From Candidatus Nitrosopumilus sp. (lineage in GTDB: Archaea; Thermoproteota; Nitrososphaeria; Nitrososphaerales; Nitrosopumilaceae), in assembly GCA_003331425.1 (NCBI GenBank), contig QOOS01000002.1:62001-126000 (forward strand): DNA of 64,000 nt, read 5' to 3'. The notes under the pieces are model-generated. The model worked only from the letters and a program-made list of their open reading frames with translations. It made no database searches and had not been told where the DNA came from. Each line of letters starts with the position of its first letter. Within the stretch, counting starts at the first letter, position 1. The translations under genes and the position numbers were made by a program. Below are positions 1 through 64,000 of the stretch, in pieces.

Positions 1-1
1 A

Positions 2-460
2 CTTTTGTGGGATCCAAATGCAGTTAGTACTGCATCAACCCAAGAAGTAAAACAAGAAACAGTAAATTCTGAAGTAGGTGGTGGTTGTCTAATTGCAACT
101 GCAACTTATGGTTCTGAATTTGCACCACAAGTACAACAACTAAGAGAAATTCGTGACAATCAATTGATGAACACAGAATCTGGTTCAGCATTTATGTCTG
201 GTTTCAATGAGTTGTACTATACATTCTCACCAACAATTGCAGACATGGAACGTGAAAGTCCAATGTTTAAAGAAGCAGTCAAACTTGGTTTGACACCAAT
301 GCTCTCAACTTTGACAATCATGGAAAGTGCAGAAACTGAAAGCGAAGTTCTCGGACTTGGTCTATCAGTAATTGCATTGAATTTGGGAATGTACATTGCA
401 GCACCTGCAATGATGTTTTACGGAATTAGTAAAAAAGTAAAATCTGTTAAGTTATCTTAA
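2..460 (+). CDS. CFI-box surface protein, C-terminal part (5' end outside window)
   Basis: The reading frame is open at the left window edge, so this is the C-terminal part of a longer protein. About 25 residues in there is a GGGCLIATATYGSE stretch, the hallmark of the CFI-box C-terminal domain found in many thaumarchaeal surface or membrane proteins. A SPTIAD segment follows, then a hydrophobic helix near residues 114-140 and a short basic tail (ISKKVKSVK), consistent with a C-terminal membrane anchor. The function of the missing N-terminal part cannot be told. A T-rich stretch follows the stop. Confidence 0.75.
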   Translation, partial: LLWDPNAVSTASTQEVKQETVNSEVGGGCLIATATYGSEFAPQVQQLREIRDNQLMNTESGSAFMSGFNELYYTFSPTIADMERESPMFKEAVKLGLTPMLSTLTIMESAETESEVLGLGLSVIALNLGMYIAAPAMMFYGISKKVKSVKLS

Positions 461-466
461 TAGACT

Positions 467-492
467 CATTTTTCTATTTTTTTATTTTTTAA
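467..492 (+). terminator. T-rich terminator after CFI-box gene
   Basis: Runs of T (TTTTT, TTTTTTT, TTTTTT) broken by single bases start a few bases after the stop codon. Oligo-T tracts without a hairpin are the usual archaeal termination signal. No stem-loop is visible. Confidence 0.4.
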
Positions 493-563
493 GAAATCAT
501 TGTTATGAGGATCAATTAATTTAAAACAAATTCAATTTTATAACAAAATAAAAACCATTTTAA

Positions 564-776
564 AAAATCAACCATGTAGTATTTGCAATATTTGTAATTC
601 CTGCAAGAACGACCCATGCCATTACAGGTACAATCATGGGTTCTGGCGCTGCTAGAAGAAAACGTGCAGTTAGATGGAAAGTAAGCAGACAAATTGTTTT
701 CTCATGGGTAATTACAATTCCTGGTGCAGATGTAATGGTAATTGGATTTACATATGTGATTCACTTATTCGTATAA
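564..776 (+). pseudogene. Remnant of PiT-family inorganic phosphate transporter (C-terminal fragment)
   Basis: An open frame of about 70 codons ends at TAA 774-776. It reads as the last part of a PiT phosphate permease: a TTHAITGTIMGSGAA segment matches the family's conserved STTHAITGxIMGxG signature, followed by RAVRWK and two hydrophobic stretches (IVFSWVITIPGA and VMVIGFTYVIHLFV). In-frame TAA at 561-563 and the lack of any ATG/GTG/TTG before the signature leave no way to start it, and the upstream 100 bases show no more of the family. I read it as a 5'-truncated, decayed copy. Independent translation is unlikely. Confidence 0.65.
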
Positions 777-823
777 CTTTACATTGATTTTTATTTCGAC
801 AATTTTGCCCACAAACATTACTA

Positions 824-1906
824 ATGGATATTTTACAACTAATTCAAGCTAATCTTCTTACTCCGATTATTCTATTTTTCTTGTTTGGAATTATTGCAGC
901 TAGAATAAAATCTGACTTAAAAATCCCTGATGCAATATCTGAATTCTTACCCATCTATCTTTTAGCTGCAATTGGACTTCATGGTGGTATTGAGATGCGA
1001 AATACGGGATTTGAAAATATGCTTGTGCCAATGTTTGTTGCAATTGGACTTTCTTTATTATTTACACTTAATCATTATCAAATTTTACGGAGATTAGGTA
1101 AATTCAATCTCTTTGATTCGTATGCACTGGCATCAACTTATGGAGCAGTTGGTGCAGTACATTTCTCTGTAGGTTTATCCTTTTTGAAAAATCAAGGCGT
1201 AACTTCTGAAGGATATATTGCCGCAATTCTTGCAGTTCTTGAACCTCTTGCTTTCATTTTGGCAATATTTATGACAAATATGGCAGTATCAAAACAGATC
1301 AGAGCAAAAAGAAAATCTGTTGGAGATGATGCTTCAACTGACATTGATGTTGGACTAAATGAAACAAAAACAAAACTTTCCAAAGTATTACATGAGTCCA
1401 TTACTGGTAAAGCAATTGTAATTCTTCTTGGTAGTATTGTAATTGGTTACATAATTGGTGAGGAAGGTTTTGAACCAATTAAAATTGTATTTGATGAAAT
1501 GTTTACTGGTGCAATTGTAATTTTTATGATTGAAATGGGTATCATTGCTGGTCAGAGATTAGGCGATATCAAAAAAGTAGGAATCTTTCTTACTGCTTTT
1601 GCAATTCTAATACCTACATTCAATGGAGTAATTGGTGTTTTAGTTTCAACTGCTATAGGATTGAGCCTAGGTGGTTCGGTAATGTTTGGTTTACTTCTTG
1701 CTAGTGCATCTTTTATTGCAGCTCCCGCAGTTTTACGTCAGGCAATTCCTCAGGCAAAGCCCAGTCTATACATTACATCTGCATTAGGAATAACTTTCCC
1801 CTATAACATCATCGTTACCTTGCCTTTGTTATTTGCATTATCTACAATACTTCATTCAGGTGAAACGATAGACTTATTCAATTTCATTACTGGAGGATTG
1901 ATATGA
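824..1906 (+). CDS. sbtA: Sodium-dependent bicarbonate transporter SbtA
   Basis: A 360-residue, very hydrophobic protein with about ten membrane segments in two halves. A polar loop near residues 155-195 (KQIRAKRKSVGDD...) separates them. Size, two-half layout and motifs such as PIYLLAAIGLHGG and SASFIAAPAVLRQAIP fit the Sbt_1 (formerly DUF897) family, whose cyanobacterial members are high-affinity Na+/HCO3- symporters. The next gene overlaps its stop (ATGA at 1903-1906) and encodes a PII-like SbtB, the regulator that binds SbtA. In an autotroph fixing bicarbonate through the 3-hydroxypropionate/4-hydroxybutyrate cycle, HCO3- uptake is the likely role. Substrate is inferred from family and partner. 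Confidence 0.85.
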   Translation: MDILQLIQANLLTPIILFFLFGIIAARIKSDLKIPDAISEFLPIYLLAAIGLHGGIEMRNTGFENMLVPMFVAIGLSLLFTLNHYQILRRLGKFNLFDSYALASTYGAVGAVHFSVGLSFLKNQGVTSEGYIAAILAVLEPLAFILAIFMTNMAVSKQIRAKRKSVGDDASTDIDVGLNETKTKLSKVLHESITGKAIVILLGSIVIGYIIGEEGFEPIKIVFDEMFTGAIVIFMIEMGIIAGQRLGDIKKVGIFLTAFAILIPTFNGVIGVLVSTAIGLSLGGSVMFGLLLASASFIAAPAVLRQAIPQAKPSLYITSALGITFPYNIIVTLPLLFALSTILHSGETIDLFNFITGGLI

Positions 1907-2205
1907 AACTATACAATGTAAAATTACTTACCATCACTTGTGAGATATTGGCACAAGAAAATATTCTTGAAATTTTAAAGAAACATGAAATTACAGGTTA
2001 TACAAAATATGAAGTTGATGGAAATGGTGCACGTGGATTGCGTGGACAAGGATTCAAAAATGAAAAAAATATAAAAATTGAAGTAATTATGAGAGAGGAG
2101 AAATTACAAGACGTGGTTGAAGAAATATCTAGAACCCAATTTGCAAATTTTGCAATAGTTTTGTATGTTAGTGACGTTGGAGTTTTACGTCCTGAAAAAT
2201 TTTAA
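1903..2205 (+). CDS. sbtB: PII-like carbon-sensing protein SbtB
   Basis: A 100-residue protein of the PII superfamily (ferredoxin-like fold, normally a trimer). The T-loop region near residues 33-52 reads TGYTKYEVDGNGARGLRGQG, like the SbtB branch and unlike GlnB, and it lacks the GlnB uridylylation Tyr motif. Known SbtB proteins bind cAMP, AMP, ADP or ATP and dock on SbtA to gate uptake. The C-terminal redox CGPxGC loop of many cyanobacterial SbtB proteins is absent: the protein ends DVGVLRPEKF without cysteine. It overlaps sbtA by 4 nt and meets arsR tail to tail. Confidence 0.8.
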   Translation: MKLYNVKLLTITCEILAQENILEILKKHEITGYTKYEVDGNGARGLRGQGFKNEKNIKIEVIMREEKLQDVVEEISRTQFANFAIVLYVSDVGVLRPEKF

Positions 2206-2501
2206 CAACACTCTTCATCTAAACAAAGATCTGGAATTTCTTTTGATGTTTTTGTAACATTTGTAATTAATTTTGAAAGTTGCTCGTTGGTTATAGTATA
2301 CATTGCTTTTTTTCCTTCATCTCTGGATTTTACAATTCCACATTTTTTTAATATTTTAAGGTGATGCGACACTAGTGGTTGATCTTTTTTTAATTCATTA
2401 ACAAAATCATTTACACATAATTCATGATTTTTTTGTAATAATCCTAAAATTTCAAATCTTGTTTCATCACATATGCATTTTAGAAGACTGATTCCATTCA
2501 T
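2202..2501 (-). CDS. arsR: ArsR-family metalloid-responsive repressor
   Basis: A 99-residue winged-helix protein. The recognition region LVSHHLKILKKCGIV (about 43-57) is the ArsR/SmtB signature. Cysteines are at 9, 11, 29 (in ELCV), 54, 93, 98 and 99, so a thiol site for As(III) is available. The C-terminal CLDEECC resembles the cysteine tails of other arsenic-responsive ArsR proteins, but which residues bind cannot be told. It is divergent from arsC-aquaporin and shares a 40-bp promoter gap with an inverted repeat around the TATA box. Its last bases overlap the end of sbtB. Confidence 0.88.
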   Translation of the reverse strand: MNGISLLKCICDETRFEILGLLQKNHELCVNDFVNELKKDQPLVSHHLKILKKCGIVKSRDEGKKAMYTITNEQLSKLITNVTKTSKEIPDLCLDEECC

Positions 2502-2529
2502 ATCAATTTAAATTTATATAAACTGATAT
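2500..2529. promoter_or_regulatory. arsR/arsC divergent promoter and probable ArsR operator
   Basis: ATATCA (2500-2505) and TGATAT (2524-2529) form an inverted repeat. Between them lies the self-complementary TATA element TTTATATAAA (2513-2522), centred about 25 nt before the arsC ATG, the spacing expected of a leaderless archaeal transcript. The left arm overlaps the arsR start codon. Repressor bound here would cover the TATA box in both directions. That the repeat is the ArsR site is inferred. Confidence 0.55.
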
Positions 2530-2541
2530 TTATGTTATTTT

Positions 2542-2955
2542 ATGGATATTCCTAAAAATATTCTATTTGTGTGCGTAGAAAATGCTGGGCGAAGTCAAAT
2601 GGCTGAGGCATTTTTTAAAAAATTTGCTAAAAATCGATTTAATGTAATTAGTGCTGGAACCTCCCCATCATCTACTCTTAATCCAGTAGTTATTTCAGTA
2701 ATGGCAGAAATTGGAATTGATTTGAAAAATCAACAACCTCAGTTATTGTCATCATCAATGATTAAAAATTCCAATAAAACTATCAACATGGGATGTATGG
2801 ATAAAGAATCATGTCCATCATTGTTTGTTAAAGACGTTGATGATTGGAATGTTGAGGATCCTAAAGGAAAATCAATTGATGATGTAAGAAAAATTCGAGA
2901 TCAAATTAAAAATGATGTTTTGACTTTATTGGATTCACTTGAAAATGATGTTTGA
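2542..2955 (+). CDS. arsC: Arsenate reductase, low-molecular-weight phosphatase type
   Basis: A 137-residue protein with the CX5R phosphatase loop at 11-17 (CVENAGR, followed by SQ), two later cysteines (C85 and C91 in MGCMDKESC) and a DP pair at 106-107. This fits the thioredoxin-coupled arsenate reductases of the Staphylococcus pI258 type, where the three cysteines relay a disulfide while arsenate is reduced to arsenite. A protein tyrosine phosphatase would lack the two later cysteines. ArsR is divergent upstream, and the aquaporin start overlaps the stop codon (ATGA). Confidence 0.88.
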   Translation: MDIPKNILFVCVENAGRSQMAEAFFKKFAKNRFNVISAGTSPSSTLNPVVISVMAEIGIDLKNQQPQLLSSSMIKNSNKTINMGCMDKESCPSLFVKDVDDWNVEDPKGKSIDDVRKIRDQIKNDVLTLLDSLENDV

Positions 2956-3659
2956 TGACTTATTCTAATTTACAAATTTTTACTGTGGAGTTAATTGGAA
3001 CTTTTATTCTTGTAGTTTTTGCTACAGGTTCAATTGTATATGATGTTGAATTTTTTGACGGAAGTTTGGGAATTCCTTTTGCAGCTGTTGCACCATTTAT
3101 TGCATTATTAATTGGAGTTTATTCATTTGGAAAAATTTCTTTGGCGCATTTTAATCCTGCTGTAACTATTGGATACTATATTACAGGACATATAACAAAG
3201 ATTCAAGTTTTGTATTATTTAATTGCAGAAATTATTGGCGCCTTATTGGGTTCCCTTTTTGTATTAAGCTTTATTGGAGAAAAACCAAACCTTGGTGCTA
3301 ATGCTCCTAATTATGATTTTTCAATCTTTTTGATATTTCCTGTGGAAGTTTTAGCTTCTTTGATGTTAATGGCTGTAATTTTCTATGTTGTATACACTAA
3401 AGGTTTGAGAGGATTTAGCGGAGTTGCAATTGGTGGGATTGTTGCATTGGATATTTTGTTTTTGGCTTTTATTTCTGGTGCATCCATGAATCCTGCTAGA
3501 GCCCTTGCCCCTGCATTGTTATCTGGAACATTTGGTGATCTGTGGCTGTATTGGACTGCTCCTTTTGTTGGAACTATAATTGCAGCATTTGTATTTCGAG
3601 GCAAATTCCAAGCCCAAAGAGCACAAATTAGGAATAATAATGACCGTATTGTAGACTGA
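2955..3659 (+). CDS. MIP-family channel (aquaglyceroporin) in the ars operon
   Basis: A 234-residue, six-helix membrane protein with both pore motifs of the MIP family: FNPAVT near 66-71 and SMNPAR near 177-182. ATG 2955 is preferred over TTG 2952 because it makes the common ATGA overlap with arsC. Sitting behind arsR/arsC, it parallels AqpS of Sinorhizobium meliloti, which lets As(OH)3 leave the cell after arsenate reduction. No ArsB or Acr3 pump is present in the window. Role in arsenite exit is inferred from position; water or glycerol transport is possible. HemL starts 2 nt after its stop. Confidence 0.85.
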   Translation: MTYSNLQIFTVELIGTFILVVFATGSIVYDVEFFDGSLGIPFAAVAPFIALLIGVYSFGKISLAHFNPAVTIGYYITGHITKIQVLYYLIAEIIGALLGSLFVLSFIGEKPNLGANAPNYDFSIFLIFPVEVLASLMLMAVIFYVVYTKGLRGFSGVAIGGIVALDILFLAFISGASMNPARALAPALLSGTFGDLWLYWTAPFVGTIIAAFVFRGKFQAQRAQIRNNNDRIVD

Positions 3660-3661
3660 TT

Positions 3662-4939
3662 ATGTCTAAATCTAGAAAATTATTTAGCGATTCCAAAAAA
3701 GTTACTCCATCAGGCGTAAATAGCCCTGTTAGATATTTTGATCCTTATCCATTTTTTACAAAAAAGGCTAATGGTGCATACATCTGGGATGAGGATAATA
3801 CTCGTTACATTGATTTTTGTAACGCATATGGTGCTTTGCTATTGGGACATCGTAGAAAAGAGATTCTGGATTCTGTAACTAAACAACTTTCAAAGGGAAC
3901 ACTGTATTGCACTCCTACTGCATCTGAAATCGAATTATCCAAATTGATTCTTGGCAATTTCCCTTCAATGGATAAAGTGAGATTAATGAATACTGGTGGT
4001 GAAGCTACAATGACTGCAATTAGATTAGCACGTGGTTATACAAAAAAGAAAAAAATTATTAAATTTGAAGGATGTTATCATGGTGCACATGATTCTGTAT
4101 TAGTTAAGGCTGGCTCTGGTTCTGCACATAATGGCATTTCTGTTTCTGATGGTGGATTGGATGAAGTTTCAAAGAATACTCTAGTTGTCGAGTATAACAA
4201 TATTGAATCCCTACAAAAAACAATTTCTAAAAATAAAGATATTGCTGGAGTAATTGTAGAACCAATTTTAGCTAACATGGGATTGATTTTACCTGAAAAG
4301 AATTTCCTTTCAGATTTGAGAAAAATCACTAAAGAAAATAATATTCCATTAATTTTTGATGAAGTGGTTACTGGTTTTAGAGTCTCTCCTGGTGGAGCAC
4401 AGGAACACTTTGGTATCAAACCTGATATCACTACTTTAGCTAAAGCTCTGAGTAATGGATTTACAATTTCAGCTGTAGGCGGTAAAAAAGAAATAATGAA
4501 CCTATTATCCCCTGGTGGAAAAGTTTACCAGGCAAGTACTTTTGCAGGTAATCCAATTTCTGTTAGTGCTGCAATCAGTTCTATTAAGACAATTAACAAA
4601 ATGAAAAATAAACTCTATTCAAAACTTGAAAAATTCAATTTACTATTTTCAACTGCCCTGGATGACATGGCTACTGATATGAAAATCCCTCACCAAATCA
4701 ATTTTACAGCCTCAATGTTTCAAATTTTCTTTACAAACAAGCCTGTAATTGACTCTAAAACATCTAAAAAAGCAGATGGCAAAAAATTCCAGAAATTATT
4801 TCGAACTCTGTTGAAAGAGGGTGTCTTTATTCCACCATCTCAATTTGAAGTTGTTTTCTTATCTGATGCTCATACTCAAAATGATCTAAACAAAACATTA
4901 GATGCATATCATAGTGCATTAAAGTCGGTGAAGAATTGA
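3662..4939 (+). CDS. hemL: Glutamate-1-semialdehyde 2,1-aminomutase
   Basis: A 425-residue class III aminotransferase, the usual size for GSA aminomutase. Visible features: NTGGEATMTAIRLARG (about 110-125, cofactor phosphate binding), IFDEVVTGFR (231-240) with the Asp that contacts the pyridine ring, and TLAKALSNGF with the PLP-binding Lys at 261. It makes 5-aminolevulinate from glutamate-1-semialdehyde, the product of HemA (encoded at about 21 kb on the other strand). First gene of the hemL-hemC-cobA-hemD run, 2 nt after the aquaporin, so it may be partly co-transcribed with the arsenic genes. Confidence 0.93.
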   Translation: MSKSRKLFSDSKKVTPSGVNSPVRYFDPYPFFTKKANGAYIWDEDNTRYIDFCNAYGALLLGHRRKEILDSVTKQLSKGTLYCTPTASEIELSKLILGNFPSMDKVRLMNTGGEATMTAIRLARGYTKKKKIIKFEGCYHGAHDSVLVKAGSGSAHNGISVSDGGLDEVSKNTLVVEYNNIESLQKTISKNKDIAGVIVEPILANMGLILPEKNFLSDLRKITKENNIPLIFDEVVTGFRVSPGGAQEHFGIKPDITTLAKALSNGFTISAVGGKKEIMNLLSPGGKVYQASTFAGNPISVSAAISSIKTINKMKNKLYSKLEKFNLLFSTALDDMATDMKIPHQINFTASMFQIFFTNKPVIDSKTSKKADGKKFQKLFRTLLKEGVFIPPSQFEVVFLSDAHTQNDLNKTLDAYHSALKSVKN

Positions 4940-5871
4940 AATACGTAGTTGGTGCAAGAGGCAGTAAATTATCTATGGCCCAAACAAATTGGGTTATTTC
5001 AGAATTAAAAAAAGTAAATTCTGATTGTGAATATGAAATTAAACCAATTACTACTAAAGGTGATACTGATACAAGACCTCTATTTACAATTGAACAAAAA
5101 GGAATTTTTGAAAAAGAAATTGACAAGGCAGTTGCAGCAAAAGAAATTGATTTTGCAGTACATAGTCTCAAAGATGTTCCTTCTGAATTAGCTGATAATT
5201 TAATAATTGCATCCATTCCAAAACGTGAAAAAGTTAATGACGTTTTTATTTCATCTGATGATTCATCTTTAGATAAAATAAAACCTGGTTCTGTAATTGG
5301 TACAAGTTCATTGCGTAGAGCTGTTCAGATTTCACGACAAAGATCCGATGTAACTGTTAAACCAATTAGAGGAAATATTGAGACTCGAATCAATAAAGCA
5401 TCTGGCGAAAACTATGATGCTATTGTACTTGCACAAGCAGGAATTTCTAGATTGGGAGTTGATGTCAATTTCACTCCTCTATCCGTAGATGATTTTTCAC
5501 CTTCTCCTGGTCAAGGTGCTATTGCAATAGTTGCAAGAACTGATGATGTTCAAACCATTGAAATGCTTAAAAAAATTGAAGATGCTGATTCTAGATTGGA
5601 AATTGAGGCTGAACGTGCACTGTCTGATTACATTGACTCTGGATGTAGATTTCCTTTAGGTGCTTACGCAAAATCTGACGGTAATGAGATGAATCTTACC
5701 GTATATGCTTTCTCAGTTGATGGTAAACAATCTCTACAAGTAACAAAATCTGGAGATAAAAATAATCCTAAATTATTGGGTAAACAGGTAGGAGAAGAAT
5801 TGCGTAGTAAAGGAATCAATGATCTTGCATTAAATTGGAGGGAAAAAGTGGAGGAATGGAATAAGACATGA
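4936..5871 (+). CDS. hemC: Hydroxymethylbilane synthase (porphobilinogen deaminase)
   Basis: 311 residues, the family's usual length. The N-terminal GARGSKLSMAQTNW, the catalytic Asp in HSLKDVP (D80), GTSSLRRAVQ (122-131) and the cofactor-attachment Cys in DSGCRFPLGA (C237) are all present. It joins four porphobilinogens into the linear tetrapyrrole, primed on a dipyrromethane bound to that Cys. The start is TTG at 4936, overlapping the hemL stop by 4 nt; no ATG fits the conserved N-terminus. Confidence 0.95.
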   Translation: MKYVVGARGSKLSMAQTNWVISELKKVNSDCEYEIKPITTKGDTDTRPLFTIEQKGIFEKEIDKAVAAKEIDFAVHSLKDVPSELADNLIIASIPKREKVNDVFISSDDSSLDKIKPGSVIGTSSLRRAVQISRQRSDVTVKPIRGNIETRINKASGENYDAIVLAQAGISRLGVDVNFTPLSVDDFSPSPGQGAIAIVARTDDVQTIEMLKKIEDADSRLEIEAERALSDYIDSGCRFPLGAYAKSDGNEMNLTVYAFSVDGKQSLQVTKSGDKNNPKLLGKQVGEELRSKGINDLALNWREKVEEWNKT

Positions 5872-6608
5872 CTGGAAAAGTGTATCTTGTTGGAGCCGGA
5901 CCTGGAGATAGTAAATTAATTACTATGAGGGCCGTTGAATTAATCCAAAAAGCTGATGTGGTTTTGTATGATAGATTAGTCAGCAAGAAAATTGTTTCCA
6001 TGATTCCTAAAACTGCAAAAAAAGTCTATGTTGGTCGTTCAGTAGGTGATGATACAAGCCATCAAAATGGCACCAATGATTTAATGGTTGAATATGCAAA
6101 ATCTACAAAACATGTTGTTAGACTAAAGGGTGGTGACCCAATTATTTTTGGACGTGGTGGAGAAGAAGCTGAATTTTTAAAAGAACATAAAGTAAAATAT
6201 GAAATTGTACCCGGAATTACATCTGGAATTGGTTCTGCAACATATGCAGGAATTCCATTAACTCATAGAAAATATGCTTCATCAGTTGTTTTTGTGACAG
6301 GTCATGAGGATCCTGAAAAGAAACAAGAAATTGTTAAATGGAAAAATTTAGCCAAATCTGTTGATACAATTGTAATTATGATGGGATTATCTAGAATTGA
6401 TGTAATTTGTAAGCAGCTGATAGCAGGTGGAATGGATAAAAAAACACCGGTTGCTGTAATCCAAAATGGAACCACTCCCCAACAAAAAATGATTAAAGGT
6501 AATGTGACCAATATTGCAAAAAAAGTTAAAGAAAATAAGATAATTCCACCTACAAATATCATTATTGGAAATGTAGTTGATTTGTCTGATGTTATTGGGT
6601 GGAAATAA
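5868..6608 (+). CDS. cobA: Uroporphyrinogen-III C-methyltransferase (SUMT)
   Basis: 246 residues of the tetrapyrrole methylase fold: the N-terminal VYLVGAGPGD loop, VVLYDRLVS (31-39), and LKGGDPIIFGRGGEE (86-100), the SAM/substrate motif of SUMT. It adds methyl groups at C2 and C7 of uroporphyrinogen III to give precorrin-2, the branch point to siroheme, cobalamin and, in this organism, probably heme. It is a single-domain CobA; the dehydrogenase partner is a separate gene at 21.9-22.6 kb. ATGA overlap with hemC. Confidence 0.93.
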   Translation: MTGKVYLVGAGPGDSKLITMRAVELIQKADVVLYDRLVSKKIVSMIPKTAKKVYVGRSVGDDTSHQNGTNDLMVEYAKSTKHVVRLKGGDPIIFGRGGEEAEFLKEHKVKYEIVPGITSGIGSATYAGIPLTHRKYASSVVFVTGHEDPEKKQEIVKWKNLAKSVDTIVIMMGLSRIDVICKQLIAGGMDKKTPVAVIQNGTTPQQKMIKGNVTNIAKKVKENKIIPPTNIIIGNVVDLSDVIGWK

Positions 6609-7405
6609 TGCTTAGTGGTAAAACTATTGCAATTACACGTTCACAAGATGACGCTACTGAATTTATTTCACTTGCACAAGATAATGATGCAACTCCTATT
6701 GCATTACCCACTATTGAATTAGTTAGTAAAGGCGAAAAAATTGTTGATGAATTTTTAGAATCTGTTGAAAAATATAATCCTGATTATTCTGTTTTTATGA
6801 GTTCAAAAGCTGTTAAACTGTTATTTGATACTGCAAAACAACTAGGTAAACTCGAAAAATTACAATTAGCAGTTGCAAATACTACGGTAATGTCTGTAGG
6901 ACCTAAAACTTCCCTTACTTTGGAGGCTGAAGGAATTAAAGTCAATCACCAACCAACAACTTATTCTTCAGTTGGTGTTGGGGAGGAATTCACTAAACTT
7001 AATGCAGTTGGCAAAAAAGTAATTGTTCCACGTAGTGGTGCATCTACTCCTTTTCTAAAAGAATTACTTTCCAAAATTGGAATTGATGTTTTAGAAATTC
7101 ATCTGTATGATGTTTGTGCATTTAGGGATACAACTCAATGGAATGGATTTAGAGAATTATTTTCTCAAAATAAAGTTGATGGTGTTGTATTCACTAGTGC
7201 ATCATCTGTTAGGGGCTTCTTTGAAATTATGTCTAAAGATTATTCTGAGGATGTACTTCTTGAAAACCTTGAAAAATTATCTGTGGTTTCTATTGGACCA
7301 TTCACTTCTGATGAATTAAAAAAATTTAAAGTCAAAAATTCTGTTGCAGAAGTTCATACTGTTGCAGGTGCATTTGATGAGATGAAAATTACTCTTTCAA
7401 CTTAA
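6608..7405 (+). CDS. hemD: Uroporphyrinogen-III synthase
   Basis: A 265-residue protein of the weakly conserved HemD family, which cyclises hydroxymethylbilane while inverting ring D. Visible family marks are GKTIAITRS at the N-terminus, VFMSSKAVKLLF (about 60-72), a VPRSGAS segment near 143 and VVFTSASSVRGFF in the second domain. I use ATG 6608 (TAATG overlap with cobA) rather than GTG 6599. Position at the end of hemL-hemC-cobA supports the call, because sequence conservation in this family is low. Confidence 0.88.
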   Translation: MLSGKTIAITRSQDDATEFISLAQDNDATPIALPTIELVSKGEKIVDEFLESVEKYNPDYSVFMSSKAVKLLFDTAKQLGKLEKLQLAVANTTVMSVGPKTSLTLEAEGIKVNHQPTTYSSVGVGEEFTKLNAVGKKVIVPRSGASTPFLKELLSKIGIDVLEIHLYDVCAFRDTTQWNGFRELFSQNKVDGVVFTSASSVRGFFEIMSKDYSEDVLLENLEKLSVVSIGPFTSDELKKFKVKNSVAEVHTVAGAFDEMKITLST

Positions 7406-7407
7406 AA

Positions 7408-7983
7408 TTACTTGAATTTTTTCTTAGCAAATTTTGAAAGGCCTTCAGTTTTTAATTTCTCTGATTCTTTCATAACTGAATTATGTTGATCTAGTTTATG
7501 TTGTTTTAATTTCTTTTTCAAATCTGCAAATTCGTTTGCAAGTATTTTCATTGCATATATTCCTGCATTTCCTGCTTTGTTTACTCCAACTGCTACAACT
7601 GGTGAACCTGATGGCATTTCAGTAATTGATAACAATGAGTCTAATCCTCCAAATGCTGAAAATTTAGCTGTATCTGTTTTTTTTGGATGTTTGTCATTAT
7701 ACACTAGAATTGGAACTCCGATAACTGGAATTGTTGTATGTGATGCAATCATTCCTGGTAGATGGGCAGCTCCTCCTGCACCTGCAATTATAATTTTTAA
7801 TCCTATTTTTTCAGCATGTTTTGCATATTCTTCTAATCGTGCAGGTGTTCTATGTGCTGAAACAATTTGGTCTTCGTGTTTGATTTCATATTCATCTAGA
7901 ATTTCTGCAGCTGCTTGCATAATTCTACTATCTGAACTAGAACCCATAATTATTCCAACTAGGGGCTTTTCAGAATATTTCAT
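7408..7983 (-). CDS. purE: 5-(carboxyamino)imidazole ribonucleotide mutase
   Basis: 191 residues. GSSSDS (14-19), SAHRTP (42-47) and GAGGAAHLPG (68-77) are the CAIR/NCAIR-binding motifs of PurE. The C-terminal 35 residues are lysine-rich and extend beyond the usual class I core of about 160. It isomerises N5-CAIR to CAIR in purine synthesis. Its usual partner purK is not adjacent. It is convergent with hemD, with 2 nt between the stops. Confidence 0.92.
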   Translation of the reverse strand: MKYSEKPLVGIIMGSSSDSRIMQAAAEILDEYEIKHEDQIVSAHRTPARLEEYAKHAEKIGLKIIIAGAGGAAHLPGMIASHTTIPVIGVPILVYNDKHPKKTDTAKFSAFGGLDSLLSITEMPSGSPVVAVGVNKAGNAGIYAMKILANEFADLKKKLKQHKLDQHNSVMKESEKLKTEGLSKFAKKKFK

Positions 7984-8008
7984 ATTACTACAAAAAACTA
8001 GAGAGTAA

Positions 8009-8116
8009 TTAAGAATTACATCTATTGATCCAATTTTTTACCTCTTGATTTTTTTTGTTGTCAATGTTTTCTTTATTGTTCTGTGGTGCGTATAGATCTC
8101 TTTTACTAAAATGAAT
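8009..8116 (-). CDS. Possible small ORF without standard start codon upstream of purE
   Basis: A 35-codon frame that reads like protein (HFSKRDLYAPQNNKEN..., ending WINRCNS) ends 25 nt before the purE start and points the same way. It has no ATG, GTG or TTG: in-frame TAA lies directly before ATT at 8114-8116, the only near-cognate start. It could be a real small gene with an odd start, a remnant, or chance. Nothing is recognised in it. Confidence 0.2.
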   Translation of the reverse strand: MHFSKRDLYAPQNNKENIDNKKNQEVKNWINRCNS

Positions 8117-8197
8117 TTAAGATTGAAATTTAGCTATAGCTATTTAGCTCTGCCTATTTTTCCTCATGTATTTATAATATAACGGAGTTATCATGTC

Positions 8198-9598
8198 ATG
8201 GCAACAGAAAATATTGACATTGATTATACAAAATATGATTTTAAAGACTCTACAGAAATGTACGTTCACCTTAGTAAAAAAGGACTTTCTAAAGAAACTG
8301 TAATTGAAATTAGTAAAATGAAAAACGAGCCACAATGGATGCTCGATTTTAGAATTAGATCTTATGAAGTCTTTATGGAAAAACCAATGCCAACTTGGGG
8401 TGGAGATCTTAGTGTTATTGATTTCCAAAATATTTACTATTACGCTAAAGCATCTGATAAAACTGAAAAGAATTGGGATGATGTTCCAGACAATGTCAAA
8501 AATACTTTTGATAAACTTGGAATTCCTGAAGCCGAAAAGAAATTTTTGGCAGGTGTTGGTGCACAATATGAATCTGAAGTCGTTTATCATAGTCTAAGAG
8601 AAGATTTAGCAAAACAAGGTGTTTTGTTTTTAGATACTGATCAAGCATTAATTGACCATCCTGAAATTTTCAAAAAATACTTTGGTAAAATTATTCCTCC
8701 AGAGGATAACAAATTTGCAGCACTAAACAGTGCAGTATGGAGTGGTGGTTCATTCATCTATGTCCCACCAGGTGTTCATATTGACATGCCTTTACAAGCA
8801 TACTTTAGAATTAATGCAGAAAATATTGGTCAATTTGAAAGAACTTTGATCATTGTTGATGAGGGTGCAGAAGTACACTACATTGAAGGTTGTACTGCTC
8901 CAGTTTATTCATCAGAATCTCTTCACTCTGCAGTTGTTGAACTAGTTGCACACAAAGATGCAAAATTAAGATATACTACAATTCAAAATTGGAGTTCTGA
9001 TGTTTACAATCTTGTAACAAAACGTGCTTATGCATACGAGGGAGCTACCGTTGAATGGATTGATGGAAATATTGGAAGTAAATTAACAATGAAATATCCT
9101 GGTGTTTATTTGATGGGCGAAAGAGCATACGGTGAAACCTTGTCTATTGCATTTGCAGGTAAAGGACAACATCAAGATACTGGAGCTAAAATGGTACATC
9201 TTGCACCAAACACAACTTCTAAAGTTACATCCAAATCTGTAAGCAGAGCCGATGGACGTTCAACTTACAGAGGAATGCTAAATGTAGCAAAAGGTGCTAC
9301 TAATGTGAAATCAACTGTCAGATGTGATGCTTTACTACTAGATGATACTTCAAAAACTGATACATATCCATACATGGTAATTGATCAAGAAGATGCAACA
9401 ATTACTCACGAAGCTACTGTTGGAAAAATTGGTGATGATCAAATTTTCTATCTTATGTCTAGAGGATTTAGTGAAGAAGATGCATTATCTCTAATTGTTA
9501 ATGGATTCATGGAGCCATTTACAAAAGAATTACCAATGGAATACGCAGTTGAACTAAACAGACTCATTAAATTAGAAATGGATGATTCTGTAGGATAA
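8198..9598 (+). CDS. sufB: Fe-S cluster assembly scaffold SufB
   Basis: A 466-residue SufB. The N-terminal helical part ([13 protein letters not shown], 41-53) and the beta-helix core with [22 protein letters not shown] are typical. Cys 232 in YIEGCTAP matches the sulfur-accepting Cys of E. coli SufB, and [10 protein letters not shown] and [12 protein letters not shown] carry the late Cys and the His-Glu pair. It forms the SufBC2D scaffold; sufC lies far away at 25.8-26.6 kb on the other strand. TATA-like TTTATAATATAA is 16-27 nt upstream. Confidence 0.95.
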
Positions 9599-9624
9599 AA
9601 TCTAAATTCACGTAATGGTCAATC

Positions 9625-11025
9625 ATGTCTCAAGAAATACTTTCAAAATTAAATACTACTCACATTGAAGAAATTTCTTCATCTAGAAATGAACCTGAAT
9701 GGCTAAAAGATTATAGAAAAAATTCATTATCTGTTTATGATAATTTGCCTCTAGAGACATCTCCATTATACAACAAATACACTGATGCCAAAAAAATGGA
9801 TCCTGATAAAGTATCTCTTTCTACAACTACTGCTGAAACAATTCCATCTTTTCTTCAAAAAAGATTGGGAGAGCTAGAAAATGAAATTTGTATTATTCAA
9901 ATTGGAACAAATATCCATAAAATCAATTTACCTGATGAATTAAAATCAAAAGGATTAGTAATCTCTTCAATTTCTGATGCAATTCAAAATAATTCTGAAT
10001 TGGTAAAAAAAGCATTAGAAGCCTCTAGTTCTGAAGAAGATAGATTTACTGCTTTGAATAATGCAGCATTTAACTCTGGAATTTTTATTCATATTCCTAG
10101 AAACTTTATCTTAGAAAAACCAATTTACTTTTTGACTTGTTTATCTGAGGATGGCCATTCTACAATTTCTAGAAATGTTATTTTTGCTGATGAAAGTAGT
10201 AAGGCTGCAATTGTTCAGGAATTGTATTCTCCAAAAATTGAAACACAACAGGCATACCTTGAATTAATGAATACGAACGTTGGTGATAATGCTCAATTAG
10301 ATGTCACTACTTTACAAATGTTAGATCAAAGTGCTGTTACATTTTCTACCAAACGAACTGATTTGGGTCAAGATGCAAAAGTAAATTGGTATTCTGGACT
10401 ATTTGGTTCCATGTTGTCTAGATACAAAATTGAGTACTTTCTTAATGGAACTGGCGCATCATCTAATGACTCTGAAGTTATTTTTGGAAATAATGAACAA
10501 TCATTTGATATTCAAACCAATGTAAATCATGAAAGTCCTGCTACTGAAGGAAGAGTAGTTGAAAAATCTATTCTTCGAAATAAATCTAAATCTCTTTTCA
10601 AAGGAATGATTCGAATTAAAGAAAATGCTTCTAAATCTAATTCTTTCTTGTCAGGTCGTTCAATTTTACTTGATAAAGATGCAAAATCAGATGCAATTCC
10701 TGGATTGGAAATTTTCACTAATGATGTTAAAGCAACTCACTCTGCATCTGTTGCACAAATAGATGAAGAACAAATTTTCTATCTAAAAACTAGATGTCTT
10801 AGTCATGAAGAAGCTGAAAGAACTATTGTTGAAGGTTTCTTAGAACCACTTTCAAGAAAAATGTCTTTCCAAGTTAGAGCATGGATTGCATATCTTATTG
10901 AATCAAAATGGGATAATCGTGAACTCAGTATAAATACTGATGAGGAACTAGCTAAGTTTGTTGAAATTGAAGAGACAAGATATGATGAAAATTCTGAAAT
11001 TGAACAACACTACAAGTATAGGTGA
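9625..11025 (+). CDS. sufD: Fe-S cluster assembly protein SufD
   Basis: 466 residues, a SufB paralogue with the same N-terminal segment (ISSSRNEPEWLKDYRKNS) and the C-terminal TKSFFKG-like core, here KSKSLFKGMIRIKENASKSN, but without SufB's EGCTAP cysteine. KATHSASVAQIDEEQIFYL near the C-terminus is the SufD counterpart of the SufB HEA segment. It pairs with SufB in the scaffold complex. It starts 27 nt after sufB, and the next gene begins 5 nt after its stop. Confidence 0.93.
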   Translation: MSQEILSKLNTTHIEEISSSRNEPEWLKDYRKNSLSVYDNLPLETSPLYNKYTDAKKMDPDKVSLSTTTAETIPSFLQKRLGELENEICIIQIGTNIHKINLPDELKSKGLVISSISDAIQNNSELVKKALEASSSEEDRFTALNNAAFNSGIFIHIPRNFILEKPIYFLTCLSEDGHSTISRNVIFADESSKAAIVQELYSPKIETQQAYLELMNTNVGDNAQLDVTTLQMLDQSAVTFSTKRTDLGQDAKVNWYSGLFGSMLSRYKIEYFLNGTGASSNDSEVIFGNNEQSFDIQTNVNHESPATEGRVVEKSILRNKSKSLFKGMIRIKENASKSNSFLSGRSILLDKDAKSDAIPGLEIFTNDVKATHSASVAQIDEEQIFYLKTRCLSHEEAERTIVEGFLEPLSRKMSFQVRAWIAYLIESKWDNRELSINTDEELAKFVEIEETRYDENSEIEQHYKYR

Positions 11026-11029
11026 TAAA

Positions 11030-11338
11030 TTGTCTGAATGGATTAAAGCATGTAGTTTAGATCAAGTAAAGAAAGGTGAGCTTTTTGGATTTGTTCAAGA
11101 TGGTAGGAAATTATTGATTGCTAATATTGATGGTACAATTCATGCAACTGATTTAATTTGTACTCATGCAGATGCAGATCTTTCTACAGGTTTTCTTAGT
11201 GAAGAGGGTGTAAGATGTCCCTTACATCTTTCTGTTTTTAATTTAGTTAATGGTAAACCAAATAATCTTCCTGCTGAAACTGCACTTAAAGTGTATCCAG
11301 TAAAAGTAGACAACGATGAAATTTTTGTGGAGGTATGA
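11030..11338 (+). CDS. Rieske-type [2Fe-2S] ferredoxin in suf operon
   Basis: A 102-residue soluble Rieske domain: CTH at 44-46 and CPLH at 63-66 are the two Cys/His pairs holding the cluster. I place the start at TTG 11030, where GGTGAT lies just upstream and the length fits a stand-alone Rieske ferredoxin. Longer readings would overlap sufD. It probably passes electrons to Suf assembly or to an oxygenase; its place between sufD and sufS suggests a role in, or dependence on, cluster assembly, which is inference. Confidence 0.85.
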   Translation: MSEWIKACSLDQVKKGELFGFVQDGRKLLIANIDGTIHATDLICTHADADLSTGFLSEEGVRCPLHLSVFNLVNGKPNNLPAETALKVYPVKVDNDEIFVEV

Positions 11339-11341
11339 AAA

Positions 11342-12586
11342 TTGCAAAGTACTGAATCCTCTTTTGAAAATATACGAAAAGATTTCCCTATCTTAAAAAG
11401 AACTGTTAGAGATAACAAACCTTTAGTTTATCTTGATAATGCATCTACTACACAAAAACCAAATCAAGTAATTGATGCCATTACTGATTATTATCAAAAT
11501 CATAATGCAAATATTCACCGTGCAGTTTATGCTCTTGCAGAAGAATCTACTGAAGCATATGAATCTGCAAGAGATAAAATTGCAAATTTTGTAAATGTTA
11601 AAAATCGTCAAGAAATAATTTTTGTTAGAGGTACTACTGAAGCAATCAATTTAGTTGCATATGCCTGGGGAAGATCTCATGTCGATGAGGGTGACATAAT
11701 AGTGACTACTGAATATGAACATCATAGTAACATTGTGCCATGGCAATTACTCACACAAGAAAAACGTGCAAAATTAGAATATATTGGAATGGATGATAAT
11801 GGAGAATTAAATTTAGATGATTTAGATAAATATCTTGCAACTGGAAAAGTTAAACTTGTCACATTTAGTTTGATGTCTAATGTTCTTGGAACTATCACTG
11901 ACGCTAAAAAAATTATAGAAAAATGTAAAGCTGCAGGAGTTCTTACTTTGATAGATGGTGCACAAGCAGTACCTCACATGAAAGTTGATCTTGATACACT
12001 TGGATGTGATTTCTTTGCATTTTCTGGTCACAAGATGTTGGCTCCAACTGGAGTTGGTATTTTATGGGTAAGAAAATCTGTGCTACAAACAATGAATCCA
12101 TTTCATGGTGGAGGAGATATGATTCGTGAAGTTCACAAATATGAAACAACTTGGAATGACTTACCTTACAAATTTGAAGCAGGTACTCCAAATATTGCCG
12201 ATGTAATTGGATTTGGTGCAGCAATTGATTATCTTACAAAAATTGGAATGGATAATGTTAGACAACATGAAATTGAATTAACTAAATATGCTATGGAGAA
12301 ATTTGCAAAAATTCCTGGACTTCAAATTTACGGTACTAAAGATATTGCAAAACGTGGTGGTGTGATTTCATTTAATTTCGCAGATGTACATCCTCATGAT
12401 GTTGCTGATATTATTGATAAAGAAGGAATTTCACTACGTTCAGGTCATCATTGTGCTCAAGTTCTAATGGAGAGACTTAATGTTGCAGCAACTTCTAGAG
12501 CTAGTTTCTATATTTATAATACAAAAGAAGATGTTGATGCCTTAATCGATTCATTAAATATAGTAGCAAAGGTGTTTAAGTTATGA
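11342..12586 (+). CDS. sufS: Cysteine desulfurase SufS
   Basis: A 414-residue class V aminotransferase fold of the group II (SufS/CsdA) type. PLP Lys is K231 in FSGHKML, cofactor contacts are TTEYEHHSN (122-130) and DGAQAV (205-210), and the catalytic Cys is C371 in RSGHHCAQ. It draws sulfur from cysteine for Fe-S clusters and hands it to SufU, the next gene. It starts with TTG 3 nt after the Rieske stop; GGAGGT sits upstream. Confidence 0.95.
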   Translation: MQSTESSFENIRKDFPILKRTVRDNKPLVYLDNASTTQKPNQVIDAITDYYQNHNANIHRAVYALAEESTEAYESARDKIANFVNVKNRQEIIFVRGTTEAINLVAYAWGRSHVDEGDIIVTTEYEHHSNIVPWQLLTQEKRAKLEYIGMDDNGELNLDDLDKYLATGKVKLVTFSLMSNVLGTITDAKKIIEKCKAAGVLTLIDGAQAVPHMKVDLDTLGCDFFAFSGHKMLAPTGVGILWVRKSVLQTMNPFHGGGDMIREVHKYETTWNDLPYKFEAGTPNIADVIGFGAAIDYLTKIGMDNVRQHEIELTKYAMEKFAKIPGLQIYGTKDIAKRGGVISFNFADVHPHDVADIIDKEGISLRSGHHCAQVLMERLNVAATSRASFYIYNTKEDVDALIDSLNIVAKVFKL

Positions 12587-13026
12587 GTAGTGGAACGGAC
12601 ATCTATCATGAAATGATAGTTGATTATTCTAGAAATCCTGTTAATTTTGGTAAAATTGAAGATCATGATGTTACATTTCATGATTCCAATCCTTTGTGTG
12701 GAGATAGTATTGATATTGATATGAAAATTGATGATCATAAAGTTTCTGATATTAAATTTCATGGAAAGGGATGTGCAATTTGTATGGCTTGTTCTTCAGT
12801 TCTAACTGAAATTACAAAAGGAAAATCTCTTGAAGAGATTAAGAAAATCGACAAACATGATATCTTGAGTGAATTAGGTCTTGAACATTTACAGGCTGTT
12901 CGAATAAAATGTGCTTTACTATCATTAAAGGTTCTCAAAGGTGCATTATACACATACCTAGGCTCCCATCTTGAAGATACTGATGGAATAGATAAGCTAA
13001 AAGCCGAGGCCGAGAATCTGTATTAG
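12583..13026 (+). CDS. sufU: SufU-like sulfur acceptor / scaffold
   Basis: 147 residues of the IscU/SufU fold. The three metal-binding cysteines are C39 (NPLCGD, with D41), C64 (GKGCAI) and C110 (RIKCAL), and the extra spacing before the third Cys marks the SufU type. Two additional cysteines (C67 and C70) lie in the usual IS..AS stretch, so the site is richer in thiols than normal. It accepts persulfide from SufS, whose stop it overlaps (ATGA). Confidence 0.92.
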   Translation: MSSGTDIYHEMIVDYSRNPVNFGKIEDHDVTFHDSNPLCGDSIDIDMKIDDHKVSDIKFHGKGCAICMACSSVLTEITKGKSLEEIKKIDKHDILSELGLEHLQAVRIKCALLSLKVLKGALYTYLGSHLEDTDGIDKLKAEAENLY

Positions 13027-13027
13027 T

Positions 13028-13375
13028 ATGAGTGATTTTACTCCTTCAACTCCTTTAGAATTACAAATTAGAAAAATAATTTTTGAAAAATTTAATGATG
13101 TAGATAAAAAATTTACCAATGATGAAGTTTTTGAAATTCTAAAATCTAATGGTGATATCAATCCCTCTTGGATTATTGATGATACTGAATCATTATTCAA
13201 TGACATATGTGATTCTGGTTTGGTGAGAAACATTGCCCAAAATTTTACAACCATCTTTTTAAAATTATTTGATCCTGTTGAAAAATTCCAATGTGATTCT
13301 TGTAATAAGGATATTTTTCTTGGAACGTCTGAAGATAGGATTTGTCCAAATCCTGCTTGTAAATCTACTATTTAG
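13028..13375 (+). CDS. Unknown protein with C-terminal zinc ribbon, end of suf operon
   Basis: 115 residues, starting 1 nt after sufU. The first 80 look like a winged helix (FEKFNDVDKKFTNDEVFEILK, then an SLFNDICDSGLV helix). The end holds CDSC (89-92) and CPNPAC (106-111), spaced as a zinc ribbon. I do not recognise a named family. It could be a regulator of the suf genes or a small RNA- or DNA-binding protein. It overlaps the end of pgk by 8 nt, tail to tail. Confidence 0.7.
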   Translation: MSDFTPSTPLELQIRKIIFEKFNDVDKKFTNDEVFEILKSNGDINPSWIIDDTESLFNDICDSGLVRNIAQNFTTIFLKLFDPVEKFQCDSCNKDIFLGTSEDRICPNPACKSTI

Positions 13376-14594
13376 CTCTGTGTTTTTCTGCTGCATCTTC
13401 TAATGATTTAATCATTGGAAGTTTTTCTCCCGTTAAGTAAAGCACTAATGCTCCACCTGCTGTACTAATATGATTAATTTTATCTGCTAATCCTTGTTGT
13501 TTTAATGCTGTTGTTAAATGACCTCCACTAACAATTGTTGTTGCCATTGAATTTGCAACTGCATTCAGCATTTCTGATGTTCCGTATTTGAAATCCTCTT
13601 TTTCAAAAAATCCTGCAGGACCACTTATGAAAACAGTACCTGCACCTGAAATTAATTTTGAATAATACTCAACTGTCTTTGGACCTAAATCAAAAATTTT
13701 ATCTCCTTTGCTAATTTCTCTAACATCCATTTCTACTCTTTCACCATCTCTGTCAATTGCAATATCTACAGGAGTTGCAAAAACATCTGGATAATCTCCA
13801 ATTAACGAATGTGCTTTGGCTACTACTTCATCCTCATTTTTAATTCCTAAAGGTGATTTGATTCTGGCTTGTGCTCGCATAAACACATTTCCAATTAATC
13901 CTGTAAGTAAAACATGATCTGCACGACCATTTTGAATTAATAATTTGATTGCCTCTAGTCTATCTGGTACTTTAGAACCTCCTAAAATAATCACATGTGG
14001 TGCTTTTGCAACTGTCATCATCTCATCGAGGTTTCTCACTTCTCGTTCCACAATTCTTCCTGCACATGATGGTAATTCTTGGGCAAACCCTACAATTGAC
14101 GGATGTGATCTATGTGCACTTGGAAATGAATCTAATACGCAAATATCAAATAATTTTGATAATCTTGAGACCATTATTGTTTTTGCTGCATTTTCTGGTG
14201 TAAACTCATAATTTTCTTCAGCACATAGTCTAAGATTATCTAAAAGTAAGATCTCCCCTTTTTGTAAATTTTTAATTGCATTTTGTGCTGATTCTCCAAT
14301 AGTGTCTTCAACATATTTGATTTCTCTGCCCATTAATTTTTCAAGAACTTCAGCATGCTTGTTCATCCCTTTATATTCATTATTTCCAACTCTTCCTTGA
14401 TGTGATGCTATCACTACTTTTGCATCTTTTAAGGATTCAAGTGTTACAATAGCTTCCTCAATTCTTTTAGTACCTAAAATTTCCCCTGTTTCCGGATCTA
14501 TTGGACAATTCATATCCATTCTTAGAAATACTGTTTTACTATCTAGATCAAAGTCATCTAATGTGAGAACTTTCACGCCTTTTCTATTATGCAC
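13368..14594 (-). CDS. pgk: Phosphoglycerate kinase
   Basis: 408 residues, archaeal length. Substrate-binding RMDMNCPI (25-32), SHQGR, GGSKVPDR, and GPAGFFEK are the family landmarks; the C-terminal SGGHLTTAL segment is the nucleotide loop (family form SGGGxxxAxL). It interconverts 1,3-bisphosphoglycerate and 3-phosphoglycerate; in an autotroph with apgM (40.4-41.7 kb) it most likely works in gluconeogenesis. It appears to stand alone. Confidence 0.93.
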   Translation of the reverse strand: MHNRKGVKVLTLDDFDLDSKTVFLRMDMNCPIDPETGEILGTKRIEEAIVTLESLKDAKVVIASHQGRVGNNEYKGMNKHAEVLEKLMGREIKYVEDTIGESAQNAIKNLQKGEILLLDNLRLCAEENYEFTPENAAKTIMVSRLSKLFDICVLDSFPSAHRSHPSIVGFAQELPSCAGRIVEREVRNLDEMMTVAKAPHVIILGGSKVPDRLEAIKLLIQNGRADHVLLTGLIGNVFMRAQARIKSPLGIKNEDEVVAKAHSLIGDYPDVFATPVDIAIDRDGERVEMDVREISKGDKIFDLGPKTVEYYSKLISGAGTVFISGPAGFFEKEDFKYGTSEMLNAVANSMATTIVSGGHLTTALKQQGLADKINHISTAGGALVLYLTGEKLPMIKSLEDAAEKHRAK

Positions 14595-14701
14595 TTGGTT
14601 AAAATCTTTAAGCCGATCAAAATTATTTGTAAAAAATAATTTGTTTGATATGAGTTATTTTTTTGAAGGCTATCTATTAATAAAAATTAAAAGATGTATA
14701 G

Positions 14702-15385
14702 TTGAGGTTTAATTTATTGCAAAACTGGCTATTTGACATACGTTCCCGTTCTTTTGTCTTATTGACGGGATTATTCCTTCTTTTAACAGCTTTTGTACTT
14801 TCTGAATTAACTAATGATTTTGATCAAACTGTAATTCTCTTCATTTCTGAAAATGTTGGAAATCCTACTCTTGATATTTTCATGCAGTATGTGACTGAAA
14901 GTGGAGATGTTTTTAATATGATGATATTTGCGATAATTGTATTATTAATTCCAAAAACTCGAAGAGTTGGAATTACTCTATTAATTTTAATTGTAATTGC
15001 TACTCTTCTTACTGGTTACATCAAATGTGGTGTTGATAGAGATAGGCCTGATTATGAATACATTGGGGTTGAATTCCCTGTTCAAATCAGTCATGATACT
15101 TTTGCATTATTTTGTGAAGGTGGATATGATGCATCATATCCATCTGGTCATGCAGCTAGATCTATGATTTTTGCAATCATTTTGGGATATGCTCTATCTG
15201 AAAGATTCCCTCGTGGTGCCTATTTGATTTTCATATATCCTGCAATGATTTCTATTAGCAGATTGTATGTTTTACAGCATTTCCCAATGGATGTTATCGG
15301 TGGAACTGTAATTGGTGTAATGTTGGCAGGAGTTATGGCAAATAGAACAAAATTATACCAGATTTTTGATAAATCAAAAACCTAA
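14702..15385 (+). CDS. PAP2-family membrane phosphatase
   Basis: 227 residues with about five membrane helices. The three PAP2 motifs are complete: K-x6-RP at 108-116, PSGH at 147-150 and SR-x5-H-x3-D at 186-197 (SRLYVLQHFPMD). Members remove phosphate from lipid phosphates or isoprenyl diphosphates at the outer face of the membrane. Recycling of dolichol-like phosphate or lipid phosphate is plausible, but the substrate cannot be told. The start is TTG. The end overlaps the next gene by 12 nt, tail to tail. Confidence 0.85.
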   Translation: MRFNLLQNWLFDIRSRSFVLLTGLFLLLTAFVLSELTNDFDQTVILFISENVGNPTLDIFMQYVTESGDVFNMMIFAIIVLLIPKTRRVGITLLILIVIATLLTGYIKCGVDRDRPDYEYIGVEFPVQISHDTFALFCEGGYDASYPSGHAARSMIFAIILGYALSERFPRGAYLIFIYPAMISISRLYVLQHFPMDVIGGTVIGVMLAGVMANRTKLYQIFDKSKT

Positions 15386-15685
15386 TTCTTCTAAAACTGA
15401 GTTATCAATAAGAACAATTGCAAAATGTTCATCATCGTGATGATATGTCCAATATTTTACATCTCTGGTCTCATTTTTCTCTCTTAGTCCTTTTGTGATT
15501 CCTGTAGTTACTGTGTACCCAATCCTTTTTGCAATTTTAGTTTCTTTTGGCATTAACACTTTGTAACCTTCTTTTTTTTCTTTAAATCCTAATTGTACCA
15601 TATCTTCAATTGCTTTTACTGCATCTTCTTCATTTTTTAGATCATATGTTTTTGAAATTGGTAAATCTTTTGGATGAAATTCCAT
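15374..15685 (-). CDS. Conserved-looking small protein, unknown function
   Basis: 103 residues, soluble, mixed alpha/beta composition (KNEEDAVKAIEDMVQLGFKEK..., then VKYWTYHHDDEHFAIVLID). No cysteine, no membrane segment, no motif I recognise. Codon use and a clean ATG just after AT-rich DNA argue it is real. It is convergent with the PAP2 gene. Confidence 0.55.
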   Translation of the reverse strand: MEFHPKDLPISKTYDLKNEEDAVKAIEDMVQLGFKEKKEGYKVLMPKETKIAKRIGYTVTTGITKGLREKNETRDVKYWTYHHDDEHFAIVLIDNSVLEELGF

Positions 15686-15820
15686 AATTTGTATAAAATT
15701 TAATCACTAATATTTTTTAAAAACGTCCATTTGCGATCAATATTGGTTAATTTTCTTAACAGAAAAGTCAAATCATGATCATATTAACAACTTAATCCAC
15801 TCTTTATTTTTAGAAATTCA

Positions 15821-16564
15821 TTGGCATCATTAGAAAAAATAGTAATTGAATTACGTCAAAAGAAAAAAGAAGCAACCAAACTAAAACAAAAAGCTGAAGA
15901 AGAACTTAAACAACTTCAATCTGCAGAAAAACGTTCTGCAACAGGTTTGCAAAAAATGATTAAAAAAATTGAATCTGAAAAAGAGGATGTTTCAGATGTT
16001 TCAGAAAATCTTACTAGAAAAAATGCTCAGGTAGAAAGTATTGAAAGATTAGTAGCAACTGCTGAAGAAAGAGTAAATACTGAAAAAGAAGCAATTGAGA
16101 GAACCGAACAAGAAATAGAATTTGCTGATACTCCTGAGGAAAAAAATAATGCTGAGGCTAGATTACGCTCATTAAATGATCATGTTCAAGAGTTAATTTC
16201 AGAAATAAAGAGCCGACAAAAAACACTGAAAAAAATTACTGGTGAAGTTACAAACTTTGATGATATTAAATCTAAAATTACCACACAAATAAAAAAACAA
16301 ACCAAATCAAAACCATCTCTTCGTAGCACAATTTCGTCAAGTCACAAAAATGCTTCAAAAGTTGTAAAAGAAATTGAAAGACGAACGAAATCTGAAGAAA
16401 GAATTACCAAGGCTTTGGATAATGCATCAAAAAAATTAAAAGAATATCTTGCAAAAAAGCGTGCAGCAGCTAAAAGAAAACCTGCAAAGAAAACAGCAGC
16501 TAAAAGAAAACCTGCAAAGAAAACAGCAGCTAAAAGAAAACCTGCAAAGAAAACACGTCGTTAA
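15821..16564 (+). CDS. Coiled-coil protein with histone-H1-like lysine tail
   Basis: 247 residues. Residues 1-150 are almost pure coiled coil (charged heptads such as QKKKEATKLKQKAEEELKQL). Residues 150-215 are basic and helical. The tail from about 215 is AAKRKPAKKT repeated three times, ending RR, encoded by three identical 30-bp units. Such KPAKK/AAKRKP tails occur in linker histone H1 and bacterial H1-like proteins, so DNA compaction is the best guess. The gene stands alone and starts at TTG; no domain name can be given. Confidence 0.7.
   Translation: MASLEKIVIELRQKKKEATKLKQKAEEELKQLQSAEKRSATGLQKMIKKIESEKEDVSDVSENLTRKNAQVESIERLVATAEERVNTEKEAIERTEQEIEFADTPEEKNNAEARLRSLNDHVQELISEIKSRQKTLKKITGEVTNFDDIKSKITTQIKKQTKSKPSLRSTISSSHKNASKVVKEIERRTKSEERITKALDNASKKLKEYLAKKRAAAKRKPAKKTAAKRKPAKKTAAKRKPAKKTRR
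16466..16555 (+). repeat. Three perfect 30-bp tandem repeats encoding AAKRKPAKKT
   Basis: Units at 16466-16495, 16496-16525 and 16526-16555 are identical at every base and keep the reading frame. Identity at wobble positions means recent duplication or continual turnover, so copy number may vary between strains. Confidence 0.9.
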
Positions 16565-16583
16565 ATTTTTTCAAATTTTTTAA
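16564..16583 (+). terminator. T-rich terminator
   Basis: ATTTTTTCAAATTTTTTAAT begins at the stop codon of the lysine-tail protein: two T6 runs, an archaeal-type oligo-T signal without a hairpin. Confidence 0.35.
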
Positions 16584-16618
16584 TGAGTTATTAATGCCTC
16601 TGATATCTAATTTTTAAA

Positions 16619-17224
16619 ATGAATAAGCGAGGACCTTTAATTTCATTTGCTGGTTCATTTTTGATTATGATTTCTTTCGTTGTAGCTGTATCTGCAGTTC
16701 CTACTGAAGTTCCAAATTCTGAATCTTTATTGATATCTTCCCTCTTTGAAGGGATGTTTGATGATGTCTCTGAACCCTTTCAAATCATGCCTGGAAATGT
16801 AGTCTATACTTCTTTTAGTACTTTCATTTCTGATGTTCCTGTTCTATGGGGAATTCAAATTATGGATTACCAAAATGGTGATAAATTATCTATAACAATC
16901 TCAAATATTTTTGGAGATTCTTATGGTGAATATGTTCAATCTGATTCAGTTTATTTTGAAACAATTTTTGTTGAGCAATCTGATACATTAAACTTTGAAA
17001 TTGAAAATATTGGTTCTACTGATGTAGAATTTGTAATAATGTTTACCGAAGATCCTGAAAATTCTGAATCTTTTACAAATCCTAATTCGCCTATTGCTGA
17101 AATGGTTGTTCCACTAATTGTTTCTGGTATCTTACTTATTGTTGGAATCATTACTATGATAATAGGGATCATAACAATCTTGATTGATTTAAAAAATAAT
17201 TTTGAAAATAAAAGAAATTTCTAA
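16619..17224 (+). CDS. Membrane-anchored extracytoplasmic protein, unknown
   Basis: 201 residues: basic N-terminus then a hydrophobic helix (8-27, a signal peptide or anchor), an acidic extracytoplasmic domain rich in beta-type sequence (30-165), and a strong membrane helix at about 167-191 followed by KNNFENKRNF in the cytoplasm. No catalytic motif is seen. Stands between the lysine-tail gene and a convergent OB-fold gene, with which it overlaps by 4 nt. Confidence 0.6.
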   Translation: MNKRGPLISFAGSFLIMISFVVAVSAVPTEVPNSESLLISSLFEGMFDDVSEPFQIMPGNVVYTSFSTFISDVPVLWGIQIMDYQNGDKLSITISNIFGDSYGEYVQSDSVYFETIFVEQSDTLNFEIENIGSTDVEFVIMFTEDPENSESFTNPNSPIAEMVVPLIVSGILLIVGIITMIIGIITILIDLKNNFENKRNF

Positions 17225-17538
17225 GGATTTACAGTCATCTTACCAAATTTACCTTTGGTTAAAGATACTTCTCCTCTAAACTCATTTGTGTATCCGTTTT
17301 CAATGACAACTTTGTCACCGACATTAACTGCTTTAATGTCGTCTCCCCACAAAGTAAGTTTCATTTGATTTTCTTCAGTTCCGTCTCCGTTGGCTATTGT
17401 TGCATCACAGACATCTACTGTTCCGTTTCCTGATTTGAGGTTCACAGTTCTTGGATCTCCTTTGCCAATAACTTCGGCTTCAACATTAACTCCGCTTCGC
17501 ATTTTTTTTGCTTCGGAAATTGGTATTGATTCTGACAT
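17221..17538 (-). CDS. Single OB-fold protein, RPA/SSB-like
   Basis: 105 residues from ATG 17538. KLTLWGDDIKAVNVGDKVVI followed by NGYTNEFRGEVSLTKGKFG is the strand pattern of RPA-type OB folds that bind single-stranded DNA or RNA. A longer reading from 17601 adds 21 residues unlike the family. Many thaumarchaea carry such short OB proteins; whether this one is the main ssDNA-binding protein or a translation-linked one is open. Ends 4 nt inside the convergent membrane-protein gene. Confidence 0.75.
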   Translation of the reverse strand: MSESIPISEAKKMRSGVNVEAEVIGKGDPRTVNLKSGNGTVDVCDATIANGDGTEENQMKLTLWGDDIKAVNVGDKVVIENGYTNEFRGEVSLTKGKFGKMTVNP

Positions 17539-17647
17539 GTGATTTTCAATAACCTTTTCGATTATAAGCTTTGTTAAAAAATTTCTAAAATCATGGATCA
17601 ATTTCTCAAATAGTAATTGAGAAATATTGGAAAAATATAGTATCGTT

Positions 17648-17750
17648 GCAGAGGTATCGAAGCCCGGTCAACCGAGAGGGACTCAAGATCTCTATAATAT
17701 AGGAAATCCCTTCTCTTAGGAGTTCGTGGGTTCAAATCCCACCCTCTGCA
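17648..17750 (+). tRNA. tRNA-Leu(CAA) with 18-nt intron
   Basis: Acceptor stem GCAGAGG (17648-17654) pairs with CCTCTGC (17743-17749); discriminator A 17750; no encoded CCA. Anticodon loop CTCAAGA gives CAA at 17684-17686, stem AGGGA/TCCCT. Between position 37 and 38 lies an 18-nt intron (17688-17705), the canonical archaeal site. A long variable arm (TCTCTTAGGAG) identifies a class II tRNA, here leucine. T arm: GTGGG-TTCAAAT-CCCAC. A TATA-like AAATATAG lies just upstream. Confidence 0.93.
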
Positions 17751-17776
17751 CTATTATTTTACTAAAATTTCAAAAA

Positions 17777-17899
17777 TTATGCGATAATTGTCTTGGTTTT
17801 GCTGACTGAATGGTTTGATATGCTTTTGTGAATTTCTGCTAATTGTTGATCTTTGAAAGTAAGATTACATCTATAGCACTTCCAAACAGTATCTGACAC
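17777..17899 (-). CDS. 40-residue C2H2 zinc-finger protein
   Basis: A short frame read from the gap after tRNA-Leu. From GTG 17899 it encodes 40 residues with C8-x2-C11-x12-H24-x5-H30 (core CYRCNLTFKD, then AEIHKSISNH), a textbook C2H2 finger, followed by a basic tail SKTKTIIA. TTATAAG centred 25 nt before the GTG (17921-17928) is a good TATA box for a leaderless transcript. An in-frame TAA sits two codons before the start. It probably binds DNA, RNA or a protein partner. Confidence 0.65.
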   Translation of the reverse strand: MSDTVWKCYRCNLTFKDQQLAEIHKSISNHSVSKTKTIIA

Positions 17900-17900
17900 A

Positions 17901-17929
17901 CCTTATAAACACAGAAATTGCTTATAAGG
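17901..17929 (-). promoter_or_regulatory. TATA box and 8-bp inverted repeat before zinc-finger gene
   Basis: CCTTATAA (17901-17908) and TTATAAGG (17922-17929) form a perfect inverted repeat with 13 nt between. The distal arm is placed as the TATA box of the zinc-finger gene, 25 nt from its GTG. The proximal arm directly abuts the gene and could be an autoregulatory site or a TATA box for plus-strand transcription. Confidence 0.45.
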
Positions 17930-18085
17930 ATATTGCATGATTGATCCTATTTGTTGTAAAACATGATCATTGTTTGTAAAAACATGAAATTTTTTGATAA
18001 TTTCTAAAAATTGTCATATTATCTACTGACTAAATACGGATCCAAGGGTTTAGAAACAAAATACCATTATAATTATTGAAGAAAA

Positions 18086-18703
18086 TTGGATATTTTTGAA
18101 TTATTTGGAGAGTTTTCATATTTTGGAATTTTTCTGATATTGATTGGTGTTAATGCATCACCGATTTTAATGCCTCCGAGTTGGATTGTTTTGACATCTT
18201 TCTATCTTCTTGATCCTACTTTGAATATCGTACTTCTTGCAGCAGTTGGCGCAACTGGAGCTACAATTGGTAGATTTTTTTTAAAAAAAATAAGTGGATT
18301 ATTTCGAAAATTTGTTGGTGAAGAACAAAAATCAAATCTTGATATCATTGGAGATTATTTGAATAAGAAAAAATATGGATATTTACTAGCATCATTTTTG
18401 TTTGGAGCAACACCACTACCAAGTAATATTTTATTCATTACATACGGATTAATGCGCGCAAAGAGTATTGGAATCTATATTGGATTCTGGTTTGGTAGAA
18501 CTATTTCCTATATAGTAATGATATATTTTGGTAATGCTGTTTTAACACCCTTTTTGGAAATCTTTGAAGATCGTCTAACTGGTATTTTATTAATTGATGG
18601 AGTTGGAATTGGCCTAATTGTTTTATTTGCATGTATTAATTGGACTGTATTGATTACTCAAAGAAAAATAAAATTTGTTAAACCAAAAATTTGGAGATTA
18701 TAA
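18086..18703 (+). CDS. DedA/VTT-family membrane protein
   Basis: 205 residues, about five membrane segments. The middle holds the VTT/SNARE-associated signature: AAVGATGATIGRFFLKK, then FLFGATPLPSNILFITYGLMR and FWFGRTISYIV. DedA-like proteins act as lipid scramblases or flippases. Start is TTG 18086. The HD hydrolase begins right after its stop, so the two are co-transcribed. About 150 bp upstream contain only AT-rich DNA with short imperfect repeats. Confidence 0.75.
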   Translation: MDIFELFGEFSYFGIFLILIGVNASPILMPPSWIVLTSFYLLDPTLNIVLLAAVGATGATIGRFFLKKISGLFRKFVGEEQKSNLDIIGDYLNKKKYGYLLASFLFGATPLPSNILFITYGLMRAKSIGIYIGFWFGRTISYIVMIYFGNAVLTPFLEIFEDRLTGILLIDGVGIGLIVLFACINWTVLITQRKIKFVKPKIWRL

Positions 18704-19324
18704 ATGAAAGAATTAGATTCTATAAAAAAAGAAGTAATAAAAATAATGAATAACGATCCTGCACATGATTTTGAACATGTAATGAGAGTCTATCATAATG
18801 CACAAAAAATTACAAAAAAAGAAAAGGCAAATCAAAAATTAGTGCTTGCTGCAGCACTACTACATGATGTAGTTTCATACCCAAAATCAAGTAAACGATC
18901 TAAATTCTCTTCTGTTGAAAGTGCAAAAAAATCAAAATCTATTTTAAAAAAATATACTTTTTCAAATGAGGAAATTAGTATAATTTGTGATGCTATTGAG
19001 GATCATAGTTTTTCTCAAAATAGAATTCCTAGAACTATTGAGGGAAAAATATTGCAAGATGCTGATAGACTTGATGCATTAGGTGCAATAGGCATTGCAA
19101 GAGTTTTTGCTACCAGTGGTTCATTGAATAGACCTTTTTACAAAATTGATGATCCTTTTTGTAATGGACGAAAACCTGATGACAATCGTTGGGCAATTGA
19201 TCATTTTTTTAATAAATTATTAAAATTACAATCTTTAATGAATACAAAATCTGGTAAAATAGAAGCTAAAAAAAGAACTAAGGTCTTGAAAATATTTTTA
19301 AAACAATTTAAAAGTGAAATTTAG
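18704..19324 (+). CDS. HD-domain phosphohydrolase
   Basis: 206 residues. H25 (HDFEHVMRVY), the HD pair in ALLHDVV (54-55), EDHSF (99-103) and QDADRLDALGAIGIAR (118-133) are the metal ligands and signature of the YedJ-like HD hydrolases, which often act on nucleotides. Substrate unknown. It directly follows the DedA-like gene and meets the next gene tail to tail with a 4-nt overlap. Confidence 0.82.
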   Translation: MKELDSIKKEVIKIMNNDPAHDFEHVMRVYHNAQKITKKEKANQKLVLAAALLHDVVSYPKSSKRSKFSSVESAKKSKSILKKYTFSNEEISIICDAIEDHSFSQNRIPRTIEGKILQDADRLDALGAIGIARVFATSGSLNRPFYKIDDPFCNGRKPDDNRWAIDHFFNKLLKLQSLMNTKSGKIEAKKRTKVLKIFLKQFKSEI

Positions 19325-19632
19325 CCATAATCGACATATCTATCATATCTTTTTTCGATTTCTTTATTCTCTCCAGAAATAATTTTTTCATATTCTTGCT
19401 TTTTTCTAGAATCTATGTACTTGTTGATTGCCTCAAATTCTTCATTTTCTGGAAATGATTCAAAGACTGGTTCAATCATTTTTAGATATTCTAAAGTTTT
19501 CTCCCTGAATTCTTCTACTGTTGGTTTTCTTATTCCTTGCATTCTAAACCAAATTGCTGTCCAACTTGCCCCTACAACATGTGGCAATAAATCAAAGGCC
19601 CTTTCTATTTCAAAACGTTCATCATTTCTCAT
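19321..19632 (-). CDS. Small helical protein next to hemB, unknown
   Basis: 103 residues, mainly helical, acidic at the C-terminal half (EKIISGENKEIEKRYDRYV). The N-terminal ERAFDLLPHVVGASWTAIWF is hydrophobic and may be a binding surface. No family recognised. It follows hemB with a 4-nt overlap (ATGA), so it belongs to the hem run, but nothing in the sequence shows a role in tetrapyrrole synthesis. Confidence 0.6.
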   Translation of the reverse strand: MRNDERFEIERAFDLLPHVVGASWTAIWFRMQGIRKPTVEEFREKTLEYLKMIEPVFESFPENEEFEAINKYIDSRKKQEYEKIISGENKEIEKRYDRYVDYG

Positions 19633-20609
19633 GATTCTTGAAGAAATCTTGAGGCTGATTTTGCAAAATATGTAACTATCATGTCTGCTCCTGCTCTTTT
19701 AATGGAATGAAGAATTTCTAATGTGATGTCTTTTTCATTTACGTATCCTAATTGTGATGCTGCTTTAACTAATGCATATTCTCCTGATACACTATAAGCT
19801 GATACTGGGACATTATACTTTCGTCTAGTCTCTGCAATTAAATCCAAATATGATAATGCTGGTTTTATCATTACCATGTCTACTCCCTCCTCAATGTCTG
19901 TTTCTACTTCCATCATTGCTTCCCTCGCATTTGTAAATGGAACTTGGTATGTTTTTCTATCTCCAAATTTTGGTGCACATTCTGCAGCATCTCTAAAAGG
20001 CGAATAAAAGTTTGAACGATGTTTTGCTGAATGTGACATTATTGAGACGTCTGTAAATCCTTTTTCATCTAATGCTTTTCTGATTGCAGCAACTTGACCA
20101 TCCATCATTGCTGATGGTGAAACTGTATCTACTCCTGCTTTAGCTTGACTAACAGCAATTTTTGTAAGTGTATCTAAACTAGTATCATTGTCTATTTTAT
20201 CTCCATGAATAATTCCGCAATGACCTGTAGATGTAAATTGACACAAACAAACATCTGCCATAATTACTATTTTATCTCCAAATTCTTTTCTAATTTGGAT
20301 AATTGCCTTTTGAACAATTCCTGCATCATCAAAAGCTGAACTACCTGCTTCATCTTTTTGTGTAGGAATTCCAAATAACATTATTGCTGGAATTCCTAAA
20401 TCTATAATTTCTTTAACTTCTTGATTTACTTCTTCTAACGGTAATCTTTCAATTTCTGACATTGATTCTACTTTAATTCTACTTTTAAGATCCTCTTGGA
20501 CAAATACTGGACAGATGAAATCTTTTGGAGTTAATGTTGTTTCTTGAACTAATTCTCTCATTTTTTCTGAAATTCTTAATCTTCTAAGACGTTTAGTTGG
20601 AAATGACAT
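19629..20609 (-). CDS. hemB: Porphobilinogen synthase (5-aminolevulinate dehydratase)
   Basis: 326 residues. The two Schiff-base lysines are K196 (SAKHRSNF) and K249 (MVMIKPALSYLD). The active-site metal loop is ADVCLCQFTSTGHCG with C121, C123 and C131, the zinc-dependent form of the enzyme. It condenses two 5-aminolevulinates to porphobilinogen. It follows hemA by 31 nt. Confidence 0.95.
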   Translation of the reverse strand: MSFPTKRLRRLRISEKMRELVQETTLTPKDFICPVFVQEDLKSRIKVESMSEIERLPLEEVNQEVKEIIDLGIPAIMLFGIPTQKDEAGSSAFDDAGIVQKAIIQIRKEFGDKIVIMADVCLCQFTSTGHCGIIHGDKIDNDTSLDTLTKIAVSQAKAGVDTVSPSAMMDGQVAAIRKALDEKGFTDVSIMSHSAKHRSNFYSPFRDAAECAPKFGDRKTYQVPFTNAREAMMEVETDIEEGVDMVMIKPALSYLDLIAETRRKYNVPVSAYSVSGEYALVKAASQLGYVNEKDITLEILHSIKRAGADMIVTYFAKSASRFLQES

Positions 20610-20640
20610 ATCTAAAATTAATCCTGGCTAAAATATAATC

Positions 20641-21912
20641 CTAGTCAGCCTGATTTTGTTTTTTATAGTCAAAAAGTCTAGTTGCTAATTCTAATACATC
20701 TGGTTGCCCTTGTTCTGATGCTTTTCTAATATTGTTCATTGGAGTTGATACTATGCTTTCTACCACTGCTTTTGTTAATTCCTCAATAATTTTGACTTTC
20801 TTCTCATCTTTTTCATCTAACATTTGTAGTGCTTTTTGTAGTTCTTTTTCTCTGAGATTCTCTATGTTTTTGAATACGTCTGTTACAAGTGGTTCTGCAT
20901 CTAGTCTTTTCATTGAAGCCTCTAATACTGAGATTTCCTCTCTAATTATATTTTCAACGGTTTTTACCTTGTTTAATCTGGCATTCATGTTCTTTTCAAC
21001 CATTTCTGCAATTTGATCTAAATTCATTAATTTGACTCCTTTGATAGTAGCTACTTTTTCATCAACTGTTCTTGGATTTGATAAATCTAATATCATCATT
21101 CCATTGTTTTTATTTTTCATTGCATCTGTAATTCTATCTTGAGTGACAAGAAAATATGGTGCTGTTGTTGCTACAAATATTATATCGTATTTATCAAATC
21201 CTGAAAGTATTTCTTCAAATTTAATTGGATTGCCACCCATAGTTTCACAAAATGTTTCTGATCTACCTATTGTTCTACTTGTAACTTTAAACGCATATCC
21301 TCTTCTTTGTAATGATTTTGCAACAAGGGTGGACACTTCTCCTGTTCCAATTAATAAAATCTCTTTTGTTTTTAATTCATCAATATTTTCTTCTGCAAGT
21401 TTTACTGCCATAGAACCAACTGATATCCCGCCTTTTCCAATTCCACTAGAATTTCTAATTCTTGTACCCATTCTGATTGCTTTGTCAAATAATGTGTTAA
21501 GATGTTGACCTGATGCTTTTGATTCTCTTGCAGATGTAATTGAATTTTTTATTTGGCCTAAGATTTGTTCTTCCCCTAATACCATTGAATCTAAGCCTGA
21601 TGTTAGTTTTAAGAGATGATGAAGAGCATCGTGATTCTCTACAAATTCTATATTTTCTTCAAATGTTTCTTCATCTAATCCTGCTATACTTGCCCATGTT
21701 TTTTTGATTTTATCTGTATTGTCTGTTTTTGATTTACCAAATAATTCGATTCTGTTACATGTTTGAATAATTACACATTCATCTAATTCTGAATGTTCCT
21801 TGAATTGTTGATATGCCGTATCTATATCTTTTATTGTAAATTTTTCTAAAATATGAATTGGTGAATTACGAAATGTTACACGTGCATTAATGATATTTTG
21901 ATTTATTTCCAT
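20641..21912 (-). CDS. hemA: Glutamyl-tRNA reductase
   Basis: 423 residues, typical length. The catalytic Cys is C52 in IIQTCNRIELFG; LTSGLDSMVLGEEQILGQIK is the signature; LLIGTGEVSTLVAKSL is the NADPH-binding loop. It reduces Glu-tRNA(Glu) to glutamate-1-semialdehyde, the substrate of HemL, which is encoded 16 kb away in the other hem cluster. Its start overlaps the end of the precorrin-2 dehydrogenase gene by 10 nt. Confidence 0.95.
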   Translation of the reverse strand: MEINQNIINARVTFRNSPIHILEKFTIKDIDTAYQQFKEHSELDECVIIQTCNRIELFGKSKTDNTDKIKKTWASIAGLDEETFEENIEFVENHDALHHLLKLTSGLDSMVLGEEQILGQIKNSITSARESKASGQHLNTLFDKAIRMGTRIRNSSGIGKGGISVGSMAVKLAEENIDELKTKEILLIGTGEVSTLVAKSLQRRGYAFKVTSRTIGRSETFCETMGGNPIKFEEILSGFDKYDIIFVATTAPYFLVTQDRITDAMKNKNNGMMILDLSNPRTVDEKVATIKGVKLMNLDQIAEMVEKNMNARLNKVKTVENIIREEISVLEASMKRLDAEPLVTDVFKNIENLREKELQKALQMLDEKDEKKVKIIEELTKAVVESIVSTPMNNIRKASEQGQPDVLELATRLFDYKKQNQAD

Positions 21913-22556
21913 TTTTTAATTATCTCTATAGCCCGCTTTTCAGCTTTTTTTACCTGATTGTCTTTTATTAACTGATCAATCTGATTATCATTCATAATGT
22001 TGTTCAAACACTGTTTTCGTTCAAATTGGGTAGGAATGATCTCTTTGGCAAGTGTTCGTGAGATTTTCTGAATCTTAATTTGAGCAATATCCTCTTTCAA
22101 AATTACTTTTTTTAGTGCTTTTTCAGATTTTGATTTGATCTTTTTAGACATTGCAGGACTCCTGCCGCCCGTAAAAATTGCAATCTGTATTGTTTTTTCA
22201 AAATCTATTATTGCTGCATTTGAAAAATCACTGTCATCTGGATTATCTGAACTATATACTATGATTTTTCTGTTTTTTGCATATGTGATTATTTTTTGAT
22301 TAATTTTTTTGTCATTTGTGGTTGTAATGATTATATCTGGTTTTAATTCTGAAATAAATTTTAAATTTTCAATTTTTTGTTTTTTTAATTTAATTTTTTT
22401 TGTCTTAACCCAATTTGAAATTTGTTCATTTATGGAATCACTAATTACTGAAATTTCACATTTCTCATTTAATATCGATTTAATTCTTTTTTCTGCTTCA
22501 TTTCCTCCACCTATTATGATGATTTTTTTACCTTCTAGATTTAGATTAATTATCAT
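21903..22556 (-). CDS. Precorrin-2 dehydrogenase / sirohydrochlorin ferrochelatase-like
   Basis: 217 residues from ATG 22556 (TTG 22565 possible). IIIIGGGNEAEKRI is the NAD-binding loop, DIIITTTNDKKIN matches the CysG N-terminal/Met8 domain, and SNAAIIDFEKTIQIAIFTGGRSPAMSKKIK is the family's substrate region. It oxidises precorrin-2 to sirohydrochlorin; iron insertion may also be done here or by another enzyme. With CobA (5.9 kb) it makes siroheme. First gene of the hemA-hemB run and divergent from the siroheme decarboxylase. Confidence 0.85.
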   Translation of the reverse strand: MIINLNLEGKKIIIIGGGNEAEKRIKSILNEKCEISVISDSINEQISNWVKTKKIKLKKQKIENLKFISELKPDIIITTTNDKKINQKIITYAKNRKIIVYSSDNPDDSDFSNAAIIDFEKTIQIAIFTGGRSPAMSKKIKSKSEKALKKVILKEDIAQIKIQKISRTLAKEIIPTQFERKQCLNNIMNDNQIDQLIKDNQVKKAEKRAIEIIKKWK

Positions 22557-22625
22557 CGATCCCAAACACCCCAGTTTCTATTTATGTATTAAAACCAATT
22601 TTTGAAATACTAGCTACATTTTTAA

Positions 22626-23672
22626 TTGAATTGCCAGGTAATTCACGTATTGTCTTCTTTAGGTGAATCTGATAAGGAACTTCTAAATGAAATTCAATGG
22701 ACTTTTCCTCTAGTTACTAGACCATTTGATGCCATTGCTAAAAAATTTGATACTACTCCTGAAATTATTAAAGAAAAATTAAACCATCTGAAAGAAATTG
22801 GTGTTTTAAGACAACTTAGTGCAATATTTGATACACGAAAACTAGGATATACTAGTTCATTAGTTGCTATGGAAATTGAACACGATAAGCTAGATTATGT
22901 AGCCTCCCAAATTAATCGTCATCCGGGAGTTAGCCATAACTATGAACGTGATCATCAATTCAATCTTTGGTTTACTTTGGCAGTTCCTCCAGGAGCTGAT
23001 TTGAAAATAGAACTTGAAAAATTCAATTCATTGAAAGGAATTAAAAAAGTTAGAATGCTTCCAACATTACAATTATTCAAAATTGGTGTTAAACTTGACA
23101 TGGTTGATGATAAAAAACATGATGTTGCACCAACTGAAGAAAAAAAAGAAATTAAAAATATTAAATTTGATCCAACTGAACAGGATAAAGATTTCATCCG
23201 TGAATTACAAAAGGATATGGAAATAATTGATGAACCGTTTGTAAAAGCAGCAAATAATCTTGGAATGACTGAAGATGAATTATTTGCAAAAATGAAACAC
23301 TATGAGAGTATTGGTGTTTTACGAAGATTTGCAGCAATCCTTAGACATCGTCAAGTTGGATTTACTGCAAATGGTATGATAGTTTGGAAGGTTCCTGAAG
23401 ATAGAATTACTTCAGTTGGTGAAACATTGGGTTCATTTCCTCAAGTTAGTCATTGTTATGAGCGTCCTACTTATGATGATTGGCCATATAACGTATTTTC
23501 AATGATTCATTGTAAAACACAAGATGAGGCAAATGATGTTGCTAAAACAATTCAAAATCAAATTAATGTTGATGAATTTAGAATTTTATTTAGTTCACGT
23601 GAATTCAAAAAAACTCGTGTTGAATATTTTGTAGAAAATTCTTTTAGTTTGGAAGACGCAGCAACTTCTTAA
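22626..23672 (+). CDS. ahbAB: Siroheme decarboxylase, AhbA-AhbB fusion
   Basis: 348 residues made of two homologous AsnC/Lrp-like halves (about 14-160 and 184-335). Each has a winged helix (FPLVTRPFDAIAKKF; DEPFVKAANNLG) and the siroheme-decarboxylase signature: HPGVSHNYERDHQFNLWF (99-116) in the first and FPQVSHCYER...YNVFS (271-292) in the second. In AhbA/AhbB and NirD/NirL these halves are separate chains that together remove two acetate carboxyls from siroheme. Often annotated as an Lrp regulator. Divergent from siroheme synthesis genes. The start is uncertain: TTG 22626 or TTG 22650. Confidence 0.85.
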   Translation: MNCQVIHVLSSLGESDKELLNEIQWTFPLVTRPFDAIAKKFDTTPEIIKEKLNHLKEIGVLRQLSAIFDTRKLGYTSSLVAMEIEHDKLDYVASQINRHPGVSHNYERDHQFNLWFTLAVPPGADLKIELEKFNSLKGIKKVRMLPTLQLFKIGVKLDMVDDKKHDVAPTEEKKEIKNIKFDPTEQDKDFIRELQKDMEIIDEPFVKAANNLGMTEDELFAKMKHYESIGVLRRFAAILRHRQVGFTANGMIVWKVPEDRITSVGETLGSFPQVSHCYERPTYDDWPYNVFSMIHCKTQDEANDVAKTIQNQINVDEFRILFSSREFKKTRVEYFVENSFSLEDAATS

Positions 23673-24007
23673 ACTTCATTTTTATCGTGCCCTACAACAT
23701 GTATGTTGCAAAAATATTGATCATTCATGTTACAATAGTATAGAGAATCTTCTCCACACTCTTTACACGGAGGTTTTTCATCTTCTTTTGATAATTTTGT
23801 ATGGTAAATTTTTGTTCTACTTGTAACTGATGAGTCTTTGTAAATTCGTGTTAAATTTGAATAATATTCTAATTCTTCTGGGTTTAGAATTTGTTTTTTA
23901 TTAATTTTTTTAATAATTATCTCCCATTTTTTATAATCACCAATTTTGGCTATTTTCATTCTTTCGATTATTTCAAGAGTTTTTTCTAAGTTAATTGGTT
24001 TTTTCAT
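23669..24007 (-). CDS. Small protein with C-terminal B-box-like zinc motif
   Basis: 112 residues. The C-terminal third has CKEC (81-84), C92, C100, H103 and H107 (YFCNIHVVGHD), a cross-brace-like arrangement as in B-box or AN1 zinc fingers. The first 75 residues are basic and helical. No function assigned. Tail-to-tail 4-nt overlap with ahbAB, 7 nt after the aldo/keto reductase. Confidence 0.6.
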   Translation of the reverse strand: MKKPINLEKTLEIIERMKIAKIGDYKKWEIIIKKINKKQILNPEELEYYSNLTRIYKDSSVTSRTKIYHTKLSKEDEKPPCKECGEDSLYYCNMNDQYFCNIHVVGHDKNEV

Positions 24008-24014
24008 TTAACAT

Positions 24015-25013
24015 TTAGCTTGTTTGTGGGGTTGCTTTTAATTCATAAGATGGCCATGTGTTGTATAGTTCTTCAATTTCTTTCATGTCTGATGCTGAGA
24101 TGTATCCACCTTTAGTCATTTCAACATAATTTACAATCTCTTCTTCACTTACCACTGTTGGAAAAACTGATGCAAATCCTTTCTTTGACATGATGAATTT
24201 CATTGATAGTTCTGTAATTGTTAAATCATTTCTTTCTGCAATTGGTTTTAGTTTTTCAACTTTTTCTAATGATGCTTTTATCCATTCTCCTTTTCTCACT
24301 GATCTGTGATCTTTTTCATCAATTTTAGTTTCCGCATTTACTTTTCCTGTAAGTATACCTGATGCTTCTGGAACTCTAACAAGAATTCCCACATCCTTTT
24401 CTTGTGCTTTTTTCATTAATTCATTACCTGGAGTTTGTTCTAAAATATTGTAAACTGTTTGAACTGCACTAACGTTAGGTCTATCCATTGCTTCTATACC
24501 TTCTTGTGTCCATCCAATTGCAGGACCTAATGCTACTTGATATGTTCTAATTGATTTATCCTCAATAAAACTATCTAGTAAATTGAAAATGGAATCATCT
24601 CTAATGTGATTTAATTTTGGATTGTGTGGCCCATACATGTCTAAATGATCAGTTTGTAATCTTTCTAAACTATTTCTTAATGCTTTTCTAGTAAAATCTT
24701 CATCAAATTTTTGAGGTAATTCTTTATGACCAATTTGTTCAACTTCTGAGAAATCATATCCGTACTTTGTAGATAGTACAACTTCGTCTCTCATATCTTT
24801 GAAAACTTCGCCAATTAGCCTCTCACTTTTCCCTTTTCCATACATATCTCCAGTCTCAAAAAAGTTAATTCCCAAATCATATGCTTTTTTTAACATTCTT
24901 TTTGCTTCATCTTCTTCAATTTTCTTACCCCACCAATCTAATGCAATTGACCATGCACCAAATCCTAATTCTGATACTTTGATGTCGGTTTTTCCAAGTT
25001 TATTGTAATTCAA
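24015..25013 (-). CDS. Aldo/keto reductase
   Basis: 332 residues, TIM-barrel AKR family. GFGAWSIAL and FFETGDMYGKGKSERLIGE (51-69) are typical, with Y58, K83 (STKYGY) and H130 (YGPHNPK) of the catalytic tetrad. The usual catalytic Asp (family DTAxxYG) is Glu here (E53 in ETGDMYG), a conservative but unusual change. NAD(P)H-dependent carbonyl reduction is the expected activity; substrate unknown. It lies between two heme-related genes without an obvious link. Confidence 0.85.
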   Translation of the reverse strand: MNYNKLGKTDIKVSELGFGAWSIALDWWGKKIEEDEAKRMLKKAYDLGINFFETGDMYGKGKSERLIGEVFKDMRDEVVLSTKYGYDFSEVEQIGHKELPQKFDEDFTRKALRNSLERLQTDHLDMYGPHNPKLNHIRDDSIFNLLDSFIEDKSIRTYQVALGPAIGWTQEGIEAMDRPNVSAVQTVYNILEQTPGNELMKKAQEKDVGILVRVPEASGILTGKVNAETKIDEKDHRSVRKGEWIKASLEKVEKLKPIAERNDLTITELSMKFIMSKKGFASVFPTVVSEEEIVNYVEMTKGGYISASDMKEIEELYNTWPSYELKATPQTS

Positions 25014-25103
25014 TTTTATCTCCTTTTGATTTCATCTTTCATTTGAAAATTCATCATTTATGTTTATCCAAGATTTGCATCTATTGGTAATTTGTTTTAA
25101 TGT

Positions 25104-25778
25104 TTAGCCTAAACTTGTAATTAATGGAATAATGTCTTTTTTTACGCACACAATCATTGGAATATCATTTTTTACATATGTTGAAACTTGTGTTTCTCTT
25201 AAATCCATGATCAAATCTTGAAAATCTCTGATATCATCTACTTCAAATGCTAACATGAAATCTTCGTCATGTATTCCAAATGAATAAGTTGTATTGAGTA
25301 TTATTTGTGGATATTTTTTACTAACTGTAATATGTTCATCCATAATTTCTTGACGCTTCTCTTTTGGTAAAAGGTACCATTCTCTTGTTTTTGTAAATGG
25401 ATAAACAATCACGTGTTTTTTTGGATTATTTCCTGTCATGAAACCTAATGCTTTTTGATCTTTTACATATAGTGACGGTCTTGTACATGACAAATATGTC
25501 ATTGATGAAATAATATATTTTCCAAATACTGTTTTGTATAATTTTTCAATTACAATTTGAATTTCTTCTACTGTTTTAGCTGCAAACCAAAACAAAAAGT
25601 CTGCATCATCTCTAAGACCTAAATTTGAATATGATCTAAACATTATTTTTGAATTACTGATAATGTTTTCTACTTCTTTTGCAGATTCCTCTTTTGCTAA
25701 ATCTGCCATCCATCTCCATTTAGGATCAACTTTGAAAAATGAAAAATTAAAAAAATATTGTTCACTATTTTCTGACAT
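25104..25778 (-). CDS. Chlorite-dismutase-family heme protein, HemQ/ChdC-like
   Basis: 224 residues, the length of the HemQ (coproheme decarboxylase) branch. VYPFTKTREWYLLPKEKRQ (125-143) and the MDEHITVSKKYPQI segment (146-159) fit the family: by comparison with Firmicute HemQ, Y126 is the candidate catalytic Tyr and H149 the proximal heme ligand. TTYSFGIHDEDFMLAFE follows. Members convert iron-coproporphyrin III to heme b with peroxide, or detoxify chlorite. Next to siroheme decarboxylase and hem genes, the decarboxylase role is favoured; this is inference. Confidence 0.78.
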   Translation of the reverse strand: MSENSEQYFFNFSFFKVDPKWRWMADLAKEESAKEVENIISNSKIMFRSYSNLGLRDDADFLFWFAAKTVEEIQIVIEKLYKTVFGKYIISSMTYLSCTRPSLYVKDQKALGFMTGNNPKKHVIVYPFTKTREWYLLPKEKRQEIMDEHITVSKKYPQIILNTTYSFGIHDEDFMLAFEVDDIRDFQDLIMDLRETQVSTYVKNDIPMIVCVKKDIIPLITSLG

Positions 25779-25845
25779 GATTTTTTATTTTTGAAACCCT
25801 ATTTAAACAAAAAACATATTCTCTTCTATGATATTTCTATTATTT

Positions 25846-26619
25846 TTACTGTGCTTCTTTTTCTAAAGCCCACTCATAACCTTCGGCTTCTAATTTTTGT
25901 GCAAGAGATGAATCTCCTGTTTGTAAAACTTTACCTTGTGCAAAAACGTGTACAAAATCTAATTTATCTAAGAAATTTAGAATTCTTGCATAGTGTGTGA
26001 TAATAATTACTGTTGCATCTTTAGTTGAAACTTTACTGATTGCTTGAGCTACTGATTGAACTGCATCAATATCTAATCCTGAATCAGGTTCATCTAAAAT
26101 TGAAATTTTAGGTTTTAAAACTGCCATTTGTAAAACTTCTGCGCGTTTTTTCTCTCCTCCTGAGAAACCTTCGTTGAGATATCTTGATAGAAACTCTTCT
26201 CTTAATCCAACTTTTGCAATATTTTCTTTAAGATATTTTTGAAACTCTCTAACGGTAATGAAAACTTCTCTGTCATCTCCATCCATTGCTTTACTTAGAG
26301 AATTATATGCTGTTCTGAGAAAATGAGAAAATCCTACTCCTGATACTTCAGTTGGATATTGAAATGCTAAGAATAATCCTTTTTTTGCTCTTTCATCTGC
26401 TGTTAATTCTAAAATACTTTCACCGTCTAATAGGATGTCTCCTTTAGTTACTTGGTATTTTGGATGTGCTAATAATGTGTATGATAATGTACTTTTTCCT
26501 GAACCATTTGGTCCCATAATGGCATGTACTTCTCCTGGACCTGTTTTTAGGTTCACTCCTTTGAGAATTTCTTTACCGTCTATTGCAACGTGTAGGTCTT
26601 TTATTTCTAATACTGCCAT
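25846..26619 (-). CDS. sufC: Fe-S cluster assembly ATPase SufC
   Basis: 257-residue ABC ATPase. Walker A GPNGSGKST (36-44), Q-loop FQYPTEVSGVGF (86-97), signature FSGGEKKR (152-159) and Walker B with D-loop LDEPDSGLD (175-183) are intact. The FQYP(T)E...V and LNEGFSGGEKKR segments are specific to SufC. It powers the SufB-SufD scaffold but lies 15 kb from sufBD on the other strand, here between TFB and the HemQ-like gene. Confidence 0.95.
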   Translation of the reverse strand: MAVLEIKDLHVAIDGKEILKGVNLKTGPGEVHAIMGPNGSGKSTLSYTLLAHPKYQVTKGDILLDGESILELTADERAKKGLFLAFQYPTEVSGVGFSHFLRTAYNSLSKAMDGDDREVFITVREFQKYLKENIAKVGLREEFLSRYLNEGFSGGEKKRAEVLQMAVLKPKISILDEPDSGLDIDAVQSVAQAISKVSTKDATVIIITHYARILNFLDKLDFVHVFAQGKVLQTGDSSLAQKLEAEGYEWALEKEAQ

Positions 26620-26707
26620 ATTTCAAATAATTTTGATTCTCTATATAATACCGACGAAATTTAGCTAATCCTAACGGCTTTTTTAATAAAATGAAAGGGG
26701 GGGGGTG

Positions 26708-27664
26708 TTAATATTTGGCCAGAGATGGTCTCAAAGTAATTTTGAGTTTGTGATTTGTTAGAATCTCTTTACATCTATTTCTGATAGTGACTTCTGTTAC
26801 TCCTGCAATACTTGAAACGTCTCTTTGTAGGACATTTTGTCCAAGTAATACTGATGAGACATAAAGATATGCTGCAGCAATTCCGTTTGGAGATTTTCCA
26901 TCTGAAATACTGTTGTCTTTTGTCTTTTCTGCAATTTCCAAGGCTAGTCTTTCTACTCTAACCTCTGTCTGTGTCATGTTTGCTATCTTTGAGATGTATT
27001 TGTCCATAGTAAGTACTGGAGCTTTAATTGCGCCCATTTCCATAACCATGGTTCTGTAATATCTTGCTGCAAGTTTTGTTTTTGATTTAACATCTTTTGC
27101 TGGAACAATTTCTCGGCAAATTTCTTCTAATGATCTTACAACGTCACATTGTTTGCATGCCATGTAGATTGTTGCTGCTGTAATGCAAACAACTGATTTT
27201 CCTTTGACATCCATGTGTCCGTCTAAATTTCTATAAATCATTGAAGTTGTTTCCAACACATTTTTTGAAAGATTAAGTGATTCACATGTTTCGCCCATTT
27301 TTGCTAAAACATTTGCGAGTCGTCTTTCTTTTGGTGTTGATACTCTTACTCTTTGTTGCCATTTTCTGAGATGATTCATTTGGTTTGCAACTTCGTGATT
27401 AATTCTTTTTCCACTGAAGTCTTTTGCACTAATTGAAATCTCAGTTGTTATTCCCAAATCATGTTGAGAATAAGTTGTTTGTCCTGTTGCTCTTGCAAGC
27501 TTCATTTTGTCTTCGAGATTCGAACTTATTGTTTCTGGACCACTATCTGTAATCTGGTCATCGACAACTACTCCACAACCAGAACAGATTATTTCGCCAT
27601 TTTGCATATCATCAATCAATGATGATTTACATTCAGGACAGTTTTGGGTTTGTAATACGTTCAT
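26708..27664 (-). CDS. tfb: Transcription initiation factor TFB
   Basis: 318 residues. Zinc ribbon CPEC (9-12) and CSGCGVVV (27-34), B-finger/linker region to about 100, then two cyclin-like repeats (about 118-205 and 215-308). It recruits RNA polymerase to TBP-bound promoters and reads the BRE. The C-terminal half contains KSPNGIAAAYLYV and TEVTIRNRCKEI, typical of the second repeat. Its ATG overlaps the gar1 stop. Thaumarchaea often have several TFBs; which one this is cannot be told. Confidence 0.95.
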   Translation of the reverse strand: MNVLQTQNCPECKSSLIDDMQNGEIICSGCGVVVDDQITDSGPETISSNLEDKMKLARATGQTTYSQHDLGITTEISISAKDFSGKRINHEVANQMNHLRKWQQRVRVSTPKERRLANVLAKMGETCESLNLSKNVLETTSMIYRNLDGHMDVKGKSVVCITAATIYMACKQCDVVRSLEEICREIVPAKDVKSKTKLAARYYRTMVMEMGAIKAPVLTMDKYISKIANMTQTEVRVERLALEIAEKTKDNSISDGKSPNGIAAAYLYVSSVLLGQNVLQRDVSSIAGVTEVTIRNRCKEILTNHKLKITLRPSLAKY

Positions 27665-27909
27665 CTTCTTTTTCTCCTAAATTTTTTTGGTTTACTTGCA
27701 GTAGTTTGCTCAAAAATGAAAACACGTTTTCCAACAAATTTGTTGATACTATTTGTTAAGGGCGTTGCTGATGCGAACGGCCTTTTTATTGGACCAATTA
27801 GTTCCATTACTTTTGCAACTCTAGTTCCTTTGCTGTCACAGAGTATCTGTCCTTCAACTAATTCTTTTGAAAGTTGAACGATTACCCTGCCACTACCGGC
27901 TAGGTGCAT
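27661..27909 (-). CDS. gar1: H/ACA RNP protein Gar1
   Basis: 82 residues from ATG 27909. The start is fixed by the strong ribosome site GGAGGTAGG 8-16 nt upstream; a longer TTG reading would translate through it. AKVMELIGPIKRPFASA is the Gar1/Naf1 core and the KPKKFRRKRR tail is basic. It is part of the pseudouridylation RNP with Cbf5, Nop10 and L7Ae. Overlaps TFB by 4 nt (ATGA), a linkage common in archaea. Confidence 0.9.
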   Translation of the reverse strand: MHLAGSGRVIVQLSKELVEGQILCDSKGTRVAKVMELIGPIKRPFASATPLTNSINKFVGKRVFIFEQTTASKPKKFRRKRR

Positions 27910-27917
27910 TATTTCGC

Positions 27918-27926
27918 CTACCTCCT
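27918..27926 (-). promoter_or_regulatory. Strong ribosome binding site of gar1
   Basis: GGAGGTAGG on the minus strand, with GGAGGT complementary to the 16S rRNA 3' end, lies 8 nt before ATG 27909. It decides the shorter gar1 start. Confidence 0.7.
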
Positions 27927-28004
27927 GCAATTAACAATACTAGAAATGCTTACACTATCATAGACTTCTGTCAACTTTACTTTAGCTAAAAGCTAGAATT
28001 CATT

Positions 28005-28304
28005 TTATTTTGTTTGCTTTGCTCTTTTTGAAACAAGTTTTTGTGAAATTTTGTTAAGAATAATTGTCTTAGAGGATCCTTTTGGCAACACGACATATCC
28101 TGACCTTACAAATGGTCTTCTTGGAAACCTTACTTTCTCTTCTGATTCTGCAATTTCATAACCTGCTGATTTTGTGGCATCAATTAGTTCTTTTAACGAA
28201 GGATCAAAAATACATTTTTCTAATCCTAATCTTCTACCTTTTGATTTTTTTAAATTTTTATTAAAATAATCCAACCAGATTACGACGTGCTCGTAATCTT
28301 TCAT
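28005..28304 (-). CDS. srp19: Signal recognition particle protein SRP19
   Basis: 99 residues. VVIWLDYFNKNLKKSKGRRL (7-26) is the RNA-binding start of SRP19 and KVRFPRRPFVRSGYVVL the conserved middle; the tail is basic. It binds 7S RNA helices 6 and 8 and enables SRP54 docking (SRP54 at 35.8 kb). Directly follows rps8e with 1 nt between. Confidence 0.9.
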   Translation of the reverse strand: MKDYEHVVIWLDYFNKNLKKSKGRRLGLEKCIFDPSLKELIDATKSAGYEIAESEEKVRFPRRPFVRSGYVVLPKGSSKTIILNKISQKLVSKRAKQTK

Positions 28305-28305
28305 T

Positions 28306-28689
28306 TTATTCTTTAAGTAAAACTGCGTTAGCTATTCCAGTTTGTCCTGGTTTAGAAACAATTTTGCATTTACCTTCTTTTGTTTCGAGAATTGCACCTT
28401 TGCTAATTATTCCTCTTCTTCTATAATCATTGTTTGTAGCATTATCTAAAACTTTGATAATTTTTGATTTAATTACTTTGGAGTCACCAGTTGCTAAATT
28501 AACAAAATCAATTGATTTTAATGCAACTTTGTTATTACTTCCACGAACTCGTCTTGTTACTGTTACTTGAGCTCCGTTAATTGCTTCATTTGGATATCTA
28601 TCAGTTTCATATTTTCTTCTAATTCTAAGTGGACTTCTTCGTCCTCCAGTAATTTTACTGGTTGCTAAATTCTCTACTGATTTTCTCAC
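28306..28689 (-). CDS. rps8e: Ribosomal protein S8e
   Basis: 127 residues, archaeal length. SKITGGRRSPLRIRRKYETD and the C-terminal KIVSKPGQTGIANAVLL are family signatures. Small-subunit protein found only in archaea and eukaryotes. Starts a short run rps8e-srp19 pointing towards gar1-tfb. Confidence 0.95.
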   Translation of the reverse strand: MRKSVENLATSKITGGRRSPLRIRRKYETDRYPNEAINGAQVTVTRRVRGSNNKVALKSIDFVNLATGDSKVIKSKIIKVLDNATNNDYRRRGIISKGAILETKEGKCKIVSKPGQTGIANAVLLKE

Positions 28690-28755
28690 AAAAAATTAGT
28701 TGAATTACTCTAATTTATACAAAACGCCATAATTTAGCCTTAAATCAAAATTTTT

Positions 28756-29340
28756 CTATTTACTTTCTGTTGTAATTTGTGGTGTACTGTTTGTTTGACC
28801 TTTACTTGCAGTTTTTCTTACTTTTGAAAATAATCTTGATTTCAGATCTTCAACATCTCCTTTAATTCCAAAATATTTTTGGAATTTTTCAGTAGTTGTA
28901 TAAATTTTCAATCTACCTACATTTTGATGAGTAATGTAATCTAACTGTCTTAGTTCTTTGAGATGTGCATAAACACCTGAACCTCTTGTTTCTACAAGTT
29001 GTTTTGATGCGATTGGTTGCATATATGCGATATATGATAATGTCTTTAACGTTGCATTTGGTAAAACTGGTTTTGATGCATATCTTTTAACTGTAGAACT
29101 GTATTCTGGTTTTAATTGCATTACATATGTTCCATCTGGTAAAATAACAATTTCTAATGCTTTGAATGCTGTTTTTGTTTTTTTCATAATTGTTTCAAGT
29201 AAATCTAATGTCTTTGTTCTTGATTCTGTGCCTGATGCTCTGACAATGTCTTCTATTCTGAGTGGTCTTCCAGCTGAATATAGTGCTGCTTCAATTCTTG
29301 CAGTTGCTTCTGTAATATCTTCAACTCTTGCTATTTTGAT
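28756..29340 (-). CDS. scpB: Chromosome condensation protein ScpB, non-standard start
   Basis: From ATG 29187 only the second winged helix and tail are obtained (143 aa). The frame is open and clearly ScpB for 51 more codons upstream: ARVEDITEATARIEAALYSAG, then RPLRIEDIVRASGTES. No ATG, GTG or TTG exists in that part, and TGA (29343-29341) precedes ATC 29340. AGGAGG sits 4 nt before this ATC. An ATG at 29344 is out of frame by one base. So initiation at ATC or ATA, or an extra base in this sequence, is likely. ScpB works with ScpA and an SMC ATPase in chromosome organisation. Confidence 0.75.
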   Translation of the reverse strand: MKIARVEDITEATARIEAALYSAGRPLRIEDIVRASGTESRTKTLDLLETIMKKTKTAFKALEIVILPDGTYVMQLKPEYSSTVKRYASKPVLPNATLKTLSYIAYMQPIASKQLVETRGSGVYAHLKELRQLDYITHQNVGRLKIYTTTEKFQKYFGIKGDVEDLKSRLFSKVRKTASKGQTNSTPQITTESK

Positions 29341-29361
29341 TCATCCTCCTTTTGATTTCTG

Positions 29362-30048
29362 TTAAACATTTTCTTCTTCTGGTTGTTTATCCATGAGTAT
29401 AATTTTGATATCGTCATTTTGCTGCTCCAAATCTACTTTTTGGTCTCTTGCTAAAAATAGTGCAGCAAAGAAACATCTAATTGAATCAACTTGATCTAAC
29501 TCTGCAATAATTTCTTGTAGTAATCCAAATTTCTTACTTGCAATTTTTTTCATTATCAATTCCTCATATTTTCCAATAATGCTTTCTAATGAAATAAAGT
29601 ATTCTTGAAAATCTGGTGCTTCAATTGGTTCAATATCTAATTTTTTATTTCTTCGTGATTGTGGGTTTGCAATTGTTCCAATGAGGTTTTGTAATAATCC
29701 TAACAAGTCATCTAATGAAACTGGATATGTTGATTCATGTCTATAAGGAATGTCAATTAATTCAATATCCACGTCAGTTCTTTGTGTGGTTGGTTTTTTC
29801 TCCATTGCTGCTCTTTGTAATGCAAAAATACTTTCTACTTTCATTCTGTAAATTAATGATGATGATAGTGCTGCCATTCCTGCAACCTTGAGATCCTTTT
29901 TTCCAGTTTTTTCAAGAATTTTAATTAACAAATTCAAAATTTGAATAAGATCTATTTCCCAAACATCTTTTTTAATTACTGATGAAGGACTGAATAGGAT
30001 ATTTACTGGTTCTTGAGAAATACTGTTTGGTGTTTGTGGATCACTCAC
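29362..30048 (-). CDS. scpA: Chromosome condensation protein ScpA (kleisin)
   Basis: 228 residues. DVWEIDLIQILNLLIKILEKTGKKDL is the N-terminal SMC-binding helix of ScpA, and the C-terminal KFGLLQEIIAELDQVDSIRCFFAALFLAR is the kleisin winged helix. Archaeal ScpA bridges SMC heads and binds ScpB, encoded 21 nt downstream. No smc gene is in the window. AAGGAGG lies between its stop and the scpB frame. Confidence 0.85.
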   Translation of the reverse strand: MSDPQTPNSISQEPVNILFSPSSVIKKDVWEIDLIQILNLLIKILEKTGKKDLKVAGMAALSSSLIYRMKVESIFALQRAAMEKKPTTQRTDVDIELIDIPYRHESTYPVSLDDLLGLLQNLIGTIANPQSRRNKKLDIEPIEAPDFQEYFISLESIIGKYEELIMKKIASKKFGLLQEIIAELDQVDSIRCFFAALFLARDQKVDLEQQNDDIKIILMDKQPEEENV

Positions 30049-30110
30049 AGATTGACTACTTTAGTATTCCATAATATCTAATTACTCTACTTTTTTCTTA
30101 CTTCCAGTCA

Positions 30111-30120
30111 ACTCTTATAT
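30111..30120 (+). promoter_or_regulatory. TATA box of alcohol dehydrogenase gene
   Basis: TCTTATATTG is centred about 27 nt before the GTG start at 30143, the spacing of a leaderless archaeal transcript. Confidence 0.4.
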
Positions 30121-30142
30121 TGCAAAATAAAAAATTCCTTTT

Positions 30143-31198
30143 GTGAAAGCAGCACGAATAATCGAACCTGATAAACCCCTTGAATTACATCAAGTTGAAA
30201 TTTCTGAACCTACAGGAACTCAAGTTTTAATCAAAGTTATCTCCACAGGAGTCTGTCACAGTGATCTTCATCTTTGGGAAGGTGGATATGATACAGGTGA
30301 TGGATTCATGAAAGTTACAGATAGAGGTGTAAAATTCCCTGTTACTCCTGGTCATGAGGTTGTTGGTACTGTTGAAAAAATTGGTGACTCTGTACAAGAT
30401 GTGAAAATTGGTGATAATGTTCTGGTCTACCCTTGGATTGGACCAAAGAATTGTGAATGTACTTCTTGCAAAAAAGGAGATACAAATTTGTGTGAAACTC
30501 CTAAATCATTAGGTGTTTTTCAAGATGGAGGATACGCTGAAAAAATTATTGTTCCTGATTACAAATTTTTAGCAAATATTGGCGATGTAGATCCTGATTC
30601 TGCATCTTCATTAGCATGCTCTGGATTAACTGCTTACACTGCAATCAAAAAAGCATTAGTAAATAATCCTGAATCGATTTTAATTGTTGGTGCAGGTGGT
30701 TTGGGGTTGATGGGTGTTCAGCTAGCAAGTCATATGGCAAAATGTAAAATCATTTGTGCAGATATTGATGATGAGAAATTAAAAACTGCAAAAGAATTGG
30801 GTGCAACTGATGTAATTAATACAAAAGAAAGTGATGCATCACAAAAAATAATGTCTATTTGTAATGAAAAAGGTGTTGATAGTATAGTTGACTTTGTCAA
30901 TGCACCTCCAACTGTAAAACTTGATCTATCCGTAATTAGAAAACGTGGAAATATTATCTTAGTTGGTTTGTTTGGTGGTTCTGTAGATTTACCTTTAGTA
31001 TCTGTACCATTAAAGGCAATAACCATACAAGGTGCTTATACTGGAAACTACAAAGATATGGTTGAATTAATTGAACTTGCAAAACAAGGTGTTATCAATC
31101 CAATTGTATCAAAACATTATACTTTAGATGAAGCAACTGGTGCTTTAGATGATCTAAAGAATAGAAAAATTTTAGGACGTGCAGTAATTAACCCTTAA
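30143..31198 (+). CDS. Zinc-dependent alcohol dehydrogenase (MDR family)
   Basis: 351 residues. Catalytic zinc ligands C38 (TGVCHSD) and H71-E72 (GHEVVG), structural-zinc cysteines C104/C106/C109/C117 and the Rossmann loop GAGGLGLMGVQLA (about 183-195) are present. It resembles Sulfolobus NAD-dependent alcohol dehydrogenases. In 3HP/4HB-cycle organisms such enzymes can reduce semialdehydes (malonic or succinic), so a place in carbon fixation is possible but unproven. GTG start. Convergent with the next gene. Confidence 0.85.
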   Translation: MKAARIIEPDKPLELHQVEISEPTGTQVLIKVISTGVCHSDLHLWEGGYDTGDGFMKVTDRGVKFPVTPGHEVVGTVEKIGDSVQDVKIGDNVLVYPWIGPKNCECTSCKKGDTNLCETPKSLGVFQDGGYAEKIIVPDYKFLANIGDVDPDSASSLACSGLTAYTAIKKALVNNPESILIVGAGGLGLMGVQLASHMAKCKIICADIDDEKLKTAKELGATDVINTKESDASQKIMSICNEKGVDSIVDFVNAPPTVKLDLSVIRKRGNIILVGLFGGSVDLPLVSVPLKAITIQGAYTGNYKDMVELIELAKQGVINPIVSKHYTLDEATGALDDLKNRKILGRAVINP

Positions 31199-31199
31199 T

Positions 31200-31769
31200 C
31201 TAAATTCCTTCTTCTAAAATCCAACCTGTCTTGATTATTTCTTTGTCTTCTCTTTCACCAATTCCAGTTGCATATCTCCAAATATGATTTGCATTTGTTT
31301 GCATATTTTCTTTAATTTTCAATAATGATTCTGTCTCAAACTCTAGGTTTTGATTTGCAGTTCCACATTCTTTACAAAATTTACACTTTTCATCCAGTGT
31401 TATTGGATTTGATTCAATTAATGGATAAGCACTACATGCCAGTGGTTTACTTTTGTATATTTTACACGGATACCCTCCATGAGTTGATTTTTTTCCACTT
31501 TCAGTATCTAAAAAAGGACACGTATTGCCATTTTCTTCAATCCCCATTAATTGATAAGCTAAAATTTTTGTAGGAATTTGGTTTGGGTTTTCTGAAACTC
31601 CTATTCTTGGTAAAATTTTAATTTCAATTTTATTCTCTTTTGCAAATTTTTCTATTTTCTCTTTTTCATTTGGTAGAATTAATACTCCTATTTTTCCAAA
31701 TTGTTTTGTTGGATAATATTCTCTTTGAACACAACAATCTGAGCATTCTTCAACACATCTAAACTCCAT
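31200..31769 (-). CDS. YkgJ-family cysteine cluster protein
   Basis: 189 residues with the UPF0153/YkgJ arrangement: CSDCC near the N-terminus (9-13), CPFLD, PCKIYKSKPLACSAYPL and CKFCKEC. The family is thought to bind zinc or an Fe-S cluster and is often called Fe-S oxidoreductase; no activity is established for this protein. Divergent from aIF1A. Confidence 0.75.
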   Translation of the reverse strand: MEFRCVEECSDCCVQREYYPTKQFGKIGVLILPNEKEKIEKFAKENKIEIKILPRIGVSENPNQIPTKILAYQLMGIEENGNTCPFLDTESGKKSTHGGYPCKIYKSKPLACSAYPLIESNPITLDEKCKFCKECGTANQNLEFETESLLKIKENMQTNANHIWRYATGIGEREDKEIIKTGWILEEGI

Positions 31770-31843
31770 GTCTTGTTTATTTTTAAAATAGATAAAATTC
31801 CTTCTAATTTTTGTTTTAGTTTTTTTAAGACCTCATCAGTTAT

Positions 31844-32179
31844 ATGGTAACTAGATCTACACTTTTTGTGGGTAAGCGTCAAGTAAAAAACGAAAGTGCA
31901 CTAAAAGAAATTCGTCTTCCTGAAGAAGGTGAATTGTTTGGTAGAGTGCTAAAAATGATGGGAGGAGAAAATGTTATGATAAAATGTGATGATAATGTTA
32001 CCAGAAGGGGTAGAATAAGAGGCAAACTAAAACGAAGAGTTTGGATTAGAGATAATGACATTGTAATTATTGCTCCATGGGATTTCAATGAATCTGAACG
32101 TGGGGATATTGTCTGGAGATTTACATTACCACAAGTAGAGTGGTTAAAAGATAATGGGCATATTGCAAAAGATTTCTAG
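31844..32179 (+). CDS. eif1A: Translation initiation factor aIF1A
   Basis: 111 residues. S1/OB fold with EEGELFGRVLKMMGGENVMI and RGRIRGKLKRRVWIRDNDIV, the eIF1A core; WDFNESERGDIVWRF is the C-terminal signature. It binds the A site of the small subunit during initiation. ATG start with the 65-bp gap to the divergent ykgJ-like gene. Confidence 0.95.
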   Translation: MVTRSTLFVGKRQVKNESALKEIRLPEEGELFGRVLKMMGGENVMIKCDDNVTRRGRIRGKLKRRVWIRDNDIVIIAPWDFNESERGDIVWRFTLPQVEWLKDNGHIAKDF

Positions 32180-32194
32180 AATCAAAATATACCT

Positions 32195-32206
32195 TAGTTA
32201 ATATAG
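32195..32206 (+). promoter_or_regulatory. TATA box of cold-shock gene
   Basis: TAGTTAATATAG is centred about 28 nt before ATG 32229, fitting a leaderless transcript separate from aIF1A. Confidence 0.4.
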
Positions 32207-32228
32207 TGAATACATTATTTCAGAATTT

Positions 32229-32420
32229 ATGGAACAAGGTACCGTAAAATGGTTCAACCGTACTAAGGGCTTTGGTTTTATCGAAAGAGAAGGTGGCGAC
32301 GATATGTTCGTACACAAATCTGACGTTGATGGATTCATTAACGAAGGCGATAAAGTCGAGTTTGAAATCGGAGAAGGCCAAAAAGGCCCAGCAGCACAAA
32401 AAGTCAAAAAATTAGAGTAG
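32229..32420 (+). CDS. cspA: Cold-shock domain protein
   Basis: 63 residues, one cold-shock domain. [20 protein letters not shown] contains RNP1 (KGFGFIE) and DMFVHKSDV contains RNP2 (FVHKS). It is a single-strand RNA/DNA-binding chaperone of bacterial type. CSPs are rare in archaea outside marine groups, and the gene is less AT-rich than its neighbours with more C/G in third positions, which suggests bacterial transfer or strong expression. Confidence 0.93.
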
Positions 32421-32468
32421 ACAATCGAATTTTTAAATTAAGATTTCATCTATGTTTTCTTAAACAGT

Positions 32469-32490
32469 CTATTTTTTTATTATTTTTAAT
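32469..32490 (+). terminator. T-rich terminator after cold-shock gene
   Basis: CTATTTTTTTATTATTTTTAAT, 50 nt downstream of the stop, has T7 and T5 runs typical of archaeal termination. Confidence 0.35.
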
Positions 32491-32585
32491 TAAATGCAAA
32501 AATTACATTCTCTTTTGAAATTTTTACATATTTTTGTTCGATAATCGTAAGGTATTCTTAAATTTACAACCTTCACTAATGATCA

Positions 32586-33623
32586 ATGGTTGTAGGGTCC
32601 TTAGTGACATACGCTACTGTGAAGGCATATAGTCTAAAGGGCAAACTACTTTCTAAAAAAACATTTCAAACATTGGCAGAATCTAGAAACCTTGATGAAT
32701 TTGCAAGTCGATTAAACAGTACTTCATACTCTGATTATATTCGAAAAATTCCAAAACCATACACATCAAATAATATTGAAATTAGTTTTAGAGGAAAACA
32801 AGCTGAATTGTACTACATGATGATGAGTTCTGTAGGTGGTTCAAATTTACTTATGGCTTATTATTACAAATTTATTTTTAAAAATTTAAAAAATATTCTT
32901 AAAGGAAAAATATTGGGAAAAACTCAATCTCAAATAGAATCTACTATTGGGTTGAGGGCAGAGGAATTAATTCAACGAAGAGATGTGACACTCAAAGCTT
33001 TAACTTCAAAAAACATTGAAGAAGTAATTAGTAATTTTAAATCATATAATTTTGGAAATGATGTTGAAAAAGCAATTATGCTTTACAATGATATAGGTGA
33101 AATTGGTGTAATCGATACGTATCTTGATAAAATTTTATATCAAAATCTAGCTGATAGTATTAAAAGTAAGGCTGATCTAAATTTATTAAAATTATTTGGA
33201 ACTGAATTAGATTTGTATAATATTACAAATATTGTACGTGGAAAATTTTGGAATTTAGATGAACAATCAATTAATGATCTATTAGTTTCTCATACTTCTA
33301 GTACTAGTGATGAATTACTATCTAAGATGATTTCTGCTGAAAATCTTAAAAGTAGTTTTATGGAATTAACTAAGACAAAATTTTCTGAAATTATTCCTTC
33401 TGAAGCTGATGATATTGTAATGATAAATGAATTTGAAAGAAAATTTGATATATTTTTGTATAATTCATTACTTAAAGAATTTGCAAATATGTTCAAATTA
33501 TCTACTGTAGTCTCTGTTGTGAGATTATATGATTATGAGATTAGAAATTTATCTTCCATCTCATATGCAGTAGAAAATAATATTTCCAGTGATCTTGTAA
33601 TGTCAAAAGTTATTTCTTCCTAA
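32586..33623 (+). CDS. atpC: A/V-type ATP synthase subunit C
   Basis: 345 residues of the vacuolar/archaeal ATPase subunit C (AC39-like) family: all helical, starting TYATVKAYSLKGKLLS with repeated three-helix bundles, family length about 350. It links the central stalk to the membrane rotor ring. No other ATPase subunit is adjacent, so atpC is split from the main operon. It is preceded by 165 nt without a gene that hold only promoter-like AT-rich DNA. Confidence 0.85.
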   Translation: MVVGSLVTYATVKAYSLKGKLLSKKTFQTLAESRNLDEFASRLNSTSYSDYIRKIPKPYTSNNIEISFRGKQAELYYMMMSSVGGSNLLMAYYYKFIFKNLKNILKGKILGKTQSQIESTIGLRAEELIQRRDVTLKALTSKNIEEVISNFKSYNFGNDVEKAIMLYNDIGEIGVIDTYLDKILYQNLADSIKSKADLNLLKLFGTELDLYNITNIVRGKFWNLDEQSINDLLVSHTSSTSDELLSKMISAENLKSSFMELTKTKFSEIIPSEADDIVMINEFERKFDIFLYNSLLKEFANMFKLSTVVSVVRLYDYEIRNLSSISYAVENNISSDLVMSKVISS

Positions 33624-33634
33624 AAATTATCTGT
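33622..33634 (+). repeat. 13-bp direct repeat, left copy, flanking tRNA-Tyr
   Basis: AAAAATTATCTGT; the same 13 bases recur at 33795-33807 just beyond the 5' end of tRNA-Tyr. The pair brackets the tRNA gene exactly. Confidence 0.6.
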
Positions 33635-33665
33635 TTAATTGATCTATCCATTCTTTAAAATTTTG

Positions 33666-33792
33666 TGGTCCCGCGGGCATGAATTGAACATGCGACAACC
33701 CGGTTTCTGTATGCCTGATATGCTGTTTTTCGGTCAGCCATCTTAAGCCAACAACTACAGCCGGAAGCTCTACCAGGCTGAGCTACCACGGG
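33666..33792 (-). tRNA. tRNA-Tyr(GTA) with 50-nt intron
   Basis: Acceptor CCCGTGG (33792-33786) pairs with CCGCGGG (33676-33670); discriminator A 33669 and an encoded CCA (33668-33666). The C1-G72 pair is typical of archaeal tRNA-Tyr. Anticodon GTA at 33758-33756 in loop CTGTAG|A; an intron of 50 nt (33754-33705) lies between positions 37 and 38. Anticodon stem TCCGG/CCGGG, T arm GCATG-TTCAATT-CATGC, D arm GCTC...GAGC. Confidence 0.93.
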
Positions 33793-33794
33793 AC

Positions 33795-33807
33795 AAAAAT
33801 TATCTGT
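33795..33807 (+). repeat. 13-bp direct repeat, right copy, flanking tRNA-Tyr
   Basis: Identical to 33622-33634. See the left copy. Confidence 0.6.
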
Positions 33808-33884
33808 ATTGAGTTATTAAAAAACCATCGTGCTTTTTTATTTGCTCAATATATGGATAAATACTCTTAAAAATTCACACTAGT

Positions 33885-34496
33885 GTGTCTGAACTAAAAT
33901 TATCTTATTCTGGGTATGTTTGTGCCCCTTATTTACACAATCGAGATTCACTTGAATTAAAAGAATCTTGGTCAAGTTCTAAAAATATTGAAAAATTATA
34001 TTTTGTAACTGGTACTTTTTCAAGTGATAGCCAACCATATTTTTCAACATCTGCAAATCATTACTTGCTGGCCAAATTCAAGGATAGTTCAATTGTAGAA
34101 AAAGAATTATCAAAACATGTTCAAGAAAAAACATCATTCGTTTTCAATATTCATGATGATCTTTTTGAAAGAGAAGTTTTAGGTGACACAAATTTCATTT
34201 CAATATATTATTTAGAATATGGTGAAGATATGGATGATTTAGTTGAAATTGCAGGTTTATTGTTAAAACGAGAAAAAATTGAAGTAGCTGGAATTGGAAA
34301 TATGACTACCACTTGTTCTGTGCCTTCAAAATTTACTTTTCCTTACTCTGAAAATATGATTGTGATTGAAGTTGCAAGTGAGAAAAGTCATCAAAGTGTC
34401 AAAAAATATTGTGATCAAACACAACGAGATGTTACTAGAAAAGGCTTCACTTTATCAAACCTGTTGAGTCTTTCTATACTTGATCAACTAAAGTAG
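33885..34496 (+). CDS. Unknown soluble protein
   Basis: 203 residues from GTG. Alternating strands and helices (LYFVTGTFSSDSQPYFSTSA; YYLEYGEDMDDLVEIAGLLL), no membrane segment. Cys 13, 145 and 175 are scattered. I see no named family. A TATA-like AATATATGG about 35 nt before the start suggests its own promoter. Divergent from tRNA-Tyr and 31 nt before aIF5A. Confidence 0.6.
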   Translation: MSELKLSYSGYVCAPYLHNRDSLELKESWSSSKNIEKLYFVTGTFSSDSQPYFSTSANHYLLAKFKDSSIVEKELSKHVQEKTSFVFNIHDDLFEREVLGDTNFISIYYLEYGEDMDDLVEIAGLLLKREKIEVAGIGNMTTTCSVPSKFTFPYSENMIVIEVASEKSHQSVKKYCDQTQRDVTRKGFTLSNLLSLSILDQLK

Positions 34497-34527
34497 AAGT
34501 TAAATATTCGAGCAAAAACTGTTTTTT

Positions 34528-34941
34528 ATGAGTAAACCATCTGATTTAGGTTCATTGAAAATTGGATCATACATTTTACTTCCACACACAGATCAACCTA
34601 GTGGTGAAGCTTGTAGAATTATTGAATATGATACATCAAAACCTGGTAAACACGGTGCAGCAAAAGCTCGAATAGTTGGTCAAGGTATCTTTGATGGTAA
34701 AAATAGACCTCATGTTGGACCAGTCAGCATGCAAATCCATGTTCCAATGATCAACAAAAAAGTTGGACAAATTATCTCAATTAATGGCGATACTGTACAA
34801 GTTATGGACAATGAATCTTTTGAAACCATAGATGTAGGTATGGTTGATGAATCCGTTTCAGGAAAATTAGAAAATGGACAAAATGTTGAATATTGGGTTG
34901 TAATGGAACATACTAAAATTATGGCCATAAAAAATAGTTAG
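34528..34941 (+). CDS. eif5A: Translation factor aIF5A
   Basis: 137 residues. The hypusine loop KPGKHGAAKARIVGQGIFDG is intact, with the modifiable Lys at 54 (KPGKHG). An SH3-like N-domain and OB C-domain follow the family layout. It relieves ribosome stalling at proline runs. The modification enzyme (deoxyhypusine synthase) is not in the window. Confidence 0.95.
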   Translation: MSKPSDLGSLKIGSYILLPHTDQPSGEACRIIEYDTSKPGKHGAAKARIVGQGIFDGKNRPHVGPVSMQIHVPMINKKVGQIISINGDTVQVMDNESFETIDVGMVDESVSGKLENGQNVEYWVVMEHTKIMAIKNS

Positions 34942-35040
34942 AGTGGAAATTTTACAACATTTTTAAAATTATTTAGTTAAAAATTATTAATTGCTTTTTT
35001 AATCACAGCACTAAAATTCTATGACTATTAAATTTTCATG

Positions 35041-35103
35041 GATGCTGATGATTATCGGAAAAGCCGTCTGATTTGTGATGACGATTATGAGTATTGAAGC
35101 ATC
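35041..35103 (+). ncRNA. Probable box C/D guide sRNA
   Basis: A 63-nt stretch with archaeal C/D layout: C box CTGATGA (35045-35051), guide of 16 nt, D' box CTGA (35068-35071), 3-nt spacer, perfect C' box GTGATGA (35075-35081), guide of 12 nt, D box TTGA (35094-35097; consensus CTGA). GATGC at the 5' end pairs with GCATC at the 3' end as terminal stem. It lies in the 210-nt gap between eif5A and dph6. It would guide 2'-O-methylation; targets not identified. The D box is one base off consensus. Confidence 0.7.
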
Positions 35104-35151
35104 TTTTAAAATATTTTAGAATTTTATTGAAGTGATTATTTTTATTGATTG

Positions 35152-35841
35152 ATGAAATTAGCTTGTCTTTTTTCAGGTGGAAAGGATAGTACCTATGCAA
35201 TTCATCTTGTAAAAAAACAGGGCCATGAAGTGACTTGTCTGTTGAGTGTATTTCCAAAATCTGACGAAAGCCATCTTTTACACCATCCAAATTTAAAATG
35301 GACAAAATTGCAATCTGAGTCAATGAAAATTCCTCAACTAATTATTGATTCGTCTTCAGATGAGACAAGTGATGAACTAATTGTATTGGAAAAACTATTG
35401 AAAAATGCAATTAATGAATTTAAAATTGAAGGATTAGTTCATGGTGGAATAAAAAGTAAATTTCAAAAGGAAAAATTTGAAATTCTATGTGAGAAATTAA
35501 ATTTAATTCTTGTTTCCCCATTGTGGGAAAGTGAACCTAAAAAATACATGAATGATTTACTTGAATCAGACTTTCATTTTATGATGACTACTGTATCATC
35601 TGATGGTTTAGACGATCAATGGTTAGGTAAATTGATTTCAAAATCTGATGTGAAAACATTGGAAAAATTGTCTGAGAAATTTGGATTTAATTTGAATTTT
35701 GAGGGTGGTGAGGCTGAAACTTTTGTTATTGATTGCCCATTATTTTTTAATTCAATTAAAATTAATAAATTCACAAAAAATTGGGATGGTTATAGAGGAA
35801 GGTTTGAAATAGTGGATGCGGAGTTAAATTACAATGCTTGA
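35152..35841 (+). CDS. dph6: Diphthine--ammonia ligase (Dph6-like ATP pyrophosphatase)
   Basis: 229 residues from ATG 35152. The PP-loop SGGKDST (8-14), HGGIKSKFQKEKFEILC and the GGEAETFVIDCPLF signature match the archaeal Dph6/MJ0570 family. It amidates diphthine on translation factor aEF2. SRP54 begins 8 nt inside its 3' end, so both are translated from one message. Confidence 0.9.
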   Translation: MKLACLFSGGKDSTYAIHLVKKQGHEVTCLLSVFPKSDESHLLHHPNLKWTKLQSESMKIPQLIIDSSSDETSDELIVLEKLLKNAINEFKIEGLVHGGIKSKFQKEKFEILCEKLNLILVSPLWESEPKKYMNDLLESDFHFMMTTVSSDGLDDQWLGKLISKSDVKTLEKLSEKFGFNLNFEGGEAETFVIDCPLFFNSIKINKFTKNWDGYRGRFEIVDAELNYNA

Positions 35842-37159
35842 TGGATTAAAAAGTAGTTTAGGCGATGCAATTAAAAAAATTGTTAAATCTTCAGGCATTG
35901 ATGAAGAATTAATTAAAGATCTCTGTAAGGACGTTCAACGGGCTTTATTGACTTCTGATGTTAATGTCCGATTAGTACTTGAAATTACTAAACGATTGGA
36001 AGAACGATCATTAAATGAAACCCCTCCTCCTGGGTTATCACGTAAAGATCATATTGTAAAAATTCTATATGATGAATTATCAAAATTATTGGGTAATGAA
36101 TCTAATTTTGATTTCAAACCTGGAAAACAAAATAAAATTATCCTATTGGGAATTCAAGGAAGTGGTAAAACTACAGTTGCATCAAAACTTGCTAAATTTT
36201 TGACTGGAGAAGGTCATAAAGTTGGTGTTGTTGGTGCTGATACATATCGACCTGGAGCATTGGTTCAACTAAAAATGATGTGTGAAAAATCAAATGTTGA
36301 AGTTTATGGTGAAGAAAATAATAAAGACTCTCCAAACATTGTTCAAAATGGTTTAAAGCATTTTGCAGGACAACCTCTAGATGTAATTATTATTGATACT
36401 GCTGGTCGTCACAAAGAAGAACAAGATTTACTTGAAGAAATGGGTAGAATTAACAAAGTTGCAGATCCTGATTTAGCTTTACTTGTAATTGATGGTACAA
36501 TTGGACAACAGTGTTTCAACCAAGCCGAAGCATTTCATAAAACAATCCCTGTTGGTGGTGTAATAATTTCAAAATTGGATAGTTCTGCAAAAGGTGGTGG
36601 TGCATTAGCTGCATCTGCTGCAACTGGTGCACAAATTATGTACATTGGTACTGGTGAAAGAATAGATGATTTAGAAAAATTCTCTCCAACTCGATTTGTT
36701 GGTAGATTACTTGGAATGGGTGATATTCAGGCTGTCTTAGATTTAGCAAAAAGATTGGAAAATGAGGGTGATGATGTTAGGATGAAGCGTATCTCTAGTG
36801 GAAAAATGAACATGGATGATTTCTTTTATCAATTAGAAGAGGTTACAAAAGTTGGTTCTCTTAAAGGACTGCTTGATAGCATGCCTGGAATGTCTGGCAT
36901 GGTTAAAGAGGATCAAGTTGATCAAATGGAAGATAGGGTATCCAAATGGAGATACATTATTCAAAGTATGAATAAAGATGAAAAAGCAGATCCTGATTTA
37001 CTTAATTCATCAAGAATCAAAAGAATTGCTAGAGGTTCTGGATGGCCTGAAGGTGAAGTAAAAGAATTAATGAAAAATTATAAAAATTCTAAGAATTTGA
37101 TGAAGGCTTCTAAAGGTCGTCAAATGCAAGGTACTCTTAGAAAAATGGGCTTGGGATAA
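35834..37159 (+). CDS. srp54: Signal recognition particle GTPase SRP54
   Basis: 441 residues: N domain (1-90), G domain with GIQGSGKTT (106-114), IIDTAGRHKEEQDL and SKLDSSAKGGGALA, and a methionine-rich M domain from about 300 (SMPGMSGMVKEDQVDQMEDRV...) that binds 7S RNA and signal peptides. Length and order are standard. Partners: SRP19 at 28 kb; the FtsY receptor and 7S RNA are not in the window. Confidence 0.96.
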   Translation: MLDGLKSSLGDAIKKIVKSSGIDEELIKDLCKDVQRALLTSDVNVRLVLEITKRLEERSLNETPPPGLSRKDHIVKILYDELSKLLGNESNFDFKPGKQNKIILLGIQGSGKTTVASKLAKFLTGEGHKVGVVGADTYRPGALVQLKMMCEKSNVEVYGEENNKDSPNIVQNGLKHFAGQPLDVIIIDTAGRHKEEQDLLEEMGRINKVADPDLALLVIDGTIGQQCFNQAEAFHKTIPVGGVIISKLDSSAKGGGALAASAATGAQIMYIGTGERIDDLEKFSPTRFVGRLLGMGDIQAVLDLAKRLENEGDDVRMKRISSGKMNMDDFFYQLEEVTKVGSLKGLLDSMPGMSGMVKEDQVDQMEDRVSKWRYIIQSMNKDEKADPDLLNSSRIKRIARGSGWPEGEVKELMKNYKNSKNLMKASKGRQMQGTLRKMGLG

Positions 37160-37181
37160 CTTACATAATCTCAAATCAAAA

Positions 37182-38336
37182 ATGTCTAATTATTCTACTG
37201 TTCTTTCTACTTCTAACGAAATTATTAAAAAATACAATTTATGTGATTATTGTTTAGGTAGATTATTTACAAAACAGCTTCGTTTATCTTCAAATAAGAT
37301 ACTTGGAAAAAAATTAAAGAATGGACGTGAATCCAATCACTCATGTTACATTTGTAAAAATCTTTTTGATAATTTAGATCATTTTTTAAAATTGATGCTT
37401 GACTCTTCATTTGATTACAAATTTAGGACTTTTAGTATTGGAACAATAATCAAACCTTCTATTGTTGATAGAGATGATGCCTTAAAATCTGAATTTAAGT
37501 TAAGAGGAATTGATGGCATCAAATCTGATATTACAAAAGAATTGGTAAAACTTTTTTCAAAAAAGACAAAAAAAATTACCAATTACATTGATCCTGACAT
37601 TATTTTTACTGTAAATCTTAAAGAACCTTCTTGCAATTTACGCTCAAAACCTATTGTTATTTCTGGTCGATATACTAAATCTAAACGAGGCTATTCTCAA
37701 AAACAGAAATCTTGTGATAATTGTTCTGGTAAGGGATGTAGAACTTGTAACTTTCATGGAATCTCTGAATTTAATAGTGTTGAAGGTGTCATCTCAAAAT
37801 TAATTTTTAAAAAATTTGGTGGAACAACTACAAAATTTACTTGGATAGGTGGTGAGGACAAATCTAGCTTAGTTTTGGGATCTGGTAGACCATTTATTGT
37901 GAAACTACAAAATCCATTAAAAAGAAAAATAAAACTCTCTGATTATGCTTCTGATTTTATCTCTATTTTTAATCTGAAGATAATTGATGATTCTCCTAAA
38001 ACTCCTTTGAAATTTTCTTCTTTGGCCACAATAAAAATTTCAACTGATTCCAAATTTGATGCTGAAAATTTGAAAAAATTAAAAAATCTTAAAAATAGTC
38101 CCATAATTGTTTCTGAAAAATCTGGAAGATCTTATGAGAAAAAAATTTTTGATATAAATTATACAAAAACTTCTGATCAAATAATTTTGGTGAAAATAAG
38201 GGTTGAAGGTGGATTGCCAATTAAACGATTTGTGATTGGAAATGATGTTACTCCTAATATCTCTGAAACTATTGGAACCCATTGTATTCCTGAAGAATTT
38301 GATTTCTTAGAAATTATTGTCAATGATAACAATTAA
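37182..38336 (+). CDS. pus10: tRNA pseudouridine synthase Pus10
   Basis: 384 residues. Zinc cysteines C21/C24 (CDYCLGRLF) and C55/C58 (CYICKN) form the N-terminal THUMP-linked domain. The catalytic Asp is D226 in IGGEDKSSLVLGSGRPF, the Pus10 active-site block. A second four-Cys group CDNC...GCRTC (178-189) follows. It makes pseudouridine 54/55 in tRNA T loops. It starts 22 nt after srp54. Confidence 0.92.
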   Translation: MSNYSTVLSTSNEIIKKYNLCDYCLGRLFTKQLRLSSNKILGKKLKNGRESNHSCYICKNLFDNLDHFLKLMLDSSFDYKFRTFSIGTIIKPSIVDRDDALKSEFKLRGIDGIKSDITKELVKLFSKKTKKITNYIDPDIIFTVNLKEPSCNLRSKPIVISGRYTKSKRGYSQKQKSCDNCSGKGCRTCNFHGISEFNSVEGVISKLIFKKFGGTTTKFTWIGGEDKSSLVLGSGRPFIVKLQNPLKRKIKLSDYASDFISIFNLKIIDDSPKTPLKFSSLATIKISTDSKFDAENLKKLKNLKNSPIIVSEKSGRSYEKKIFDINYTKTSDQIILVKIRVEGGLPIKRFVIGNDVTPNISETIGTHCIPEEFDFLEIIVNDNN

Positions 38337-38361
38337 CTAGCACTAAATATTGTAATTTATC

Positions 38362-38460
38362 ATGCCAATGAGAAAAAAAGGTAAACATCAAAGACATGCT
38401 GATCAAAGAGCAAATACTCGTCGAGTAAAAAAAGCAAAGTGTGGAAAACCTAGATCATAA
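38362..38460 (+). CDS. 32-residue lysine/arginine-rich protein
   Basis: A short frame 25 nt after pus10: MPMRKKGKHQRHADQRANTR then RVKKAKCGKPRS. About 40% of residues are Lys or Arg, with one Cys. Such composition fits a ribosome-associated or RNA-binding micro-protein. It is not L41e, S30e or Thx as I know them. Coding-like composition, and its place in a translation-rich run, support it being real. Confidence 0.6.
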   Translation: MPMRKKGKHQRHADQRANTRRVKKAKCGKPRS

Positions 38461-38498
38461 GAAAATCAACATTTTTACATTAAAATTTTTAATAATTA

Positions 38499-39209
38499 AT
38501 GTTGGATCCTTTAGTACGTTTTAGAGATGCATATTCCAAGGGTCTTATCCCTCAGGATGTATATGATTTGACCTTGAAACGTTTTCCAATAACTGTTGCT
38601 GGAATCAATCGAATTGAAAAAGCATCTGGAATTCAATATCCTGTAGCATATGTGGAACCTTCCCTTGTACTTTCTGCATCTGATTCAAATTCTTATGAAT
38701 ATGGAATTTTATTTGCTCGAACGATTCCTGTCATGTTTGAAGAAAAATTTCAAGTAGTTATTCAAATTTCTGCCCCTTTGATTGCTTATGGATTAAAGGG
38801 TACAATACATGCAATTTTGGCTCATGAGTTTTTACATTTTTTAGAATTAATTAGGAAAATCTCAAAAATGGAATTAATTTCTGATGAACTATCTGGCAAT
38901 CTGTTTGAGAATGTGTATAGTGATGAAACGCGATTGTTTGAACCACGAGCTGTTTTCAAGGATAGGACTTTACTAAATCATATCACTAAAAAATTCCCTT
39001 CTGGTTTTCGTGATTACAAACTTGAAGATAAAGTAATAAAATTTTGGTCTGATAGAAATTTACCAAAATCTAATATTTCTTTGGATGCTAATAATGTGAA
39101 ATTATCTGCTGAATCTTTATCAAACATTAAACTTGACCCTAAATTTCTATTAAAAATTACTGAACTGGAACAAAAAAGTTCAAAAATGTATAAAAAAAAA
39201 TTGTACTAA
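38499..39209 (+). CDS. HExxH-motif protein, possible metallopeptidase
   Basis: 236 residues. AILAHEFLHFLELI (105-118) contains the zinc-peptidase motif H109-E110-x2-H113 in a predicted helix. No third ligand of a known clan is obvious; E/D-rich NVYSDETRLFEPR lies about 25 residues downstream and could supply it. No signal peptide, so cytoplasmic. Family not recognised. It is tail-to-tail with rps27ae. Confidence 0.6.
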   Translation: MLDPLVRFRDAYSKGLIPQDVYDLTLKRFPITVAGINRIEKASGIQYPVAYVEPSLVLSASDSNSYEYGILFARTIPVMFEEKFQVVIQISAPLIAYGLKGTIHAILAHEFLHFLELIRKISKMELISDELSGNLFENVYSDETRLFEPRAVFKDRTLLNHITKKFPSGFRDYKLEDKVIKFWSDRNLPKSNISLDANNVKLSAESLSNIKLDPKFLLKITELEQKSSKMYKKKLY

Positions 39210-39229
39210 AATAATTTATGTTAATTTTT

Positions 39230-39415
39230 TTATTGTATGAATTCTGTGTCGCCACATTTTCCACATGTGCGTCTATCCTTATGTTCTGACATGTATACTC
39301 CTTTTCCACATCTAATACAATTTTTTCTAGTTCTTGTTACTTTATCACCTTCAACTTTGTAATATCCATAAACTTTTGGACTAGAACCTTTGTTACCTTT
39401 TTTCTCTACAGGCAT
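39230..39415 (-). CDS. rps27ae: Ribosomal protein S27Ae
   Basis: 61 residues with the zinc ribbon CIRC (33-36) and CGKC (51-54). [19 protein letters not shown] is the archaeal S27Ae start; eukaryotic homologues are fused to ubiquitin, this one is free. Overlaps rps24e stop by one base. Confidence 0.95.
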
Positions 39416-39831
39416 TATTCTGTTTTCTCCTCTTCAGCTGGTGCTTCTGCTTTCTCCTCTTCAGCTGGTGCTTCTGCTTTCTCCTCTTCAGCTGGTGCTT
39501 CTGCTGCGGCTGCGTCTGCTGCTGCTTTTTCAGCTTCAGCTATTTTTGCTTTAGTTTTTTCTAATCTTGAAAAGATTGTTGGATTGATGTGTTTTTTTGC
39601 TAAACCTTCATCCTCATAAACATAGAATGTTCCAGTAACTTTTGACATTCCTACATGAGTTTTTAATCTCATTGGTATCACTACTTTTCCATCTAGTTTG
39701 AATTCTTTTGTAACCATATCTACTGCTTCCATACTCTTCAATTTTCCACTTGATCCCGGAAAATCACAAGTTAATTCTCTTCTAGATAAGAAGGTATTAT
39801 TGACATCTGAAAGTGTCTCAATAGTTGACAT
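39415..39831 (-). CDS. rps24e: Ribosomal protein S24e with acidic repeat tail
   Basis: 138 residues. The first 100 are the S24e domain ([11 protein letters not shown], then [19 protein letters not shown]). The rest is an added tail: an alanine-rich helix ([14 protein letters not shown]) followed by three AEAPAEEEK-type repeats. Standard archaeal S24e ends near residue 100. The tail is acidic, opposite to most ribosomal extensions, so it probably reaches into solvent or binds a basic partner. Confidence 0.93.
39425..39505 (-). repeat. Three 27-bp tandem repeats in the S24e tail
   Basis: Units at 39425-39451, 39452-39478 and 39479-39505 are identical and in frame, coding for the AEAPAEEEK repeats. 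Confidence 0.9.
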
Positions 39832-39913
39832 GTATCAAAAATCCTTTGGATATTTCATATAAACCTAGTTGAACTTACATAAGAAATTTAAGAAAATGGA
39901 ATGAATCACTGAT

Positions 39914-40474
39914 ATGGAGCGATATTTGATTCACTTGAAAAATGAGAAATTTATTCCCATAAATTCTCGTGAAATTCTTTATCGGGCAAGGGATCTGATT
40001 GGTGGAACAGATGCTCATATTCGACTTTGCAGAGTTGCTACTACGTTTATTGAATTTGATGTAGCTATTGAAACAAAAGATGTGGATGAACTAGTTGACA
40101 AATTGTCTCCAATTGGCAATTTGGATAATATTCGACACGTTGTAGAAGAAGAAATTGAAATAGATCAAGGAATTAAGGACGGAATATTTTATTTTAACAG
40201 TGAACGGTTTTGGGAATGTCATGAGGCATTTGAAGGCGTTTGGAAACAATGTTTTGGACGTGAAAAAGAATTAGTTCAAGGAATTATCCTTGTTGCAGTT
40301 GCATATGCTCATGCACAAGAAAATGAATTGAGTATTGGAGTTGCTATGTTAACACGAGCTTTGGAAAAATTAGGAATATCTCCATCAATGTATCATTCAA
40401 TAGATGTTGAAAGAATAAGGAAAAAATCTATTGAAATGCAGAAAATTAATGATTTGGTTTTATTTGAGATCTAA
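39914..40474 (+). CDS. DUF309-family protein
   Basis: 186 residues. FNSERFWECHEAFEGVWKQC (115-134) and KELVQGIILVAVAYAHAQ are the DUF309 core helices with conserved W, H and E. The N-terminal 75 residues are a separate alpha/beta part. Function of DUF309 is not established. It overlaps apgM by 29 nt, tail to tail. Confidence 0.75.
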   Translation: MERYLIHLKNEKFIPINSREILYRARDLIGGTDAHIRLCRVATTFIEFDVAIETKDVDELVDKLSPIGNLDNIRHVVEEEIEIDQGIKDGIFYFNSERFWECHEAFEGVWKQCFGREKELVQGIILVAVAYAHAQENELSIGVAMLTRALEKLGISPSMYHSIDVERIRKKSIEMQKINDLVLFEI

Positions 40475-41744
40475 TTAGTTCTAATGATTTTGTAACCACT
40501 TCTGCACCTTGTAATAATCCGATACTTCCTTTTTTTGCTTGTTCTTCAGTCATTCTTGTTGTACCATCATTTTTGATAAAATCTGCTGATACAACTACTG
40601 GTACTGGGTCATCACTATGTCCTTTGTTAATACATGGAGTTGAATGATCTGCAGAAATAATTATTGCAACATTACTTGAATCTATATTTTCTACTAATGT
40701 TTTGAAAAACCTTTGGTCAATTTCTTCTATGTTTTTCATTTTACCAATTGCATCCCCATCGTGACCAAATTCATCAGGTCCTTTGAGATGAACGTAAATT
40801 GCATTATGTGTTTCCATTGCTTTTGCAGCAACTTTTGCCTTTTCCTCATAATCTGTTAGGCCCCCTGCTTCAAATGCCTTCATTTTTAGAACTTCTGAAA
40901 TTCCTAATTCTACTGGCATGTCTACTATACATGAAAATTTCATTTCATGTTTTTCATTTATTGGTGGAACATCTGGGTATTTGTTACCTGCATCACGAAG
41001 CAGAATACAACTTAGTTGTTTTTTATTTTGCTCCTTTCTTTTTTTATTGATGTCACTATTTTTCATAATTTTAATTGATTGTTCTGAAAATTCATTTACC
41101 AAGTTGGATGTAATTTTTGCATTTTCCACATCTTCTAACGGCAAACATTTTTCAACTTTCAAAAAATCACCTACTGCTTTTGCTACCCCCATTCCTCCAA
41201 TGTTGCTATATGCAGGATCAGTATTTGTAATTCTTGATGATAATTTTTTAGATGGTGCTCTAATTCTAACTGTTACTCTGTGTCCTATTGTTGGTGCAAC
41301 AACAATTTTTGTGTCTGGTATTGAGAATTGAATTTTTTCCTCTAATTCTTTTGCTATGCCGTCTGCATCTTCTTTTTCTATCTGTCTTCCGGCTCTTCTA
41401 TCTGTGATTACTTCATTCTCATCTAATGTTGAATAATTTCCTCTTAATGCTAAATCTCCATCTTTGAAATCAATTCCAACTCCTATTGCTTCAATGACTC
41501 CTCTTCCAGCATAATCTGCATGATCAAATTTGTATCCTAACATATTGAAAACAGCAATATCTGATTCTGGAGCTATACCCTTTCCAACTGAAATTACTTC
41601 ACCAATGGTCCCATTACTTGCAATTTTGTCTAAAGTAGGCGTATTTGCTGCTTCTAAAGGTGTTTTTCCGTCTAAATCTGGATGTGGTAGATCTCCAACA
41701 CCATCTAAAAGAACATAGATCATGTGTATGTTGGAATTGTCCAT
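40446..41744 (-). CDS. apgM: 2,3-bisphosphoglycerate-independent phosphoglycerate mutase, archaeal type
   Basis: 432 residues from ATG 41744; a longer frame to 41882 adds 46 residues unlike the family. MIYVLLDGVGDLPHPDL and GKTPLEAANTPTLDKIAS are the ApgM N-terminus; IISADHSTPCINKGHSDDPV supplies metal ligands. Alkaline-phosphatase-like fold. It interconverts 3- and 2-phosphoglycerate, working with Pgk (13.4 kb) in gluconeogenesis. Divergent from the GalT-like gene. Confidence 0.92.
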   Translation of the reverse strand: MDNSNIHMIYVLLDGVGDLPHPDLDGKTPLEAANTPTLDKIASNGTIGEVISVGKGIAPESDIAVFNMLGYKFDHADYAGRGVIEAIGVGIDFKDGDLALRGNYSTLDENEVITDRRAGRQIEKEDADGIAKELEEKIQFSIPDTKIVVAPTIGHRVTVRIRAPSKKLSSRITNTDPAYSNIGGMGVAKAVGDFLKVEKCLPLEDVENAKITSNLVNEFSEQSIKIMKNSDINKKRKEQNKKQLSCILLRDAGNKYPDVPPINEKHEMKFSCIVDMPVELGISEVLKMKAFEAGGLTDYEEKAKVAAKAMETHNAIYVHLKGPDEFGHDGDAIGKMKNIEEIDQRFFKTLVENIDSSNVAIIISADHSTPCINKGHSDDPVPVVVSADFIKNDGTTRMTEEQAKKGSIGLLQGAEVVTKSLELIRSQIKPNH

Positions 41745-41932
41745 TTGAACTCTGTTTATCCAAACTTTTGATCTCTGTTTTAAATCTTGCAATGATTTTG
41801 CGATCATATAATTTTCAAATCTTTGTATTGTACAATTATTGTAAAATGAAAAATATGTTTTTAATTTTTGAATTATTTTCATTTTAATTTTTTAGTAAAC
41901 ATTTTAACATACAATTACTTTCAATAACAGTT

Positions 41933-42946
41933 ATGGGGGATATGCGAAAAGATTATGTTTCTGAAAGATTCATGATTGTTTCAAAAAATAAAAAATCTGT
42001 AGAAGGTAAAAAAAATCCCTTTGCTCCTGGAAATGAATCTCTTACTAATCCTTCTGTTTTATCACTTGTTGAAAAAGATGGTATGTTACAACGTCTTCAA
42101 GATAGTGAAGATGATTTTGTTGAAGGTTGGTCTATACGTGTTTTTGAAAGTAAAAATCCTGTAGTTTCTGTTGAAACAGAAAATTCTTACAGTGAAAAAC
42201 CGTTTTACAGTGAACCAAATTATGGATATCATTATGTTATTGTAGCTTCTCCAAACACTAAAGATACCTTTTCAACCATTAGTCCAGAACAATGGTCAAA
42301 TGTTTTAGTTGTTGTTCAAGATAGACTACGATGGCTTTATACTCAAAAGGGTGTTACTTACGTTTCAATTTATGGTGATAATGGTGAATTGGCAGGTAGT
42401 ACTAACCCTCATCCTCACTTGAACATTCTAACTCTTTCTACTATTCCTCCTGTAATTGATGCAGAGGCTGAAGCTTCTCATAAAATCTTGAATGAAAAAG
42501 GGGTATGCCATATGTGTCAAACAATTAATGAGGAGTTGAGTGGACCAAGACAAATACTTCAAACTGATGGATTCATTGCTTTTTCTCCTTGGGCTCCGTC
42601 ATATCCGTATGAATTTTGGATTGCCCCTAAAAAACACACAACTAGTTTCTCAAAAATCACTCAAAAAGAAATTAATGATTTGTCCCTAATTTTGAGGGCT
42701 ACTTTAGGTGGTTTAACAAAAACTATCAAAAATGTTTCCTATAATCTGGTTTTTCACCTTTCGCCTGAAAAGAAAAATACTAGACAAATTCATTGGCACA
42801 TTGAAATTTATCCAATAACTAAACCTTGGTCTGGTTTAGAACGTGGCTATGGGATATTTTTGAATGATGTGTCTCCTGAAGATGCTGCTGAAAAACTTGG
42901 AATAGCTTGTAGGAAAGAACTAGCTAATCTTGTTGGAATCCTTTAA
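41933..42946 (+). CDS. GalT-like HIT-superfamily nucleotidyltransferase
   Basis: 337 residues of the galactose-1-phosphate uridylyltransferase fold: two HIT halves with STNPHPHLNIL (157-167) and IHWHIEIYP (286-294), and a possible zinc pair C192/C195 (CHMC). GalT enzymes have HPHxQ at the first site; here HPHLN replaces it, so the nucleophile setting differs and the reaction (uridylyl or adenylyl transfer or phosphorolysis) is uncertain. Confidence 0.72.
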   Translation: MGDMRKDYVSERFMIVSKNKKSVEGKKNPFAPGNESLTNPSVLSLVEKDGMLQRLQDSEDDFVEGWSIRVFESKNPVVSVETENSYSEKPFYSEPNYGYHYVIVASPNTKDTFSTISPEQWSNVLVVVQDRLRWLYTQKGVTYVSIYGDNGELAGSTNPHPHLNILTLSTIPPVIDAEAEASHKILNEKGVCHMCQTINEELSGPRQILQTDGFIAFSPWAPSYPYEFWIAPKKHTTSFSKITQKEINDLSLILRATLGGLTKTIKNVSYNLVFHLSPEKKNTRQIHWHIEIYPITKPWSGLERGYGIFLNDVSPEDAAEKLGIACRKELANLVGIL

Positions 42947-42987
42947 TTTCTGAATGGTTTATTTATCAACTCTATTTACTTCTGTTA

Positions 42988-43431
42988 ATGGGGAATGTTG
43001 AAAAATGGCTTGCAGTAATTAGTGTCGCTCTTTTTGCAATGTTTGCTGGTGAAATGATTTCTGTTTATTATTTTATGTTGACTGTTCCTGAAGATGCTGT
43101 TGTTGCTCAAGGATTTACTCCTGATCCTAAACTGATTCAGTTTGTTTCAATTGGTGTTGCACCAGCTGGAATTTTAGCTGCAGTTGCTTACATTATGTCC
43201 AGGAATTACGGTTCAAAACAAATCGGTGGTTTAATTATTGTTGGAGGTGTTATTTTACTTGCAGGTAATCTTGTAGTTTATTCTTGGGTTGACTCTGTTC
43301 CAGAAATTTATCTAACAGATGCAGTTCAATATCTGCCAATCTTATTCATAATATTATCTGCTCCTGTAATGTTTGTTGGATCAAGACTAATCTTAAAACG
43401 AAAAAAACGTCCTACAAAAGAATATTTTTAG
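42988..43431 (+). CDS. Four-helix membrane protein, unknown
   Basis: 147 residues with membrane segments near 7-30, 53-71, 79-100 and 114-134 and a basic C-terminal tail (KRKKRPTKEYF) on the cytoplasmic side. No histidine or other cofactor-binding pattern stands out. It might be a small respiratory-complex-associated subunit, but nothing in the neighbourhood shows this. Overlaps the GNAT gene end by 4 nt. Confidence 0.55.
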   Translation: MGNVEKWLAVISVALFAMFAGEMISVYYFMLTVPEDAVVAQGFTPDPKLIQFVSIGVAPAGILAAVAYIMSRNYGSKQIGGLIIVGGVILLAGNLVVYSWVDSVPEIYLTDAVQYLPILFIILSAPVMFVGSRLILKRKKRPTKEYF

Positions 43432-43865
43432 TTGTGATCAAATCTAAATTCGTTTGAATGATATTTGAAACCCATTTTTTCATAAAATTGTTTAACGTCA
43501 TCTGAACAATCTAAAATTGTTTTATAGCAATTATGTTTTTCAGCAACTTTTAAAACATATTTGATAATTTTTTCACCTATTTTTTGACCTTGGAACTCTT
43601 TGTTGATCACTACATCTTCTATATGCCCTACAAATCCTCCTTTATGAATAAATTTAGGCTCAATTAGAAGAGTTGTTGCTCCAATAATTCTATCATCAAT
43701 TTCAGCAACAATGATGATGTGGTTTGGATTTGATTTTATATTATTAAAAATTTCTAATGCTTTATCTTTACTGATAGTACTTGCTTCTCTTAATGTATCT
43801 AATGTATTTAGAAAACCTTTTTGAAAATCCCCTTCTTCTATTTCTCTTATTATGGGTTGATTCAT
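43428..43865 (-). CDS. GNAT acetyltransferase, GNA1-like
   Basis: 145 residues. HIEDVVINKEFQGQKIGEKI (81-100) is the acetyl-CoA loop and CYKTILDCSDDVKQFYEKMG matches glucosamine-6-phosphate N-acetyltransferase (GNA1), an enzyme type best known from eukaryotes. Ends within a run with an NDP-sugar pyrophosphorylase 11 nt upstream, which supports a role in UDP-GlcNAc synthesis for glycans. Confidence 0.75.
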   Translation of the reverse strand: MNQPIIREIEEGDFQKGFLNTLDTLREASTISKDKALEIFNNIKSNPNHIIIVAEIDDRIIGATTLLIEPKFIHKGGFVGHIEDVVINKEFQGQKIGEKIIKYVLKVAEKHNCYKTILDCSDDVKQFYEKMGFKYHSNEFRFDHN

Positions 43866-43876
43866 TTTAATTTCTC

Positions 43877-44566
43877 TTATTTTCTTTCATATTCATCACA
43901 TGCTTGTTTGTATGATTCTTTATTTCCAATATCTGTAAAACCTTTTTTTGTGATGAAACTATTCACTTTCTGTTTTTTCTTCATTGCATTTTTAATTACA
44001 TCATCCATTCCATATGGCTTATTTTTTGGAATTAAATTAAAAATATCTGAATTCATTACATAGCATCCCATATTCACATTTGCTTTAATTTCTGGTTTTT
44101 CGTTCCAACTAATGACCCTGCCATTTTTTGAAGATTCAATTACACCGTATGGTAAATTTGTTTTAAATTCATTTAAGCCCATTGTAACAAATGATTTTTT
44201 CATAACATGTTGTTTAATCATATTTCTTAAACTAAAATTAAAAATTGAATCTCCATACATACAAACAAAGTCATCATCGATAAATTCTTCTGCTGTTTTT
44301 AGTTGTCCTGCTGTGGCTAATGGTTTCTTTGAAATTGCATATTCTATTGTCACTCCGAATTTTTTTCCATCTTCAAAATAATCTTCAATTGATTTTCTAA
44401 GATAACTCACACAAAGAACTATTGATTTTATACCTCCTTTTTTTGTCCATTCTACTAGATGTTCTAAAATTGGTTTTTCACCTATTGGTAGCATGGGTTT
44501 AGGTTTACTATTGGTTAATGGTCTTAGTCTTGTTCCTAATCCCCCAGCAAGAATAACTGCTTTCAC
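43877..44566 (-). CDS. Sugar-phosphate nucleotidylyltransferase
   Basis: 229 residues. Signature LAGGLGTRLRPLTNSKPKPM (6-25), then EYAISKKPLATAGQ, YGDSIFN (metal-binding Asp) and WNEKP. Rossmann-like NTP-transferase without a beta-helix domain. Activates a sugar-1-phosphate to an NDP-sugar; with the GNA1-like neighbour, GlcNAc-1-P or glucose-1-P are candidates. Confidence 0.83.
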   Translation of the reverse strand: MKAVILAGGLGTRLRPLTNSKPKPMLPIGEKPILEHLVEWTKKGGIKSIVLCVSYLRKSIEDYFEDGKKFGVTIEYAISKKPLATAGQLKTAEEFIDDDFVCMYGDSIFNFSLRNMIKQHVMKKSFVTMGLNEFKTNLPYGVIESSKNGRVISWNEKPEIKANVNMGCYVMNSDIFNLIPKNKPYGMDDVIKNAMKKKQKVNSFITKKGFTDIGNKESYKQACDEYERK

Positions 44567-44619
44567 AAATATTATTTCAAATTTGAGTATTTATGTTCAA
44601 GGATAAATTCATCTTTTTT

Positions 44620-45927
44620 TTAAATAATTTTTAAGATTTTTTTTATTACATCATTTGGGGTTTTTCCAAATACTATGATCATTGGCTCTTTCCCCATATC
44701 CCCTTTATGATAAATGACGTCTGGTTGTTTTTTAGAATTTTTGATTGCACTTTGAATTCCCCATTCTATGCTTGACCCTTCATATTTCACATTTTTTGGC
44801 TCTTGATTCCTATCATAATCATATGTTGTAAATTGACATTTTTTTATTTTAGAAATTATTTCATTTCTATATTTTATATTAATGGCTGATTGAATTTTTA
44901 CATATTTTTTATTGACTGCTAATAATGCTGTTGCAACATGTTTAGATCCACCATATTCTAAATCCCCTGCAACAATTACTTCTTCTCCCGCTTTAACTAT
45001 TCTTCCAGAAATTCCTAATATTTCTTTTGTTGATTTTGGTTTTTGTTTACAATATACAAAATTTGTTTGACATTCTGGAATACTTAAAAAAATATTTTTA
45101 ATTTTTGTAAATTCATTTATTGAAATTGATAATTCTTTTTTTATTCTATCTTGTTTATTCATATTTGTTATTGCTATTCCTTTTCCTAATTTTTGTGAAT
45201 TTTTAATTGAATCTAATGTAGTTTTTTTAGCAAATTCTAGTGCATTTTTTGTACTTTTATTTTTAACAATTGCATATAACGTTGCTGCTGAATGAATATT
45301 TCCACTTCCTCGATTCATTTTGGATATTTCCTCACCACTCAAAAAATATTTTTCATTTTTTTCTAAAACAAAGTCTAATATTTTTTTATTTTTTATTTTT
45401 ACTCCTGTAATAACCACATTTTTTGCTCCCATTTTTTGAATCATTTTTGCAATTTTTTCAGGATTATTTTTAAAATTAATTTTAGTTTTTGTCAATATTT
45501 CTGCCTCAAATTTATTTGGAGTGATAATTGTAGCAAGAGGTACTATCAATTTTTTAAAATCAATAATAGCTGATTTTTCTATTAACATGCCACCTGTGGT
45601 TGATTTAATTACTGGATCCACCACAATTGGAATTTTTAATTTTTTTAAATATTGATAAATCATTTTAATTATTTCTGAATTGTAAACCATTCCAATCTTT
45701 ATTCCATCTATTTTAAAATCTTCAATTATTGTTTTTAATTGATTTTCTAAAATTTTTTTTGATACTGGTTCAACCATTCCAAAATTTGATGTATTTTGTC
45801 CGGTGATTGCTGTAACCACTGTTAATCCATGTGCATTAAATTTTGAAAATGTCTTAATATCACTTTGAATCCCTGCACCAGCTGATGGATCTGAACCTCC
45901 TATTGATAATAAATTCACATCATTCAC
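44620..45927 (-). CDS. thiDN: Bifunctional HMP(-P) kinase / thiamine phosphate synthase ThiDN
   Basis: 435 residues: ThiD ribokinase-fold domain (1-255) with GGSDPSAGAGIQSDIKTF and VVDPVIKSTTG, then ThiN domain (about 265-435) with GISGRIVKAGEEV, a thiamine phosphate synthase unrelated to ThiE. The family's catalytic GTGC/D loop is RGSGNIHSAA here, with Asn 210 in place of Cys or Asp. ThiC, giving the substrate, is encoded 0.7 kb away. Confidence 0.9.
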   Translation of the reverse strand: MNDVNLLSIGGSDPSAGAGIQSDIKTFSKFNAHGLTVVTAITGQNTSNFGMVEPVSKKILENQLKTIIEDFKIDGIKIGMVYNSEIIKMIYQYLKKLKIPIVVDPVIKSTTGGMLIEKSAIIDFKKLIVPLATIITPNKFEAEILTKTKINFKNNPEKIAKMIQKMGAKNVVITGVKIKNKKILDFVLEKNEKYFLSGEEISKMNRGSGNIHSAATLYAIVKNKSTKNALEFAKKTTLDSIKNSQKLGKGIAITNMNKQDRIKKELSISINEFTKIKNIFLSIPECQTNFVYCKQKPKSTKEILGISGRIVKAGEEVIVAGDLEYGGSKHVATALLAVNKKYVKIQSAINIKYRNEIISKIKKCQFTTYDYDRNQEPKNVKYEGSSIEWGIQSAIKNSKKQPDVIYHKGDMGKEPMIIVFGKTPNDVIKKILKII

Positions 45928-46019
45928 TATCTCTTAGTACTAATCTATTTTTCCTTTACATTCTTTTTTAAATTATTAAAATGATATCTGTTTTATACTT
46001 GAATGATTTTTTTTATTTT

Positions 46020-46211
46020 ATGAGTAAAATTCCTATGGTTGATGATTCAATTCCTGAACAATTACAATGCACAAATTGTTTACTTCCTATGCAATATCAA
46101 GAAAAAAAAGATGGAAAATTTCTTTGGCAGTGTTTTAAATGTGGAAAAAAAATTTTTGTTTCTGAAAATAATGGTGATAATATGGAAGAAACTTGGAGTC
46201 CGCCTAGGTAA
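46020..46211 (+). CDS. Small zinc-ribbon protein
   Basis: 63 residues from ATG 46020 (an earlier ATG at 45981 would add 13 hydrophobic residues). CTNC (17-20) and CFKC (38-41) form a four-Cys zinc ribbon. The next gene starts at its stop (TAATG), so the two are translated together. Role unknown; small zinc ribbons often bind nucleic acids. Confidence 0.62.
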   Translation: MSKIPMVDDSIPEQLQCTNCLLPMQYQEKKDGKFLWQCFKCGKKIFVSENNGDNMEETWSPPR

Positions 46212-46435
46212 TGGAATCCTCTAAAAATAATTATACTCAATCTGAAAATTTTGAATTAAATCATTACAAATCTTTGGTTTCTGCTGAACTTGAATTAATT
46301 CAACGAGTTCTTGAAATTAGACAAAATTTCTCAAATGTTTCTGATTCTGACCGTCTTGTTGAGCCTATTTTGCAAAGAATATCTAAAATAAAATCTGAAA
46401 AATTAACTTTTGAACAAAAATTTAATTTAATTTAA
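46211..46435 (+). CDS. Small helical protein, unknown
   Basis: 74 residues, predicted as a helical hairpin (YKSLVSAELELIQRVLEIRQ ... RLVEPILQRISKIKSE). No motif. Coupled to the zinc-ribbon gene (TAATG), so possibly its partner. Confidence 0.55.
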   Translation: MESSKNNYTQSENFELNHYKSLVSAELELIQRVLEIRQNFSNVSDSDRLVEPILQRISKIKSEKLTFEQKFNLI

Positions 46436-46438
46436 TAA

Positions 46439-46537
46439 TCATGTTGATGATTGAGTAGCACAATCATTGGAACAAAATTCATCTTTCATACTGTAAAATT
46501 CTCTACCGCAATGAATGCATTCTCTAATTGTTTTCAT
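46439..46537 (-). CDS. 32-residue zinc-finger-like protein
   Basis: Short frame on the minus strand: MKTIRECIHCGREFYSMKDE then FCSNDCATQSST. C7-x2-C10 and C22-x3-C26 with the knuckle CIHCG and FCSNDCA resemble treble-clef zinc fingers. TTATATTT about 24 nt before ATG 46537 (plus 46557-46564) is a TATA box fitting a leaderless transcript. Tail to tail with the 74-residue gene. Confidence 0.65.
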   Translation of the reverse strand: MKTIRECIHCGREFYSMKDEFCSNDCATQSST

Positions 46538-46556
46538 GATTAAAGTAGTTTTTTAA

Positions 46557-46564
46557 AAATATAA
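46557..46564 (-). promoter_or_regulatory. TATA box of the 32-residue zinc-finger gene
   Basis: TTATATTT on the minus strand, centred 24 nt before the ATG at 46537. Confidence 0.4.
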
Positions 46565-46661
46565 CATTTTATTATTTTATTTTTATAGTGCTAATCCTAA
46601 TTTGTTCTACTTTTAAATTAATTTCACGATTGTTTAAATCAGGTAAAAACTACATTAAATC

Positions 46662-47990
46662 ATGGCTACTCAGATGACTTCTGCTAGACGTGGTGTTGCT
46701 ACTGATGAAATGAAACAAGTAGCAAAAGACGAAGACGTTTCTCTTGATTGGTTAATTCCAAAAATTGCACGTGGTTCTATAATTATTCCAAGTAATAATG
46801 TCCGACCACAAAAGATCCATAATGTGGGAATTGGTAAGGGTATGAAAACTAAAGTTAATGTGAATATTGGAACTTCTACTTTGAATGTAAATTTAGATGA
46901 AGAAATTGAAAAAGCTAAAGTTGCAATAAAATACCATGCTGATACTATGATGGACCTCAGTGATGGTGGTGATGTTAAAAAAATTCGTCAAACTCTGATG
47001 GACAATGCACCCATCACTTTTGGAACTGTTCCTATTTACGAAGCTTACAACTATGGGGTTGAAGTTCACAAAAATCCTTTGAATTTAACTGAAGATGACT
47101 ATATCAAGGCATTTGAAAATAATGCCAAAGATGGGGTTGACTATACTACTGTTCACTGTGGAATAACAAAGGATATTGCAAAAAGAATTCTTAAAGTTCA
47201 ACGTTATGGTGGCGTTGTTAGTAAAGGTGGTACGATTACTGCTGCTTGGATGTTAAAACATGATAAAGAAAATCCATACATTACTCATTATGATTACATG
47301 ATGGAAATTGCCAAAAAATATGATGTTACATTTAGTCTTGGAGATGCATTAAGACCTGGCTCCATTTTAGATTCACATGATGAATTACAAGTGCAAGAAA
47401 TGATCAATATTTCTCAATTAACAAAACGTGCACATGAAAATGATGTTCAAGTAATGGTTGAAGGTCCAGGTCATGTTCCATTAAATGAAGTTGCTGCAAA
47501 TGTTAGATTAGCTAAATCTCTCATTGGCGACGTTCCTTACTATGTTCTTGGTCCTTTAGTAACTGATGTTGCATCTGGACATGATCATATTGCAAGTGCA
47601 ATTGGGGCTGCAGTTTCTGCAAGCGAGGGTGTTGACCTTTTATGTTATCTTACTCCGTCTGAACATTTGGCATTGCCAAATGCTGAAGAAGTTAAAGCTG
47701 GTTTAATTGCATATAGAATTGCAGCACATGCAGGTGATCTTGTTAAAATGCGTGATAAGGCCATCAAATGGGATATGGAGATGACTGAAGCTAGACGAAC
47801 ACTGGATTGGGAAAAACAACTTGCTTTATCTATTGATCCCGAAGCAGCTGCAAAAATTCATTCTAGAACTGGACAACATCCTGGAAATAATGTACCTTGT
47901 ACTATGTGTGGTGGTGCATGTGTTTACATGATGCTACCTCAACAAAAAAAATATGATAAAGAAAATGAGAATTTACAACAAATTGAGTAG
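46662..47990 (+). CDS. thiC: Phosphomethylpyrimidine synthase ThiC
   Basis: 442 residues. NIGTSTLNVNLDEEIEKAK, MDLSDGGDVKKIR, SLGDALRPGSILDSHDELQ and EGPGHVPLNE are ThiC landmarks. The C-terminal cluster motif is CTMCGGAC (C-x2-C-x3-C), one residue shorter between the last cysteines than the bacterial C-x2-C-x4-C. Radical SAM conversion of AIR to HMP-P for thiamine. No TPP riboswitch is visible upstream. Confidence 0.95.
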   Translation: MATQMTSARRGVATDEMKQVAKDEDVSLDWLIPKIARGSIIIPSNNVRPQKIHNVGIGKGMKTKVNVNIGTSTLNVNLDEEIEKAKVAIKYHADTMMDLSDGGDVKKIRQTLMDNAPITFGTVPIYEAYNYGVEVHKNPLNLTEDDYIKAFENNAKDGVDYTTVHCGITKDIAKRILKVQRYGGVVSKGGTITAAWMLKHDKENPYITHYDYMMEIAKKYDVTFSLGDALRPGSILDSHDELQVQEMINISQLTKRAHENDVQVMVEGPGHVPLNEVAANVRLAKSLIGDVPYYVLGPLVTDVASGHDHIASAIGAAVSASEGVDLLCYLTPSEHLALPNAEEVKAGLIAYRIAAHAGDLVKMRDKAIKWDMEMTEARRTLDWEKQLALSIDPEAAAKIHSRTGQHPGNNVPCTMCGGACVYMMLPQQKKYDKENENLQQIE

Positions 47991-48377
47991 GATTTTTTCT
48001 AGACTGGGAACTGTTTGATAATTCTTTAATTCTTTAGGCAGAATCCATTTAAATTCCGAATTTTCCCAATTCAATGTAATGTTTCCATTCTTTGTTTCAA
48101 ATAAAAATGGAAAAATTTCCCATTCGTGATTTTTATATTGTTGTGAGGATATTTTCATTTTTTCTAATTTCTTAACTAGTTTGATTTCTTTTTCTTTAAT
48201 TCCTACTTCTTCAAAAATTTCAATTTTTGCTCTATCTATTGGGTTTTCATTATTTTCAATTATTCCACTAACTCCTGACCATAATCCCTTCATTGATCTT
48301 ACTTTCTCACTTCTTTTTAGAATTAAAATTTGATCATTATATTTAATAAAAGATGTAACTATTCTTGTTGAACGCAT
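47973..48377 (-). CDS. Nudix hydrolase
   Basis: 134 residues. The Nudix box runs from GIIENNENPIDRAKIEIFEE to VGI: G-x5-E and the metal-binding EE pair are kept, but the usual R-E of REUxEE reads I-E. Substrate could be a nucleoside diphosphate derivative; cannot be told. Overlaps thiC end by 18 nt and follows the aro run 3 nt after tyrA. Confidence 0.8.
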   Translation of the reverse strand: MRSTRIVTSFIKYNDQILILKRSEKVRSMKGLWSGVSGIIENNENPIDRAKIEIFEEVGIKEKEIKLVKKLEKMKISSQQYKNHEWEIFPFLFETKNGNITLNWENSEFKWILPKELKNYQTVPSLEKILLNLL

Positions 48378-48380
48378 TGT

Positions 48381-49232
48381 TTATTTTTCAACTGATTTGA
48401 CCATCTTTGAGAGTTTCTTGTATGACTCATCAAGGTCAGTATGTTTTGAAAGTCTCTCTTGACAATTTTTAATATATTCTATGACTTCTTCTGTTTTTGA
48501 TTCTTGCACTGATGTGAGTAATCTTCCTATGTCTTTCCATAATTCTTCAGCTACTCTTCTAATTTCAGGATTTGCAATTATTGTTTCAATTAATTCTGGT
48601 GTTTCTGTCATGATGCTCTCTGCTAATGTTTTCTGCACTCTAAATGTAGTACCAGACATTTTCTCTGTCAATAACATTTTCTCATCTTTAGAAATTATGT
48701 TTGCAAAAACTAAATTCATTAAATGAGTTAAACCTAATATTACTGCAATTTTTTTATCATGTTCAATTGCATCGATTGTAACAAAGTTAGCTCCTTCAAA
48801 TAAAGTCTTGGCTACTGTTAATTCTTTTTTTGCATCTTTAATTGGTACTGAAATTATGTTCTGATTTTTTATTGTTTTTATTCCTGGACCAAACATTGGA
48901 TGAATACAAATTGGATTTATTTTATCTGGCATTTTTGATAATGATGATACAACTTTAGATTTTTCTGAAGAAATTTCAATTAGATATGTTCCTTTTTTCA
49001 TTTCTTTTGCAATTAATCTGATAATTTCTGGTGTTCGTCTTGTCGGTGTACATAATACTACGTAATCGGCTTTTAGGATTGCACCTACTAATGATTCTGA
49101 TACTAGTATATCTTTACCAAAACTTTTCGTTTCAGTGTCATATCCTGTGACTTCAAAATCTGAACCTGCAAAATACTTTGTGAACCATCGGCCCATTTGT
49201 CCACCTGCACCAATTACTGTTAGTTTTTTCAC
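48381..49232 (-). CDS. tyrA: Prephenate dehydrogenase
   Basis: 283 residues. TVIGAGGQMGRWFTKYF is the NAD(P)-binding loop; VVLCTPTRRTPEII, HPMFGPG (substrate-binding His) and GLTHLMNLVF are TyrA motifs. It oxidatively decarboxylates prephenate to 4-hydroxyphenylpyruvate for tyrosine. Overlaps the fusion gene by 4 nt; last gene of the aro run. Confidence 0.9.
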   Translation of the reverse strand: MKKLTVIGAGGQMGRWFTKYFAGSDFEVTGYDTETKSFGKDILVSESLVGAILKADYVVLCTPTRRTPEIIRLIAKEMKKGTYLIEISSEKSKVVSSLSKMPDKINPICIHPMFGPGIKTIKNQNIISVPIKDAKKELTVAKTLFEGANFVTIDAIEHDKKIAVILGLTHLMNLVFANIISKDEKMLLTEKMSGTTFRVQKTLAESIMTETPELIETIIANPEIRRVAEELWKDIGRLLTSVQESKTEEVIEYIKNCQERLSKHTDLDESYKKLSKMVKSVEK

Positions 49233-50599
49233 TGTATATCCCTCATAATGTTGCCTAGTATATGCATTCCTTCCATTAGTGTTTTCTCATCTTGACATGC
49301 AGATATTCTAATGAAATTCTTATAATTTCCAAAGCCTTCTCCTGGGGCTATTGCTATGCCTTTTTCTAATGAATTGTTGGCAAATTCAACACCATCAAAG
49401 TCCTTTTGATTCATTTTTGCAAAAATGTACATTGCTCCATCTGGAATCATAAATTCTAGTCCCATTTCTTTAGCTTTTTCTGTTAACATGTCTAATCTAT
49501 TCTGAATTAATTTTGAATTACTTGATGTATCTGATTCCAATGCCTTCATAGCCACATATTGAATTGGTTCTGATACATTTGTTAAACAGAGTGCTTCTAA
49601 TCTGACCATTTTTTCTATAATTTTTTTCGATGTTATTGCATAACCTACTCTGAAACCTGTCATTGCATGTGATTTGGAAAATGATTGGGTAACTATGCTT
49701 TTTTCATAATTATAACTTAGAATACTTTTCCAATTTGTTTTTGCATACTGCGAATAAATTTCATCACTTAACACATAGAGATCATTTTCTTTTGCTAAAT
49801 TTATGATGTCGTCTTGTAATTTCTCTGGTAATATTTTCCCTGTTGGATTATTTGGATAGTTTAGAACAATCATTTTTGTATTTGAATTAATTGTATTTTT
49901 AATTTCTTCAACAGATGGTTCCCATTTTTTTTCTAATGTTGTATTTATTGTCCTAACTTTAATCCCTGAATTTAATGCACAATCTTTGTATGCTGGCCAT
50001 GATGGTTCAATTACAATCATTTCATCCCCTGGATTAAGTAATGTGCTAATTGCTGAAAAGATTGAAAATCTTGCGCCTGGACTAACTATGATATTTTCTT
50101 GCGTAATTTCTACATTGAATTTTTGTGAAACATATTTTGCAAGTGCTTCTCTAAATTTTGGCATTCCTCTTGCTTGCCCATATTTCATAAACCCTTCATC
50201 AAAAACTTCTGACAATGATTTTTTAACAATTTCTGGTGGTAAGAAATCTGGTTCCCCTACTTCCATATGTATGATTTTTTTGCCTTCTTGTTCTAGTGAT
50301 TTTGCTTTTAGAAATATTGAAAGATGTGTTTGTTTGTTTTCTGATTGCACTTTTATTGATTCATTTAATAAAAAATTCAAAAATTTTGATGCCAATGTTT
50401 CATCTAATCCTATTTCTTGAGTTACTTTCATGATTTTTCTACGTAAATTCTCTTCACGTTCTTCATCTGTAACTCCTTTTCCAATACTTTTTTTGACTTC
50501 CCCAATTTGTTTTGCAATATCTGTTCGAGTTTTTAGTAAATTGATCATTTCTAATGTTACTGCATCCATTTCATTACGAAGTTCATTAATGTCAGACAT
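49229..50599 (-). CDS. Chorismate mutase-aminotransferase fusion
   Basis: 456 residues. Residues 1-90 are an AroQ-type chorismate mutase (LRNEMDAVTLEMINLLKTRT, IAKQIGEVKK, NFLLNESIKVQSEN). Residues 93-456 are a class I aminotransferase: EVGEPDF, YGQARGMPKFREALA, LNYPNNPTGK, and PLP Lys in SFSKSHAMTGFRVGY. The pairing would isomerise chorismate to prephenate and transaminate the resulting keto acids (or prephenate itself). Lies between aroC and tyrA. Confidence 0.9.
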   Translation of the reverse strand: MSDINELRNEMDAVTLEMINLLKTRTDIAKQIGEVKKSIGKGVTDEEREENLRRKIMKVTQEIGLDETLASKFLNFLLNESIKVQSENKQTHLSIFLKAKSLEQEGKKIIHMEVGEPDFLPPEIVKKSLSEVFDEGFMKYGQARGMPKFREALAKYVSQKFNVEITQENIIVSPGARFSIFSAISTLLNPGDEMIVIEPSWPAYKDCALNSGIKVRTINTTLEKKWEPSVEEIKNTINSNTKMIVLNYPNNPTGKILPEKLQDDIINLAKENDLYVLSDEIYSQYAKTNWKSILSYNYEKSIVTQSFSKSHAMTGFRVGYAITSKKIIEKMVRLEALCLTNVSEPIQYVAMKALESDTSSNSKLIQNRLDMLTEKAKEMGLEFMIPDGAMYIFAKMNQKDFDGVEFANNSLEKGIAIAPGEGFGNYKNFIRISACQDEKTLMEGMHILGNIMRDIQ

Positions 50600-50603
50600 T
50601 TTT

Positions 50604-51701
50604 TTATAAACTTGGTTTAATTGTACCTGTGATCAGTGCATGATCTGCAATGGTTAGAGCTACTAATGAATCGACAACTGGTGCAGCTCTTGGTACTACA
50701 CATGGATCATGTCTTCCTTTAACTTGTAAAATTGCATCTTTTTTATTTTTAATATCCACTGTGTCTTGTTTTTGAGCAATTGATGATGCTGGTTTAAATG
50801 CAATTCTCATTGTAATTGGCATTCCGTTAGAAATTCCTCCTAAAATTCCTCCTGAGTTGTTTGTTTTTGTAACTATTTTTCCTCTCTTCATTGTATACAA
50901 ATCATTATTTTCGGAGCCAAATAATTCTGAACCTCTAAACCCTGAACCAAATTCTATTCCTTTTACTGATGGAATGGAAAAAATTGCTTTACTCAAGTCA
51001 GATTCTAGTGAACTAAATATTGGTTCTCCTAGTCCTACTGGCACGTTTGTTGTAATTGATTCAATGATTCCTCCTAACGAATCCCCTTTTTTCTTTGCAT
51101 TTAGAATTGATTCTCTCATTTTCTTTGCTGTTTTTTCTTCAGGACATCTTACTTCATTTTTATAAATTAATTTTGACATTTTTTCACTGAATTCTTTTTC
51201 CATCTTTACTTTTCCAATTTGTGAAGTAAATGAATTAATTTTAATTCCTAACGTAACTTTAAGTAATTTTCTTGCAATCGCTCCACCCATTACATGTGTT
51301 GCAGTTAATCTTCCTGAGAATCTACCTCCTCCTCTATGATCATTAAATTGATTATATTTCATCATAGCAGGATAATCTGAATGACCTGGTCTTAATTTTG
51401 TTTTCAAATTTTCATAATCTTTTGATTTTTGATCTGCATTCCAAATTAACATAGTAATTGGTGCCCCTGTTGTAAATCCTCTAAACACCCCTGATACAAT
51501 TTCTACAACATCTCCTTCTTTTCTTTGTGTTGAAATAATATTTTGACCTGGTTTTCTTAAATTAAGCATCTCTTGAATTTCTTTTTCATCAATTTCTAAT
51601 CCTGCAGGACATCCATCTAAAACTGCACCAATTGATCTACCATGACTTTCACCAAAACTTGTCAGAACAAGACGCTGACCAATAGAACTTCCCGGCAACA
51701 C
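50604..51701 (-). CDS. aroC: Chorismate synthase
   Basis: 365 residues. VLTSFGESHGRSIGAVLDGC, RRPGQ-like LRKPGQNI, RPGHSDYPAMMKYNQFNDHR and GGGRFSGRLTATHVMGGA are AroC signatures. FMN-dependent formation of chorismate from EPSP. GTG start 51701. The 140-nt gap upstream to aroA is the widest break in the aro run and contains no recognised RNA; a 16-codon frame is present there. Confidence 0.96.
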   Translation of the reverse strand: MLPGSSIGQRLVLTSFGESHGRSIGAVLDGCPAGLEIDEKEIQEMLNLRKPGQNIISTQRKEGDVVEIVSGVFRGFTTGAPITMLIWNADQKSKDYENLKTKLRPGHSDYPAMMKYNQFNDHRGGGRFSGRLTATHVMGGAIARKLLKVTLGIKINSFTSQIGKVKMEKEFSEKMSKLIYKNEVRCPEEKTAKKMRESILNAKKKGDSLGGIIESITTNVPVGLGEPIFSSLESDLSKAIFSIPSVKGIEFGSGFRGSELFGSENNDLYTMKRGKIVTKTNNSGGILGGISNGMPITMRIAFKPASSIAQKQDTVDIKNKKDAILQVKGRHDPCVVPRAAPVVDSLVALTIADHALITGTIKPSL

Positions 51702-51841
51702 CCTATCTAGTTAAGTGATGTTTATAATTCCTCGTGGTTTTACGTGAATGCATCGTTGACTAATCTATCATAATTAGTAAAAATTATCATTTTTTGCTTG
51801 CCTAATTGATTTATCTTGATTGTTATTTTTTTGATTTGAGT

Positions 51842-53110
51842 CTATATTCTCTCTATTTTTGCGCCTAATCTGTTCATTTCTTCTATGAAATTTGGATATG
51901 AAACTTGAACTGATTTTGAATCAGTCACTGTACAATTTCCGATATATGTTCCTGCAATGCAAAATGCCATGAATAACCTATGATCATTTTCTGAATCTAA
52001 TTTGGCCCCTGTTAGATTATCTGAAGGTTTCAAAATTAAGCCATCTTCTTTTTCTTTAACAATAATTCCAATTTTTGGTAATTCTCTTGCAAGTATGGAA
52101 ATTCGATCTGTTTCTTTTAATCTTGCATGTTTTACATTTACAATTTCAATTGGTTCTGAAGATATTAATGATAAAATTGCTAGTGGTGGAAGAAGATCTG
52201 GAGAATTTCGTAAATCAAAAATCCCTCCAGTTAATTTTTCAGGTGATTTAATTTTAATCTCATTTTCATTAATTGTCACTGAAACTCCTAATTGTTCCAA
52301 AAAGTCAATGAATGCTTCATCTCCTTGCGGTAAATTCCCCATACTTCCTTTAATCGTTACATTCTCTCCATTAAGTACAGTAAAAGAAAGAAGTAATGCT
52401 AAACTTGAAAAATCTATTGGAACATTGAATGTTGTATTTTTATAAATTTGTGGTGATATGTTGTATTTTTTATATGGAATTAATGTTTGAACTGATACTC
52501 CAAATTTCCTCATTGTTGTAATTGTTGCATCTAAATATGGTTTTGAAACTAAGTCACCTTCAATAGTTAAATTAATTCCATTTTTTGTTAATGGTGCAGA
52601 AATTAATAATGATGAAATAAATTGACTTGATAAATTTCCTGGAATTTTTATGTTTCCTCCTACAATATTTCCTTTAATTTTCACCGGGGGACTCCCACCT
52701 GTTGAACTACATTTTGCACCTATACTTGCTAATGCATCTAACAGTGGTTGCATGGGTCTTTTTTGAATACTATCATCACCTGTCAAAGTAATTTCTTCAG
52801 AAAATAGGCTTGCAATTCCAATTGCAATTCTAATGGTTGTTCCAGAATTTTCAGTATTTATTTCTGGTACTGTTGAGCCTATTTTGATTGATTCTTTTAC
52901 GATTACTGTTGAATCATTTAATTCTATGATTGCTCCAAATTTTTTACATGCTTCAATGGTTGCTTTAGTATCTGCTGAAATGAGAATATTTTCTACTTTA
53001 CTGTTGTTGCCTGCAAGTGCTGCTAGAAAAATTCCTCTATGTGTGTAACTTTTGTTTGAAGGACAATCAATTACTCCACTAATTTTTGATTTTTCTACTT
53101 TACAGTTCAT
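51842..53110 (-). CDS. aroA: 3-phosphoshikimate 1-carboxyvinyltransferase (EPSP synthase)
   Basis: 422 residues. DCPSNKSYTHRGIFLAALAG (substrate-binding Lys/Arg), ENSGTTIRI (86-94) and RLKETDRISILAREL are EPSP synthase motifs; the KRPMQPLLDAL segment lies at about 113-125. Overlaps the shikimate kinase gene by 11 nt. Confidence 0.95.
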   Translation of the reverse strand: MNCKVEKSKISGVIDCPSNKSYTHRGIFLAALAGNNSKVENILISADTKATIEACKKFGAIIELNDSTVIVKESIKIGSTVPEINTENSGTTIRIAIGIASLFSEEITLTGDDSIQKRPMQPLLDALASIGAKCSSTGGSPPVKIKGNIVGGNIKIPGNLSSQFISSLLISAPLTKNGINLTIEGDLVSKPYLDATITTMRKFGVSVQTLIPYKKYNISPQIYKNTTFNVPIDFSSLALLLSFTVLNGENVTIKGSMGNLPQGDEAFIDFLEQLGVSVTINENEIKIKSPEKLTGGIFDLRNSPDLLPPLAILSLISSEPIEIVNVKHARLKETDRISILARELPKIGIIVKEKEDGLILKPSDNLTGAKLDSENDHRLFMAFCIAGTYIGNCTVTDSKSVQVSYPNFIEEMNRLGAKIERI

Positions 53111-53954
53111 GTACTTCTGCCTTTTTGTTATTTATTTTTGAAACAATGATGCTCCCTTCTAAATTTGAAAATATTTTTTTAACATTTGAAATGTTTTCTT
53201 TTTTTACAATTGCTGCAATTGATGGGCCATTTCCTGAGACTGAAGCTCCTAATGCTCCTTTGTCAATCAAGTCCACTATAATTTTGGGATCTGAATTTAG
53301 AATAGAAGATGTAGCTAATCCGTTTATTGTCATTGCTTCCCAATATTTTTTCTCACTTGCTAACTCCCATGCATTATTAAAAATTGATGATAGTATCTTC
53401 AATTTCTTCAAATTTCCTCTTTTTCTATTTTTTGGAATAAAAATAATTGCACTTAGATTTGATGGAATTTTCTCAAAAATTATTCTATTTCTCTTTCCGT
53501 TATCTGTTACATTGAATCCTCCATAATAGCAAGAACATGCATCATCATATGCTCCTGTAATGCTTACTTTAGTCTCAATTGATGCCTCTACTCCAGCTAA
53601 AAGAATTTGTTTATCTGTTAATTTTGGTTTGAATATTTTTGCACATGCTAATGCAACTACTGATGATATTGCACTGGAACTTTTTAATCCATAACCTGTT
53701 GGAATTTCTGAAGTTAATGTAATTGTAATTTTATTTTTTTCTAAATCTTTTTTTGATACAATTTTTTCAATTGTCTTATTGATTAATCTGGAACTAAGGC
53801 TCTTATTTTCTGATTGAATTATGATTCCTTTTCCTACTGATGTCTCAACAGTTGCTTCCACTTTTAGTGATATTCCTAATGTTGCTCCTTTTTTACTTGC
53901 TATGGCACTAACTATTGAAACTGCACCGTGCACAGTAGCTTTTACTTTTGCCAT
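53100..53954 (-). CDS. aroK: Shikimate kinase, archaeal GHMP type
   Basis: 284 residues from ATG 53954 (TGATG overlap with aroE). PTGYGLKSSSA (about 85-95) is the ATP loop of GHMP kinases, and GASVSGNGPSIAAIV is motif 3. Archaea use this GHMP enzyme instead of the bacterial P-loop AroK. It phosphorylates shikimate before AroA. Confidence 0.92.
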   Translation of the reverse strand: MAKVKATVHGAVSIVSAIASKKGATLGISLKVEATVETSVGKGIIIQSENKSLSSRLINKTIEKIVSKKDLEKNKITITLTSEIPTGYGLKSSSAISSVVALACAKIFKPKLTDKQILLAGVEASIETKVSITGAYDDACSCYYGGFNVTDNGKRNRIIFEKIPSNLSAIIFIPKNRKRGNLKKLKILSSIFNNAWELASEKKYWEAMTINGLATSSILNSDPKIIVDLIDKGALGASVSGNGPSIAAIVKKENISNVKKIFSNLEGSIIVSKINNKKAEVHEL

Positions 53955-54772
53955 CAAAATCCTCCTAACAATGCTTTTTTCATCGCATTATAAGGCGCTT
54001 TCATTTCATGCCAAATTTCAAATGCTCTAGTGGCCTGACCTAAAAGCATCTCATATCCATAAATGACTTCTAACTTTTTGTCTTTTGCTTTTTTGATAAA
54101 ATCTGTATTCATTGGAGAGTATACAATATCGTAAATCACTGAATCTTGATTTATTTGTTCAAATGAAATTGGACTTGATTCATTTTTTAATCCTAATGAT
54201 GTTGAATTAATTATTATGTTATAGTTTTGTAAATTTTTAATTTCTTCTATTTTTTTTACATTTGTAGATAATCCAATACTTGTTGCAAATTCTGATAATT
54301 CTTCTGCATTTTTGGTTGTTCTATTTGCAATATCTACTTCTCCTGCTTTTTCTTTAGACATCCCTGCAATAATGGCTCTTGCAGCACCTCCTGCTCCGAT
54401 TAACAGTATTTTTTTATCTTTAATTGAAATATTTCTTTTTTTTAATGGCTCTAAAAATCCATCCATATCTGTATTGTATCCTTTCAGAATTCCTTCATTA
54501 TTTACAACTGTATTAACTGCACCGATAATACTACATGACTCATCCATTTTATCCAAATACTTCATCATTTCAATTTTGTGAGGAATTGTAACATTAAATC
54601 CACTAATCTTAATTTTTTTAAGTCCTTCAACCCCACTTTCTAATTCTCCCTTTGGAATTCTATATCCGATATATGAAGAATCTAAATTTAATTCTCTAAA
54701 TGCTGCACTGTGTATGTTTGGAGATAATGAATGATTGATAGGATCTCCAATTACTGCAAAACTTTTTCCCAT
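53954..54772 (-). CDS. aroE: Shikimate dehydrogenase
   Basis: 272 residues. VIGDPINHSLSPNIHSAAF (shikimate site), NVTIPHKIEMMKYLD with catalytic Lys, NTDMDGF, and IGAGGAARAI (NADP loop). Reduces 3-dehydroshikimate. Order aroD-aroE-aroK matches many archaeal aro operons. Confidence 0.95.
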   Translation of the reverse strand: MGKSFAVIGDPINHSLSPNIHSAAFRELNLDSSYIGYRIPKGELESGVEGLKKIKISGFNVTIPHKIEMMKYLDKMDESCSIIGAVNTVVNNEGILKGYNTDMDGFLEPLKKRNISIKDKKILLIGAGGAARAIIAGMSKEKAGEVDIANRTTKNAEELSEFATSIGLSTNVKKIEEIKNLQNYNIIINSTSLGLKNESSPISFEQINQDSVIYDIVYSPMNTDFIKKAKDKKLEVIYGYEMLLGQATRAFEIWHEMKAPYNAMKKALLGGF

Positions 54773-54813
54773 ATGACTTTTTGAGAAATAGATTGATTTA
54801 AACTCTCAATTTT

Positions 54814-55491
54814 TTATTTGCTACTTTTTAGATTGATTATTTTGTTTACTTCGTCTACACTAAACTGACCTGGTGCAACTGCTTTTCCTAATGATACATA
54901 CGTGTATGGACTGCCCAAATATAGGCACAAAATTCTTGAAATTTTACCCGCATCACCCATTGCAAATGAAATTAAATTATTTTTCCCTTTTTTATCATAC
55001 AATTCTAGCATTCTTGTTGCATCATCTACTGATTTTGCTGTACTGACAATTTTTACATTATTTGAAAATTTACTCATTTTTTTAATTTTGTTCTTTAATT
55101 CTATTGTCTTAGGAGTTTTTTGAAAATCGTGCCATGAAACTAATAATTTTGTTTTAGTGCTTTTAAGATATTTAGTTAATTCCTTATTTTTATTTAATGT
55201 ATTAAATTCAACATCTAATAAAAATGGATTATATTCTGCAATTAATTTCAATATGGCAATTCTTTCTTTTTCAGTACCTGTAAATTTTCCACCTTCATTC
55301 TTTGGTCTTAACGTACACACAATTTTTTTTAAATCTTTTTTAATTATTTCTAATGTTTCAGGAATTTGTTTTGCTTTTAAAAAATCTAATCTTACTTCTA
55401 CATAATCTGATTTTTTTAATGAATCTTTTAATTTATTTTTAATTTTCTTCGGAGAATTTTCTCCAATTGATATACATGTTTTGTATTTCAT
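54814..55491 (-). CDS. aroD: 3-dehydroquinate dehydratase, type I
   Basis: 225 residues. YVEVRLDFLKA (substrate Arg/Glu strand), LVSWHDFQKTP with catalytic His, and NVKIVSTAKSVDD with the Schiff-base Lys; VAPGQFSVDE closes the site. Converts 3-dehydroquinate to 3-dehydroshikimate. Confidence 0.93.
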   Translation of the reverse strand: MKYKTCISIGENSPKKIKNKLKDSLKKSDYVEVRLDFLKAKQIPETLEIIKKDLKKIVCTLRPKNEGGKFTGTEKERIAILKLIAEYNPFLLDVEFNTLNKNKELTKYLKSTKTKLLVSWHDFQKTPKTIELKNKIKKMSKFSNNVKIVSTAKSVDDATRMLELYDKKGKNNLISFAMGDAGKISRILCLYLGSPYTYVSLGKAVAPGQFSVDEVNKIINLKSSK

Positions 55492-55492
55492 T

Positions 55493-56554
55493 TTATTTTT
55501 CTAATATGTATTCATCTGAAACTTCCATTCCAAAATGTCTGCCTGTTGCAGGTTTTGCATGGGCCATCACTATATCCCCTTTCTTTAGATGTGTTACTGA
55601 TACTAATTGGCCATTAGGTTTAACGAATCTAATTGTTTCTGCATCTTGTGCAATAATTCCTCCAATTTCATTTCCTACTGATGCTTTAATCATTAACATA
55701 GGTCTTCTTTCAATTTTTGATCTTCCGACTGTTGCTCTACGTGCTTTGCCTTTGGAATTTAGAATTAATACTTCTGAACCTGTTTCTACTTCTGATAAAT
55801 AATTTGTTGTACCATCTGGAGACAAAGTGTAACAATGAACTGCACCTGCATTTACTCTAAATGGTCGTGGTGATGTAAACGATGAACCTACTGATTCATT
55901 GTGTACAAGAAATAAGAAATTTGATCTACTTCCAATCAACATCCCTTCTCCTTTATGTAACATTGATGCTGTATCTACACAAACTCTTTCTCCATCTCCT
56001 ACTTCTTTAATTTCAAGAATTTTTGCTGGTTTCATGTCGAAACTTCTTGTACCTAGATACACCATTGCTTCTCTAACTTCATTAATTGAGGATGTACTGA
56101 ATATTACCCCGTCTACTCCTACTTCTAAAATTGAAAACATTTTTCTTACTTCTTCTGGCGTTCTAGCAATTGCAAAAATCTTTGTATGTATTTTATGTAA
56201 TTTTGCAATAATGTTTTCTAGAGGAATAATTTTCCAATCCTTAACTTCTATGATGACAAAATCCAACCCTTTTTTTGAAATTGATAATACATTGTCAATA
56301 TCTGCATTCGATAATACTTCAAATTTAATTCCAATTTTTTTCCCTTTTGGTTTGGTTGAATTTTCTTTTTCTAAGACAACATAGTTCGAAGAATTTGATG
56401 TAGATATTGTTTTTAATTTTGTTTTTTTCTTACCTAATTTTTTTGGATCTAGAAATATTGTTTTAATTCCTTCTTCTTCTAGTTGTGGTAAAAATTTTGT
56501 TAATTGTGCCTGATTTACTTTTGGTAAAATAATTAATTCTCTTGTTTTACTCAA
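55493..56554 (-). CDS. aroB': 3-dehydroquinate synthase II (AroB')
   Basis: 353 residues. The C-terminal two-thirds (GVDGVIFSTSSINEVREAM, ERVCVDTASMLHKGEGMLIG, PFRVNAGAVHCYTLSPDG) match the archaeal DHQS II family, which oxidatively deaminates and cyclises ADTH to 3-dehydroquinate. Unrelated to bacterial AroB. One base separates it from aroD. Confidence 0.94.
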   Translation of the reverse strand: MSKTRELIILPKVNQAQLTKFLPQLEEEGIKTIFLDPKKLGKKKTKLKTISTSNSSNYVVLEKENSTKPKGKKIGIKFEVLSNADIDNVLSISKKGLDFVIIEVKDWKIIPLENIIAKLHKIHTKIFAIARTPEEVRKMFSILEVGVDGVIFSTSSINEVREAMVYLGTRSFDMKPAKILEIKEVGDGERVCVDTASMLHKGEGMLIGSRSNFLFLVHNESVGSSFTSPRPFRVNAGAVHCYTLSPDGTTNYLSEVETGSEVLILNSKGKARRATVGRSKIERRPMLMIKASVGNEIGGIIAQDAETIRFVKPNGQLVSVTHLKKGDIVMAHAKPATGRHFGMEVSDEYILEK

Positions 56555-57329
56555 TTCTTTTCATTGCTTCCTTTGCAGTACCTTTTTTGAAAATTATTTC
56601 TGATAATGCTTGAACCATTTTTTCTGGTTTTTTATGTGCAAAAATATTTCTTCCATATGTTACACCTTTAGCTCCTGCTGTAATTGCATCTTCAGTCATT
56701 TGGAGTATGTCTAAATCTGTTTTAGCTTTAGGTCCTCCTGCAATTACAATTGGAACTGGTGTACTTTTAACAATTTTTGAAAATGAATCTATATCTCCTG
56801 TGTATAATGTTTTTACAATATCTGCTCCACACTCTGCACCAATTCTTGCAACATGTCCTACAATTTCTGGATCATGCGGGTTAGGAATATTTTCGCCTCT
56901 TGGATACATCATTGCTAAAAGTGGCATTCCCCATCTGTGACATTGATCTGCTGTTAAACCAAGTTGTTCTAACATTTCTGGTTCTTCTTTTCCGCCGATG
57001 TTGATGTGTAGTGAAACACCGTCAGCTCCTAATGCTACAGCTTCTTTTACTGTACCTGTAAGCATTTTTCGATTTGGTGATAATGATAATGCTGTACTGC
57101 TTGAAAAATGAACTAAAGTTCCAATTTTTGGTGGTTTTGGTAATGATTTGAGAATTCCTTTGTTGATGATGACACTAGTCAACCCATGTCCTTCACATTT
57201 GTAAATTGTATCAGCTGGATTTTCAAGTCCTTCAATAGGTCCATTTGAAATTCCATGATCCATTGGAATACAAAGCATTCTTCCTTTTCTCATAATTCTG
57301 TTTAATCTAATTTCGTTTGCTGATACCAT
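56547..57329 (-). CDS. aroA': 2-amino-3,7-dideoxy-D-threo-hept-6-ulosonate synthase (AroA')
   Basis: 260 residues of the DhnA/FbaB aldolase family. [18 protein letters not shown] (21-38) and the Schiff-base Lys in [12 protein letters not shown] are ADTH-synthase marks; [17 protein letters not shown] completes the phosphate site. It condenses 6-deoxy-5-ketofructose phosphate with aspartate semialdehyde, the first archaeal step to aromatics. First gene of the aro run, overlaps aroB' by 8 nt; a 145-nt promoter gap separates it from mqnC. Confidence 0.93.
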
Positions 57330-57474
57330 GTTTTGTTTTGTTCTTTCAGCCCTACTTAAAAATAACGTGCATCTGTATGCTCAAAAATATTTTAAATTTG
57401 GTATAAATTCTTCATTAATTTTTATCCCTTATTCTATCAAGGAATAAATAGAAATTCTAAAGGATTAATGGTAA

Positions 57475-58593
57475 TTGAGTCAGACTACTGAACAGATACA
57501 AAAAAGTGATATTAAAGATATTTTAGAAAATTCTCTTAAGGGTGTTAGACCTGGACCTGAGGATATTTTGAGACTTTTGAAATCTGACGATGTTCATTTA
57601 ATGGGATTAGTTTCTGGTTATTTATCCAAAAAACAATTTGGCAATAAGGCCTCATTTGTAAATAATATTATTTTGAATTATACTAATGTCTGTATCACGG
57701 ATTGTAAATTCTGTGCATTTTATAGATCACCTGGTGCTGAAGACTCTTACACTTTATCTCTTGATGAGATTGAAACTCGTGTAAAGACTTCTTATGAAAT
57801 GTTTAAGATTCGTCAGGTTTTGATCCAAGGCGGACACAATCCAAGTTTAAAAATTGAATATTATGAGGATGCATTCAAAATGATTCGTAAAAAATTTCCA
57901 ACTGTTGGTGTACATGGATTATCTACATCTGAAATTGACATGATTGCTCGAGTTGAAAAATCATCTACAAAAGAAATTCTATCTCGATTAAAAGATGCAG
58001 GTTTACAATCTATTCCTGGTGCAGGTGCTGAAATTTTAACTGACTCTGTTAAAGAAATTATTAGTCCTAAGAAAATTTCTAGTGCTGATTGGATTAGAAT
58101 AATGGACGAAGCACATTCTCTAGGTATTCCTGGTTCTGCTACAATGATGTATGGCAGTGTTGAAAATAATAATGATATTGTGGAACACTTTTCAAAAATT
58201 GTAAAATTACAAGAAAAGACTAATGGCTTTATGGCTTTCATCCCTTGGAATTTTGAACCTAATAATACTCTGATGCAAGATGAGGGTATTGTTGATTATG
58301 GTACTGGGGGAATTCAACTTTTGAAAATGATTGCAATTTCTAGATTGGTTTTAGATGGACTAATCCCACACATTCAATCTTCTTGGTTAACTAATGGGGT
58401 TGGAATGGCACAACTTGCTTTACAATATGGTGCTGATGATTTTGGTGGCACTTTAATTGGTGAAGAAGTTGTATCTTGTACTGGTGCACGTTCTACTGAA
58501 TTGACTGATAAAATTATTGTTGATGCTATTCATCAAATTGGTTATCAAGTTGAAGAAAGAGATAATTTCTATAATCCTATTCGTACCTTATAA
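57475..58593 (+). CDS. mqnC: Radical SAM enzyme, cyclic dehypoxanthinyl futalosine synthase (MqnC-like)
   Basis: 372 residues. NYTNVCITDCKFCAFYRSPG holds C73-x3-C77-x2-C80 for the 4Fe-4S cluster. LIQGGHNPSLKIEYYEDAFK, VHGLSTSEI and PGAGAEILTDSVK are shared by MqnC, MqnE and CofH. FAFYR plus the C-terminal DFGGTLIGEEVV(S)CTG favour MqnC, a step of the futalosine route to menaquinone; CofH (F420) is the alternative. The convergent UbiD-family neighbour supports quinone synthesis. TTG start. Confidence 0.8.
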   Translation: MSQTTEQIQKSDIKDILENSLKGVRPGPEDILRLLKSDDVHLMGLVSGYLSKKQFGNKASFVNNIILNYTNVCITDCKFCAFYRSPGAEDSYTLSLDEIETRVKTSYEMFKIRQVLIQGGHNPSLKIEYYEDAFKMIRKKFPTVGVHGLSTSEIDMIARVEKSSTKEILSRLKDAGLQSIPGAGAEILTDSVKEIISPKKISSADWIRIMDEAHSLGIPGSATMMYGSVENNNDIVEHFSKIVKLQEKTNGFMAFIPWNFEPNNTLMQDEGIVDYGTGGIQLLKMIAISRLVLDGLIPHIQSSWLTNGVGMAQLALQYGADDFGGTLIGEEVVSCTGARSTELTDKIIVDAIHQIGYQVEERDNFYNPIRTL

Positions 58594-60045
58594 TCCGTAT
58601 TCAGACCATTTTGAATCAACTAGATTCTTTGTTTTCTCATCAACTTTTACTTGTTGTTGAATTTCTCGCATGTATCCTTCTTCTTTTGTTTTTTGTGTTG
58701 CATCAATTCCCATTTTAGAACCTAAATTAACTAATGGTGATGCTGGATCTAATGTATCTGTTGGAGTGTTGTTGATAATTATTGTATCTCTTGCAGCATC
58801 AGCTCTTGTTGTAATTGCCCAAATTACATCATCCATATCATGCACATTGATATCTTCATCCACAACAACAAACATTTTGGTTAGTGATAATTGTCCCATT
58901 CCCCATAAACCCATCATGACTTTTTTTGCTTGACCTGGATATCTTTTTTTGATTGATATTACTGCAAAACCTTGAAACCATCCTGCTGCTGGCATACTGA
59001 AATCCACTACTTCTGGATGGAACATTTGTACAAGTGGTAAAAATGAACGTTCAATAACTTTTCCAATATATGCATCTTCTAAAATCGGTTTTCCAACAAC
59101 TGTTGTTACATAAACTGGATTTTTCCTTCTCATTATTCCTGTTAATGTAAATGTTGGATATGGTTCAACTGGTGTGTAATATCCTGTATGATCTCCAAAT
59201 GGTCCTTCATCTCTAATATCTTCTGGATCTACATATCCTTCCAAAACAATTTCTGCATTTGCTGGTACCTCTAAGTCTATTGTTTTACATTTCACTGTCT
59301 TGATTCCTTCTTTTCTTGTAATTCCTGCAAATAGATATTTGTCTAATCCTTCAGGAACTGGTGCAATCGATGAAAAAACTGTTGCAGGTTCCCCTCCAAA
59401 AATTATTGCTGTTGGAATTTTTTCTCCTCTATCTTTTGAAATATCTCCATGATTTGCTCCTCTCTTGTGTTTTTGCCAATGCATTGATGCATGAGTTTTA
59501 TCTATGATTTGCATTCTGTATACTCCTAAATTTCGAACTCCTGTTTCCGGATGTTTTGTTGCAATTAATCCCAATGTTATGAATCGTCCCGCATCGTTAG
59601 GCCATGACTTTATAATTGGTAAATCGTCAAATGATGCATCTGTTGATGTAATTTCTGTAACTAGTCCACTTGATTCTAATTTTGGAAACGATGCTGTCAT
59701 TTTTGAAAGTTCTGGTAATTTTTTAATCTTATTTAGAATCCCTGATGGCATATCCATTTTTGTCATATCTGTAATGCGTTGACCTATTTCTGTAAAATCT
59801 GTCATCTCAAGTCCTATCTCCAGTCTCCTCATTGAACCAAATGCATTGCCTAAAACTGGCATGCTGTGACCTTTTACATTTTCAAAAAGAACAGCTGGAC
59901 CGTTGGAATACATTTCTCTTCTTAAAATTTCTGCAATTTCTAAATCTGGATCTACTTCTGTTTTGACCCTTTTTAGCTCACCTTGTTTTTCAAGTTCCTT
60001 GATAAATTCTTGAGTATCTTGTATCGGCACACTCAAGCTCCTCAT
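58588..60045 (-). CDS. UbiD-family decarboxylase
   Basis: 485 residues. IAEILRREM, GPAVLFENVKGHSMPVLGNAF, RMQIIDKTHASMHWQKHKRG and EGPFGDHTGYYTPVEPYP are UbiD landmarks (prenyl-FMN and metal binding; EGPFGDHTGYY carries the catalytic Glu). In futalosine-type menaquinone synthesis a UbiD homologue (MqnL) decarboxylates the naphthoate ring. Overlaps mqnC by 6 nt, tail to tail. The UbiX partner is not in the window. Confidence 0.85.
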   Translation of the reverse strand: MRSLSVPIQDTQEFIKELEKQGELKRVKTEVDPDLEIAEILRREMYSNGPAVLFENVKGHSMPVLGNAFGSMRRLEIGLEMTDFTEIGQRITDMTKMDMPSGILNKIKKLPELSKMTASFPKLESSGLVTEITSTDASFDDLPIIKSWPNDAGRFITLGLIATKHPETGVRNLGVYRMQIIDKTHASMHWQKHKRGANHGDISKDRGEKIPTAIIFGGEPATVFSSIAPVPEGLDKYLFAGITRKEGIKTVKCKTIDLEVPANAEIVLEGYVDPEDIRDEGPFGDHTGYYTPVEPYPTFTLTGIMRRKNPVYVTTVVGKPILEDAYIGKVIERSFLPLVQMFHPEVVDFSMPAAGWFQGFAVISIKKRYPGQAKKVMMGLWGMGQLSLTKMFVVVDEDINVHDMDDVIWAITTRADAARDTIIINNTPTDTLDPASPLVNLGSKMGIDATQKTKEEGYMREIQQQVKVDEKTKNLVDSKWSEYGL

Positions 60046-60090
60046 AAATCAGGTATAAGCTTAACTGGATTTTTTGCACTTTGTTACTAT

Positions 60091-60465
60091 TTACATTGGT
60101 GGTAGTTCTGTTTTTTTATCATGACCACCAGAACCAAATTTACAGTAAAAACACAATTCTGATTCCATGTATTTCAATTGTTCAATTTGGATTGCACCTA
60201 ATTTTAGTGCAATTTTTGTTAATATCCTATATTTCAATGGCATTGCTGGGATTACTTCATCTAGATATACTCTGTAGTGATCTGGACAAAACTTTAGTGT
60301 GACTTTGGAAGGCTCTTTACCTTTTTCATTAACTTGTTTTGTGAAATTGATTTGTTCTCTAATGTATTCGTGTTTTGGACATGGACAATTTCTTCCACCT
60401 GGATGTTTGTATGCCGGTGTATTTTTCCAATCAAAATCTGGATATTCTTTTTCAAAGTCGTCCAT
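60091..60465 (-). CDS. Cys-rich small protein, unknown
   Basis: 124 residues from ATG 60465. Cys/His pairs CPCPKH (27-32), FCPDH and CFYC suggest a metal site. I choose this start because TTTATATG lies about 26 nt upstream, the leaderless distance; earlier GTG/ATG codons (to 60513) would overlap that box. No family recognised. Follows the direction of ubiD but has its own promoter. Confidence 0.6.
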   Translation of the reverse strand: MDDFEKEYPDFDWKNTPAYKHPGGRNCPCPKHEYIREQINFTKQVNEKGKEPSKVTLKFCPDHYRVYLDEVIPAMPLKYRILTKIALKLGAIQIEQLKYMESELCFYCKFGSGGHDKKTELPPM

Positions 60466-60486
60466 ACGAAAGAACATCTGATTAAA

Positions 60487-60496
60487 CATATAAAAT
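60487..60496 (-). promoter_or_regulatory. TATA box of the Cys-rich small protein
   Basis: TTTTATATGT-type element on the minus strand, centred about 26 nt before ATG 60465. Confidence 0.35.
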
Positions 60497-60561
60497 TGAT
60501 CATTTTTGTACACCTAGTTCAAACCAAATGTACATAAACCCCGAATTAGGCATCAAAATTA

Positions 60562-61476
60562 ATGGCAGCTGCTAAAAAGCAAACAAAAAAAGATCTTGAA
60601 GACAAGATTGCCGAATTAGAAGCAAAATTAAATCAATTATCTGATCAGCTAACCAAAAAACCAGCAGAAACTAAACCTGCTGAGGTAAAACCAGCTGAGA
60701 CAGCTAAGCCAAAACCTACACTTCCAAAAGGTTCCACACCAAAACCAAAGGAAGCTCCAAAACCAGCTGAGACAGCAAAACCAAAACCTACACTTCCAAA
60801 AGGTTCCACACCAAAACCACAAGAAGCACCTAAAGAGGTTCCAAAACCAGCTGAGAAAGCATCTGCTCCAACAACTGTACAAGATGCATTAGAGGATGCA
60901 TACATGAATGCAGCAATGACTGATTTCCATCAGTACAGAGCAAAAGTCACTGGATACACACCAGCACCTAACAGATACTTTGTTAGAGGCACAGCTCCAG
61001 TAGGTAAAATCCCAACTAAAAATTGGAATGATCAAAAAGCAACAGTAACTGGTTACACACAACCATCAGAACAATACTTTGCAACAAGACCTAGACTTGC
61101 ATATCATCCACCTCAAAAACGATTTGGAAGTTTCAGTGGTGTAAATATGACTGCTGAAGGTGTATCTGCAAAAGCAACTACTCAAGAAGCTCCACCACCA
61201 CAAGTTTCTGAACAAGCTCCACCACCACAAACTGCTCCAAGCAATGATGGTAAATCCAAACAAGACAAATTATCAGACTATGAAGCTGATTATTTGAAAA
61301 GATTGGAACAGCAAAAAATTGATGATGCAAAAGCCGCAGCAGAAGCAGCAGCAGCAGAAGCAGCTGCAAAAGTATCTGCTAATAAGAAAGGTGGTGCATT
61401 ACCAAAAGGATTTGAAGCAAAAGCAGAACCAGAACCAGCTAAATCTTCAAGAGGTACACTTCCAAAAGGTTTCTAA
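60562..61476 (+). CDS. Pro/Lys/Ala-rich repeat protein
   Basis: 304 residues, no membrane segment. A short coiled coil (LEDKIAELEAKLNQLSDQL) is followed by 24-residue repeats built on PAETAKPKPTLPKGSTPKP, two copies of a (A)xVTGYTxxxxxYF unit (RAKVTGYTPAPNRYF; KATVTGYTQPSEQYF), a Pro-rich linker and a charged helix with A5 runs, ending LPKGF twice. Low complexity, positively charged; likely a disordered scaffold. Codon use is C-rich, as in highly expressed genes. No domain recognised. Confidence 0.65.
   Translation: MAAAKKQTKKDLEDKIAELEAKLNQLSDQLTKKPAETKPAEVKPAETAKPKPTLPKGSTPKPKEAPKPAETAKPKPTLPKGSTPKPQEAPKEVPKPAEKASAPTTVQDALEDAYMNAAMTDFHQYRAKVTGYTPAPNRYFVRGTAPVGKIPTKNWNDQKATVTGYTQPSEQYFATRPRLAYHPPQKRFGSFSGVNMTAEGVSAKATTQEAPPPQVSEQAPPPQTAPSNDGKSKQDKLSDYEADYLKRLEQQKIDDAKAAAEAAAAEAAAKVSANKKGGALPKGFEAKAEPEPAKSSRGTLPKGF
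60691..60834 (+). repeat. Two 72-bp tandem repeats in the Pro/Lys-rich gene
   Basis: 60691-60762 and 60763-60834 differ at only a few positions and keep frame (24 residues each: PAETAKPKPTLPKGSTPKP plus a variable end). A partial third copy (PAEKAS) follows. Confidence 0.85.
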
Positions 61477-61490
61477 CCTTTTCTTTATTT

Positions 61491-61949
61491 TTATTCTTTA
61501 AAATCTTCTAAAACTAAAAGGGCATGTCCTTTAGGTTTGACCTTTGGATATGTTTTGAAAATTTTCCCTTTTTCATTAACTAAAAATGAACTTCTAGTAA
61601 CACCCATGTATTCTCGCCCCATGAATTTTTTCATTCCCCAAACACCAAATAGTTTGGAAACTTCTTTTTCTGAATCTGATAATAATACGTATTTGATTCC
61701 CATTTTAGTACAGAATTTTTTATGGGAATCTACATCATCTGGACTAATTCCAATAATTTCAATATCTTCTTTTTGAAATTTTTTATATTCTGTTGAAAAT
61801 TCATCTGCTTGAGTTGAACATCCTGGAGTGAAGTCTTTTGGATAAAAGTAAATGACATGTTTTTTTCCTTTGAAATCTGTTGATTTTATCTTATTTCCTT
61901 CTGAATCATTTAAAGTAAATTTTGGAACTGAATCTCCTTCCTCTAACAT
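61491..61949 (-). CDS. bcp: Peroxiredoxin, PrxQ/BCP type
   Basis: 152 residues from ATG 61949. Peroxidatic C44 in DFTPGCSTQADEF. E. coli BCP's second Cys five residues on is absent, but C80 (SHKKFCTKMG) matches the distal resolving Cys seen in some PrxQ enzymes. Reduces peroxides. The start is set by the TATA box TTTCTATAAATA, 22-33 nt upstream, which overlaps the region before an alternative ATG at 61970. Confidence 0.9.
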   Translation of the reverse strand: MLEEGDSVPKFTLNDSEGNKIKSTDFKGKKHVIYFYPKDFTPGCSTQADEFSTEYKKFQKEDIEIIGISPDDVDSHKKFCTKMGIKYVLLSDSEKEVSKLFGVWGMKKFMGREYMGVTRSSFLVNEKGKIFKTYPKVKPKGHALLVLEDFKE

Positions 61950-61970
61950 ACTATTTTTTTTGAAATTCAT

Positions 61971-61982
61971 TATTTATAGAAA
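61971..61982 (-). promoter_or_regulatory. TATA box of bcp
   Basis: TTTCTATAAATA on the minus strand, centred about 27 nt before ATG 61949. It makes the longer ORF from 61970 unlikely, because transcription would begin near 61950. Confidence 0.55.
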
Positions 61983-62037
61983 TTGACCGTTTTCATCATG
62001 GTACTAGTATGTTCTAAGATCTAATCTCAATCCAATT

Positions 62038-62047
62038 GTTTATATTG
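62038..62047 (+). promoter_or_regulatory. TATA box of second aquaporin gene
   Basis: GTTTATATTG is centred about 27 nt before ATG 62069, giving a leaderless transcript and excluding the upstream TTG-type start at 62036. Confidence 0.5.
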
Positions 62048-62068
62048 AAATCCCTTGGGAATTTCGTG

Positions 62069-62782
62069 ATGGTTAACACTCGCGCATGGCTTGCTGAAGC
62101 AATTGCAACGTTTGGACTTGTATTCTTTGGTCCATTATCTGTAATTTTAGCTGCAGCATACTTTGGTGAAGGGTTGTCCACAGAAGCCGTAATTTTCATT
62201 TCATTAGGTCACGGTGGTGCAATTGCATTAATGGTATATGCATTTGGTCACGTTTCAGGGGCTCACATTAACCCAGCAGTAACAATTCCTATGATGATTA
62301 CTAAAAAAATTGGTGTCAAAGATGGAATTGGATATATTCTATTTCAAATAATTGGTGCAGTTATTGCAACCGCCACATTGGCTGTAATATTTCCAGAAAT
62401 TGGAAAACAAGTATTATGGGGTGCTCATGGTGGTCCAAGTGAAATCATTAATGGCAGTTTAATTTCTGCTGTTGTTTTAGAGGCAATTTTCACATTCTTC
62501 TTAGTAGTTGTAATTTTTATGACTGCTGTTCACAAAAAGGCACCAAAGAGTGTTTATGGTGCAGCAATCGGTGGTATGGTTTTCTTATTACACTTAGTCG
62601 GCGTACCATTAACTGGTGCATCTATGAATCCAGCAAGATCATTTTCTCCTGCATTAATTTCAGGTGATGCTGGATTATGGGAAGTTCAATGGATTTATTG
62701 GGTTGGTCCAATCATCGGCGGTATAATTGGTGGTGCTTTGATGACTTTCATTTACGTTAACAAAGCAGAAAAAGAAGATTAA
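62069..62782 (+). CDS. MIP-family channel (aquaporin), second copy
   Basis: 237 residues from ATG 62069. Six helices; pore motifs SGAHINPAVT (about 62-71) and GASMNPARSFSPAL (about 185-198). The selectivity region and HVSGAHINPAVTIP resemble AqpM/AqpZ-type water channels more than the ars-linked copy at 3 kb. Water, glycerol, ammonia or CO2 could be the substrate; the sequence does not decide. Confidence 0.9.
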   Translation: MVNTRAWLAEAIATFGLVFFGPLSVILAAAYFGEGLSTEAVIFISLGHGGAIALMVYAFGHVSGAHINPAVTIPMMITKKIGVKDGIGYILFQIIGAVIATATLAVIFPEIGKQVLWGAHGGPSEIINGSLISAVVLEAIFTFFLVVVIFMTAVHKKAPKSVYGAAIGGMVFLLHLVGVPLTGASMNPARSFSPALISGDAGLWEVQWIYWVGPIIGGIIGGALMTFIYVNKAEKED

Positions 62783-62823
62783 TTTTCTAAATCCCAACAT
62801 TTTTAAAAATTTAAAATTATTTT

Positions 62824-63264
62824 TTGATATTGTCCTCAAATGAACTATTTGAATTATTTATCATTGAATTTGAAAAATTAGAAAATTTGGTAAATAAATT
62901 GAATTCTGAAAATGAATTACCTGTAAATCAAATTGTTGAGATTTACTATCAAATTACAAATGTCTCATCAATGATTGAGGTAATGAAACAACAAATTGAT
63001 AAATCTGATTTAAGTTCTTTTGAAAAAATCTCAAATGTCGAAAATTTTATTTCTAAAAAATTTAATTCTACTATTCATCCTAAAATTATGAATAATATTG
63101 AAAATTCTATTTCTGAAATTACTAAGAATTTACAATCTTTAGATTCTGATCAAAAATCAAAGGAAATTATTGAAAATGAGGCTAAATTATATGAAAAATT
63201 GCGTGAAATAATGAGTACAAAAGAATTTGTAAAACAATATGCTGCAGGTTTATCTGATGATTGA
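62824..63264 (+). CDS. Helical coiled-coil protein upstream of methyltransferase
   Basis: 146 residues, all helical (FELFIIEFEKLENLVNKLN; NFISKKFNSTIHPKIMNNIEN). No known family. The start is TTG 62824 or 62830. Its last bases overlap the ATG of the next gene (ATG 63257, stop 63264), so translation is coupled; a partner of the methyltransferase is plausible. Confidence 0.55.
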   Translation: MILSSNELFELFIIEFEKLENLVNKLNSENELPVNQIVEIYYQITNVSSMIEVMKQQIDKSDLSSFEKISNVENFISKKFNSTIHPKIMNNIENSISEITKNLQSLDSDQKSKEIIENEAKLYEKLREIMSTKEFVKQYAAGLSDD

Positions 63265-64000
63265 AAAACTTGCTGAAAATTTAATTAATTTAAAAAAAGA
63301 ATTTGCCTCTAATTATGATGGGTCTAGTCAAATTCAAGAATTTCTCCCACTTTCTAACTCTGATTTATTTCCCATTGATAAAGAAGAACTAAAATTACTT
63401 CATGAGTTTGCAGAAAAAAATCCTATTTACTATAATTCATTTGAAACAATACTTGGTGGAATTCCTTGTATTGTATATGAAGGTGATATTAACAAATACT
63501 GGCTAAATAGTATTCAACATAATTCAAGTCATGCACCTTTTTCTCCTACTTGGATTATGTCTGCATATATTATGACATTATTTGCAAAAGAGTATGGTTA
63601 TTCCCAAATAATTGATATTGGTTCTGGTGATGGAAGAATTGCGTATTGTGGTAAGGTCATAGGTGTTGAGTCATATAGTATTGAACTTGATAATCAATTA
63701 ACTGATCTTCAAAAATCCCTTAGTACAAATGTTAATTTTAATCCTTATTGTTTTGACGCAACTCAATTTGATTATTCTTCATTAAATTTAACCATACCAT
63801 TATTCTTCATCGGTGGACTTGCTCAAATGGGTGGTGTTGAATTAGCAACAGGTGTTTTGAAAAAAATTGAATCTGAATTTAATTTACTACATAACTCTGG
63901 TTGGATTTTTGCAGGTACTGTGTCAAAAAAATATCGTGCAGATCCAAAAAATATGTCTGGTTGGGGAAGTTTTATTGAAAATAATTCTTTAAAATTAATG
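63257..64000 (+). CDS. SAM-dependent methyltransferase-like protein, 3' end outside window
   Basis: 248 codons are open to the window end. The first 100 residues are a leader domain (YDGSSQIQEFLPLSNSDLFP...). From about 113 the Rossmann motif I IIDIGSGDGRIAYCGKVIGVE appears with ESYSIELDNQL as acidic loop II. Class I methyltransferase fold is likely. It starts 8 nt inside the upstream coiled-coil gene. Substrate unknown. Confidence 0.7.
   Translation, partial: MIEKLAENLINLKKEFASNYDGSSQIQEFLPLSNSDLFPIDKEELKLLHEFAEKNPIYYNSFETILGGIPCIVYEGDINKYWLNSIQHNSSHAPFSPTWIMSAYIMTLFAKEYGYSQIIDIGSGDGRIAYCGKVIGVESYSIELDNQLTDLQKSLSTNVNFNPYCFDATQFDYSSLNLTIPLFFIGGLAQMGGVELATGVLKKIESEFNLLHNSGWIFAGTVSKKYRADPKNMSGWGSFIENNSLKLM

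Follow-up and report, generated by a model that had tools for sequence, protein, structure and literature searches.

Siroheme-based heme synthesis normally depends on the radical SAM enzyme AhbC for removal of the ring A and ring B acetates, and a gap in the late enzymes of the pathway in ammonia-oxidizing archaea was already reported in 2010 (PMC3004389) and 2014 (PMC4010524). In the first of these reports AhbC and AhbD were jointly absent in N. maritimus, S. acidocaldarius and H. walsbyi (Storbeck 2010; PMC3004389). In Haloferax volcanii, deletion of pitA hurts aerobic growth, which is rescued by heme (PMC5746218), and the pairing of Ahb proteins with a final step of the ChdC type has been described in haloarchaea (PMC5746218; PMC8305020). 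The fused form of the siroheme decarboxylase AhbAB is common in archaea (PMC11237513; PMC3942049). An earlier note on the present locus regarded its mixture of archaeal and Gram-positive routes as unusual, a description which, in the light of these reports, is too strong.

In the window analysed here, 64,000 nucleotides in all, positions 20641–25778 are part of the heme gene cluster of an ammonia-oxidizing, Nitrosopumilaceae-like archaeon. A run on the forward strand begins with hemL (glutamate-1-semialdehyde aminomutase, 3662–4939; PF00202, 253.7 bits; named from context and sequence) and continues with hemC (porphobilinogen deaminase, 4936–5871; PF01379, 241 bits), SUMT/cobA (uroporphyrinogen III methyltransferase, 5868–6608; PF00590, 181 bits) and hemD (uroporphyrinogen III synthase, 6599–7405; PF02602, 167 bits). 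Further along, on the reverse strand, lie hemB (porphobilinogen synthase, 19629–20609; PF00490, 454 bits), hemA (glutamyl-tRNA reductase, 20641–21912; TIGR01035, 345 bits) and a gene for a SirC-like precorrin-2 dehydrogenase of the SirC/CysG N-terminal type (21903–22565; PF13241 and TIGR01470, 86 bits). The AhbA-AhbB fusion follows on the forward strand (22626–23672), and three reverse-strand genes complete the group: a small ORF of unassigned function (23669–24007), an aldo/keto reductase (AKR) of a subfamily linked to the chlorite dismutase (Cld) family (24015–25013; PF00248, 165.8 bits) and the Cld-family protein itself, a predicted ChdC/HemQ-type coproheme decarboxylase (25104–25778; PF06778, 199.5 bits). 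The small ORF is conserved only near the genus of the window (61–70% identity in a few Nitrosopumilaceae loci), and a Pfam search assigned it to no family. ORFs and family matches thus agree with the earlier note that siroheme genes, the fusion and a Cld-family protein with Y126 and H149 lie together; the label 'siroheme genes' suits SirC and SUMT, which are siroheme-specific, but not hemA, an early general tetrapyrrole gene.

Both halves of the fusion score well above the curated cut-offs, residues 16–159 as AhbA (NF040708, 272.7 bits; cut-off 140) and residues 191–334 as AhbB (NF040707, 253.9 bits; cut-off 125). The HXYXR motif of siroheme decarboxylases (PMC4145669) occurs in each, as H104-Y106-R108 and H276-Y278-R280, with motif codons at 22935 and 23451, and the protein is accordingly a predicted siroheme decarboxylase, AhbAB, its activity being deduced from sequence.

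Both usual late radical SAM enzymes have been lost while the siroheme-based heme cluster has been kept. In genome-wide searches the best matches to AhbD (TIGR04545, 38.2 bits) and AhbC (TIGR04546, 29.7 bits) were tetraether lipid synthase (Tes) proteins; no URO-D match indicative of HemE was present, and no HemH or coproporphyrin ferrochelatase was found, the ferrochelatase match being the CbiX-type chelatase encoded elsewhere in the genome. Heme users (COX1, CtaA and cytochrome b) are nevertheless encoded. In a survey of 160 genomes of the class, 117 passed the AhbA cut-off, by which AhbA-positive genomes were defined; Cld was also present in 116 of these 117 and full-length AhbC in none of them. 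The earlier note had proposed a HemQ-like protein in place of AhbD, a reading at odds with a full AhbD, and it is supported by the genome search and by the nearest solved relatives of the Cld protein in sequence, which are coproheme decarboxylases (best PDB matches, E 7e-30). Its sequence of siroheme to didecarboxysiroheme to coproheme holds for the first arrow, for which the AhbAB fusion is present, but not for the second, as AhbC is absent too.

The assignment of the Cld protein as the last enzyme, a predicted ChdC/HemQ acting instead of AhbD, is well supported, because heme users are encoded in a genome from which AhbD, HemE and ferrochelatase are all missing. Structure prediction, which the earlier note had suggested, gave an AlphaFold model (pLDDT 87.8) with its best fit to Corynebacterium diphtheriae ChdC (CdChdC) with coproheme bound (6xuc, TM 0.89, rmsd 2.4). 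Y126 and H149 are invariant in 31/31 archaeal homologues, and Y126, K130, W134 and H149 align with Y135, R139, W143 and the proximal His of CdChdC (residue roles from PMC9953210). The propionate contacts R139, W143 and R208 of that enzyme correspond here to K130, W134 and S199; the last speaks against the assignment, though less so because it is found also in many hemE/hemH-linked relatives. The distal His of actinobacterial ChdC, H118, is kept in nearly all of 21 aligned relatives (the exception being that of locus L241) and is replaced here by Q108, having been lost in 18/18 ammonia oxidizers, which also speaks against the assignment; it is likewise unconserved in ChdC of Firmicutes and so marks a subtype rather than the family. 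The score against NF042928 (HemQ_actino), 147.5 bits and below the cut-off of 235, is that for a model of the actinobacterial type. In archaeal relatives that lack AhbAB, Cld lies inside a hemA-hemC-hemB-Cld-hemL-hemE-hemH cluster, a coproporphyrin-route context, and in a tree the ammonia-oxidizer clade falls on the side of these hemE-hemH-linked proteins, apart from Sulfolobaceae.

From the observed gene content, residues, linkage and absence of AhbC, AhbD, HemE and HemH, we infer all of the enzyme activities discussed here, as well as siroheme as the heme precursor in ammonia-oxidizing archaea. Our working model, which we consider very probable as a whole, is a siroheme-based synthesis in which AhbAB is followed by a non-AhbC step and the Cld-family protein acts last as ChdC. 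Uroporphyrinogen III would be converted to precorrin-2 by SUMT, to sirohydrochlorin by SirC, to siroheme by the CbiX-type chelatase and to 12,18-didecarboxysiroheme by the AhbAB fusion. As AhbC is absent throughout the order, the two ring A and B acetates would then be removed by some other, oxygen-tolerant activity, yielding iron-coproporphyrin III, and the AKR encoded between AhbAB and Cld may act in this step alone or with ChdC, or may clear a product. Finally, the Cld protein would convert iron-coproporphyrin III to heme b as an H2O2-dependent coproheme decarboxylase, with H149 as proximal ligand, Y126 as the radical-forming residue and W134 and K130 holding the propionates.

By gene linkage the AKR is the best candidate to fill the AhbC gap or to assist in doing so. 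It adjoins Cld in 29/29 ammonia-oxidizer loci, and the subfamily beside Cld is fixed across the order; bacterial relatives occur beside Cld in Rubrobacter and Chloroflexi, in one case as an AKR-Cld-AhbAB operon. In the Sulfolobaceae loci examined, it was beside neither Cld nor AhbAB. No chemistry by which the AKR would remove acetates is apparent, and its role could be accessory. A DUF1802 protein lies beside Cld in 66/66 genomes that carry it, but it is absent from the genus of the window, is thus not required, and was rejected as a general AhbC substitute; an apparent DUF1802-AKR fusion in locus L111 was discarded as a reading-frame artefact. It is possible, if somewhat doubtful, that siroheme is turned into heme without AhbC both in ammonia-oxidizing archaea and in some aerobic bacteria, the Cld-linked AKR, together with ChdC and in some cases DUF1802, taking over the removal of the ring A and B acetates from the radical SAM enzyme. 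In Sulfolobaceae an FAD protein adjoins AhbAB, and none was seen near the heme genes here. Searches of plasmids returned only AhbAB relatives of the heme d1 type, apart from one Paenibacillus plasmid, a contrast case in which AhbAB adjoins two radical SAM genes.

A divergent radical SAM protein encoded elsewhere in the genome might instead substitute for AhbC. Several radical SAM proteins of the genome, such as those encoded in L075 (293 aa) and in L083 (577 aa, B12-type), have no evident role, but none is located with heme genes and their similarity to AhbC and AhbD is weak and confined to the radical SAM domain (≤47 bits by BLAST), so that we think this explanation unlikely. We find it harder still to believe that ChdC performs both missing steps, removing the two acetates of didecarboxysiroheme with peroxide before decarboxylating the propionates. 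AhbC and AhbD are jointly absent with Cld kept in ammonia oxidizers and some Sulfolobaceae (G218, G230 and G366), the same joint absence holds for the three species of Storbeck (2010), and the distal site in both archaeal groups is unlike that of ordinary ChdC; but didecarboxysiroheme is not a substrate of any known ChdC, the two Cld clades are separate, so that a shared activity would be either old or have arisen twice, and the linkage of the AKR would be left without explanation.

The Cld protein is annotated as 'chlorite dismutase-like', and a 2023 review, which calls its role in ammonia oxidizers unknown, mentions it beside oxygen production (PMC10432482). That it is a true chlorite dismutase, or a nitrogen-oxide or peroxide enzyme perhaps tied to that oxygen production, and in the heme cluster by chance, is highly improbable. 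The fold is indeed common to chlorite dismutases, but both fold (TM 0.79–0.86 for the same model against the chlorite dismutases listed) and sequence are nearer to coproheme decarboxylases, the catalytic Tyr and Trp are invariant, the linkage with AhbAB, AKR and hem genes is fixed, and the heme pathway would lose its last enzyme also. Moreover, the residue 13 positions after the proximal His is N162, whereas an Arg at that spacing (H170/R183) is what we take to be the distal Arg of known chlorite dismutases. Mutants of chlorite dismutase at R173 are present in the PDB. Cultured ammonia-oxidizing archaea of this group grow in mineral medium, which counts against heme scavenging. That heme is not made from siroheme at all, with AhbAB serving another purpose and heme taken up or formed in some unrelated way, would accommodate the two missing late enzymes (PMC3004389; PMC4010524) but is very improbable given the encoded heme-requiring oxidase and cytochrome b, the lack of a HemE/HemH route, the retention of AhbAB in 117 of the sampled genomes of the class and the judgement of the 2014 authors that heme uptake is implausible (PMC4010524).

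What is new is the placing of the ammonia-oxidizer Cld protein in the heme cluster and its match to coproheme decarboxylases, the archaeal hemE-hemH-linked ones among them. With this protein joined to the cluster as the likely last enzyme, the gap shrinks to the AhbC reaction alone, for which a specific candidate gene can be named, and it spans a whole order of abundant microbes. If our model is correct, an oxygen-tolerant enzyme exists for a reaction whose sole known catalysts so far are oxygen-sensitive radical SAM enzymes, and one suggested oxygen source drops out of the discussion of archaeal oxygen production.

Compared with the AhbABCD pathway of Methanosarcina barkeri and Desulfovibrio, the locus shares the early genes, SUMT, SirC and AhbAB with HXYXR motifs, but neither of its last two steps has a radical SAM enzyme. 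It resembles the coproporphyrin-dependent pathway of Actinobacteria and Firmicutes in its ChdC-type last enzyme with catalytic Tyr, Trp and proximal His, and differs in having neither HemE nor coproporphyrin ferrochelatase and in the loss of the actinobacterial distal His. Sulfolobus acidocaldarius (Storbeck 2010) likewise has AhbAB and Cld without AhbC and AhbD, but its Cld belongs to a different clade, and no AKR adjoins that Cld (L093) or occurs at the AhbAB loci of related species. Haloferax volcanii retains AhbC and AhbD, both absent here, and carries its Cld domain as a fusion with an ABM domain whereas the present protein stands alone; yet its Ahb and PitA/ChdC system (PMC5746218) has the same design that the genes alone suggest for this archaeon, in which heme is made from siroheme and a protein of the Cld family carries out the last step under aerobic conditions.

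The AhbA-AhbB fusion gene (22626–23672, plus strand) lies among hemB, hemA, a SirC-like precorrin-2 dehydrogenase gene, a small ORF, an aldo/keto reductase (AKR) gene (24015–25013, minus strand), a chlorite-dismutase-family (Cld) gene (25104–25778, minus strand) and sufC, and a second run of heme genes (hemL, hemC, SUMT, hemD) occupies positions 3662–7405. The AhbA and AhbB parts of the fusion each score above the respective curated cut-off, and both contain the HXYXR motif of the solved AhbAB (PMC4145669). From its genes and their similarity to those of Nitrosopumilus, we place the genome (1.24 Mb, 96.6 % complete) among the ammonia-oxidising archaea. It encodes COX1, CtaA and cytochrome b, and heme is therefore needed. 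The earlier note had described these genes correctly, including Y126 and H149 of the Cld protein, and the cluster itself is confirmed. Elsewhere in the window, an ORF at 15821–16564 ends in repeated KPAKKTAAKR units and encodes a lysine-rich, possibly DNA-binding protein.

The main interest lies in the unfilled AhbC step, in which two acetates are taken off didecarboxysiroheme (PMC12505453). This genome has no AhbC, AhbD or HemE and no true ferrochelatase, the ferrochelatase match being CbiX. The search for AhbC and AhbD proposed in the earlier note thus returned neither, and BLAST of all 1,235,315 bases, taken in stretches, with the AhbC and AhbD of related archaea showed no more than weak similarity to radical SAM proteins (≤47 bits). 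The radical SAM proteins encoded are CofG, CofH, BioB, MiaB-type, MqnC-like, MqnE-like, tetraether lipid synthase, Elp3, TYW1, RlmN-like, QueE and KamA-like proteins and two without an assigned role. The AhbA model was passed by 117 of 160 genomes sampled from the class, all from four families (f1, f2, f3 and f5); Cld was present in 116 of these and full-length AhbC in none, with partial radical SAM-domain matches to AhbC (74–127 bits) in three. Incomplete assembly cannot account for this absence, because many of the AhbA-positive genomes consist of one contig and are 99 % complete. The AhbC-lacking genotype with AhbAB and Cld extends across the order, and no enzyme for the AhbC step is recognizable in the ammonia oxidisers. 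Other class members bearing AhbC mostly lack Cld and have AhbA scores below the cut-off. In the phylum sample, all members of group f31, which we take to be the Sulfolobaceae, have AhbA and Cld, and most have AhbC (not G218, G230 and G366). The aerobic bacterium Deinobacterium chartae, a named control genome, was positive for AhbA (E ≤1e-15), Cld and DUF1802 and negative for AhbC (at 1e-20), HemE and HemH, which hints at the same genotype, although its AhbA score is possibly below the cut-off. Two reduced 0.8 Mb genomes of the window's family (G124 and G146, genus g15) lack AhbAB and match Cld only weakly (62 and 49 bits), and are possibly those of heme-dependent symbionts.

The only uncharacterized gene tied to the heme cluster across the whole order is that encoding the AKR. 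It adjoins Cld in all 29 ammonia-oxidiser Cld loci and, at one locus from which Cld has moved away (L061), it adjoins AhbAB; the window's genome has no second close relative. Bacterial members of this AKR subfamily are encoded immediately upstream of Cld at two loci of Rubrobacter, in one actinobacterial MAG that groups with Rubrobacter, and two Chloroflexi MAGs. In one Chloroflexi bacterium (L238), AKR (7935–8960), Cld (8977–9669) and AhbAB (9670–10734) are separated by 16 and 0 bases and apparently form an operon. These bacterial AKRs share approximately 40 % identity with that of the window (266–280 bits; the other AKRs retrieved score 160–183 bits) and cluster with the archaeal proteins; their order relative to Cld is reversed, and the linkage has thus been kept through rearrangement. 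Y58, K83 and H130 of the AKR tetrad are kept and the usual Asp is replaced by Glu53; among solved structures, those of AKR11 family enzymes come closest. We infer that the AKR, the candidate for the AhbC step, might be involved in removing the acetates or might reduce a reactive product of their removal. DUF1802 (PF08819) is beside Cld on the same strand in all 66 class genomes that encode it (e.g. G109 C1:2244408–2244923), and the genus of the window lacks it; in G113, stop codons interrupt the copy.

The Cld protein is most likely a coproheme decarboxylase (ChdC). Its best PDB relatives by sequence are such enzymes, and its AlphaFold model (pLDDT 87.8) best fits Corynebacterium diphtheriae ChdC with coproheme (TM 0.89, rmsd 2.4), chlorite dismutases fitting less well. 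Y126 is the counterpart of Y135 in that enzyme, W134 of W143, K130 of R139, and H149 of the proximal His. The strongest context for this reading is comparative: in related archaea without AhbAB (G096, G304 and others), Cld clusters with hemE, often hemH, and with hemA, hemB, hemC and hemL. The order hemA-hemC-hemB-Cld-hemL-hemE-hemH, with no AhbAB nearby, recurs at L068 (G096), L181, L182, L196, L217 and other loci, and represents a coproporphyrin-dependent heme route in archaea; some of its carriers belong to the same order or phylum as the window. In a quick, unrooted tree, ammonia-oxidiser Cld proteins form one clade (support 99) on the same side as the hemE/hemH-linked proteins, and a fully supported branch parts them from the Sulfolobaceae type, which implies that AhbAB and ChdC were combined at least twice. 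The counterpart (residue 108) of distal His118, a residue characteristic of actinobacterial-type ChdC, is lost in 18/18 ammonia oxidisers and 6/6 Sulfolobaceae, the two archaeal groups pairing Cld with AhbAB, and kept in 20 of the other 21 relatives aligned; it is likewise absent from Firmicutes ChdC.

The same cluster was listed in N. maritimus by Storbeck and colleagues (2010; PMC3004389), who found both nirJ-type genes absent from N. maritimus, S. acidocaldarius and H. walsbyi, a gap repeated in a 2014 genomes paper (PMC4010524). Our literature search found no paper linking Nitrosopumilus with coproheme. On a Paenibacillus polymyxa plasmid (L261), fused AhbAB directly follows two radical SAM genes, probably a complete mobile AhbABCD cluster. 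The earlier note had proposed an unusual hybrid route from AhbAB to a HemQ-like protein; its ChdC-type last step stands, but it overlooked the absence of AhbC. What is new is the application of the hybrid to this organism, together with the accompanying loss of AhbC and the linkage of the AKR. The hybrid is not new in kind, and 'unusual' was too strong, since the fusion is common (PMC11237513) and the siroheme pathway of Haloferax has been shown genetically to end in ChdC (PMC5746218).
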